NCBI GenBank assembly: GCA_937951485.1
Contig: CALEDJ010000008.1
Coordinates: forward strand, 1-35,911
Source of the DNA: an uncultured bacterium
GTDB lineage: Bacteria > Hydrogenedentota > Hydrogenedentia > Hydrogenedentales > CAILVY01
Direction of reading: 5' to 3'
DNA length: 35,911 nt
The notes under the pieces: generated by a model
Databases searched by the model: none
Seen by the model: the letters and a program-made list of their open reading frames with translations, nothing else
Told to the model about the DNA's origin: nothing
Position numbers and translations under genes: made by a program
Shown: positions 1 through 35,911 of the stretch, piece after piece
Numbering within the stretch: the stretch's first letter is position 1
Layout: every line of letters starts with the position of its first letter

Positions 1-145
1 AACTCATCGATAAATTACGATATTTACAGATAGAAATAGGCAGACATTGTACTTTCATTCAACTTTTAGGAGTTGAGCCTATGGTAGGGTAAATCTCACC
101 TATAGTGTTAAGTTTTGTTACGCAGATTCAACGCTTTTGGAGGCT
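1..145. other. AT-rich flank abutting a truncated gene
   Basis: This stretch is clearly richer in A and T than everything to its right and shows no convincing gene. It contains a small hairpin, CAACT-N7-AGTTG, around 60-76. The helicase-like reading frame on the minus strand reaches a stop at about 128, and the composition changes at roughly the same place, so this is probably a recombination or insertion junction. It could be the end of a mobile element whose body lies outside the window. No transposase or clear terminal repeat is visible, so that is only an inference. Confidence 0.4.
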
Positions 146-319
146 CTCGAGATCGTGCCGCGTCAGGGTGACCTTGCGGAACTGTTCCGATTGCATACCT
201 ACGAGACCGGCCACCCAAGTGTCGGGGCCGTTCGCGCGCACGGTCTCCACCCGCATCGGCTCGTTGAAGAGCGAGCCGGTGAGAATCTGGCCTTCGCGTA
301 GCAACTGCTTCTCACTCAT
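128..319 (-). pseudogene. N-terminal remnant of an SNF2-type helicase of a restriction/defence system
   Basis: The 63-residue product has the pattern LREGQILTGSLFNEPMRV followed by VTLTRHDLESL. This resembles, from memory, the extreme N-terminus of the large SNF2/DEAD helicases (often with DUF3883) found beside DNA methyltransferases in defence islands. Those proteins are usually around 1000 residues and continue into helicase motifs; here the frame stops after about 60 residues at the AT-rich junction. It lies 32 bp downstream of a truncated methyltransferase on the same strand, the order expected for such an operon. I read it as a non-functional remnant. Whether it is still expressed as a small peptide cannot be told. 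Confidence 0.5.
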
Positions 320-351
320 GTTGGCAACCTCTCCTGTGGACCTTGCGCGTC

Positions 352-714
352 CTATGCGTCCAGTCCCGCCAAACAGCGCATGCGGCAGACGTTCTCGTCG
401 GAACGCTGCACAAAGATGCTGCCGATCTCGGTGTTCTTCGTGCGCACGGCTTCGATGATGGTGCGTGGGTCAGTGCGCTCGTGGACGTGGAGCGAGACGG
501 TGGGGACTTCAAAGGAGGTGTGTTCGGCCTTGCCGGCCCAGACCAGTTGCGGGTCGAGGTGGGGGTCGTAGGCGTAGGTCTTCTTCCGCTCGCCGGCGTC
601 GGGGTCGGTTTCAGGCGTCACCAGTCCTACCGGCGGGTTGTTGGCGCGCTCTTTGTCCCGATGGTCGTAGGCTTCAATCGGGCGCTTGGTCTCGGTTTTC
701 TTTTTTCGCGCCAT
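352..714 (-). pseudogene. N-terminal remnant of a type III-like DNA methyltransferase
   Basis: The 120-residue product starts with a basic MARKKKTETKRP segment, then carries NNPPVGLVTPETDPDAG, YDPHLDPQLVWAGK and SLHVHERTDPRTIIEAV. This block is typical of the N-terminal extension of site-specific (Mod-like) DNA methyltransferases, where DPxLDPQLVWxGK precedes the catalytic domain. The catalytic motifs (DPPY, FxGxG) are absent: after the block the frame runs about 27 unrecognised residues and stops, against a normal length of several hundred residues. GGGAGC lies 4-9 nt before the ATG. The simplest reading is a deletion that removed most of the gene and joined it to other sequence just upstream of the helicase remnant. 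Confidence 0.55.
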
Positions 715-1068
715 GTAGTGCTCCCTTTGGACCGCATCAGGTTATGCGTTGGAACGCTGACAAGGATTGGAATGGCCCGCACCAGTATCGCATGCGTTGG
801 TGTTCTTTCAAGCGTGGTCGAGGGTATTGACTATGGGCCAAGGGCCTCCTCCAATTGCGGTTACAAGAACACAGAATGGAGCGCCTCAAATGGCCCGGAA
901 ACATTTTATCGAGGTGCGCCGCGTGTTGTCCAGCGTCCATGCCCTGTGCATTGCAACCTTTGTAAGAGGCCGGGCATAATAGCCTTATGGCGGTTCGCGG
1001 CTGGATATGGCCTTTTCTGCCCTTTCGCGGCAGCCGCTTCCATTGAATCACGAGAGGAGTCCATCGAG
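715..1068. other. Intergenic region upstream of the exbB operon
   Basis: There is no supported gene in these 354 bases. The region separates the minus-strand restriction-modification remnants from the plus-strand exbB cluster. It holds the upstream part of the methyltransferase remnant, a candidate promoter for exbB at 951-980, and GAGGAG about 11 bases ahead of the exbB start. An open frame runs through from 343, but it has no family resemblance until the ExbB signal sequence begins. Confidence 0.5.
951..980 (+). promoter_or_regulatory. Candidate sigma70-type promoter for exbB operon
   Basis: TTGCAA at 951-956 and CATAAT at 975-980 are separated by 18 bases. That gives a good -35/-10 pair, with a start site expected near 987 and a leader of about 80 bases before the exbB ATG at 1069. 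Only the sequence match supports it. Confidence 0.45.
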
Positions 1069-1818
1069 ATGCTTTGGCGTGAGCCACTCCTGCGGAAAAC
1101 ACCGTTAAAAGTGTTCTATATGTTGATTCTGGTTGGGTTGTTCTGTCTTGCGGGTCGGGCGGCGGCGCAGGAGGGCGTGCCGGGCGTCGTGGACCAGATG
1201 ACCGTCATGATGATGATTCGTCACGGCGGCGTCATCCTGTGGACCATCATGGCGTTGGGCTTTGTGGCCGTGGTGCTGGCGATCTATTTGCTGTTGACGG
1301 TGACGCCGGGGCGCGAAGTGCCCGCGTCGTTGCTGAAGCGCGCGCAGAGCCAGATACGCGCGGGCGATTTGCGCGGCGCGTTCCAGATGTGCCAGGGCCG
1401 CGATGAAATGATGGCGAACGTGCTGCGGGCGGGGCTGAAGATGGCGGGCCATGATCGTTACGTGATCCAGGAAGCGATGGAAAGCGAGGGTGAACGCGGC
1501 GCCACCGCTTTGTGGCAGAAGATATCGTATCTGAACAATATTGCGAGCATCGCGCCGTTGCTGGGGCTGCTGGGCACGGTATGGGGAATGATGCAGGCTT
1601 TCGGCGCGATTGCGTTCGACAGCGCCCAGGTGAAGGGCATCACGATGGCATCGAGCGTGGCCATGGCGATGGTCACCACCGCTGCGGGGCTGTTGCTGGC
1701 GATTCCCGCCATGGTCGTGTATTTTTACCTGCGCGCCAGGGTACTCAAGATTATCGCGACGGTCGAGGGGCAGGCGGGCGAATTTGTTGAGATGATCGCA
1801 AGGAGCCGCGTGGAATGA
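1069..1818 (+). CDS. exbB: ExbB/TolQ/MotA-family proton channel protein
   Basis: This 249-residue inner-membrane protein belongs to the ExbB/TolQ family, whose pentamers form a proton channel with ExbD/TolR dimers and energise TonB, TolA or related partners. Visible features are a signal-like hydrophobic N-terminus ending near AAAQ, a membrane segment around ILWTIMALGFVAVVLAIYL, a cytoplasmic helical stretch, and the family core ASIAPLLGLLGTVWGMMQAF followed by a last membrane segment rich in Thr and Ala (TTAAGLLLAIPAMVVYF). The frame is open from position 343. I chose 1069 because GAGGAG precedes it and the signal sequence starts there. The stop overlaps the start of exbD (ATGA), indicating translational coupling. 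Confidence 0.9.
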   Translation: MLWREPLLRKTPLKVFYMLILVGLFCLAGRAAAQEGVPGVVDQMTVMMMIRHGGVILWTIMALGFVAVVLAIYLLLTVTPGREVPASLLKRAQSQIRAGDLRGAFQMCQGRDEMMANVLRAGLKMAGHDRYVIQEAMESEGERGATALWQKISYLNNIASIAPLLGLLGTVWGMMQAFGAIAFDSAQVKGITMASSVAMAMVTTAAGLLLAIPAMVVYFYLRARVLKIIATVEGQAGEFVEMIARSRVE

Positions 1819-2246
1819 GATTCGGACGGCACTATCAGGAGGACGCGGGGACCATTCAGATGGCCCCGCTGATTGATATTGTGTTCCTTACACTGGTCTT
1901 TTTCATGACCACGACGGTCTATTCCACGCTGGAGAGCGAAGTGGACATCACCTTGCCCACGGCGGAAAGCGCCGTGCCCTCTGAGCGGGTTCAGGGCGAG
2001 ATTTTCATCAATATCCGCGCCGACGGCGCGATCGTAGTGAACGACCGGGTATTGTCTCTGGACGAGTTGCAGCAGGTCCTGAACCGGGTGGCGGAGTTCT
2101 TCCCCGGCGGCGCGGTCATTATCCGGGGTGACCGGGACGCCTTGCTGGGCCGCGCGATTCAGGTCCTGGACTGTTGCCGAAAAGCCGACATCCAAAACGT
2201 GTCGTTCGCGGCCTTGAAGGAAGAAGTGGTTTCGTCCACGCCATAG
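1815..2246 (+). CDS. exbD: ExbD/TolR-family biopolymer transport protein
   Basis: The 143-residue product is a single-pass inner-membrane protein with a periplasmic domain, partner of ExbB in the proton-driven motor. The short cytoplasmic N-terminus leads into MAPLIDIVFLTLVFFMTT, where Asp21 is the conserved proton-carrying residue of the family. The rest (VDITLPTA, IFINIRADGAIVVND, VIIRGDRDALLGRAIQVLD) matches the ExbD/TolR periplasmic fold. It overlaps exbB by 4 bases. The downstream TPR and VWA genes continue on the same strand, so this pair probably energises an envelope complex containing them. No TonB-dependent receptor is encoded in the window. Confidence 0.9.
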   Translation: MRFGRHYQEDAGTIQMAPLIDIVFLTLVFFMTTTVYSTLESEVDITLPTAESAVPSERVQGEIFINIRADGAIVVNDRVLSLDELQQVLNRVAEFFPGGAVIIRGDRDALLGRAIQVLDCCRKADIQNVSFAALKEEVVSSTP

Positions 2247-2280
2247 TTCGGCTGATCAGGACGCCGTCATGGAGAACAGC

Positions 2281-4614
2281 ATGCGCACGATATGGCATTA
2301 CATTGGAGTTGCGGCGCTGGCCTGCGGGGGCGCGTGGGCAGTGGACACGCCGGAACAGGCCCAACTCGATTTCGCCAACGGTCTGTTTCATCGCGGCTTT
2401 CTCGCCGAGGCTGTTGAGGAATATGAACGATACATTGCAGATTACCCGGCCGGCGCCGATCTGCCGACGGCGCATTACCGGCTGGGCGAAGCGGCCTATG
2501 CCGTCCGGCAATACGAAAAGGCGCTGGCAGCCTTTGACCATGTGCTGAATCTTCCCGTGGACGACGCGATGCGTCGTCAGGCCGCCTTGAGTCGCGCGGA
2601 GACCCTGTACTTTCTGAAGCGCTTGGAAGAAGCGGAAGCGGCGCTGGAACCGATGGCGGCCGCGGAACAGCCGCCGGAAATCCGGGGGCGGGCGCTATAC
2701 TATCTGGGAAAGACACGCCACGACAGGGGTGATCCAGGCGGCGCGATGCAGGTCCTCAAGACACTGACGGATGCCTTCCCCGACAGCCCTCTTGCCCCCT
2801 ATGCGAGATATCAAATCGCCTTCGCGCTTCTTGACCGGAATGATCTGGAGGGTGCGGCCATCGAGTTCTCGGCCGTGGCCAATTCCGACGCGGATGCCGC
2901 GCTGCGCATGGAATGCCGCTACCGCGCCGCGGAGACCTATGACAAACTGGGTTGGTACAGCGCCGCCGTCGGCGCGTATGAACAGTTGCGCAAGGAGTTT
3001 CCGGAAAGCGACTACGCGCGCCGTGCGGAATACGGCTATATCTGGGCCTTGTATCACGAGGGCAAATTCGCGGAGGCCGTCGCCGCCGTGGAATCTTTTG
3101 TGGCGGAGCATCCGGATACGCCGTACCTCATCGCCCTGAAATATATTCAGGCGAACTGTCTCCAGGATCAGGCCCGCTATGACGATGCGCTCGCCATTTA
3201 CGCCCTGATCCGCGAGCAGAAAGGGGCGGGCGATTTCGCAGTGCGCGCCCAGTTCAAGTCTGCGTGGGCGCACTATCTGAAAGGCGATATCGCGGCGGCC
3301 AGGAATGAGGTGACCAGTTTTCTGCAGACATACAAGGATTCCCCCCTGGTCGGCGACAGCGCGTTTCTGCTTGGCATGATCCTGGTGGCGGAGGGGAACT
3401 ATGAAGACGCTTATCAGGAGTTCCACCTGGTCTCGGAAAAATACCCCGATAGCGAATTTGGCGCAGAGTCCTTCTTCAAGGCTGCCGAATGCCTGGCGCA
3501 ATTGGGCCTGACGGACCAGGCGGCGCAACGTTTCGAAGCGTTCGTGAAGCGATACCCAGACAATCCCCTGGCGGAACAAGCCATGCGCCGCGCCGGCGAC
3601 GCCCTGTTCCGCGCGGCGGATTTTGAAGATGCGGTGGCGAAGTACAAGGCCATTCTGGAAAGTTCTGTGGACGCCACCGTGGAACAGGATACGCTGTATC
3701 GGCTCGCGATCACATACCACAACATGAAAAATTTTGAAGCGAGCGCCGACACCTTTCGGCAATTGCTGGAAAAATATCCTGAAACGCCCCATAAGGCGGA
3801 GGCGCTGTTCCGTATCGCCGAGCACCAGTTGCGCGATCAGCGCGACGCAATTCAGGCCATGGAATCTTATCAGGCGGCGCTGGACGCGGAACCGGCCGGC
3901 GAATTTGCGGGACTTGCCCTTCGCGGCCTGGCCCTCGCGCGCTATGAGCAGAACGATTTGGACATGGCTGCGGACCTCTTCTATCGCGTCGTGACGGAGC
4001 ACCCCGCGATTGCGCTGAACGAAGAGACCTATCTCTGGATGGGCCAGTACTTCTACGATAAGGGCGCCTGGGATGCCGCCGTGAAAACGCTGGAATCCTT
4101 TCTGGATCGGACGCCCGCCTATCCTTATCCGGAGCAAGTGCGCTTCTTGATTGCCGAATGCGCCGAAAAGGCAGGCAATCCCCATGAGGCCCTCAAGCGC
4201 TATGCGGCGGTGGTGGAATCGGCCCCGGCCACGACGCGGGCCGTCGAGGCGAAGTACCGAATGGCGCGTATCCATGAATCACTGCAGGAACCGGACAAAG
4301 CGTTGGCCCTCTACGAAGCGGCGGCCAACACCAACACCGGCGATGTGGCGGCGCGGGCGCGCTTTCGCCTGGGTGAACTGATGGAAGAAGCGGGTGAGTA
4401 TGACAAGGCAGCCCGCAATTACATGCGCGTCGCCATTCTCTTCCTGCATCCTGAATTGTCGCCGGACGCTCTGTGGCGCGCGGCGCAATGCTTTGAAAAA
4501 GCGGGCAACGCAGAACAGGCGCGCAAGGCCTATGCCGAACTTATCGCGGACTATCCCGACAACGTCCGCGCGGCGTCCGCGCGGGAAGCGCTGGAAAAAC
4601 TGGAGCAGGGGTGA
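2281..4614 (+). CDS. Large exported tetratricopeptide-repeat protein
   Basis: About 777 residues. A signal peptide (MRTIWHYIGVAALAC, cleavage likely after AWA) is followed almost entirely by TPR units. Recurrent elements are YxxGExxYxxxxYExAxxAF and YPxSxxAxxAxxRxA, as in YbgF/BamD-type envelope TPR proteins; I estimate more than a dozen repeats. No enzymatic motif is seen, so a scaffold or periplasmic interaction role is likely. The start at 2281 has GGAG six bases upstream and begins directly with the signal peptide; an in-frame ATG at 2269 would add MENS. It sits 34 bases after exbD and 42 before the VWA gene. The TPR assignment is secure; the partners are inferred from position. Confidence 0.85.
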   Translation: MRTIWHYIGVAALACGGAWAVDTPEQAQLDFANGLFHRGFLAEAVEEYERYIADYPAGADLPTAHYRLGEAAYAVRQYEKALAAFDHVLNLPVDDAMRRQAALSRAETLYFLKRLEEAEAALEPMAAAEQPPEIRGRALYYLGKTRHDRGDPGGAMQVLKTLTDAFPDSPLAPYARYQIAFALLDRNDLEGAAIEFSAVANSDADAALRMECRYRAAETYDKLGWYSAAVGAYEQLRKEFPESDYARRAEYGYIWALYHEGKFAEAVAAVESFVAEHPDTPYLIALKYIQANCLQDQARYDDALAIYALIREQKGAGDFAVRAQFKSAWAHYLKGDIAAARNEVTSFLQTYKDSPLVGDSAFLLGMILVAEGNYEDAYQEFHLVSEKYPDSEFGAESFFKAAECLAQLGLTDQAAQRFEAFVKRYPDNPLAEQAMRRAGDALFRAADFEDAVAKYKAILESSVDATVEQDTLYRLAITYHNMKNFEASADTFRQLLEKYPETPHKAEALFRIAEHQLRDQRDAIQAMESYQAALDAEPAGEFAGLALRGLALARYEQNDLDMAADLFYRVVTEHPAIALNEETYLWMGQYFYDKGAWDAAVKTLESFLDRTPAYPYPEQVRFLIAECAEKAGNPHEALKRYAAVVESAPATTRAVEAKYRMARIHESLQEPDKALALYEAAANTNTGDVAARARFRLGELMEEAGEYDKAARNYMRVAILFLHPELSPDALWRAAQCFEKAGNAEQARKAYAELIADYPDNVRAASAREALEKLEQG

Positions 4615-4656
4615 TCCCCGGCGCGGATTGCGCCTGCCCGATACGGTTGTGTTCGC

Positions 4657-6432
4657 ATGATGCTGAGTAAACGCATGCTATTTCTCGTCAGCGTAGCGAT
4701 GGCTGCGATGATCTACGCCGCGTTTTTCGCGGTGGCGCCTCGCGTCACCCTTTTCCGGCCCATGCGAACGGCCGATGCGTTGATGGATCGTTTCCGTATC
4801 CAAATCCGTGATGCAGATGAACCGCAGACCGGCGCGCCCGGCGCGCCGGGAACGGAAGGCGGGCGGCTTCCCGCGTCGCGACCCGGCGCCGTGAGCGACT
4901 TGACTGCGCGCGGCGAGGAAGCCGTGCAGCCGGATGCGGATGGGCCGGAACGACCGGTTGAAGTGCCCGCCATCCGAAGGCGCGTCGCTGCAGACGCGCT
5001 TCCACGCGAACATGACCTCCGGGCGGATGAGAACGCATTGCGTAAGGCCGATGCGAGGATTCTGGAGATTGCGCAGGAAACCGCCCGCCGCGAAATTCAG
5101 GTTGCGCGCCGCCTTGTACGCCCCAGTCCGGACCGTCTTTTGGACACGGACGAACTGCCTGTCCTCCGGATGCCGCGCGCCGACGAACCCATCCCCCTGG
5201 TGACAGAGGGAGACGATGCGCTCCTGTTCCGCCGCTGGGATGCGGGACGCGCAGGCGCGGATGCCGGCGGGGCAACGGTTTTATGGGGTCCGGGCGGCGC
5301 GCCGCCGCAGCCTGCAACGCTGACCCAGCCACTACCTTTGCCGGAACCCCCGATTACCCCCGATGCACCGCGTGCAAAAGAACAGGAGGAAGCCCGGCAG
5401 GAAAGTCCATACCTGTTCATGGATGAACTGGTTACGATGCAAATGGATGTCTATCAACCTGCGGGCGAGGCGGGGTATTTCCGATTACGCATTGATCCGC
5501 GTGCCGACGTTGCGCTGTCACCCCTGCCCAAAGATGTCACCTTTGTGGTGGATGCCTCCGGAAGCATCACCCAATCGAAACTTATGATCACTGCACGCGG
5601 ATTGGCCGCAGCGCTCGACGCCCTCCGCGCCGAGGACCGGTTCAATATCGTGGTGTTTCGCGACACCACGACGAGTTTTCAGCCCGACCTCGTGCCGGCC
5701 ACGGCGGAATATAAGGAGGCCGCGCGCGCATTTCTCGGCGAAATACAGGCGCGTGGTGAAACGGACATTTATAAGGCGATTCTGCCCGTGGTCCAGCAAA
5801 CGCCCCGTCCCGGTCTGCCGAATATCGTGGTCGTGATCACCGATGGACATCCCACCGTAGGCGTGCGCGACACGCGCCTCATCATCAACGGCCTCACTGC
5901 GGACAACGCCCGGCGCAACAGTGTCTTCGCGTTCGGCGGGGGGCCGACAGTCAACCGCTATATGATGGACCTGCTAGCCTATCGCAACAAAGGCGAGGCG
6001 CATGTCGCGGCAAATGTGAACGAAATCGAAAAAGAACTTCCCGCGTTTTTCAGCCGCCTGCGAGACCCCATTCTGACGGCAATCTCCGCCGACTTCGGCC
6101 GTATTGACAAGAGCAACGTGTTCCCGCAGGAAATACCGGATTTCTTCCTGGGCAGAGCGGTGACCGTATACGGACGGTTTGAACCCGACCAGCACGCGGA
6201 ATTTGTCATGCGATTGACCGGTCTGGCAGGGGACCAACGCAAGGAAATGGTCTTTCGCGCCGATCTTCGACGGGCCAGGAGCGAAGGAAGGGAGATCGCG
6301 CGCGAATGGGCCTTCCAAAAGGCCTACGCCATCATCGGCCAAATCTCCCGCGACGGGGAACTCCCCGAATTGCTCACCCAGTTGCGCGAACTGAAAGCCA
6401 AATACGGCGTAAGCACGAGTTATGACGAATGA
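4657..6432 (+). CDS. Membrane-anchored von Willebrand factor A domain protein
   Basis: The 591-residue product has one N-terminal membrane segment (about residues 7-27), a long charged and proline-rich linker (about 40-250; for example PLPLPEPPITPDAP), then a VWA domain. The MIDAS metal site is intact: DASGS at 299-303 after VTFVV, the GETD Thr further on, and a VVVITDGHPT strand. The C-terminal part resembles the inter-alpha-trypsin-inhibitor type of bacterial VWA protein. It probably binds a protein partner in the periplasm. The topology (one N-terminal anchor plus an extended periplasmic Pro-rich region) recalls TonB/TolA, and the gene follows exbB-exbD-TPR, which makes an energised VWA partner plausible but unproven. 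No strong ribosome-binding site precedes the ATGATG start. The 3' end overlaps the kinase gene by 11 bases. Confidence 0.82.
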   Translation: MMLSKRMLFLVSVAMAAMIYAAFFAVAPRVTLFRPMRTADALMDRFRIQIRDADEPQTGAPGAPGTEGGRLPASRPGAVSDLTARGEEAVQPDADGPERPVEVPAIRRRVAADALPREHDLRADENALRKADARILEIAQETARREIQVARRLVRPSPDRLLDTDELPVLRMPRADEPIPLVTEGDDALLFRRWDAGRAGADAGGATVLWGPGGAPPQPATLTQPLPLPEPPITPDAPRAKEQEEARQESPYLFMDELVTMQMDVYQPAGEAGYFRLRIDPRADVALSPLPKDVTFVVDASGSITQSKLMITARGLAAALDALRAEDRFNIVVFRDTTTSFQPDLVPATAEYKEAARAFLGEIQARGETDIYKAILPVVQQTPRPGLPNIVVVITDGHPTVGVRDTRLIINGLTADNARRNSVFAFGGGPTVNRYMMDLLAYRNKGEAHVAANVNEIEKELPAFFSRLRDPILTAISADFGRIDKSNVFPQEIPDFFLGRAVTVYGRFEPDQHAEFVMRLTGLAGDQRKEMVFRADLRRARSEGREIAREWAFQKAYAIIGQISRDGELPELLTQLRELKAKYGVSTSYDE

Positions 6433-8122
6433 CACGTTTCCGGCATGGCCAATTCCTGCGCTGAAATGGCGGCGTGCGCTGGAACCGCCCATCGCTGATA
6501 CAGTGCGACAGTGCCTTGCCCGGGTTTATGGGGACAATCAAGAGGAACTGCGACGCCGGACAGCGCTTATTCAAAAAGTCTTGACCCGCTTCGTGGAACA
6601 TTTCGGTGACGCGCCGGTGCGCATTTTCCGAGCGCCGGGCCGCATCAATCTGCGCGGGATGCACGTGGACACCCACGGCGGCTATCTGAACTTGATGACC
6701 CATCAGCGCGAGGTGGTGGCCGTTATGGCGCCGGCGGAATCGGGGCGCTGCGTGTTTGTCAACACGGACCCTGCGTTTATAGAGGTTTCCTTTTCCTTCG
6801 AAGAGACACGCCCGCCGGAATATGACACGTGGCTGGATTTTATCACCGATCCGCAAACCGTTCGGCAAGTGGCATTGCGCAAAGGCGATTGGAGCAATTA
6901 TCTGCGGGGCACGGTCATTCGCGCGCGGCGTGAACTTGGCTCCCGGCCTTTCGGCGGCATTCGCTGTGTTATCGGCAGTGATGTGCCGCGTGGCGCGGCC
7001 TTGAGTTCCTCGCATGCGCTGTGCCTGGCCGTGCTCCTGGGCGTTCTGCATATCCACAGCGCGGACATGGACGCGACTCGGCGCATTCTGGCGGTGCGCG
7101 ACGCGGAATGGTACACGGGCGCGCGGACTGGCGTCAGCGATCAGGCGGCAATGGTTTTGGGACGGCGCGGCATGCTGGTGAATGCGGCTCTTCTTGCGGA
7201 CGACCTCGATCTCTCCGGCGTGCAGCGGATACCGTTCCCCGATATGTTGCGCGTACTGGTGATTGATTCCCACACAAGCCGCAACCTCAGCGGAGCGCAA
7301 CTGTCCGCGTATGCCGCCAACCGTTTCGCCTACAGCATGGCCTTGGAGATTCTGCGTCAGGAACTGTTGTCAATGGGCATTGCGCCGGATTGCGTAGCGG
7401 CGATGGATCGCCTTTCTCGCATTGACGCCGATGCCTTGGGCGGACCGCACAGCATCGTTCAATTGCTGCGTCGAATACCTGTATCCCTCTCACCGGAAGA
7501 ACTTCGGGATCGCTATCAGATCGCCGATTTCGACGAAATATATGCGCGATATTTCGGCGGTGTCCCCCCGGCGCATCGCCCGACTTGCATCAACCTTCGC
7601 GGTCCGCTGCTTTTCGGTTTGGCGGAGTCCGATCGCGCGCGGCGATTTGCGCAGGCCTTGAAATCAGAAGATTATACCCTGGCGGGCCGTCTGATGAATG
7701 TCGGACACGACGGCGACCGCGTCGTTGATGCGGAGGGCAGCCCCTTTCGACGCGACGTGGGTGACAAAGTCCTGGACGCCATGGAACAAGGCGACCTTCC
7801 CCTTGCCTTTTGGCCGGGCGATTACGGCGCGAGTAGTCCGGTCCTTGACGCCCTGGTTGATTCGGCCAATGCGGCCGGGGCCCTCGGCGCATCGCTGACG
7901 GGGGCGGGCATCGCCGGAGTGGTGCTGGCGTTATGTCGCGCTGAAGACGCAGACCATATTGCGGAAGCGGTGCGCGCAACCATGGCGACAGAACACTACG
8001 CGGCGCTCGCGCGCCGCGATGCGCCGCTCGATGCGGGGGAACTCGCGGAGACGGTGGTGGTGAACTGCGCGCCGGAAGGCGCGGGAGAACTGCGCATCAA
8101 TGATGCGCCAGGTGATCTTTGA
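6422..8122 (+). CDS. GHMP-family kinase, galactokinase-like
   Basis: A GHMP-superfamily sugar kinase of 566 residues, considerably longer than ordinary galactokinase (about 380-400). All three superfamily motifs are visible: APGRINLRGMHVD at 71-83 (galactokinase signature region), the ATP-binding GSDVPRGAALSSSHA near 190-205, and GASLTGAGIAG near 486-496. In true galactokinases the first motif reads GRxNLIGEHxDY; here the Glu that helps bind galactose is Met80, and DY is replaced by DTHGG. The phosphate-acceptor sugar is therefore probably not galactose. The start overlaps the VWA gene, so it is likely co-transcribed with exbBD-TPR-VWA, and its end overlaps the convergent aminotransferase gene by 26 bases. 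Superfamily is certain, substrate unknown. Confidence 0.85.
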   Translation: MTNDTFPAWPIPALKWRRALEPPIADTVRQCLARVYGDNQEELRRRTALIQKVLTRFVEHFGDAPVRIFRAPGRINLRGMHVDTHGGYLNLMTHQREVVAVMAPAESGRCVFVNTDPAFIEVSFSFEETRPPEYDTWLDFITDPQTVRQVALRKGDWSNYLRGTVIRARRELGSRPFGGIRCVIGSDVPRGAALSSSHALCLAVLLGVLHIHSADMDATRRILAVRDAEWYTGARTGVSDQAAMVLGRRGMLVNAALLADDLDLSGVQRIPFPDMLRVLVIDSHTSRNLSGAQLSAYAANRFAYSMALEILRQELLSMGIAPDCVAAMDRLSRIDADALGGPHSIVQLLRRIPVSLSPEELRDRYQIADFDEIYARYFGGVPPAHRPTCINLRGPLLFGLAESDRARRFAQALKSEDYTLAGRLMNVGHDGDRVVDAEGSPFRRDVGDKVLDAMEQGDLPLAFWPGDYGASSPVLDALVDSANAAGALGASLTGAGIAGVVLALCRAEDADHIAEAVRATMATEHYAALARRDAPLDAGELAETVVVNCAPEGAGELRINDAPGDL

Positions 8123-9206
8123 CCGCCTGAATCACTTCGTCCATTTGTTCCCTCGTCAGTTCAGGGTAAATGGGTAGCGCCAGCACTTCCTGCGCGGCCC
8201 GGTCCGCCTCCGGGCATTCCGCCGCGCCGCAACCAAATGGCGCGAAGCATTCCTGCCGGTGCAGCGGCAATGGATAAAACACCCCGCAGCCGATGCCGCG
8301 TTCCAGAAATAAGGCGCGGGCCGCGTCGCGGCGCGGCAGCCGTATCACATACTGATGAAAGACGTGTTCATTGCCTGGAAGTGTTTTTGGCGTAATGATT
8401 TCCGCCATCGCCGCAAAACAATTTTCATAATAAGCCGCATTTTCCCGTCTTTTTGCGTTCCAGGCGTCGAGATAACGCAATTTCACGCCAAGCACCGCCG
8501 CCTGGATACTGTGCAGATGACTGTTCATCCCTGCGAGGGTGTGAATGTAGGTGGTCCCCGCGCCATGGGCGCGCAAGAGCCGCACTGTCGCCGCGATGGC
8601 GTCGTCGCGCGCCGCGACCATGCCGCCCTCGCCCGCCGCGCCGAGGTTTTTGGTGGGATAGAAACTGATCGCCGAGGCGTGACCCATCGAACAGGCGGGA
8701 CGGCCATGATAACGCGCGCCAATCGCCTGCGCCGCATCCTCGATGACATGGAGGTCGTGCCGCGCCGCGATGTCCAGAATGGGGGTCATTTCGGCGCACT
8801 GGCCGTAGAGATGCACCGGAATAATCGCGCGGGTGCGGTCCGTGATGCGCGATTCAATCAGATGCGGATTGATGTTGTAGGTGTCGGGATCAATGTCCAC
8901 GAAAACCGGCGTGCCGCCGGCGTTGACGATCGCGCCCGCCGTTGCGAAGAAGGTAAACGGCGTGGTGATGACCTCGTCGCCCGGCCCCAGACCGATGGCC
9001 TTCAATGACAACAGCAGGGCGTCCGTACCCGAAGCGACGCCGATGGCGTGCGGCGTTTCCACATACTGCGCAACAGCCTGTTCAAGCGCTTCCACCTTGG
9101 GGCCGCCACGGAATTGCTGAGCGGCCAGCACCTCCGCCACGGCGGCGTCAATTTCGCCCTTGATAGACGCATACTGCGCTTTCAGGTCCAGCATCGGCAC
9201 AGGCAT
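8097..9206 (-). CDS. DegT/DnrJ/EryC1/StrS-family PLP aminotransferase
   Basis: A 369-residue, full-length member of the family that transaminates nucleotide-linked keto-sugars to amino-sugars for surface glycans, LPS or flagellin sugars. Visible features: MLDLKAQYASIKGEID at the N-terminus, GVASGTDALLLSLKAIGLGPGDEVI, TPFTFFATAGAI, IPVHLYGQ, VIEDAAQAIGA, and the PLP-binding lysine in SFYPTKNLGAAGEGG (Lys186). I chose the start at 9206 because GGGAG lies 8-9 bases upstream and family alignment begins there; the frame could extend to 9245. It follows the glycosyltransferase operon on the same strand but also has its own promoter candidate at 9236-9264. A role in supplying an amino-sugar for the neighbouring glycosyltransferases is inferred. 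Confidence 0.9.
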   Translation of the reverse strand: MPVPMLDLKAQYASIKGEIDAAVAEVLAAQQFRGGPKVEALEQAVAQYVETPHAIGVASGTDALLLSLKAIGLGPGDEVITTPFTFFATAGAIVNAGGTPVFVDIDPDTYNINPHLIESRITDRTRAIIPVHLYGQCAEMTPILDIAARHDLHVIEDAAQAIGARYHGRPACSMGHASAISFYPTKNLGAAGEGGMVAARDDAIAATVRLLRAHGAGTTYIHTLAGMNSHLHSIQAAVLGVKLRYLDAWNAKRRENAAYYENCFAAMAEIITPKTLPGNEHVFHQYVIRLPRRDAARALFLERGIGCGVFYPLPLHRQECFAPFGCGAAECPEADRAAQEVLALPIYPELTREQMDEVIQAVKDHLAHH

Positions 9207-9235
9207 CCCACATATCTCCCGATCATGATGCCGGG

Positions 9236-9264
9236 AGCGTAGCAAATGGGGGCGATGGGGTCAA
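9236..9264 (-). promoter_or_regulatory. Candidate promoter for the DegT aminotransferase gene
   Basis: On the minus strand TTGACC (9264-9259) and TACGCT (9241-9236) are spaced by 17 bases. The predicted start is about 20 bases before the chosen ATG. The -35 is near consensus and the -10 is weak. Confidence 0.4.
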
Positions 9265-9313
9265 TTCTATACAGCCACTACGCGGGGTGATTGTCAGGGC
9301 AAGCGGGAATACC

Positions 9314-9464
9314 AAGGACAACAAGGACAGCAAGGACATATACATTGAAAAATCTTCATAAAGAAGCGGCATCCATTGTGGAAATCATTTGGTCAGTTGT
9401 CCTTGGCGCAGTTTTCGGTGCCGTCTTCACTGTCCTTTTTGTCCTTTTTGTCCTTGTCGTCCTT
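9314..9464. repeat. Inverted clusters of a 9-base AAGGACNNN repeat
   Basis: On the plus strand AAGGAC occurs at 9314, 9323 and 9332 (period 9). The complementary GTCCTT occurs at 9399, 9432, 9441, 9450 and 9459 (period 9 for the last four). The right cluster lies inside the 3' end of the GT9 gene and encodes Lys-Asp pairs. The left cluster lies beyond its stop codon. Transcribed from the minus strand, the two clusters can pair as an imperfect long hairpin straddling the stop codon. Confidence 0.75.
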
Positions 9465-11129
9465 GCAGCGCATCCCCGCAATCACCTGAATTTTCTCCTC
9501 CACCATCCGCGTGCGGGCGTAACACGCGCGGTAGATATCGCGGGTGCTTCGAGCGAGCACGGTTGGGTCCATGCCTTCGAGGTTGTCGCGCTCGAAGCGC
9601 GCAATCAAGACCAGCGGCCGGCATGCAGCGTTGATTTCCCCGAAGATGCGCGCTTCTTCGTCCAATGCCATGAGTTCCGCGACCAGGCGCTTCGCGCGGC
9701 CCGTCTCGCCCCGGCGGAGGGCTTCCAGAAGGGCTTCGGTTTGACGCACCCCGCGTTGCGCTATCGCGGCGAGTTCTCTGAACGCGCCGCCCAGGCGTTT
9801 GCGCCACTCACGCAACGTTTCCGCCGGCGGCATATCGTAACAGTCCAGAATGGCGCGAATACTCTCATGTTCCCGCCGGGCGTCGCGGCCATCGCCGAGA
9901 TGATCGAGCCACATCGCGCGGTAGGCGATGCGCATGAAGTCCCGTTCGCTGAGCATGCGCCGGATCAGCGGATAGAACCGGAGGCATCCGTCCGGCGCGA
10001 AGCGCGTTATATGCGCGTCGAGGTTTGCGAATTCTGCAGATTCCGACCAGAGCGGGAGCGCTTCTCCGCGCCTTGCGGCGATCACCGTTTCCACCGCGCG
10101 CAGTGCGTGTTCCGGCTGAATCTGTTCCTGCGCGTCGCCGGTTGCAGGCGCCGCTTGGCCCAGGGTGTACCGCCTCATTTCCAAAGCGCAGTGACCCTCG
10201 CCATAGGGTCCGGTTTCACGGTAGTGGACGCTGCCCACGGAAACCAGCACGATGGGGCAATCCGCCGCTGCGGCCAGGTGCATCGTGCCGGTGTCGTTGG
10301 TGATCAAGACGTTCGCCCTGCGGAGGAGCGCGACGGCCTGCGCGATGGTGGTTTTTCCGTAAAGCGGGATGCCCAGTCCCGGCGCATGGTGCGCAAACAC
10401 TTCGCCCAGAGGCGCCTCCTCCGCCACTCCCAGCAGCAGAATTTTTGCGCCGTACTGCGCCAGGAGCAGTTGCGCCAGCCGCGCGAAGTGCGCTTCCGGC
10501 CAACGCTTGCCCGCTTCGCTCGCGCCCAGTTGCATGCACGCCACAAAATCGCCTTCGCGAATGCCGCATTGATCAAAGACGTTGTTGGCAAAGTCGAGGT
10601 CATCTTTGTCAGATTTGAAAACCAGTCGCCGACATGGCGGCGCATCCGCCTCGAAAAGGCGGAAAATATCGCAAAGATTAAGATCGTTGTATTCGCGACT
10701 GAAGACACTGGTAAAGAAATAGGTGGTCCACGGACCGCGTAACAGAAACTGCCAATCGTCGCTGAGATGTGCGCCAATCACCTTTGGAATGCCCGCCAGT
10801 TTCAGCAGCATCGCGGACGCGATGCTGTTGGTGACGTTGTAAGCGAGGTCGAAGCCGGCGTCACGCAGGCGACGGATGCGCGCATCAGCCAGCGCATAGG
10901 CTTTCAGCAGCCGGTCGGAATCGCCGGACCGCAGATGCAGGAACATCTCATCCTCGTCGTATTCAATCACTTCATTCACCGCCGGGTGCCGTTCAGCCAC
11001 GGCTTTGCCCATTCGGCGCACCATCAGGCTGATATGCGCCTCGGGGTGCTTGTCGCGGATTTGCTGCACAAGCGGCGATGTCTGTATGACATCGCCCATG
11101 CGTGTGGTCTGGACAACGAGGATGCGCAT
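9393..11129 (-). CDS. Glycosyltransferase family 9 (heptosyltransferase-like) protein
   Basis: The 578-residue product starts MRILVVQTTRMGDVIQTSPLV, the classic GT9/heptosyltransferase opening, and carries the C-terminal nucleotide-sugar site LLRRANVLITNDTGTMHLA. The GT9 domain takes up about 350 residues. The remaining 200 or so are helical and unassigned, and the very end is a low-complexity KDDKDKKDKKD tail encoded by a 9-base repeat. Its start lies 2 bases after the stop of the CgeB-like gene, so it is in the same operon. Family members transfer heptose or related sugars to LPS core; in this fliW-csrA operon a flagellin or other surface acceptor is at least as likely. Confidence 0.85.
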   Translation of the reverse strand: MRILVVQTTRMGDVIQTSPLVQQIRDKHPEAHISLMVRRMGKAVAERHPAVNEVIEYDEDEMFLHLRSGDSDRLLKAYALADARIRRLRDAGFDLAYNVTNSIASAMLLKLAGIPKVIGAHLSDDWQFLLRGPWTTYFFTSVFSREYNDLNLCDIFRLFEADAPPCRRLVFKSDKDDLDFANNVFDQCGIREGDFVACMQLGASEAGKRWPEAHFARLAQLLLAQYGAKILLLGVAEEAPLGEVFAHHAPGLGIPLYGKTTIAQAVALLRRANVLITNDTGTMHLAAAADCPIVLVSVGSVHYRETGPYGEGHCALEMRRYTLGQAAPATGDAQEQIQPEHALRAVETVIAARRGEALPLWSESAEFANLDAHITRFAPDGCLRFYPLIRRMLSERDFMRIAYRAMWLDHLGDGRDARREHESIRAILDCYDMPPAETLREWRKRLGGAFRELAAIAQRGVRQTEALLEALRRGETGRAKRLVAELMALDEEARIFGEINAACRPLVLIARFERDNLEGMDPTVLARSTRDIYRACYARTRMVEEKIQVIAGMRCKDDKDKKDKKDSEDGTENCAKDN

Positions 11130-11131
11130 CG

Positions 11132-12904
11132 TCAGGTCCGATCCTTCATCAGCGATTCAGCGAGATCCCTGACTTCCTTCATGTAGGCGAAGACACGTTC
11201 GGGATAACAATCACGCATGCCCGGCTGCAGCAATTCATTGATGCACTCCTGCGTGAACGGCCTGTCCGGCGGCAGCGTCGCGAGCCATGTCGCGAGTTCA
11301 GGGTGATCAATGGCGCGCGCGGCCGCTTCGGCGATGCTGCGTTGGACACGCACGCCCCGATTCAGGATGCGCGCCCCGTGGTGCGCGATGAGAAACGTCA
11401 GCATCTGCCGCGCGCGGTTTTCATAAGTGTGATCACGCAATGCGCGCGCCCGCGCGCGTTCAGCAATGGTGCGGCGTTCATCCGGATGCGCGAGAAAATG
11501 GTCAATACGCGCGCGCAATTCCCGGAGATCATGGTACAAGGGAAGTTCCGTCTCAAAATCGAAAAACCTGTTGAGACCTGTGCAGGGGTCGCAGAGTTGA
11601 AAGCCGCCTGCGGCGGCAATTTCGAAAACCCGCGGATTGATGGCGTCGCACTTCGGGTCCACGCCATCATGGGCATTGCTGGAATGGAGGTTGAGATTAA
11701 TCTTCGACCCTGCAACAATTTTCATGAATTGTTCATTGTCGAAGCGGCGTTCACCACCAACGACCAGCCGCGCCACATCCCGGTCGCCCCAGTTCACGCC
11801 CCATATCTTGAAGCGATAATCCGTCAGCCCTTTGAAGAACTGAATCCGGTTGTAGTAACCCGCCCCCGCAAAAGAAAGATCGCATTCATATTCCTCCGTT
11901 TCTTCAGGGGATAGCGTCACCGGGCGGTGAACGCGGGGGTCGCAGGCGGTCTGCACAAACGCATGGTGGCGACAACCCGCCTCTTCGAGGCGCTGTTCAA
12001 ATTCTCCCGGCTGAATGTGGAAAAACGCGTCGTAGCACGGAGCGATGTCCCGCCAATAGGGAAAATGTCGCCAGTTCTCTACGTACCAGAACGCCGTGAC
12101 AATGCCGTGTGCGGCGAGCCGCGCCGGAAAATTGCGTCCGACCGGCGCTTGCGCCAGCACAATGCAGATTTCCGGACTGAACTCCGCAACGCGCGCGTAA
12201 CACCACTCCTCCAGGAAACCGGTCAGCAGGTTGCCGAGTTGACCGGATGCGCGTTTGCTCCGGATGCTGCCCGTGACGCCCTGGTACAAATCCCAGGCCG
12301 CGCTGTTGTCCACCAGCAGCGTCTGGTGACCCAGGTGGCGGAAGGCCTCCGACAGATATCCGGCAATCGGCAGCGAACCGCCGTAAAGCGGTCCGACAAC
12401 GGCGACATTCAGCCGTTGCGCTGACAAGGCCGCATTTGCCAGCGTGGCGCAGGCCGCCTCGGTCCACTCGGGATGGAGCCGCGCCGTGGGCGGATGGATC
12501 AGCACCTGCGGCATGCGCGCCGCGAAGGCCTGAAATGCCTCGGTTGTCGCCCATTCCGACGGCTCACCGAGCGCCAGCGAAATTTCCGCTGAAGCGAGGG
12601 GGCCGTCCAGGGCAAAGCGCGCGACGTCGGGGTCCGGATCGCAAGCGGCCGCTTCGATGCCGCGCGCCAAGAGTTCCTGCACATGGTAGCCCATTCCCAC
12701 ACCTACCACGAAAACAGGGCGCTGGGGAACAATAGCGGCGGAGTCCACCAGCCGCTGCGCCTCTTCCTGCGGATTGTAGCGACTGTGCAGATAAATGCCG
12801 TGCGATTTCAACGTCGGCGCGCCGCCGCGCCCGGTGATGCGTTCTACCGATCCGGACGGCGGGCGGTCCGCCAGAATCCTTTTCCACTCTGAAGCGTGTT
12901 TCAT
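11132..12904 (-). CDS. CgeB-type glycosyltransferase with Maf-like N-terminal domain
   Basis: 590 residues. The first 180 or so include HGIYLHSRYNPQEEAQRLV and VFVVGVGMGYHVQELL. These resemble the opening region of Maf (DUF115) flagellin glycosyltransferases, which have an HSxYxPxxEA stretch and a GxGxGYH Rossmann loop. The rest is a CgeB/DUF3880-type glycosyltransferase: VVGPLYGGSLPIAGYLSEAFRHLGH, FWYVENWRHFPYW, YECDLSFAGAGYYNR, and the C-terminal INPRVFEIAAAGGFQLCD sugar-nucleotide region. The 4-base overlap with the preceding large gene indicates coupling. The Maf-like start and the fliW-csrA neighbours support flagellin glycosylation, but the acceptor is inferred. The N-terminal similarity is my recognition, not a search result. 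Confidence 0.75.
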   Translation of the reverse strand: MKHASEWKRILADRPPSGSVERITGRGGAPTLKSHGIYLHSRYNPQEEAQRLVDSAAIVPQRPVFVVGVGMGYHVQELLARGIEAAACDPDPDVARFALDGPLASAEISLALGEPSEWATTEAFQAFAARMPQVLIHPPTARLHPEWTEAACATLANAALSAQRLNVAVVGPLYGGSLPIAGYLSEAFRHLGHQTLLVDNSAAWDLYQGVTGSIRSKRASGQLGNLLTGFLEEWCYARVAEFSPEICIVLAQAPVGRNFPARLAAHGIVTAFWYVENWRHFPYWRDIAPCYDAFFHIQPGEFEQRLEEAGCRHHAFVQTACDPRVHRPVTLSPEETEEYECDLSFAGAGYYNRIQFFKGLTDYRFKIWGVNWGDRDVARLVVGGERRFDNEQFMKIVAGSKINLNLHSSNAHDGVDPKCDAINPRVFEIAAAGGFQLCDPCTGLNRFFDFETELPLYHDLRELRARIDHFLAHPDERRTIAERARARALRDHTYENRARQMLTFLIAHHGARILNRGVRVQRSIAEAAARAIDHPELATWLATLPPDRPFTQECINELLQPGMRDCYPERVFAYMKEVRDLAESLMKDRT

Positions 12905-15900
12905 CGGTCTTTTTGCGGTTGTTCCACGGCCGCATCCATTTGCCGCAACAATGCCAGCGTCTTCTCATGATGTGGGTTCAGCATGAGAATGATATCGGCG
13001 CGTTTCCGCGCCTCCTGAATACGGCCCAATGCGAGCAACAGTGCCACGTGATCCGCCGCGAGGTCCATGTCGCCGGGATAGAAATCCACATAAGCGGCCA
13101 ACACCGGTTCCGCCATTTCCAATCTGCCCAATGCGCGGGCTGTTTCGAGAAAAGGCCGCAGCAGCGCTGTATGATCGAATCCTGACTGCAGCGCGTCCCG
13201 GAAATGCGCGAACGCCTCTTCATTGCGGCCTTCCGTGATCAGCACAAGCCCCAGAGCGCCCCGCACTGCGTCATTATCGGGCATTTCATGCAATGCCGCT
13301 TCCAGCAGGGGGCGGGCCTCCATCGCGCGATTCATTGCCACAAGAAGAATGCCGTGTTCTCCCGCCAACCGCGCCTCGTGGCGGATGCGGCGCGCCTCGC
13401 GGTAATACCGATCCGCCTTGTCCAACTGGCCCATTCGGGCGAAGGACTTGGCCACGATGCCCAACCGCGCGCACTCATCCACGCCCACGGCTTCCGCCGC
13501 CAGCGCAAGCGCCGCCTCGTTCTGCCCCTGCGCAAGCGCCTCCCTCGCCGGGGCAAGCCGATCCATCCCCGGCTTGCACGCGATTGCGACATACTGATAA
13601 ACGAGAAAATCCTGGTGCTCCGCATCGCTCACGTCGTGCACGGTCAACTTGCTGAACGATAGCGAACCGTCAGGATTGCGCGGGAAATGCGCCGGGTCCT
13701 GCATGTTCAGGGGACGCACCTCCGCCGCCTCCAAGCCGGCCTCCTCAATCATCGCAACAAGGGCGGATCGCGTGAAAAAGCGGAGATGCGTGGCGTCGAG
13801 AATGCCTGCGTCCATGTAAGTCCATCCACCGGACACGAGCATGCTGACCACTTCATGGAAACGCACGTTCGGCGCGCTGATGATGATGACACCCTCGGAC
13901 ACGAGCACATGCGCAAGTTTACGCAGAGCCGCCGCTGGTTCCACGAGATGCTCCAGGACATCGCCGCAAATGATGCAGTGGAAATGATTTTCGGGAAACG
14001 GCAGGTCCATCTCTTCAATGTTTCCCAGCACGACATGGTCCAGCACGCGCCGCGCCTGCACGGCGGCTTCAGGATCAATCTCGATGCCGACCACTTCCTG
14101 AATTTCACACTCGTCCTTCAACGCCTTACCCAGCGCGCCCGCGCCGCAGCCGACGTCCAGCACGCGCCGTGCGCAGCGCGGCACATATTGCATGATGTCA
14201 CGGCGCGGCTGGTTGTAGTACCCCTCGGGTTTCCGCTCATGACGCACACCCGTTTTCCCGACGTCAAGCGTCTCTCTGGATTGCCGCAGCACAGCGTCAA
14301 CGCGGTGTGTATAGGTATGCCGGGCAAGCGCCAGATCGCGGCCGGCCCGCGCGATGCGCTCCCGGGCGGCATCATCTCGGAGATATTTCGCGATCAACTC
14401 CGGCAACTCGGCGTCGTCTCGGTAAATGACGAGATGCTCGCCATCCACGAACAGGTCTTCCAATCCTTCAGCGGGATCAGTGATGAGCAACGCGCCGGAT
14501 GCCAACGCCTCGAAAACCCGCATATTCACATCATTGTGATGGCAGGCATTGACGACGATTCTGGATTGCGCGTAGATGCGCGCCATCACTTCCGGCCAGC
14601 ATCGCCCTATCTTGTGGTTGGGAAATCGCCGGGCCACGCCATCGAGCAGCGCACGCCGCCGCGCGCCTTCTTCCGCGCTGAAACTGCCGATGTATGCGAC
14701 GTCGTATATGCGGTCCATGGGGGGGAGGCGATGGAGTTCCGGAGAGCAACCCAGCGGTATCCAAAAAACATTTTGGATGCCCGCAGCACGAAATGGATCC
14801 ACCTGCGCCTTCTGGGCCAGAAAGACACAATCAAAATGCCGCGCCATTTCCAGGCGAAGTTCCGGCGAGACATGCGTGTCAATGAGATAGGCGATTTTCG
14901 GCATGGGCAGGAGGCCGATGTCCGACTCGATGCGGGCAGGACCGGAATCCACCCAGAAATAGAGATCGGCGTCGAATCCTCTGGGCATGCCGTCGAGCAT
15001 CTGTCGGTATGGCGCTTTGTGCGGCAGGTCAATCTGCTGCGGCGGATAGGGCGGCGGTTCCTCATCGAAACCCCACAGGTACAGCACCTCTTCCGGCAGC
15101 CGGAACCCGGCGGTGACCACGCGGTGTCGGGCGCGCAGCGCCTCCTCCATATAGCGGCCGGTGGTCAACGGGGAAGCGAGGTAATGCAGCAGGATATTCA
15201 GGCGCTTCCTGGTCGGAAGCGATGTGACCCGTCGCGGGAGCGGCCGCACATCCGCCGCTGAAAAGATGGCTTCCCGCCAACTTTCCACAAAGGCGCGCAA
15301 CGGAAAAACCTTTGCCACGGTTTCGCGGCCCCGCGCGCCGATTTCCCGCGCCAAATCGAGGTCAGCCAGCAGTTCCCGCAAGCGCCCGTGAAGACGCGGC
15401 GCGCTGTAGGACACAAAACCGTCCACGCCGTCAGTGATCGGCGAAGTCCAGTTCGCCAGCGAAACCACCGGCATGCCGCAGGCCATCGCCTCGAGCATGG
15501 CGAGATTATAGCCGTCCTCGAAACTCTCGCGGGTGACGTGCAGCATGCACCGGTCGCGCCGGTAGTGTTCTAACAATTCCTCAAAGGATGCGGCGGGGTG
15601 CGAATCCGGAATGCCGGGGTTGTTGCCGACCACGCAATTCGGCAACCCTTTGCAGACGGCTTCCTGAAACGGCACGTCAAACATCCAGTTGCGCTCGCGC
15701 ATCACATTACCGACGCGCAGGACGCGCGCATGCTCGCCGATGTAGCCGCCGAACTCCTCCACGTCAATGCCTGGAAGAATGACACGGCCCGGAACGCCGT
15801 AGTCCTCGCGTTTGGATTCCGAAATGAAAATGAACGCGAACTGCTCCACCAGCCGATCCAGCAGGCGCCGGTACAATTCGATAGGGTCCCCCTGATCCGC

Positions 15901-16215
15901 TGACGCCGAGGTGTTCAAGAAACTGCGGCGATTGTGGCAGACCAGCAATTTGGCTGCGCTGCTCGCGGCCACGTCAATGGCGTTCATCTCGTTGTGCGCG
16001 ATGATCACGTCGTAGCGGTTCTCCGCCACAGCCGTCCGCCATTCCCGCTCTGTCAAAAGGTGCAGGTTGGGCGGTTTGGGGCGGAACGCCTCATTCCAGG
16101 TGCGGGCGAGCAATCCCTGGTCATAGTGGCCGACATCGAATTGCAGCCCTGTCTTGGCCATGAGCCAGAGATAGGGTTCATGGAAATTAAATGTAAGGAT
16201 GCGGGGCTGGGCCAT
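12901..16215 (-). CDS. Multidomain glycosyltransferase-methyltransferase-TPR fusion protein
   Basis: The 1104-residue protein has four apparent parts. Residues 1-330: a GT-B glycosyltransferase (FEDGYNLAMLEAMACGMPVVSLA is the sugar-nucleotide site). Residues 337-650: a second CgeB-like glycosyltransferase (RKRLNILLHYLASPLTTGRY, YDVAYIGSFSAEEGARRRALL, MRVFEALASGALLITD). Residues 665-875: a class I SAM methyltransferase with motif I VLDVGCGAGALGKAL near 683 and the CGDVLEHL region. Residues 885-1100: TPR-like helices. This suggests one polypeptide that adds two sugars and methylates the glycan. The start is 2 bases after the 208-residue gene and the end overlaps the next glycosyltransferase by 4 bases. 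No frameshift is seen, so the fusion appears genuine. The acceptor is inferred to be flagellin or another surface protein. Confidence 0.85.
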   Translation of the reverse strand: MAQPRILTFNFHEPYLWLMAKTGLQFDVGHYDQGLLARTWNEAFRPKPPNLHLLTEREWRTAVAENRYDVIIAHNEMNAIDVAASSAAKLLVCHNRRSFLNTSASADQGDPIELYRRLLDRLVEQFAFIFISESKREDYGVPGRVILPGIDVEEFGGYIGEHARVLRVGNVMRERNWMFDVPFQEAVCKGLPNCVVGNNPGIPDSHPAASFEELLEHYRRDRCMLHVTRESFEDGYNLAMLEAMACGMPVVSLANWTSPITDGVDGFVSYSAPRLHGRLRELLADLDLAREIGARGRETVAKVFPLRAFVESWREAIFSAADVRPLPRRVTSLPTRKRLNILLHYLASPLTTGRYMEEALRARHRVVTAGFRLPEEVLYLWGFDEEPPPYPPQQIDLPHKAPYRQMLDGMPRGFDADLYFWVDSGPARIESDIGLLPMPKIAYLIDTHVSPELRLEMARHFDCVFLAQKAQVDPFRAAGIQNVFWIPLGCSPELHRLPPMDRIYDVAYIGSFSAEEGARRRALLDGVARRFPNHKIGRCWPEVMARIYAQSRIVVNACHHNDVNMRVFEALASGALLITDPAEGLEDLFVDGEHLVIYRDDAELPELIAKYLRDDAARERIARAGRDLALARHTYTHRVDAVLRQSRETLDVGKTGVRHERKPEGYYNQPRRDIMQYVPRCARRVLDVGCGAGALGKALKDECEIQEVVGIEIDPEAAVQARRVLDHVVLGNIEEMDLPFPENHFHCIICGDVLEHLVEPAAALRKLAHVLVSEGVIIISAPNVRFHEVVSMLVSGGWTYMDAGILDATHLRFFTRSALVAMIEEAGLEAAEVRPLNMQDPAHFPRNPDGSLSFSKLTVHDVSDAEHQDFLVYQYVAIACKPGMDRLAPAREALAQGQNEAALALAAEAVGVDECARLGIVAKSFARMGQLDKADRYYREARRIRHEARLAGEHGILLVAMNRAMEARPLLEAALHEMPDNDAVRGALGLVLITEGRNEEAFAHFRDALQSGFDHTALLRPFLETARALGRLEMAEPVLAAYVDFYPGDMDLAADHVALLLALGRIQEARKRADIILMLNPHHEKTLALLRQMDAAVEQPQKDR

Positions 16216-16217
16216 GG

Positions 16218-16844
16218 CTACCCGGAATGGGCGGGCGCGCGCTCCTGCAACAGCGCTACAATGTCGCTTTCCTGTTCGGCGCGCGGCGCGAGTTCATACT
16301 CAAGCAAATCCCCAAGCAGAATGCAGTCTTGCTGTTCCAGCGCCTCGGCGGCCTCTTGGAGGAATCCGTTCAGTTCGTCATGCATCGTTGCCACCGATAC
16401 GCCGTTGATTTCCAACTGCTCCAAGTCCAAATCCATGGCCCGCGCCGCAAGTTGCTGCCGCTTCTTGATCTGAAACCATAAGTCGGCCAGTTTATGAAAT
16501 GGTTCATAACCCTCTTGGGGACGATCGCTGTGAAATATCTCCGCAAGCGACCGGCATACCGTTGGCAATTCCGGCAATACGCCGCGCAACTCTTCCAGAC
16601 AGTCGGCGATCAGCCGCGCAATTTTCTCCGATTGCACCGCCAGTTCGGATACCGCATTCACCTGCAATTCCCCGGTCCGCGAAAGCAAATCGTCCGGGGC
16701 ATATTCTTTTCCGTCTATCTGGATGCTCAAGATGGCCCGCCCTTGTTTGCGCAAATGGCCTTCCACGGCCCCCAAAACAGCCAATACGTTCTTCGGTTCC
16801 CCCTGCAATCCAAAATTCCGGTCTCCGTCAATGACCACATCCAT
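16218..16844 (-). CDS. Unknown 208-residue protein of the fliW-csrA operon
   Basis: I do not recognise a family. The first 80 residues look like a compact alpha/beta unit (MDVVIDGDRNFGL, ILSIQIDGKEYAPDDLL, VSELAVQSEKIARLIADCL). The remainder is strongly helical and acidic (ELRGVLPELPTVCRSLAEIF, LADLWFQIKKRQQLAARAM, LNGFLQEAAEALEQQD). There is no signal peptide or membrane segment, so it is probably cytoplasmic. It starts 14 bases after csrA and ends 2 bases before the large glycosyltransferase fusion. That position suggests a role in flagellin handling, such as an export chaperone-like or glycosyltransferase-associated protein. The sequence alone does not prove any of these. Confidence 0.7.
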   Translation of the reverse strand: MDVVIDGDRNFGLQGEPKNVLAVLGAVEGHLRKQGRAILSIQIDGKEYAPDDLLSRTGELQVNAVSELAVQSEKIARLIADCLEELRGVLPELPTVCRSLAEIFHSDRPQEGYEPFHKLADLWFQIKKRQQLAARAMDLDLEQLEINGVSVATMHDELNGFLQEAAEALEQQDCILLGDLLEYELAPRAEQESDIVALLQERAPAHSG

Positions 16845-16858
16845 GTGTGAACCCTTTC

Positions 16859-17080
16859 TTACCCGGGAATGAGATTGGCGATTCCCTCGACTTGTGATGC
16901 GGCGGCGGCCTGGGCGTTTTCCGCTTGAATGGCCTGGTAAACCTCAAGCCGGTGCACCGCCACCGACCTCGGCGCCACGACGCCGATTTTTACCTGGTTG
17001 TCTTTCAGGTCGAGCACCTTCACTTCGATGTCGTTGCCGATCATGATGCTCTCGTTTTCTTTACGCGTCAGAACGAGCAT
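16859..17080 (-). CDS. csrA: Carbon storage regulator CsrA
   Basis: A 73-residue RNA-binding translational regulator. The family core is complete: [15 protein letters not shown] at the N-terminus, [15 protein letters not shown], and the conserved Arg in [10 protein letters not shown], which contacts the GGA of target mRNAs. An AAGGAGG ribosome-binding site lies just ahead of the start, itself containing a GGA. The gene overlaps fliW by 20 bases, the classic pairing in which FliW sequesters CsrA until flagellin binds FliW. The following genes (unknown protein, glycosyltransferases) start within a few bases and are probably in the same transcript. Confidence 0.95.
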
Positions 17081-17540
17081 GGGTTACCTCCTTCTGCGCT
17101 TTTTGTCCCCCCCTGTCGGCCTGTGCGAGAAAGAACTGGATGGGGTAGTCATTGCCATCGAGCACCATCTGTTTCGCAAGGCGATGCTTGATGTTTATCA
17201 GTATGGGGGCCTTGAGATTCGTGCGCACCTTGTTTCGGTCCGCGGGCACCACCACCAGCGTGCCGATTTCCAGGTCCGCGACATCGGTCGCCGCCAGTTC
17301 GGTCAGATCGTGTTGCGTCAACTTCACCGTATAGTCCGGAACCACCTGCCGGGGGTCCATCAGAAGGAACGCCAGTTCCGGCGCCTCGGCGGATTGCAGC
17401 CAGGTCAGTTTGCTGTCGGGCGGACCGGGCAACAAGACAAAACGGCGATACTCCAGAAACCCGATGATGGGCTGAGTGAAAGTGATGATGGACTCCGGAT
17501 CAATGTCAATATCACCGAAGCGTGTCGTTTTCAATACCAT
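17061..17540 (-). CDS. fliW: Flagellar assembly factor FliW
   Basis: The 159-residue product matches FliW, the cytoplasmic protein that binds flagellin and antagonises CsrA. Family features: an N-terminal [21 protein letters not shown] with the typical GFxxYxxFVLLP continuation, [13 protein letters not shown], and LGTLVVVP-type strands before [15 protein letters not shown] lies about 6 bases before the ATG. It is the first gene of the minus-strand operon. The 235 bases upstream contain no clear sigma28 or sigma54 promoter, and only weak sigma70-like hexamers are seen. No flagellin or hook gene is in the window. Confidence 0.93.
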
Positions 17541-17775
17541 GCGCCGCCTCCAAGTCGGCCTGTCTCATCAAGTTTAGTATGCATTAAGGGCACAAAACGA
17601 AGCAAGCGAATTCGAGAACAAGGTCTGCCGCTGAAAACGGAGATGGTTGAAAGCGTCTGAACAAGCAGTTACAGTTGCAACCTGTTATTGACAATTCGTG
17701 GGTCGCAGGCGGATGTGACACCGTTTCGATGATCCGTGTCGGCATGGCGTTAGGACAACGTTCCGGGAGGATAAG

Positions 17776-19277
17776 ATGGTTTCAAGTCTTGAATTCCTTG
17801 GATTGCTTCTCGTGTCGTTCGGGGCGGCACAGGAAACTGCAATACCAATAGGACTGGACGCATACCGGCAGTGGCATTTATGGCCGATGCAGCGCATCGG
17901 GGTGCGCGCCTACATGCGAAGCACCTATGACCGAACCGGCGGCAACCGCTTCCGAACCCGTTGACCTGGACCTGGGCCGTGACCAAGGGCGCGGACCTGA
18001 TGTGGGTGCCGATCGGGTTGGAACGGTCTTTCCGGATGGCCTATACCCGCACACGCTATGGGACCGGCTACTATATTTATCACCTGTATCCGGAAGGACT
18101 GAGAACGTCGCGGCCTTTGCAGGCATGGGATGGGAACAAACCGCCGGACGCCGATGTGCTGGAATTGCTGAATCGGGCCGGTACGGATATCGCGCCCCCG
18201 GGCATTCCCACAAAAAGCGGCCGGGCCGAAATCAAGGATGGCGCAGCAGTGCGCGCACAACTGCAAACCGGGCCGTGACCTCGTTTTTCTCGACACGCGC
18301 GGGATTGAGGACAGCCCGGATCGGTCAGGCGCCTTTGTCGGCACTTCATTTATCTTCACGCGTGACGCCAACCTGCATACGCTGGAAGGCGATCCCCGGT
18401 TTTCCTTCGATGACAGCATGACGCCGCAGGCCTACGGAACCGGAACCGAGGAATGGGGCGGTGGCGGGGATTATTGGGGGGGGCGCACGATGACACTGCC
18501 GTTGGCCGGGCATCCCTGTGGATCGCCCAGAAGAGAGGCAGCGCTATGCGAAGAGGATATGATCCATTCAGCCTGCCGATTTCTTCCGGCCGATCTGTTT
18601 CCTTTCGGGCGGAATGCCAGGATTCATTTCGAGCACGGCGCGGTCAATCAGAGCGAGGAGGAATATGAATCAGTGACATACTGGTATGGCCGGCCCGGCG
18701 CTTCGCTGGTACTGACGGATGAACTGGATGTAGGCGATTTGGCGTCCGAAGCAGCCCACGATTACGTCTCGCCACTAACCACGGAACCGGAAATCTTACG
18801 AAGTCGCCATGAATGGGGCGTGGACCGGCGCAAACGCATTTATCTGCGTCAGCCAAGGCGACAGACGACTGACTATGTGGATTTCACATTCGACGCGGAG
18901 GCAGGCAAGGTCTACCACATCTGGTTGCGCGGACGCGCGATCTCGCGCGACACAGACCAGGATACAGTGTGGTTCCAGTTCAACGAAATTGGCAATACAT
19001 GGGGATATGGTATCTCGCGGGCGCGAACACGTGCGTGTTTTCAAATCCCCCCGAAGAGTTGGGGGCGACCCGGCATGAGGTGATCGTATCAGAGCGCAGA
19101 CTGCGCGAAGACGAGTTCGTCATCGGACCCCAATGGACCTCGGGCCGCGATGCGATGCGGGTGCGGCTGGTCTTTACGCCCGTTCATCGTCCGCTTTTCC
19201 CCGGGCATCCCATGCCGGAACTGGCCTGGAGCGAGTTGGGCTATCACGTCTACTGTTTCATCAGACCGGACGCATGA
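17776..19277 (+). pseudogene. Decayed DUF2961-like (GH172-type) secreted protein gene
   Basis: Four pieces of one protein are spread over alternating frames. 17776-17964 has a signal peptide and GVRAYMRSTYDRTGG; 17961-18278 has KGADLMWVPIGLERSFRMAYTR-type sequence; 18238-19083 has DLVFLDTRGIEDSPD, YGTGTEEWGGGGDYWGG and RFLPADLFPFGRNARIHFEHG; 18969-19277 has EVIVSERRLREDEF. The TGTE-x-GG motif and following blocks resemble DUF2961 proteins, some of which are GH172 glycosidases. Three frame changes (near 17955, 18260 and 19010) are visible, and the first two junctions also appear to lack sequence. GGGAGGATAAG still precedes the start codon. This is a clearly broken gene still in recognisable condition. 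Confidence 0.75.
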
Positions 19278-19350
19278 AAGAGAGATATGAGACGACGAGA
19301 TTTTGGCGCACGGCCCCACAGACGTTATCGCGTCTTGTCTGCAAAACGGC

Positions 19351-19386
19351 AAAAAGAAAAGGCGCCATTGCAAGTCAATCGCGCCC
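19351..19386 (-). terminator. Rho-independent terminator for tRNA-Leu
   Basis: On the minus strand, 11 bases after the tRNA CCA end, GGGCGC-N14-GGCGCC can fold and is followed by TTTTCTTTTT, a standard intrinsic terminator. Confidence 0.75.
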
Positions 19387-19397
19387 AATTACTTACA

Positions 19398-19484
19398 TGG
19401 TGCCCGAGGCGGGACTTGAACCCGCAACCCATTTCTGGGACTAGATCCTTAGTCTAGCGTGTCTGCCAATTCCACCACCCGGGC
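19398..19484 (-). tRNA. tRNA-Leu with anticodon AAG
   Basis: An 87-base class II tRNA with encoded CCA. The acceptor stem GCCCGGG pairs with CTCGGGC with one G-U. The D region GGTGGAATTGGCAGACAC is typical of tRNA-Leu. The anticodon stem CTAGA/TCTAG encloses the loop CTAAGGA, so bases 34-36 are AAG (plus-strand 19448-19450). The variable arm is CCCAGAAATGGG, and the T arm GCGGG TTCAAGT CCCGC is perfect. An A at position 34 is rare in bacterial tRNA-Leu (GAG is usual) and would need conversion to inosine to read more than CUU. A consensus-like promoter and a terminator flank it, so it appears functional. Confidence 0.95.
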
Positions 19485-19495
19485 ATCGATCCGTA

Positions 19496-19524
19496 ATTGT
19501 AATCCATCACCGAATAAGATGCAA
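19496..19524 (-). promoter_or_regulatory. Promoter of tRNA-Leu
   Basis: On the minus strand TTGCAT (19524-19519) and TACAAT (19501-19496) are separated by exactly 17 bases. The start site would fall a few bases before the tRNA 5' end at 19484. Confidence 0.7.
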
Positions 19525-19547
19525 ATCGCGCTTGAAATTCCCAGAGT

Positions 19548-19638
19548 TCGGAATGCGCATTGCGGACTGCGGAATGCGGACTGCGGACTGCGCATGTTGC
19601 CGATAAAGCCTGTCATTGCAAACGAAGTGAAGCAATCT
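19548..19638. repeat. Short GCGGA-type repeats and a REP-like element
   Basis: 19548-19594 is a degenerate tandem of GCGGACT and GCGGAAT units. 19611-19638 (TGTCATTGCAAACGAAGTGA then AGCAATCT) has ATTGC/GCAAT inverted ends. From memory it resembles a palindromic intergenic repeat seen in many bacterial genomes. The stretch lies between the tRNA promoter and the 3' end of the FG-GAP gene and contains no gene. Confidence 0.5.
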
Positions 19639-19722
19639 GAAACGCACGATGCCTTGGACAATACTTCAAATTACCTTCTCTATGGGTACAAAGCGTCGTC
19701 ATGCTCATATGACCTGGAGCAC

Positions 19723-21126
19723 TCAGAAGACGATGATATCAACGCGGCGGCTGTTGGCGCCGCCGGGGTGCATGAGGATGATGTCTTTCTTGCCATTATC
19801 ATCAATATCCACGGTCTGTGCGACGCCAAAGCCCGGCACATTGAGCGTCAGCCACGGCCGGGGCGCGATCAGACGCCCAGGGTCTCCGACATGGACGACC
19901 ACGGTATCGCTGGATTTTCCCATGGCAAGATCCAGATGTCCGTCGCCGTTGAAATCGCCCAAGGCATAGGCGACCTGCTCGCGGCCATCCGGGGCGTCCA
20001 TGAGGATGGATGAGGAATAGGCGGGTTTGTCACCATAGGCGGTTCCGTCGAAGAAATAGACTTCGGCATCAATGGCGAGTTTGCCGCGCAGGAAGAAATT
20101 GACGAAGTTTTTGAAACCGAGGGGAACGCTGATGAGCAATACATCCATCATGCCGTCATTATCCACGTCAACGATCTGCGGACTGGTGACGCCGCCGCGC
20201 ACATTGAAGATGGCGGTGGGCTTTTCCGGGTACTGGAACGGTTCCGAGGCGATGTAAATGTGGGTGACCGCCTGCATGTTGATGGTGCCTTTGGTCTGGG
20301 TGACGACGAGATCGGGAAAGCCGTTGCCGGTGATGTCGGCCATCTTGGCGGAAGAGTCCCATTTCTCCTGGACAAAGAGTGGAATCCGGTATTGTTTGTG
20401 GGCTGCCCAGTTCTCCCCGTAGAAAAAGTCAGCATATTCATCGCTCAGAAACGCCAGACCTTTCACCGGCGATGTTTCCATTTCAAATGTCTGTACGGCT
20501 GGGAATCGGTTAATGACATAGATGGTTTCGCCTCTGCGGATTTCTCCGGCCATGTCGCAGGGCAATAGTGCCAACCTCGTATCCCCGCGCCGAATTTCAT
20601 AGCCTTCGGCGACAGGGATCAGCCACTCCTCGATGCCGTCACCGGTCAGGTCCATCGCGGCATTCCTGAGGAAGATTGGTTCGCGGGACCGGTACGGCAA
20701 AAGCGAAGAGAACCGGTGCTTGGCGATTTGGCGCATCTCCCCGTCGCGATAACGGTAAACGCGGGCGCCGGCGGCATCCGCCGCCACCAGTTCCCTCGGC
20801 GGCATGCCATCCGTTTCTGCGAAGAACAACACGCTGACGGTGTCTGGCAGCGGCATGTGAATAGACGGCGCTTCGGGATATTGATACGCGGCATCTCCCA
20901 CAAAGATGAGCAGTTCCTTTTTCAGCGGGCGTGCCTGTTCATCACATGTCAACAGCAATATTTCGCGCACGCCGTCGCCGGTGATGTCCTCTGAGACGGC
21001 GTCCCAAACGTTGTGCGCCGCCTGCAGCACGCTGAGCCGGGGCGCGTCTTGTGCATCGGCGCTGATTGCGCCGACAAGGAGGGGCAGACACACAGCAATC
21101 GGTGGCAAGTATCGCGAAATGTTCAT
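19723..21126 (-). CDS. Secreted FG-GAP/VCBS-repeat protein
   Basis: A 467-residue exported protein with signal peptide (cleavage likely after ISADA). It has several calcium-binding FG-GAP/VCBS-type repeats: DITGDGVREILLL, DLTGDGIEEWLIP, DITGNGFPDLVV, DVDNDGMMDVLLI, DFNGDGHLDLAM, DIDDNGKKDIILM. Such repeats fold as blades of a beta-propeller and bind Ca2+ through the D-x-[DN]-x-[DN]-G loop. No catalytic domain is seen, so it is probably a cell-surface or secreted binding protein. It begins 9 bases after the stop of the protease gene on the same strand, indicating co-transcription. Confidence 0.85.
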   Translation of the reverse strand: MNISRYLPPIAVCLPLLVGAISADAQDAPRLSVLQAAHNVWDAVSEDITGDGVREILLLTCDEQARPLKKELLIFVGDAAYQYPEAPSIHMPLPDTVSVLFFAETDGMPPRELVAADAAGARVYRYRDGEMRQIAKHRFSSLLPYRSREPIFLRNAAMDLTGDGIEEWLIPVAEGYEIRRGDTRLALLPCDMAGEIRRGETIYVINRFPAVQTFEMETSPVKGLAFLSDEYADFFYGENWAAHKQYRIPLFVQEKWDSSAKMADITGNGFPDLVVTQTKGTINMQAVTHIYIASEPFQYPEKPTAIFNVRGGVTSPQIVDVDNDGMMDVLLISVPLGFKNFVNFFLRGKLAIDAEVYFFDGTAYGDKPAYSSSILMDAPDGREQVAYALGDFNGDGHLDLAMGKSSDTVVVHVGDPGRLIAPRPWLTLNVPGFGVAQTVDIDDNGKKDIILMHPGGANSRRVDIIVF

Positions 21127-21135
21127 GGGGATTCC

Positions 21136-23937
21136 TTAGGACATGCGGACCGGGCGAAAGGCGTCTTCGCCCAAAATATCCCGCACATAGGAACCGGCTT
21201 GACACAACTGAATGGCCCGAAGCAGTTCGGCAAATTCAATCCGCCAGTTCTGGTTGATGTAGTCGCTATTGTGAAAAAAACAGTCAGTGCGCGGACCGTT
21301 GCCCGTCGCATAGCCGTCTTCACTGCCGGACTGGCAATGGTACTCGTCGGTGTTGTAGAACTGCACCACGCGCAGCAATTCCGACAGCGAAATGCGCCAG
21401 TCGCCATTCGTGTCGGCGCTGTGGGGGCGGTCCGCGCCGGTGGGGTCGGTACCCGCCGCCACTTCCTCGCCATCCGGCACGCCGTCGAAATCGGAATCGG
21501 CGCGATTGGGGTGTGTGCCCAGCAGGTATTCTTCCATGCTGGTCAGCCCGTCGCGATCCGGGTCGCCATCCGCGCCGTTATCGCCGGTGGGATCGAGCGG
21601 GTCCAGCCCCGTTGCGATTTCCCAACCATCCGGCAGGCCGTCGCCGTCGGTATCGGGATTGTTCGGGTCGGTGCCGTAAATGAACACCTCGTCCACGTCC
21701 GGGATGCCGTCGCCGTCAGTGTCCAGTTCCGCGCACAGCAAGGCGCTGCGGAACGCGGTCGCCACATAGTCCATCGGGGTGCCCCAGCCGGCGGAAAGGC
21801 CGACCAGTCCGCCCTGGGCCGACAGGCCCAGATAGGTGACGCGAACCACGCCGTTGAAAAATAGTTCCACCTGGAAACTGTTGCTATTCGATGGAGAATA
21901 ATCGCCAGCGCTGCTGTATTCCGGCACATCGAGAAAGGTAACGACCAACCGGTCGTCCCGTTGGCGCCACGATATGCGGCCGCGGGCGGCGGGATTCAGG
22001 TCCGTAAAAAGCGCCGAGATGCGCGGAATGGCGAAATGATTGACCAGTGACGCCGTATAGGTGGCATCACCGAAGGTGAAGGTGATGTAGCCGTTGCCGC
22101 CGACAAAAATCCGATCATACGCCCGGCCGTACAGCATGACCCGGGCATCACCCTCCAACGCAATTTCCGCATAGGCGTCATCCCCCAGTGTCAGCACGGT
22201 GTCTCCGGTCGGATCGCAAGGGAATACATCGGCGCTTTCCTGACAGAGGCTGTAGCCGTCCGGCCTGTCAAGCGGAATGAAAGTCAACTGCAAATTATCG
22301 AGATCATTCGGGTCGCTAATCGCGTTGTACAACTTGGTGAAATAGTCAGGACGTTCTGTGGTGTCGAAACTGTAACAGTCCCCTGTATTGTCGTCATAGG
22401 CGATGTTTCCGGCGTCGTCCACGGCTTCCACCGAGAAATAATAGGTGACCTGCGGGAGCAAGCCCGTCAACACGACCCGATGTTCCGTCGCGCGCAGACC
22501 GCTGCGTTCCTGCCACAGCACATCGCAGTTCACGCCATATCTGGCTGTGACGGCAGCAGGTTCGTCGGTGTTGAATTCGATAACCGCCTGCACACTGCCG
22601 ACGCCGACCACCCGAACGTCGCTGATCGCCGGCGGTGCGCAATCCATAAGGGCATCCGCTGTAACCGTATTCGGCGCTCCCGTGCCGTCGTCTGCATCCT
22701 CATATACCACCCACAGCGTATCGCCTTCAGTGCCCTCCAGAATGCCGTTGCCCGGCAGGGGGATTCCCGTCTGAATGGCGATGCTCCCGTTGAATCGGCC
22801 GTCGCCGTAAGGTTCCGGCGCAAGCAGCACCGTTTCCTGGTCGCCGCTGCTGGTAAACGCCGTAACAGGCGCCTGCGCTTGCCCGGCGAGATCCGCGTCT
22901 GCAAGAAACATCGCGATTGTGTCGTCGCAGCGGTAGGCGCGCTTATCCAAGGTCACCGTGCCTGCGTATGGCACAACTGGCGGCAGAAACTCCGTGAACG
23001 TAAGCGATTTGCTGACATCCTCCCCGCGTCCTCCGTCGTTCGGCACCACATTGCTCACAAAACAATTGCCCCGGCTGAGATAATCCGTTTCGCCCCTCAC
23101 AAGCACCCCTTCCACGACGCCGGTGACGGCGTTAAAGACGGCGGACCCGGAATTGCCCCCGTAGGTGTCGAGATTCGCAACGAAAAAGCCAGGGCTGTTG
23201 TTCGTGCGGACCACGGTATTGTTGCCAAAGGCGATCTTGACGGGCAATCCGGCAGGGTGGCCAATCACCCCCACATTTGTTCCGACGGCGATTTCCCCTT
23301 CCCGGCGGACCGGCAACGGTCTGGCGTTGGGCGCAGTGATGGGACGATCCACCTGGACCACGCTGTAATCATATACGGATGTGCGCATGCGACCCAGCAC
23401 CGCAATCCCTGAATAAACCTGGTCCGCCTGGAAGGTCAGGACCGGCGTGCTGGCGTCAAGCATGACGAAGCCGAAGACGAAATAGGTGTTGAGCAGGTCG
23501 GATGTACTGTAACAGTGCCCCGCAGTGACAACAATGTCCGGTCCCACCATGAACCCGCTGCAAAACGCGGCCACGGGCTGATCCCCAAACGGTTCCTCCG
23601 CGCATGCCGGCAATCCGAACTGGGTGTACGCACCGGGCGACAGCGTATAGGTGCCGTTGGCATTGCGGGTCATCCGGGTGGTCCGAATCAGAGCGCAGGT
23701 GGACGCCGTCCACTGGCGTATGTCCGGGTCGGATACTTGATACAGGTCCAGGCGGTCGTCTTCCCCATAGATAACCTTCGGCGCAGCCGCGATAGGCTTC
23801 CAGGGAATATCCGAAATTTCAGTGCGCGATACTTTTCGGTCATCCGCGGCGGCCGTCGCCATGACAGCAAACACGACGAGTGTGACGAAATACGTCGCCG
23901 TGCAACGCGCTCTTTTCAGCGCAAAGCCGATACACAT
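21136..23937 (-). CDS. Secreted V8/trypsin-like serine protease with Fn3 and calcium-binding repeats
   Basis: 933 residues. The signal peptide covers about the first 31 residues. The protease domain (about 75-310) has the full triad: His141 in VVTAGHC, Asp190 in VYDYSVVQVD and Ser263 in YGGNSGSAVF, the GNSGS form typical of V8/glutamyl endopeptidases. An Fn3-like domain follows (VQAVIEFNTDEPAAVTARYG to YYFSVEAVDDAGN), then a beta-rich domain around 600-740. Next come thrombospondin type 3-like Ca2+ repeats (DTDGDGIPDVDEV, DTDGDGLPDGWE, DSDFDGVPDGEEV). The end holds two copies of an ADxNGDWRISLSELLRVVQF-type segment, perhaps a surface-attachment tail. A weak ribosome-binding site precedes 23937. 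It is co-transcribed with the FG-GAP gene. Confidence 0.87.
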   Translation of the reverse strand: MCIGFALKRARCTATYFVTLVVFAVMATAAADDRKVSRTEISDIPWKPIAAAPKVIYGEDDRLDLYQVSDPDIRQWTASTCALIRTTRMTRNANGTYTLSPGAYTQFGLPACAEEPFGDQPVAAFCSGFMVGPDIVVTAGHCYSTSDLLNTYFVFGFVMLDASTPVLTFQADQVYSGIAVLGRMRTSVYDYSVVQVDRPITAPNARPLPVRREGEIAVGTNVGVIGHPAGLPVKIAFGNNTVVRTNNSPGFFVANLDTYGGNSGSAVFNAVTGVVEGVLVRGETDYLSRGNCFVSNVVPNDGGRGEDVSKSLTFTEFLPPVVPYAGTVTLDKRAYRCDDTIAMFLADADLAGQAQAPVTAFTSSGDQETVLLAPEPYGDGRFNGSIAIQTGIPLPGNGILEGTEGDTLWVVYEDADDGTGAPNTVTADALMDCAPPAISDVRVVGVGSVQAVIEFNTDEPAAVTARYGVNCDVLWQERSGLRATEHRVVLTGLLPQVTYYFSVEAVDDAGNIAYDDNTGDCYSFDTTERPDYFTKLYNAISDPNDLDNLQLTFIPLDRPDGYSLCQESADVFPCDPTGDTVLTLGDDAYAEIALEGDARVMLYGRAYDRIFVGGNGYITFTFGDATYTASLVNHFAIPRISALFTDLNPAARGRISWRQRDDRLVVTFLDVPEYSSAGDYSPSNSNSFQVELFFNGVVRVTYLGLSAQGGLVGLSAGWGTPMDYVATAFRSALLCAELDTDGDGIPDVDEVFIYGTDPNNPDTDGDGLPDGWEIATGLDPLDPTGDNGADGDPDRDGLTSMEEYLLGTHPNRADSDFDGVPDGEEVAAGTDPTGADRPHSADTNGDWRISLSELLRVVQFYNTDEYHCQSGSEDGYATGNGPRTDCFFHNSDYINQNWRIEFAELLRAIQLCQAGSYVRDILGEDAFRPVRMS

Positions 23938-24215
23938 ATGGAATCTCTGCCGGGTTTTCCGATTGCTTACAGTAACAAATTGATCGTCTGCGCCATGCCC
24001 ATATCCAATGATACCTTAAAACTGTCTGAAAAGCCGAATCGCTCCACCTGTTTTGACCCGGTATTGTCCTGTTTGGTTCTGCAATGACACAAGATTCTTA
24101 TCGTTGTGATCGAAGTGGCGCGCCCACAATCGGTACCCATCATGACACCACTTCTGCGGTGTAACGCATCGTCATAAGACGCTGCGCATCCTCACCCATG
24201 CGAAGCCGGGAACAT

Positions 24216-25097
24216 TCAGATAGCGATGGTGGCGCATCCATTGCGAACGGCGGCTTTGCCGTCGGCATTGAGCACCTTGAAGTGAACGTCCTGGACGTCT
24301 CCACGCTTGATGCGCGCCAATACCTGCACGGTGATATTGGTGTTCAAGAGAACCATGCCGGTGAAGCGGCATCGCAGCGCCCGTGCGCGTCGGGGATCGT
24401 TGTCGGCCTCTTGTTGAATGATTTCCCGCAGGGCATGGGCCAGAGTGGCGGTGCCCTGATAGATGGGACCGGGAAGCCCCACCATGCGCGCGAAGGCTAT
24501 GGAGGAATGGATGGGAAAATGGATGTCGGCGCAGCCGTCATAGATATGCGCCGCGAGCGGCCCGATATGGATGATTTTTTCCCATAGCGGACCGTTGTTT
24601 TCACGAATTTCTGCCGGGTCGGGCGGGAAAGGATCCGTGCACCGCCTGGCCCCGGAACATGAAATCCCGCGAATCATCGCGCCGGTGCGTTCGACGAAAA
24701 CGAGATTGCCGGAGCGGTCTGTGGCCCGGTATTCCAGGATCATGTGCGCCCCCGCACGATGCGGCAGGATGGCATTGACTTCCCCCTCGATGCGCAGGTC
24801 TTCTCCAGGGAGCATCGGGCGGAACCACTCGATCATCTCGGTGTAATGCACCTGGCGGGCGGCGGCTTCCGGATTGGATTTCAGGCCGGGCCAACCCCGT
24901 GGAAAATCCGAGGAGAGGCGCCAGGTCAGGGCGACGACGAGCATCGGCGGCGCGATAATGCCTTCAGGGCGCGAGTCATCCAGGTGCCAGGGATTGAGAT
25001 CGCCGACGCCCGCCGCGTAATTCATGATCATGCGGGGGGTGACGGTAATCGTGGCCGGCATACATTTGCAGCCGACATCTTCCGTGTTGATTTCCAT
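24216..25097 (-). CDS. MaoC-like double-hotdog hydratase/dehydratase-family protein
   Basis: 293 residues with two hotdog-fold halves. The N-terminal half has VTPRMIMNYAAGVGDLNPWHLDD, the region where MaoC/FAS1_DH-type enzymes carry the catalytic Asp and His (here D..NPWHLDD), then the IIAPPMLVVALTW helix. The middle carries the MLPGEDLRIEGEV strand, and the C-terminal half has IYQGTATLAHAL and the closing strands VLNADGKAAVRNGCATIAI. Relatives hydrate enoyl-thioesters. The second half keeps HFPIHSSIAFARMVGLPGPI, resembling a second active-site helix. It lies 68 bases downstream of the dehydrogenase homologue on the same strand. The substrate is unknown. Confidence 0.75.
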   Translation of the reverse strand: MEINTEDVGCKCMPATITVTPRMIMNYAAGVGDLNPWHLDDSRPEGIIAPPMLVVALTWRLSSDFPRGWPGLKSNPEAAARQVHYTEMIEWFRPMLPGEDLRIEGEVNAILPHRAGAHMILEYRATDRSGNLVFVERTGAMIRGISCSGARRCTDPFPPDPAEIRENNGPLWEKIIHIGPLAAHIYDGCADIHFPIHSSIAFARMVGLPGPIYQGTATLAHALREIIQQEADNDPRRARALRCRFTGMVLLNTNITVQVLARIKRGDVQDVHFKVLNADGKAAVRNGCATIAI

Positions 25098-25165
25098 TCG
25101 TATCCTTCTTTCCCATGCAATCGCGTACTGCGTCTCTTATCCTGAGTGTTGGCGGCCCATCGGTG

Positions 25166-26473
25166 CTAAACCGATGGCCTTCCCACGCTGAAATACTTGA
25201 AACCGTGCGCCTGCATCACCTTCGGTGTGTACAGATTGCGCCCGTCGAAAATGACCCGTTCCCGCATCAGTTTTCCCATGCGCTCGTAATCCGGGCGCCG
25301 AAACTCGTTCCATTCCGTCACTATCACGAGCGCATCCGCGCCTTCCAGCGCGTCATAATATTTGTTGGCGATCTCGATGGTATCTTCGTAAATATCGCGC
25401 AGTCTCTTGGACGCGGCGGGATCGAAGATCACCACTTGGGCGCCGGCCTCGCGGATGCGATCTATCAAATAGAGGGCGGGTGCGCCGCGCAGGTCGTCCG
25501 TGCGCGGCTTGAAACTCGCGCCCCATATCGCGATGCGTTTCCCGGCGATGGCGCTTCCGAAATAGTCCAGGATGCGCCGAAGGAATTTCTCCCGTTGGCG
25601 CTCGTTCACTTTCTGCACCGCCTCGATAAGGTCGCATTCAAGGCCTTTTTCCCGCGCCAGTTTGATGCAACTCGCCAAGTCGCGCGGCAACCCCTGTCCG
25701 CCGAAGCCGATGCCGGGAAAGAGAAAGGTGGGGCCGATGCGATAGTCCGCCGCAATCCCCTCGCGCACCTCCGCCACGTCGGCTTCATACGCGGTGCAGA
25801 TATCCGCCAGTTGGTTCATCAGGGAGATGCGCGCCGCCAGCATCACGTTGGTCGCGAATTTGGTCATTTCCGCGCTGCGCCTGCTCATGCTGAGAAACGG
25901 CTTGCCCGTCCGCAGGAAGGGGCTGTACAACTCTTTCATAATTTCACGCACCCGCACGTCCTCGCAGCCGATCACCACGCGGTCCGGCCGCATGAAATCG
26001 TCAATCGCCGACCCTTCCTTCAAGAAGTCCGGGTTTGCCACCACGTCGCAGGTGTGTTCCGTGTTTTTTCGGACCGCTTCCTCAATTTCGTCTCCCGTCC
26101 CCGGCGGGCTGGTGGTTTTGTTCACGATGATGCGATACCCTGTCATGACCCGGGCAATTTGCTCCGCCGCGCGAATCACGCCGCGTGTGTCCGCGAACCC
26201 ATCTTCCTGGATGGGCGTGCCTACGCACAGGAAAATCATCAGGGACTCCGCCACCGCATCCGTCAGGTCCGTGGTGAACGACAGGCGCTCCTCCTCCAGG
26301 TTGCGCGCCACCAGTTCTTCAAGACCCGGCTCATGAATCGGCATCACGCATTGCGAAAGCGACTGGATGCGTTGCGCATCGCGGTCCACGCAGATGATCT
26401 GGTGTCCATTTTCGGCCAGGCAGGTGCCGACCACCAATCCTTGATATCCCGTACCAACAATGGCAATTCTCAT
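25166..26473 (-). CDS. UDP-glucose/GDP-mannose dehydrogenase-family protein lacking the catalytic cysteine
   Basis: The 435-residue protein aligns end to end with the UDP-glucose 6-dehydrogenase family: MRIAIVGTGYQGLVVG (NAD-binding), MIFLCVGTPIQEDGFAD, VNKTTSPPGTGD, NPDFLKEGSAIDDF, RSAEMTKFATNVMLA with the conserved Lys205 and Asn209, GIGFGGQGLPRD, WGASFKPRTDDLR. Two active-site positions differ. The GGSCFPKD motif that carries the nucleophilic Cys reads GGQGLPRD, so Cys is Gly261, and the usual PEF Glu is Asp149. The protein may therefore not carry out the normal two-step oxidation to a uronate. I chose 26473 because GGAG precedes it and the Rossmann fold begins there; the frame is open to 26506. 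Family is certain, reaction open. Confidence 0.85.
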   Translation of the reverse strand: MRIAIVGTGYQGLVVGTCLAENGHQIICVDRDAQRIQSLSQCVMPIHEPGLEELVARNLEEERLSFTTDLTDAVAESLMIFLCVGTPIQEDGFADTRGVIRAAEQIARVMTGYRIIVNKTTSPPGTGDEIEEAVRKNTEHTCDVVANPDFLKEGSAIDDFMRPDRVVIGCEDVRVREIMKELYSPFLRTGKPFLSMSRRSAEMTKFATNVMLAARISLMNQLADICTAYEADVAEVREGIAADYRIGPTFLFPGIGFGGQGLPRDLASCIKLAREKGLECDLIEAVQKVNERQREKFLRRILDYFGSAIAGKRIAIWGASFKPRTDDLRGAPALYLIDRIREAGAQVVIFDPAASKRLRDIYEDTIEIANKYYDALEGADALVIVTEWNEFRRPDYERMGKLMRERVIFDGRNLYTPKVMQAHGFKYFSVGRPSV

Positions 26474-26931
26474 GTACACTCTCCATCCTTCATTCCCGCC
26501 GTTCACCCCTCGGCCGATTAAACCTTGGAAGTGCTCCGACCCCGGCCTTCATTGTATCCGGCGCGCCCCCGCCCCCGTCCCGTTACGCCGCAATAACATA
26601 ACGCAGCACCCGGCGTGCGTGCAACGCGGACATGCGAACGCGGGACTCCAGACTCCTGGCCGCACTGCTTCCACGTCGCAACACATGTTTTGGCCGCTCC
26701 GCGTCGGGGCGCGACGCATTCCCGCGAAACGCGCTGCCGTTTGCGGCGACGCCGGGGGCGCGTTGCACCGCGGGAGCGGTGCAACGAGGGGACGTCAATG
26801 GCAGTTGATGCCGACAATCACAAGAAATCTGACCAAACAGACACGGTATTGCAGCGAAACATGCCACGTGGTGAAGACCTCGGATAAATCCGATCGGTCC
26901 GAGGAATCGGAGCGCACATCGGTATTCCGGG
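26474..26931. other. 458-bp region without a recognisable gene
   Basis: No frame here on either strand resembles a known protein; the open frames are arginine-rich and look random. It contains a perfect hairpin at 26761-26786 and, on the minus strand, TACAAT (26556-26551), a possible -10 for the dehydrogenase gene without a good -35. Near 26880-26910 it has short GATCGGTCCGAGGAATCGGA-type inverted bits. Confidence 0.45.
26761..26786. repeat. Perfect 11-bp-stem hairpin
   Basis: CGTTGCACCGC and GCGGTGCAACG are exact inverted repeats around a GGGA loop. There is no T-run on either side, so it is not a standard terminator. It may be a protein-binding site, a processed RNA structure or a repeat end. 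Confidence 0.6.
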
Positions 26932-27300
26932 TTATGCTTTTGCGAAACCGCCCTCCAGAAATGTGCTCCGCAGGGTGCTCAGCAGGTGGCGCTTCGGAGA
27001 AGCGTGAGTGCCTTCGCATAAGGCCTGCCGCAGCACGGTGGCGAACGTTTCACAAACGAGTCGTTCCGTGGCTCTTTTGTCCCCGGTGAGTCGGTACGCC
27101 GCCGCGCATATCATCGCTGCATATGGATTGTACGCTTCCAGCAGGTGCGACGAGGCTGAGCGGAAGGGGGCCGCATTGTCTTGAAGTTTCCCGTCAAGAT
27201 ACTGAATGCGGAAGGAGAGGAGGGTGTTGTGCGAAGCGTGTCCCTCGTAAATATCCAGGCGCTTCCCGCACAGTGTGCAATACTGAATGTCTTCGCCCAT
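26932..27300 (-). CDS. Small zinc-finger protein with sigma region-2-like segment
   Basis: 122 residues from the chosen start (MGEDIQYCTLCGKRL). CTLCGKRLDIYEGHASH has a CxxC pair with His residues nearby and could bind zinc. The C-terminal half (YAAMICAAAYRLTGDKRATE, then LVCETFATVLRQAL and LLSTLRSTFLEG) resembles region 2 of ECF sigma factors, which typically reads AYRLTGDxxxAEDLVQETFxxA then RxxLRNxxLD. No region 4 is present, so it is not a complete sigma factor; a decayed or repurposed one is possible. GGAG precedes 27300 with long spacing. Starting at 27345 would add MLAQGSESFGGESVV. It is preceded by a perfect consensus promoter at 27384-27412. Confidence 0.6.
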   Translation of the reverse strand: MGEDIQYCTLCGKRLDIYEGHASHNTLLSFRIQYLDGKLQDNAAPFRSASSHLLEAYNPYAAMICAAAYRLTGDKRATERLVCETFATVLRQALCEGTHASPKRHLLSTLRSTFLEGGFAKA

Positions 27301-27383
27301 TACGACCGATTCTCCACCAAATGATTCGGACCCTTGCGCCAACATAACAGACTCTGGATAAAAAAGTCCATTTAATCTTGGAT

Positions 27384-27412
27384 AATTATATCCGAAATAA
27401 ATGCGCTTGTCA
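27384..27412 (-). promoter_or_regulatory. Perfect consensus sigma70 promoter
   Basis: On the minus strand TTGACA (27412-27407), exactly 17 bases, then TATAAT (27389-27384). Transcription would start near 27377, leaving a leader of roughly 30-75 bases before the small zinc-finger gene, depending on its start codon. Confidence 0.8.
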
Positions 27413-27499
27413 ACAGGGGCGCCACAATCCTGCAATCCTGTCGGCAACGTTGGAAATCCCCTTACCGGAGCCAATCTGCGGCGGGCCGCCCCTTTTTGC

Positions 27500-27505
27500 T
27501 ATAAT
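27500..27505 (+). promoter_or_regulatory. Candidate -10 element for the aldolase gene
   Basis: TATAAT lies 35 bases before the class II aldolase start. The hexamer 17 bases upstream (TGCGGC) is a poor -35, so an activator may be needed. It is divergent from the strong promoter at 27384-27412. Confidence 0.5.
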
Positions 27506-27539
27506 CACGCTTTCAACATATGGCAAAGGGGAGAGAAAT

Positions 27540-28289
27540 ATGTCGGATGTGCTCGATCAATTGGTGGCGATGTCGCATTATCTGGGGGACTCGGGGCGTT
27601 CTTATGCCATTTTGGGCGAAGGCAACACCTCGGCGCGAATAGACAGCGAACGTTTTTATGTCAAGGCGTCGGGGACAACCTTGGGCACAATGAAGGCGGA
27701 GGACTTTCTGCCGGTGCAGATCACGAAACTTGTCCATATCCTTGATGAACCGGACGCAGGCGACGAGGATGTGTCACGTATCCTGCGCGAAGCATTGGTG
27801 GACGCCGATGAATCGCGAAGGCCGTCGGTGGAGACGATGCTGCACGCGGTGTTGTATCAATTTCCCGAAATACATTTCATAGGTCATACGCATCCCGAGG
27901 CCCTGGGTGGGCTGATGTGCTCCGGTCATGCCCGGGCTTTTGCCGAAAGCCGGGTCTGCCCGGACCAGATAGTTGTGACGGGGCACAAATCGGTTTTTGT
28001 GCCGTATGTGGACCCTGGCCTCCAACTGGCGCGGGAAGTTCGGACGCGGATGCGGGAATTCGTGGACCGGGAAGGCGTGTTGCCCAATACGATTCTACTT
28101 GAGAATCATGGTTTCTTCGCTTTTGCCGACACCGCCAAGAAAGTGATGAACATCACGGACATGGCGGAAAAATCCGCGCGTATCGTGTTGAATGCGTACA
28201 TGGCGGGCGGACCGAAATACTTGATCGAGGCGAATGTCCGGCGCATAGATACCCGGCCAGACGAACTCTACCGCCGAAAGTATGTGTAA
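27540..28289 (+). CDS. Class II aldolase/adducin-family protein
   Basis: 249 residues. Family features: SGRSYAILGEGNTSARI (phosphate-binding GNxS region), VKASGTTLGTM, PSVETMLHAVLY with the acidic catalytic-site residue, the zinc ligands His116 and His118 in IGHTHPEA and His190 in LLENHGFF. Relatives cleave fuculose-, rhamnulose- or ribulose-phosphates or epimerise them. The start at 27540 follows AAAGGGGAGAGAA; the frame is open further upstream without similarity. It heads a plus-strand group with two dehydrogenases, pointing to breakdown of a sugar, deoxysugar or polyol. The exact substrate cannot be read from the sequence. Confidence 0.88.
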   Translation: MSDVLDQLVAMSHYLGDSGRSYAILGEGNTSARIDSERFYVKASGTTLGTMKAEDFLPVQITKLVHILDEPDAGDEDVSRILREALVDADESRRPSVETMLHAVLYQFPEIHFIGHTHPEALGGLMCSGHARAFAESRVCPDQIVVTGHKSVFVPYVDPGLQLAREVRTRMREFVDREGVLPNTILLENHGFFAFADTAKKVMNITDMAEKSARIVLNAYMAGGPKYLIEANVRRIDTRPDELYRRKYV

Positions 28290-28378
28290 CGTTCGTTCCG
28301 CTTCGGATGTTGGTCGGATTGGGAAAATAGACGAAAGAACATTCAGGTTCGGTTAACAGGTGATCTTGTGTTGCTGGA

Positions 28379-28451
28379 TTCCCGCTTTCGCGGGAATGAC
28401 CGGTTGGAACAGGGCGTTCGATTCAATCTGTCTTTCCCGCGAAAGCGGGAA
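28379..28451. repeat. Inverted pair of 18-base palindromic repeats
   Basis: TTCCCGCTTTCGCGGGAA at 28379-28396 and its reverse complement TTCCCGCGAAAGCGGGAA at 28434-28451 flank 37 bases. From memory, the extended form (GGATTCCCGC...GCGGGAATGAC) is an interspersed intergenic repeat seen in many bacterial genomes. It lies between the aldolase and dehydrogenase genes and could act as an mRNA hairpin. Confidence 0.75.
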
Positions 28452-28552
28452 TACGGAACGATTCCTGCCGCCGACAGATCGGCTGCAAGAATCGGCAACG
28501 AACCCACGATTTTCATCCCCAACCGAACACGAACGAACAAGAGGAGTATATT

Positions 28553-30163
28553 GTGTCATCAAAACTGGATGCCTATCGCCGGGCGGCAGGGTCCTTGCCG
28601 TCCGAGTATCTGGCCTGGCAGGTTTTTGGTGCGGGCTTGGAAAATGTCGGGCGGGGTGGAAAGCCTGTCACGGTGCCGTTGCGGGAACCTGCTGACAATG
28701 AAATCCTGCTTCGGGTGGATGTGCTGGGCTTGTGCCTCTCCGACATGAAAATTATCGCGCAGGGGGGGAATCACCCGCGCCTGCGGGGGCGCGACCTCGT
28801 CAAGGACCCAACCGTGCTCGGCCATGAATGCGCAGCGACGGTGGTCAAAGTGGGAAGGCAGTGGCTGGATATGTTCAAACCGGGGGAACGTTACATCGTT
28901 CAGGCGGATATCTATTACAAGGGTCTGGGCTATGCCTTCGGTTACCTGATTCCCGGAGGTCTGGCGGAATATACCTATCTCGATGAACGCGCCCTCGCCG
29001 GCGATGAAGGCTGCTATCTCCTGCCGGTGCGCCCGGAAACCGGCTACAGCCAGGCGGCGCTGGCTGAACCTTGGGCCTGCGTCGAAATGTCATATTCGCT
29101 GGAGGACCGCCTTTTTCCCTCCGGCGCGGCGCAATTGATTGTCACAGATAGCCCGGACGCTTGGCGTCCCCGTTTCCCACATGCGGATATCGTACCGCGC
29201 ACGCTTGAGAGGCTGACTGATCGAAGTTATGACGACATCGTAGTGGAACAACCTGCCCCGGACATTGTCACCACGCTGGCCCGTCGTCTGGAAAAACGCG
29301 GCGTAATGTTTCTTGTGGGTGAACCGGTGAAATCGGGCTTGTGCACCCTGGATGTCGGCGCGATTCATTATGAAGACAAGCGCTTCTACGGGGGCGGAGC
29401 CACCCTGGAAGCCATCGCGGACGCCAACCGCCGCAACGATCTGCTCGCCGGAGGCTGTGCGCTGTTTATCGGCGCCGGCGGCCCAATGGGCCAGATGCAC
29501 GTACAGCGCGCACTGGAAAAGCCCGACGGACCGGCCCGGGTCGTGGTTACAGACCTTGACCGGGGGCGTCTGGACCATATTGTGCGCCGATTCCAGCAAC
29601 TTGCCGGGCAGCGCGGCGCGGAACTGTTCACGCTTGCGCCCGCGGATTTTGACAGCCCACAAACGATGGAGGGGCGCATCCGGGAACTCGCGCCAAAGGG
29701 CTACAACGACGTGGTTGTTCTCGCGCCGGTGGCGGCGCTGGTGCAGCAGGCGGTTGCATTGGCCGCAGACCGCGCCTTTGTCAATGTCTTCGCCGGACTG
29801 GGCATTGGAACCATGGCCGAAATCCCTTTGGAAGCGTTATGCCGGGGCGTCAAAATCATCGGATGCAGCGGCAGCCGGATCAAGGACCTGCGTCGGGTGC
29901 TTGGATTGGTGGAGTCGGGTAACCTTGACACCAACCGGAGCGTTGCGGCGATTGGCGGCCTGAACGCCGCCCATGAAGGACTCCGGGCCGTCAAGGATGC
30001 CCGTTTCCCCGGAAAGACCATCATTTATACCCAGATTGCCGATCTGCCGCTTTTGCCGCTGGAAGCCATCCCCGAATGCCTGCCCGATTTGAAAGACAAA
30101 CTGAGTCCGGAAGGCGCTTGGACAAAAGAGGCGGAAGAAGCCCTCTTGGAGAAATACCTATGA
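28553..30163 (+). CDS. Zinc-type medium-chain dehydrogenase with an extra domain (SorE-like)
   Basis: 536 residues, against about 350-420 for the family. The catalytic half is recognisable: Cys61 in GLCLSDMK, GHE at 90-92, and AEP with Glu172 give the usual Cys-His-Glu zinc set; the structural-zinc cysteines are absent. The complete NAD(P)-binding fold starts at CALFIGAGGPMGQMH (302-316), like L-sorbose-1-phosphate reductase. Between them, about residues 190-298, lies an extra segment that looks like the back half of another Rossmann fold (YDDIVVEQPAPDIVTTLA, GVMFLVGEPVKSG) without its own GxGxxG. The start is GTG with GAGGAG 7 bases upstream. The stop overlaps the next gene's ATG. A role in sugar- or polyol-phosphate oxidation is inferred. 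Confidence 0.8.
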   Translation: MSSKLDAYRRAAGSLPSEYLAWQVFGAGLENVGRGGKPVTVPLREPADNEILLRVDVLGLCLSDMKIIAQGGNHPRLRGRDLVKDPTVLGHECAATVVKVGRQWLDMFKPGERYIVQADIYYKGLGYAFGYLIPGGLAEYTYLDERALAGDEGCYLLPVRPETGYSQAALAEPWACVEMSYSLEDRLFPSGAAQLIVTDSPDAWRPRFPHADIVPRTLERLTDRSYDDIVVEQPAPDIVTTLARRLEKRGVMFLVGEPVKSGLCTLDVGAIHYEDKRFYGGGATLEAIADANRRNDLLAGGCALFIGAGGPMGQMHVQRALEKPDGPARVVVTDLDRGRLDHIVRRFQQLAGQRGAELFTLAPADFDSPQTMEGRIRELAPKGYNDVVVLAPVAALVQQAVALAADRAFVNVFAGLGIGTMAEIPLEALCRGVKIIGCSGSRIKDLRRVLGLVESGNLDTNRSVAAIGGLNAAHEGLRAVKDARFPGKTIIYTQIADLPLLPLEAIPECLPDLKDKLSPEGAWTKEAEEALLEKYL

Positions 30164-30951
30164 TGCAACGACTTATGGATAAAAAAGCGATTGTCACCGG
30201 CGCGGCGCAGGGGCTTGGTGAAGCATTGGTCGAACGCCTGGCCGCAGAGGGCTGCAACGTTGTGGGATGGGACATCAACCTTCCTCTCATGGAAGCGACC
30301 GCACAGCGGGTTGCGGAGGCGACCGGACGGCGCGTGATGGCGGCGGAGGTGGATGTGACCGACGCGGCGGCGGTGCGCGCGGCGGTGGAAGACGCCGTCC
30401 GGCAATTGGGCGGTCTGGACATCATGGTCTGCAACGCTGGAATTCTGATTTCCGGCGACTCCCTCGAATTTGACGCGGCAAAATGGCGTAAGGTGATAGA
30501 TGTGGATCTCGTGGGCTATTTCCTCTGCGCCCGTGAAGCCGCCCGCGCCATGCTCCCTCGTGGACGCGGTTCGATCATTCAGATCAATTCCAAGTCCGGC
30601 AAGAAGGGCAGTTTCAAGAACAGCGCCTATGCCGCAGCCAAGTTCGGCGGCATCGGCGTTACGCAAAGCCTCGCGCTTGAATTCGCGGAACGCGGCGTCC
30701 GTGTCAACGCCGTCTGCCCAGGCAACCTGCTGGATTCACCGCTGTGGGTCAACAGCCTGTTCAAGCAATACGCGGCCAACCAAGGCATTACGGAAGCCGA
30801 AGTGCGCCAGAAATACATTGATCAAGTGCCCATGAAACGGTCTTGCCGGTACGAAGACATCGCCAATGTCGTTGTGTTTCTGGCCAGTGACGAGTCCAGT
30901 TACATGACGGGCCAGGCGATAAATGTCACCGGCGGCCAGGAAATGAGATGA
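30160..30951 (+). CDS. Short-chain dehydrogenase/reductase, sorbitol-6-phosphate dehydrogenase-like
   Basis: 263 residues of the classical SDR fold: AIVTGAAQGLGEALVERLA (TGxxxGxG cofactor site, residues 13-20), DVTD, CNAGI, the catalytic Ser in INSKSGKKGSF, YAAAK (catalytic Tyr and Lys), and VNAVCPGNLLDSPLW. The C-terminus YMTGQAINVTGGQEMR is typical. The KSGKKGS stretch after the Ser is like that in SrlD/sorbitol-6-phosphate 2-dehydrogenases. ATGATG at 30160 overlaps the stop of the preceding gene, with GGAGA upstream, so the two dehydrogenases are translationally coupled. It probably acts with them and the aldolase in one pathway; the substrate is inferred only. Confidence 0.88.
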   Translation: MMQRLMDKKAIVTGAAQGLGEALVERLAAEGCNVVGWDINLPLMEATAQRVAEATGRRVMAAEVDVTDAAAVRAAVEDAVRQLGGLDIMVCNAGILISGDSLEFDAAKWRKVIDVDLVGYFLCAREAARAMLPRGRGSIIQINSKSGKKGSFKNSAYAAAKFGGIGVTQSLALEFAERGVRVNAVCPGNLLDSPLWVNSLFKQYAANQGITEAEVRQKYIDQVPMKRSCRYEDIANVVVFLASDESSYMTGQAINVTGGQEMR

Positions 30952-31089
30952 ACACCTTCCCGGGGTTTCCGGGACCCCGCAAATCTGATGCATTGCTTTG
31001 TTCCCTATCCTACTGGCCTGAAGAAACCAGATGCCGATGCTCTCAGTCCTATGCAAAATGGTAATATCCAACCGCAAGGCAGATGAAAA

Positions 31090-32376
31090 ATGAAGACGTA
31101 CAGGGCGATATTTATTTGTTTGTGTGCAATTGCATTGATTTCCGCCGACGCAAGCGCCCAGGAATTCAAAGCGGGCGCGGCTTTGCGCGTGGTGACCCCG
31201 GAAAAACTCTTGCCCGTTTCCGGCGGCGTGGGCACGCCCAATCCGGTGACAGGGACATTGGGCGACCTGTTTGCCCGGGCGATGGTGCTGGAAAAAGGGA
31301 ATGTCCGGGTTGCCTTTGTCGGCGTGGATTTCCTGGGATTCCCTTCGGTCCTGTGCGACAGGGCGCGGGCGCAGATTCCCGGCATCCCGCCGGAAAACGT
31401 CCTGATTGGGTCCACCCATACCCACAGCGCGCCGGACATGTACGGATTTCCGGACCCCCGAGGCAAGCATGGCGCGGATTTGGAATACATTGACTGGGTC
31501 TGCGCACAAATTGCGGCGGCGGTGAACGAAGCAGTGGACAAATTGCAGCCGGCGCATCTCAAGATTGCGGTGGATGAAGCCAAGGGCAAGATCGCTTACA
31601 ACTACTATGCGCCCCAGTTGTACGATCCCCGATGCGGCGTGATCCAGGCCATTGCGGCGGATGGTCCCAACAAGGGCAAGGCCATCGCCACGCTGGTGAA
31701 TTATGCTTCCCATCCTGAGATTCTCGGGCCGAACGCCGGCGTAATTTCCCCCGATTTCTGCGGGCCGCTCTATGACCGGATCGAGGCCCAGGGTGGCGGC
31801 GTGGCACTGTACATGAACAGCGCACAAGGCGGCATGGTCACCGCGGACTGCCGTGGCCCCGACGGCCGCGACATCCAGACCTGGGAGGAGTGCATCCGCA
31901 TCGGCGAACTGCTCGCCGATGAGGCCCTGCGCATCGTGGCGGACGCCGAAATCCAGACCGACCCCGCGCTGTATTGCGTCGCCCGCCCCATCACCTTCCC
32001 CATTGAATCCAGGATGATGCGATATATTCTGAAAAAATCTCCATTGAACATGGGCATTGCCGATAACAACCAGGTCACCGTGCAACTCAATCTCGTCAAC
32101 GTCGGCACTGCCCAGATTCTCACCATTCCCGGCGAAGCCCTCCCGAACATCGGATACTACCTCAAGCGCAACATGCCGACCAGGCATCCATTCCTCTTCG
32201 GCCTCACCAACGACGCGCTCGGATACATCCTCGCCAAGGTGGACTTCAACAGTTTCAGGCGCTACGACTACATCAGCCGCACCAGCCTCGGCGAAATGAC
32301 CGGGGAAATATACATGGAAGAAGCCCTGCGCCTCGTGATAGACAGCCCCAAACCGGACAATCCCCCGGAAAAATAA
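31090..32376 (+). CDS. Secreted neutral/alkaline ceramidase-like protein
   Basis: 428 residues with a signal peptide ending near ASAQ. It matches the N-terminal catalytic-domain type of neutral/alkaline non-lysosomal ceramidases: AGAALRVVTPEKLLPVSGG, AMVLEKGNVRVAFVGVDFLG, the zinc-binding IGSTHTHSAPD, LVNYASHPEIL, and NSAQGGMVTADC. True ceramidases are about 650 residues and carry an extra C-terminal domain; this shorter bacterial form is common in environmental genomes, where the substrate is rarely known. It follows the dehydrogenase operon by 138 bases and may have its own promoter. Hydrolysis of an amide-linked lipid or sugar is a family-based guess. Confidence 0.82.
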   Translation: MKTYRAIFICLCAIALISADASAQEFKAGAALRVVTPEKLLPVSGGVGTPNPVTGTLGDLFARAMVLEKGNVRVAFVGVDFLGFPSVLCDRARAQIPGIPPENVLIGSTHTHSAPDMYGFPDPRGKHGADLEYIDWVCAQIAAAVNEAVDKLQPAHLKIAVDEAKGKIAYNYYAPQLYDPRCGVIQAIAADGPNKGKAIATLVNYASHPEILGPNAGVISPDFCGPLYDRIEAQGGGVALYMNSAQGGMVTADCRGPDGRDIQTWEECIRIGELLADEALRIVADAEIQTDPALYCVARPITFPIESRMMRYILKKSPLNMGIADNNQVTVQLNLVNVGTAQILTIPGEALPNIGYYLKRNMPTRHPFLFGLTNDALGYILAKVDFNSFRRYDYISRTSLGEMTGEIYMEEALRLVIDSPKPDNPPEK

Positions 32377-32400
32377 ACCGTTCTAACCATCAGAACCTCT

Positions 32401-32452
32401 TGTGGCATGGGCGTCCCGCCCATGAAACGCGGGAAAGATCCCCGTGCCACGA
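32401..32452. repeat. Interspersed hairpin repeat
   Basis: CATGGGCG (32406-32413) and CGCCCATG (32417-32424) form a perfect 8-bp stem. The outer TGTGGCA and TGCCACG ends can also pair. From memory, GTGGCACGGG...GGGCGGGACGCCC elements are scattered between genes in planctomycete/hydrogenedentes-like genomes. It may contribute to termination after the ceramidase-like gene. Confidence 0.5.
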
Positions 32453-32554
32453 TCAAACACAGCGGTTTTTGTTAAAGGCTCTAAAGATTGCGCCGATTCC
32501 TGCCGAAATAAAAAGTACAGTAAAAGGGAGACCCGACGCAGAAAGGAGGCTGTC

Positions 32555-32752
32555 ATGGCTGGGATCGCAGCAATGGTCAGCGGCGTCGGGGCCGGTGTGA
32601 GCCAGGTTCGTTTTCAGGATCACGACCGGTCGGTCCAACTGAAGGAACAGGACAGGCCGACCGGTGATGTGGGGTCCGCGGCACTGCAGTTGATTCAAAG
32701 TGCGCTGAGAGTTCCTGGAACGACAGGACGCGACCTCGACGTGCTGGCTTAG
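32555..32752 (+). CDS. Small YjfB-like (putative motility) protein
   Basis: 65 residues starting MAGIAAMVSGVGAGVSQVRF and ending RVPGTTGRDLDVLA. The layout (short hydrophobic helix with IAAM, a polar middle, then ALQLIQSAL and a terminal G-x-x-[IL]-D-[IV]) resembles the YjfB family of about 60-residue putative motility proteins. GAAAGGAGG lies just before this ATG, a near-perfect ribosome-binding site. The same frame is open from 32444, but that longer form has no such site. It stands alone between the ceramidase-like gene and the CRISPR locus. The gene is likely real; the family link is by eye. Confidence 0.6.
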   Translation: MAGIAAMVSGVGAGVSQVRFQDHDRSVQLKEQDRPTGDVGSAALQLIQSALRVPGTTGRDLDVLA

Positions 32753-32773
32753 CACTTTACGACTCCTTTTTTT

Positions 32774-32808
32774 CGGGAGGGCGGATGCACGGAGGCGACG
32801 CCCTCCCG
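32774..32808. other. GC-rich inverted repeat after the small YjfB-like gene
   Basis: CGGGAGGGCG (32774-32783) and CGCCCTCCCG (32799-32808) form a 10-bp stem 21 bases past the stop codon. The T-run lies before the stem on the plus strand, so it is not a textbook intrinsic terminator, although it could stabilise or end the small gene's mRNA. Confidence 0.45.
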
Positions 32809-32845
32809 ACTGTTTCCCGCCACATCGCTTTCCCCAACCATCAAT

Positions 32846-32879
32846 AAAAAATGCCTCCAAAACCTTGCGGCCAGGAGGC
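32846..32879 (-). terminator. Intrinsic terminator of the tracrRNA candidate
   Basis: On the minus strand GCCTCC-N15-GGAGGC (32879-32853) folds with an inner CC-GCAA-GG mini-hairpin and is followed by ATTTTTT. Confidence 0.75.
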
Positions 32880-32961
32880 GATAGGGTCGGCGCATGCGCC
32901 GGAGCCCACCGTGATGATTCCTTACTATGATCAGTAGGGAATCACCGCTCAGATATACTGT
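32846..32961 (-). ncRNA. Candidate tracrRNA of the type II-C system
   Basis: An RNA of about 116 bases is predicted on the minus strand, divergent from cas9. It begins about 7 bases after a consensus promoter and ends in an intrinsic terminator. In order it has about 17 unpaired 5' bases, a long imperfect hairpin (GTGATTCC...TACT, loop GATCAT, AGTA...GGAATCATCAC; 32944-32911), a short GGCGCATGCGCC hairpin (32900-32889) in a nexus-like position, and the terminator stem. This matches the layout of Neisseria-type II-C tracrRNAs, whose anti-repeat is itself partly palindromic. If so, the CRISPR repeat should resemble the plus strand from about 32911 to 32947. No array is in the window, so base-pairing with a real repeat cannot be checked. 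The placement, promoter and terminator make an RNA gene here very likely. Confidence 0.75.
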
Positions 32962-32964
32962 GGG

Positions 32965-32993
32965 TTGACTATAGCACGTTTTTGCGTTATTGT
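32965..32993 (+). promoter_or_regulatory. cas9 promoter
   Basis: TTGACT (32965-32970), 17 bases, TATTGT (32988-32993) form a strong promoter reading toward cas9, with a start near 33000 and a leader of about 117 bases. It is interlocked with the tracrRNA promoter on the other strand. Confidence 0.65.
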
Positions 32994-32996
32994 CAA
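32968..32996 (-). promoter_or_regulatory. tracrRNA promoter
   Basis: On the minus strand TTGACA (32996-32991), 17 bases, TATAGT (32973-32968): a perfect -35 and a -10 with one mismatch to consensus. Its -10 overlaps the -35 of the cas9 promoter and its -35 overlaps the cas9 -10. Confidence 0.75.
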
Positions 32997-33116
32997 GTCC
33001 CTGGTGCATTTATGCGCACAGTGGGCAAGACAAGAAAGAAAAGGGGATGCTCTGCGGTTTCTGTTTGTGGGGAAATTCTTGAATACGCCTTGGCATAAAC
33101 GGGTGGAGGACGTCTC

Positions 33117-35911
33117 ATGAACACGGAAAATCGTAAGACGGTGTTGGGACTTGATTTGGGGGCCAATTCGCTCGGCTGGGCGCTGCTTGCCTTCGACGGC
33201 GACACCCCTTGCGGATTGATCGATATGGGTGTGCGCGTCTTTGAAGCGGGCACGGAAGGCCAGATTGAATCCGGCCGGGACGAATCACGCGGCGTGGAGC
33301 GGCGTCAGGCGCGGCAGCGCCGCCGCCAGACAAAGCGCCAATCCATGCGCATGGTCAGGCTGGCCAAAACCCTGCAGCGATACGGCCTCCTGCCGCCGGG
33401 CGATGTGCAAAGCGGGAAAACACGACACAACCTCTTCGAGGAATTGGACAAGGACTTGCGCCGCGAATATGCGGAACGAGGCATCCCCGTGGATGCCTCA
33501 ACCGGACTCCGCGAATTTCCCTATTTCCTGCGCGCCCGCGCCCTCGACGAAGCCCTCCCGCCCCATGCCCTCGGCCGCGCACTCTACCACCTCGCCCAGC
33601 GCCGCGGCTTCCTCAGCAACCGCAAGTCCGACAAAGACGAAAAGGAGTTGGGCGTCGTCAAGTCGGGAATCAGCGAACTGCAGAAGGCAATCATCGCATC
33701 AGGTGCGCGCACCCTCGGCGAATACTTCTTCCGCCTCGATCCCGTGTTGGAAAAGCGCATCCGAAGCCGCTGGACCGCGCGCGGCATGTATCGGCACGAA
33801 TTCGATCAGATCATGGAGGCGCAAGAGCGGCTGGGCGGTTTCAAGTTGTCCGACGGCGCGCGTAAGGCCATCGCCGACTGCATCTTTTATCAGCGGCCGT
33901 TGAAAAGTCAAAAGGGATTGGTGGGGGAATGTGATCTTGAACCCAAGAAAAAGCGCGCACCCAGGGCGCTGCTCTGCGCGCAACGGTTCCGGCTCTTGCA
34001 GAAGGTGAATGACATGTGCGTGATTTTCCCGGATGGACGCAGCCGACCACTGAACGATGACGAAAAACAACGGCTTGCGGCGCATCTGGACACGGTTCGG
34101 GAAACCACCTTCGGCAAGTTGCGCAAGGAACTGGGCCTTCCCAGAAACTCTGAATTCAACCTGGAACAGGGCGGCGAGAATAAACTGAAGGGAAACACCA
34201 CCGCAGCGCCTTTGCGCGAAGTCTTTGGGGAACGCTGGGATGCCCTGGGCCGAGACAAGCAGAACGCCATCGTCGGCGAACTGATGGGGATTGAAAAGGA
34301 AGAGGCGTTGTTGCGGCGCGGAAAGTTCTGGGGCCTCAGTGACGCGGAGGCGGAAAAGTTTGCCAAAATAAAACTGGAAGAGGGATATATTTCCCTCTCG
34401 CGCGAAGCAATCAATAAACTGCTGCCGCTCATGGAGCAGGGCATATCCTTCAAGACCGCGGAGAAGCAGGTCTACGGAGCCGCGCAGTGGTCCAAATTGC
34501 TTTGCGACAAATTGCCGCCCGTGGCGGATGCCGTGCCGGCCGTCCGAAACCCTGTCGTCATGCGTTGCCTCACCGAACTGCGCAAGGTCGTCAACGCCAT
34601 CATCCGCAAATACGGCAAACCGGATGAGATTCACCTGGAACTTGCCCGGGACCTCAAAAAATCGCGGGATCAGCGCAAACGCATTTGGGAAGACAACCGC
34701 AAACGCGAACAGCAACGCGATGAGGCGCGCAAACGCATCGAGCGGGAACTTGGCCTCACAAAGATATCTCGTGATGACATCGAGAAGGTGCTGCTGGCGG
34801 AAGAATGCAACTGGACCTGCCCCTACACCGGAAAGTCCATCAGCATGAGCAGCCTCCTGGGGGAGCATCCGCAATTCGACATCGAGCATATCATCCCCTT
34901 CAGCCGCTGCCTCGATGATTCTTTCATGAACAAAACGCTTTGTCATCACGAGGAAAACCGGACGCGGAAGGGAAACAGGACACCGTGGGAAGCCTATGGC
35001 AACACACCGGAATGGGAAGCCATTATTGAAAGAGTGAAACGATTCAACAGACCCAGGATCAGTATGCCCGCAAAAGGCCGCCGCGGCGCACAGCGAGACG
35101 AAGACAAAGCCAACCCCAAACTCATGAGGTTCCAGATTCGCGACATCAAGGAGTTTGAGGAATTCACGACGCAGAAACTGAACGATACGCGCTACGCCTC
35201 AAAACTCGCCGCCAGATATCTCGCATGGCTTTACGGCGATGCGGCCAGAAGCCGCATTCAGACCAGCGCCGGCCAGATCACCGCGCTCCTGCGCGACGCA
35301 TGGCATCTGAACAAGATTCTCGGCGACCCGGAACGCAACCAGAAAAGCCGCGAAGACCACCGCCACCATGCGATTGACGCCCTCGTCATCGCCATGACAA
35401 ACCGCGCCGTGGTCAAGCGTCTGAGCGACAGCGCCAGACAGCAGCAGATGGAACGCGGCCGCGTCCGGGGCTTCATCCGACGCATGGAAATCCCCTGGCA
35501 GAACTTCCTCCAGGATGTGACCGACGCCGTGGAACGCATTGTCGTGTCCCATCGCGTCAGCCACAGGCTCAATGGTTGCCTGCATGAAGACACCATCTAC
35601 AGTCCGCCCCGCCAGGATGAAAACGGCAAAACCTGTCATGTGGTGCGAAAGCCGCTTAATGAAAAATTCAAGGCCGCTGATGTTGACACCATCGTGGACC
35701 CCGCCGTGCGTGACGCCGTCCGAAGGCATCTCGAAGCCCACGGCGGCAAAAGCGAGGACGCATTCGCCGACCCCGCCAATCATCCCAGGCTGCCGTCAAA
35801 AAGTGGCGCGCCGACGCCCATCCATCGCGTGCGCGTCAGACGCATCATAAGCCCCTTCATCGTGGGAAAAGATGAAAACATCCGATATGTGACCACAAGC
35901 ACCAACCATCA
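33117..35911 (+). CDS. cas9: CRISPR-associated endonuclease Cas9, type II-C (3' end outside window)
   Basis: Open from ATG 33117 (GGTGGAGG 8-15 bases upstream) to the window edge, 931 codons without stop. It is an RNA-guided DNA nuclease. RuvC-I: VLGLDLGANSLGWAL with Asp13. The Arg-rich bridge helix follows (GVERRQARQRRRQTKRQS), then REC (ALYHLAQRRGFLSNRK is typical of II-C). RuvC-II: EIHLELARDLKKS with Glu508. HNH: CPYTGKSISM then FDIEHIIPFSRCLDDSF with His591, close to the Neisseria form. RuvC-III: DHRHHAIDALVIAM with His751 and Asp754. The beginning of the wedge/PAM-interacting region is present. II-C Cas9s are about 1000-1100 residues, so some 100-150 residues are missing only because the window ends. 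All nuclease residues are intact. cas1, cas2 and the array would lie beyond the right edge. Confidence 0.96.
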   Translation, partial: MNTENRKTVLGLDLGANSLGWALLAFDGDTPCGLIDMGVRVFEAGTEGQIESGRDESRGVERRQARQRRRQTKRQSMRMVRLAKTLQRYGLLPPGDVQSGKTRHNLFEELDKDLRREYAERGIPVDASTGLREFPYFLRARALDEALPPHALGRALYHLAQRRGFLSNRKSDKDEKELGVVKSGISELQKAIIASGARTLGEYFFRLDPVLEKRIRSRWTARGMYRHEFDQIMEAQERLGGFKLSDGARKAIADCIFYQRPLKSQKGLVGECDLEPKKKRAPRALLCAQRFRLLQKVNDMCVIFPDGRSRPLNDDEKQRLAAHLDTVRETTFGKLRKELGLPRNSEFNLEQGGENKLKGNTTAAPLREVFGERWDALGRDKQNAIVGELMGIEKEEALLRRGKFWGLSDAEAEKFAKIKLEEGYISLSREAINKLLPLMEQGISFKTAEKQVYGAAQWSKLLCDKLPPVADAVPAVRNPVVMRCLTELRKVVNAIIRKYGKPDEIHLELARDLKKSRDQRKRIWEDNRKREQQRDEARKRIERELGLTKISRDDIEKVLLAEECNWTCPYTGKSISMSSLLGEHPQFDIEHIIPFSRCLDDSFMNKTLCHHEENRTRKGNRTPWEAYGNTPEWEAIIERVKRFNRPRISMPAKGRRGAQRDEDKANPKLMRFQIRDIKEFEEFTTQKLNDTRYASKLAARYLAWLYGDAARSRIQTSAGQITALLRDAWHLNKILGDPERNQKSREDHRHHAIDALVIAMTNRAVVKRLSDSARQQQMERGRVRGFIRRMEIPWQNFLQDVTDAVERIVVSHRVSHRLNGCLHEDTIYSPPRQDENGKTCHVVRKPLNEKFKAADVDTIVDPAVRDAVRRHLEAHGGKSEDAFADPANHPRLPSKSGAPTPIHRVRVRRIISPFIVGKDENIRYVTTSTNH

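Follow-up and report, generated by a model that had tools for sequence, protein, structure and literature searches.

The window, that is, the whole stretch of 35,911 nt analysed here, comprises an entire contig (C8) and stops inside a cas9 gene. This gene (33117–35909, plus strand) is truncated at the contig end (35911), and even so its product matched the Cas9 profile TIGR01865 (cas_Csn1) at 4.4e-210, with 700.7 bits against a cutoff of 100. Cas9 is accompanied by an anti-repeat complementary to the CRISPR repeat of the same genome, and these two features together identify the locus as a type II CRISPR-Cas system. It is II-C-like, and its control region lies between two divergent genes, tracrRNA on the minus strand and cas9 on the plus strand. 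The layout resembles type II-C loci with divergent tracrRNA (compare PMC3936727): the tracrRNA gene sits ahead of cas9 on the other strand, and two annotated relatives show the order cas9-cas1-cas2, the window contig itself ending within cas9. No cas1 was found anywhere in the assembly of this genome; the missing cas1-cas2 may sit in the gap between C8 and contig C39, which carries the CRISPR array. The cas9 leader is unusually long and holds an 11-codon open reading frame (MLCGFCLWGNS; 33047–33082, plus strand), out of frame with cas9 and preceded by a good ribosome-binding site, AAAGGGG. Elsewhere in the window, at 28378–28452, an inverted repeat with ATTCCCGCTTTCGCGGGAAT arms resembles the short palindromes that many genomes carry between genes.

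A pattern search located the CRISPR array right at the beginning of contig C39 (L111, 1–212), where four repeats are visible. On the crRNA strand, which was assigned from relatives and from the anti-repeat, the repeat reads GCTGTGGTTGGAAGGGAATCCCCGCTCAGGTATACT. A degenerate copy of this 36-nt repeat occupies positions 32924–32959 of the window on the plus strand, with 28 of 36 positions identical and no gaps, so that the minus strand constitutes a full-length anti-repeat. Six of the eight differences between anti-repeat and own repeat are of the wobble type, and the 36-nt duplex of the two was calculated at −53.4 kcal/mol, compared with −16.7 kcal/mol for shuffled repeats. This identity and pairing indicate that the minus-strand RNA is tracrRNA. 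Its gene spans 32846–32961, from a predicted 5′ end at about 32961 to a 3′ end in the T-run 32851–32846. An intrinsic terminator, seen in the fold, covers 32846–32879 (minus strand) and consists of a GCCTCC..GGAGGC stem followed by T6; it is missing from the output of the sequence scanner, whose loop limit is 8 nt. Compared with shuffled sequences, the predicted transcript (about 32961–32846) has a far better fold (z = −4.5). An Rfam search of the window returned no tracrRNA family at the gathering score.

The 5′ part of the anti-repeat in the tracrRNA can also pair with the segment just downstream of it (32897–32961, minus strand), looping the functional part of the anti-repeat. Pairing of this kind, with at least 5 pairs, was present in 34 of the 39 loci compared below, and in 54% when the 3′ part was shuffled. 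It was locus-specific, at −15.1 kcal/mol for a locus's own segments against −11.2 kcal/mol for swapped ones (p = 2e-7, uncorrected for relatedness), which suggests a conserved closed conformation of tracrRNA. Another reading of this hairpin, as a tracr-L or natural single guide, was rejected: the predicted start coincides with the anti-repeat edge and leaves no guide in front, and the partner of the 5′ part of the anti-repeat is the downstream segment rather than a crRNA mimic.

A hexamer scan of the interval 32400–33700 detected two promoter-like sites, compared with 0.4 in shuffled sequence. On the minus strand, the −35 hexamer TTGACA (32991–32996) and the −10 hexamer TATAGT (32968–32973) are separated by 17 nt and match the consensus at 11 of 12 positions, with a TG one base ahead of the −10 as an extension. 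The predicted start is an A at 32961, 2 nt from the end of the anti-repeat. On the plus strand, TTGACT (32965–32970) and TATTGT (32988–32993), again 17 nt apart, match at 9 of 12 positions, with only 4 of 6 in the −10, and would start cas9 transcription at about 33000. Both sites fill the same 32 bases, 32965–32996, with a three-base overlap between each −10 and the −35 of the opposite strand. The hexamers, spacers and overlaps therefore lie exactly where the initial annotation had put them when it drew the cas9 and tracrRNA promoters as interlocked. The minus-strand site is almost certainly the tracrRNA promoter that the annotation took it to be, judging from its sequence, the anti-repeat and terminator downstream, and its recurrence in related loci.

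Relatives of the Cas9 protein were collected from 15 of 68 genomes of the organism's own phylum, 31 of 392 genomes of the phylum of the Planctomycetota relative, 3 of 80 genomes of the phylum of the Krumholzibacteriota relative, and one further genome; among viral contigs, no relatives were found. The comparisons used the 39 loci, including the window, in which the end of the anti-repeat could be anchored upstream of cas9. The tracrRNA promoter proved to be conserved in place: a minus-strand promoter matching at least 9 of 12 consensus positions, with its −10 located 4–9 nt beyond the end of the anti-repeat and TTGACA 16–18 nt away, was present in 29 of 39 loci. Seven shifted control positions yielded 0–1 loci each.

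The interlock itself did not share this conservation. None of 32 relatives reached 8 of 12 matches in the plus-strand register tied to the minus promoter, and the same-family relative (L027) scored 5 of 12. A conserved minus-strand TTGACA limits the plus promoter in this register to 9 of 12 matches, which means that the window stands at the maximum possible; the six bases free to vary matched 1.78 on average in relatives, about the background level. In four relatives (L072, L089, L102 and L103), the ribosome-binding site of cas9 directly follows the tracrRNA −35, leaving no room for a cas9 promoter of the interlocked type and requiring the cas9 mRNA to start further to the left. As compared at the sequence level, the interlock as drawn is private to the window genome. 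The broader idea of a shared control site fared better: with either plus-strand element as the cas9 promoter, both polymerases would sit on the same DNA and shut each other out. Overlap of the cas9 and tracrRNA promoters is likely in the window and in many relatives.

A second candidate for the cas9 promoter lies within the tracrRNA gene. The degenerate repeat ends on the plus strand in TATACT (32954–32959), a −10-like hexamer oriented toward cas9, which in the window is without a good −35. Of the 39 loci, 37 show TAnnnT as the final plus-strand bases of the anti-repeat (TACACT in 18, TATACT in 11, TATAAT in 4, TACAAT in 3 and TACATT in 1), and this end is the 3′ end of each locus's own repeat. 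When all plus-strand −10 positions were ranked, the repeat-derived site came first in 16 of 39 loci and among the top three in 28. It was the top-ranked element left of the tracrRNA −35 in the four relatives with the adjoining ribosome-binding site, and it was second in the window. From hexamer positions, its predicted start and that of tracrRNA are about 5–8 bp apart, so that the same bases would be melted in either open complex. The TATACT/TACACT end of the fossil repeat is, on these comparisons, most likely the ancestral −10 of cas9 across the wider clade. In one further locus, on an Ilyobacter plasmid (L120), tracrRNA and cas9 share a strand, with tracrRNA upstream, and the −10 derived from the repeat is apparently destroyed. 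Such a loss would be expected if the element were kept only when pointing at cas9, on the strength of this one case.

The repeat end might instead be retained only for RNA pairing between tracrRNA and the repeat, in connection with RNase III processing, and have no promoter role for cas9. We regard this explanation as rather doubtful, and the evidence on it is mixed. At 12 nt, the conserved block takes in CTCAGG ahead of the hexamer, a stretch that is superfluous for a −10; the repeat end also co-varies with the own repeat of each locus, and the block is kept even in loci where cas9 is 200–375 nt away, which counts against a promoter. However, wobble changes between anti-repeat and own repeat in 22 loci affected 2 of 116 wobble-capable sites in the last 12 nt and 29 of 130 in the preceding 12 nt (Fisher's test, p = 3.5e-7; this and the other p-values from the comparisons of promoter with pairing, those on the −35 and the total score included, are uncorrected for relatedness of the loci). 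The constraint on the last 12 nt, read from these alignments, is thus greater than pairing alone needs. The wobble test was rejected as sole proof of a promoter, given that the 12-nt constrained block exceeds the length of the hexamer. Outgroup loci also argue against pairing as the sole reason. Anti-repeats of the Limnohabitans, Tistrella and Sphingobium plasmid loci are without roughly the last 10 nt, and the ends of those in Azospirillum and Bosea are changed, from which it follows that pairing of this end is not generally required there. Identity of the block was found in 19 of 23 clade loci versus 1 of 7 outgroup loci (p = 0.002). Finally, the −35 associated with the repeat-derived −10, which lies outside the constrained block, scored higher where cas9 was close.

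This last relationship concerns the length of the cas9 leader. The −35 of the repeat-derived element was above background overall (p = 0.011) and better in loci with the cas9 start within 75 nt (Mann-Whitney test, p = 0.017), and its score fell with distance to cas9 (Spearman correlation −0.39, p = 0.015). The correlation was confined to the −35 component; the overall score of this element showed none with distance (p = 0.35). Loci with long leaders, defined as more than 75 nt from anti-repeat to cas9 (157 nt in the window), carried an above-chance plus-strand promoter further downstream in 8 of 16 cases, compared with 2 of 23 short-leader loci (p = 0.007). In the window, this downstream promoter is TTGACT-17-TATTGT. 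In compact loci, the repeat-derived site is usually the best candidate for the cas9 promoter and has the better −35. Among long-leader relatives, strong separate promoters in the cas9 direction, without interlock, were observed 54 nt after the end of the anti-repeat in L030 and L031, at 166 nt in L088, and at 81 nt in L092 and L098.

Which plus-strand element would start the cas9 mRNA in the window was weighed on these grounds. The initial annotation assigned this role to TTGACT-17-TATTGT, interlocked with the tracrRNA promoter. This site outscores every other plus promoter in the interval from tracrRNA to cas9 (local p of about 0.015 against block shuffles), at 10.5 compared with 5.2 for the repeat-derived site on approximate scores built from E. 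coli hexamer frequencies. The distance from 33000 to 33117 leaves enough leader, and when the minus promoter is held constant, 0.065% of random sequences reach at least 9 of 12 plus-strand matches in this exact register. Against it stand the weak match of the TATTGT hexamer, the absence of the register from relatives, and the fact that a plus promoter overlapping the fixed minus promoter in any register arises in about 10% of random sequences. Taken exactly as drawn, the annotated arrangement has in our judgement slightly less than an even chance of being correct. It is one of two possible realisations of the overlap here and is compatible with a repeat-derived promoter across the clade, for which, judging by leader length, it is perhaps a local replacement in the window genome.

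We therefore consider it probable that the divergent region of this II-C-like type II locus combines a strong tracrRNA promoter with an overlapping cas9 promoter that faces it. The minus-strand promoter, close to the sigma-70 consensus, would start tracrRNA, from its predicted position, no more than 2 nt from where the full anti-repeat ends. Either plus-strand candidate overlaps this promoter, so simultaneous occupancy should be impossible, and RNA polymerase would occupy one direction at a time. As the tracrRNA promoter looks strong, it should depress cas9 and keep its expression low. With the long leader and the poor −35 of the repeat-derived element in the window, the private TTGACT-17-TATTGT may have taken over as the cas9 promoter. 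A switch in the ratio of cas9 to tracrRNA transcription, as proposed by the initial annotation, is plausible in physical terms.

The same annotation had suggested that Cas9 targeting this site would silence both genes. Autoregulation of this kind, in which Cas9 is directed to the promoter by a long tracrRNA or by a self-matching spacer, as in the tracr-L system of Streptococcus pyogenes, has a type II-A precedent (PMC11417352), and control of cas9 and tracrRNA at one site would allow a single bound Cas9 to block both. It appears very improbable here. At the scanner threshold, the interval 32400–33700 contains no second minus promoter upstream, the predicted tracrRNA start leaves no guide before the anti-repeat, and the 439 spacers collected from the loci included no match of 11 nt or more to the control region of the spacer's own locus. 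The window locus resembles the type II-A tracr-L/Pcas arrangement (PMC11417352) in coupling tracrRNA and cas9 expression; unlike S. pyogenes, it shows neither a promoter for a long tracrRNA nor a guide or a matching spacer, and the coupling would arise by promoter occlusion only.

The repeat-derived −10 has a counterpart in the crRNA promoters carried by every repeat in the type II-C arrays of Campylobacter jejuni and Neisseria (Dugar 2013, PMC3656092). In C. jejuni, repeats end in GGTAAAAT, and from this −10 each crRNA is transcribed, starting at the fifth position of its spacer (PMC3656092). The repeats considered here likewise end in GGTATACT or TACACT with a −10 at the 3′ end: the window genome's own repeat ends in GGTATACT, and those of relatives mostly in TAYAMT on the crRNA strand. 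Unlike in Campylobacter and Neisseria, the element concerned is a single inverted, degenerate copy inside the tracrRNA gene, and its candidate −10 points toward cas9 rather than a spacer. Most of the outgroup loci examined differ from the window in that their anti-repeats have lost or changed the 3′ end of the repeat.

The region is also similar to bacterial bidirectional promoters described by the Grainger group (PMC10268837, PMC12825309), in that its predicted divergent starts are so close that polymerases would be mutually exclusive. Against the definition of 7–25 bp between starts, the repeat-derived pair, at about 5–8 bp, falls at the edge, and the annotated pair, at about 39 bp, falls outside, both distances being based on predicted starts. 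The −10 elements are not superposed, lying at 32954–32959 or 32988–32993 on the plus strand and at 32968–32973 on the minus strand. The commonest, symmetric 18-bp form is thus not seen here, and one of the two products is tracrRNA. Competition between divergent promoters that overlap is seen in E. coli only if one side is strong, and low-activity bidirectional promoters operate without competition (PMC12825309).

Extending the argument to the wider II-C-like clade, which covers several phyla, we tentatively propose, as the less favoured side of an open question, that cas9 is transcribed from an inverted-repeat promoter fossil that doubles as anti-repeat and faces the tracrRNA promoter. Occlusion between the two would set the ratio of tracrRNA to Cas9, and long-leader genomes would have acquired replacement cas9 promoters. 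A search of open-licence papers yielded no description of an anti-repeat that contains a cas9 promoter, which is weak evidence of novelty. A promoter derived from a fossil repeat is a more interesting and more testable claim than a private interlock. The model predicts opposite-strand 5′ ends 5–8 nt apart and opposite effects of hexamer mutations on the two transcripts.

Both the Cas9/tracrRNA balance in type II-C systems and the origin of tracrRNA genes from repeats have been little studied. If the proposal is true, one 36-bp element serves as tracrRNA coding sequence on one strand and as cas9 promoter on the other, and cloning tracrRNA alone or cas9 alone from such loci severs the promoter of the other gene. 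If the repeat-derived element does start the cas9 mRNA, a single inverted repeat would have given rise to the anti-repeat and the promoter of the effector gene in one step.

Follow-up and report, generated by a model that had tools for sequence, protein, structure and literature searches.

The tracrRNA is usually regarded as ready to pair once it has been made. For the type II-A system of Streptococcus pyogenes, two reports describe a long form, tracr-L, which has a separate upstream promoter and its own 5' region and matches 11 nt beside a PAM at the cas promoter (PMC11417352, PMC8616872). Engineered toehold-gated guide RNAs are synthetic designs whose functional part is masked by a hairpin until a matching RNA enters at an open toehold. 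In Campylobacter jejuni, according to Jiao et al., the anti-repeat base-pairs with cellular RNAs, for the most part close to its 3' end, and such RNAs can serve as guides for Cas9 (PMC8224270). Here, we describe a predicted tracrRNA whose anti-repeat (AR) may be locked, in the free RNA, against the segment that follows it. As far as our searches show, this self-fold, conserved in relatives, has so far gone undescribed: we found no report of a natural lock between AR and nexus in the open-access literature searched, from which subscription papers are mostly missing.

The window, by which we mean the whole stretch of DNA analysed, is a contig of 35,911 bases (G000:C8) that ends, with the window, inside cas9. 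The RNA encoded beside this gene is the tracrRNA of a II-C type Cas9 system and is ordinary by its parts (Table 1). The predicted Cas9, its gene cut at the contig end, contains the Pfam domains RuvC_III, HNH_4 and Cas9_a and scores 700.7 bits against TIGR01865 (cut-off 100). As in other type II-C tracrRNA genes, there is a strong promoter divergent from cas9, a full-length anti-repeat followed by a segment starting with AAGG, more hairpins, and a terminator. In one relative (G047), the array adjoins cas2, cas1, cas9 and the tracrRNA gene, in that order.

Table 1. Positions in the window of the tracrRNA gene, its predicted structural elements and the adjoining cas9 gene.
Feature	Position	Strand	Remarks
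cas9, cut by contig end	33117..35909	+	divergent from tracrRNA gene
cas9 promoter-like site, TTGACT-17-TATTGT	32965..32993	+	9/12 bases, consensus match only; overlaps tracrRNA promoter
tracrRNA promoter: TTGACA (32996-32991), 17 nt, TATAGT (32973-32968)	32968..32996	-	11/12 consensus bases
tracrRNA, predicted	32846..32961	-	start ~32961-32960, end at U-run; both deduced from promoter, last hairpin and U-run
36-nt anti-repeat (AR)	32924..32959	-	34/36 positions pair with own genome's repeat at G000:C39, G-U included, hand alignment
AR nt 1-11, proposed toehold	32949..32959	-	mean unpaired probability 0.96 in free fold
Lock helix, 5' strand (AR nt 14-22)	32938..32946	-	predicted fold, covariation
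Lock upper stem, 32936-32932 with 32927-32923, loop 32931-32928	32923..32936	-	predicted fold
Lock helix, 3' strand, post-AR segment	32913..32921	-	predicted fold; native pairing exceeds swapped
Segment in nexus position, AAGGAATCATCAC	32911..32923	-	no stable predicted local hairpin, unlike deeper relatives
Hairpin A of tracrRNA	32880..32910	-	predicted fold
Terminator: 6-bp stem with inner hairpin (32879-32853), then ATTTTTT	32846..32879	-	predicted fold

The promoter of the tracrRNA gene is placed close to the AR in the window and in its relatives. The -10 box ends 8 nt upstream of the window's AR, and a -10-like box ends 6–9 nt upstream of the AR in 13 of 13 tracr genes, the window's included, in a scan limited to ~5–11 nt from the AR. 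A full TTGACA stands 16–18 nt before this box in 11 of the 13 genes, and the window holds a single minus-strand promoter-like site within 32800–33200. Because the promoter is so close, the RNA should start at the 5' end of the AR, and the roughly 17 free 5' bases assigned to the RNA in a preliminary description of the window are mostly the AR's own 5' end. The last, terminator-like hairpin is absent from the output of a simple terminator scan, and an Rfam scan of the window returned a tRNA as its sole match. The cas9 promoter-like site on the plus strand and the tracrRNA promoter on the minus strand overlap almost wholly (32965–32996), so transcription of the two genes may interfere. A 102-aa reading frame without a Pfam match (32444–32752) adjoins the tracr terminator, and farther off in the window, an intergenic 29-nt inverted repeat (28378–28452; 90% complementary, 17 nt spacing) is possibly a mobile palindromic element.

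The position of the AR was established from CRISPR repeats. Array repeats of relatives place its start at AGTATATCTGAGCGG..., within the bases previously thought free. Once the search register was moved by 13–15 nt, as deduced from these repeats, an array was found in the window's own genome, with three copies of the repeat seen, 66 nt apart, at the start of contig C39 (sense GCTGTGGTTGGAAGGGAATCCCCGCTCAGGTATACT). A search in the register of the preliminary description (32911–32947) matched only the window itself. AR and repeat co-fold with a mean pairing of 0.93, and because the repeat matches the AR, we infer that the C39 array belongs to the window's cas9, C8 and C39 being unjoined contigs. 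The anti-repeat first proposed (32944–32911) thus lay too far 3': by the genome's own repeat, the real AR occupies 32959–32924, and 32923–32911 is the segment after it, which is the nexus position in relatives. Obtaining the repeat and testing its complementarity, as had been suggested, was possible with this repeat from another contig, which pairs at 34 of the 36 positions. To that extent, the alternative of an ordinary II-C anti-repeat holds, but the palindromic repeat matching 32911–32947 that formed part of it was not found.

Further features of the repeats and anti-repeats deserve mention. AR nt 16 (32944 in the window) mismatches the repeat in nine of the 14 tracrRNAs compared below (as C.U, C.C, U.C or U.U), a conserved mismatch within the repeat:anti-repeat duplex. 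The repeats of the window's genome (L060:1-215, G000:C39) and 11 relatives end in TATACT, TATAAT or TACACT, with TTG standing 16–17 nt before this terminal box in 11 of the 12 genomes (G001 is the exception); each CRISPR repeat may carry its own promoter. In Neisseria II-C arrays, repeats have their own promoter each. In a sister group (G170, G223 and G226; L044, L106 and L107), the anti-repeat is seemingly just ~17 nt long.

The self-folding segment noted in the preliminary description is real. It is predicted to form 9 bp (32946–32938 with 32921–32913), a 1x1 mismatch, 5 bp and a 4-nt loop, with a lone pair at 32948–32911, which is near the claimed "about 12 bp with a bulge". The fold z-score is -2.32 for the 73-nt interval (5/200 shuffles as good) and -3.61 for 143 nt (0/200). 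The window's AR-to-tail pairing alone is unremarkable, being matched by 137 of 2000 shuffled tails (7%), so the case rests on relatives. The same 7% speaks for the main rival of the model we propose, namely, that the tracrRNA is an ordinary one and that its self-complementarity serves no separate function. On that account, the tail resembles the repeat, for example as the descendant of an old repeat copy or through Cas9 contacts that shape both, and pairs with the AR on paper. Pairing with crRNA, being much stronger, would prevail in every case. We judge such a functionless by-product to be a serious possibility, if on the whole rather unlikely.

The window and its relatives were represented by 14 tracrRNAs (G000, G047, G059, G011, G001, G035, G032, G014, G016, G019, G015, G020, L004 and L005), taken from genomes in which either the Cas9 was related or the anti-repeat matched. 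Twelve are from the window's order, for which 68 genomes were searched (a search at class level covered the same 68), and the others are from a Planctomycetota MAG (L004) and a Krumholzibacteriota MAG (L005). G011 and G020 are near-copies of G059 and G015; they are counted separately among the 14 and were left out of the permutation tests. The G035 sequence is usable from the AR onward, where its contig ends. G005 and G060 gave tracr-like hits but no cas9 and were excluded throughout, and the tracrRNAs of L006 and G170 were identified by visual inspection. Neither searches nor reading by eye found a tracrRNA in G031 and G022, no acceptable AR was found in G072, G009, G123, G160, G096 and G008, and for G074 and the second Cas9 of G020 there was no array on which a search could be based.

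The self-fold recurs across this set. Folds of 80 nt show pairing between the AR middle and the tail for 13 of the 14 tracrRNAs, and folds of the AR plus 30 nt show the AR middle paired with the post-AR segment for all 14, the region involved being AR nt ~12–22. In minimum-energy folds, which are biased towards pairing, lock pair 16 is U-A in six tracrRNAs, C-G in four, G-C in three and unpaired in one, and both sides also change at lock pairs 12, 13, 17, 18, 21 and 22. Because of this bias, we compared native AR/tail duplexes with swapped ones. Native duplexes had a mean energy of -15.8 kcal/mol versus -11.7 for swapped duplexes (n = 12), with p = 2e-5, the floor for 50,000 permutations, for energy and for a Z corrected for tail composition alike. 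Restricted to AR nt 12–24, the comparison gave p = 2e-5 for the 12 sequences (leave-one-out p <= 4e-5), p = 6e-5 with each deep branch represented once (n = 8) and p = 2e-5 without G032 and G035, in which cas9 was not found (n = 10); among the six of the G000 clade, it was weak (p = 0.03). Control comparisons of AR nt 1–12 with the tail (p = 0.42, energy) and of the AR middle with the next 34 nt (p = 0.82) showed no such preference. Ungapped pair counts gave a weaker result (p = 0.0006–0.011), the AR-tail Z is weak individually in G047 (-0.84), G035 (-0.64) and G032 (-1.03), and RNAalifold did not recover the lock helix when given the 12 sequences as aligned by MAFFT, an alignment in which the tails look misaligned. 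Taken as sequence comparison, these results support a conserved, covarying self-fold beyond chance.

Two of these patterns count against a by-product without function. A relic should decay, yet AR and tail match species by species across Cas9s that are ~44–65% identical. In addition, AR nt 16, which its mismatch releases from the repeat, still pairs with the tail in eight of the nine tracrRNAs concerned, which would be hard to explain via repeat pairing alone.

In G032, the tracr gene, a cas2-like sequence and three repeats remain (L098; G032:C133:8000-20000), but a tblastn search of the interval between them found no Cas9 (best E 0.39). The interval is occupied instead by genes for a D12 methyltransferase, an SNF2 helicase and a NOV_C protein. 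It looks as if a defence module replaced cas9 and left an orphan tracrRNA.

Folding models of the 14 tracrRNAs, all predicted without Cas9, describe two states. In full-length free folds, the mean pairing probability between AR nt 12–22 and the tail is 0.66–0.89 in 13 of the 14, the exception being G019 (0.14), for which the RNA was truncated to 120 nt. The first 11 AR nt are open in the same folds with a probability of 0.65–0.96, save in L005 (0.45). Adding the repeat in a co-fold brings AR:tail pairing to 0.00 in all 14 tracrRNAs. A short hairpin then stands directly 3' of the AR in seven of them (G001, G014, G016, G015, G020, L004 and L005) and a longer one after the AR in G047; no nexus hairpin is predicted in the window's freed tail. 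The models support the two folds being mutually exclusive. Covariation backs the closed fold, and the open form follows from AR-repeat pairing; the RNA would presumably switch between them. That AR:repeat pairing fully displaces the lock in these co-folds is also in keeping with self-pairing of no consequence.

The repeat-bound co-folds bear on a further alternative, in which the AR-tail helix would form within the mature Cas9 complex after the crRNA repeat has been trimmed and serve as a structural stand-in for the nexus. When co-folded with crRNA, the tracrRNAs of G000, G059, G011 and G035, among the closest to the window, do not form a clear nexus hairpin locally, which speaks for this alternative. 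Against it, the helix would enclose the 3' part of the AR that is needed for crRNA pairing, so that both together would be strained, and deeper relatives keep a local nexus hairpin. We consider a role in the mature complex improbable.

More distant tracrRNAs show the limits of the pattern. Ten more distant type II tracrRNAs were compared; G223, G226 and one partial Cas9 came from searching the phyla to which G170 and G130 belong, and G223 was retained while its near-copies G170 and G226 were left out. Native duplexes again paired better than swapped ones (p = 0.015 for energy, 0.020 for Z), and AR-tail self-pairing was strong (Z < -1.7) in five of the ten (G130, G147, G056, G071 and G079). Three well-known type II tracrRNAs are without the lock (Z of 0.23, -0.07 and -0.70), and a covarying helix between AR and post-AR segment in the free RNA is what distinguishes the window's tracrRNA from them. 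With half of the distant tracrRNAs and the three well-known ones lacking it, the lock is not universal; its absence from about half of the distant set is a further point for the functionless reading.

The preliminary description had raised the possibility that the RNA acts as a natural single guide in repression of the cas promoter. The self-fold would then mimic a repeat:anti-repeat duplex, Cas9 would bind the free tracrRNA, and the open 5' end would target DNA. The conservation of the self-fold in relatives is compatible with this proposal, and like tracr-L, the RNA is paired within itself and has a short open 5' end, whose ~11 nt equal the length of the tracr-L match as described (PMC8616872). 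The separate promoter, own 5' region and cas-promoter match of tracr-L were, in contrast, not found here. There is no 5' extension, the promoter lies directly before the AR, and the spacing of the -10-like box in all 13 tracr genes leaves no room for a separate guide. The suggested search for genome matches to the 5' segment returned four exact matches to AGTATAYCTGAG in the 4.5-Mb assembly (~94% complete), confined to the tracrRNA gene and the three CRISPR repeats seen, so a target outside the repeats was not found. The first 14 AR nt match the upstream 250 nt, a stretch that includes the cas9 promoter, over at most 5 nt (shuffled mean 5.7). A repeat mimic upstream of the AR was not found either: the 3' 24 nt of the AR against 150 nt upstream gave a Z of 0.06, with 149/300 shuffles as good. 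Furthermore, the partner strand of the AR lies 3' of it, not 5', and the fold uses up the segment that holds the nexus in relatives. The target, promoter, upstream-mimic and repeat tests led us to reject a natural single guide as the main reading, and we regard it as very improbable.

The open 5' end's only other exact matches found in the genome are the CRISPR repeats, which gives rise to a variant of this idea. The self-folded free tracrRNA could guide Cas9 to the promoters that the repeats seem to carry (last six bases TATACT, -10-like), where Cas9 would bind but leave the DNA uncut, lowering crRNA synthesis at times of surplus free tracrRNA. This, too, seems highly unlikely.

We favour instead, with a probability of roughly 55%, a model in which the free tracrRNA is locked, apart from a 5' toehold of ~11 nt, until invading crRNA undoes the lock and makes the nexus available to Cas9. 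In the free RNA, AR nt ~12–22 would be paired with the post-AR segment, hiding most of the AR and dissolving the nexus hairpin wherever one exists, while ~11 nt at the 5' end would be left open. The 3' end of the crRNA repeat would land on this open end and invade the AR by strand displacement. Opening of the lock would release the nexus, and only then would the RNA be fit for Cas9. A likely benefit would be that tracrRNA without crRNA is kept off Cas9, and another that chance pairing of cellular RNAs with the AR is avoided. Of these points, entry through the toehold, any influence on the loading of Cas9 and the advantage gained are our inference.

Comparison with described systems gives this lock model some context. 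Gating by a hairpin that gives way to an invading RNA is shared with the engineered toehold-gated guide RNAs; those are synthetic, whereas the window's would be natural and opened by crRNA. The noncanonical crRNAs of C. jejuni illustrate the hazard that a lock would reduce (PMC8224270). By analogy, a lock that leaves just the 5' end open would probably hinder cellular-RNA pairing of the C. jejuni type; the C. jejuni tracrRNA itself is without the lock, being the one with a Z of -0.07.

If the lock model is true, crRNA itself would license the tracrRNA for Cas9. Such licensing would be part of the explanation for how stray cellular RNAs are kept from programming Cas9, and it would provide a natural model for gated guide RNAs. 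Even if the lock is a by-product, guide design for this Cas9 group must treat the AR and the tail as co-evolving.
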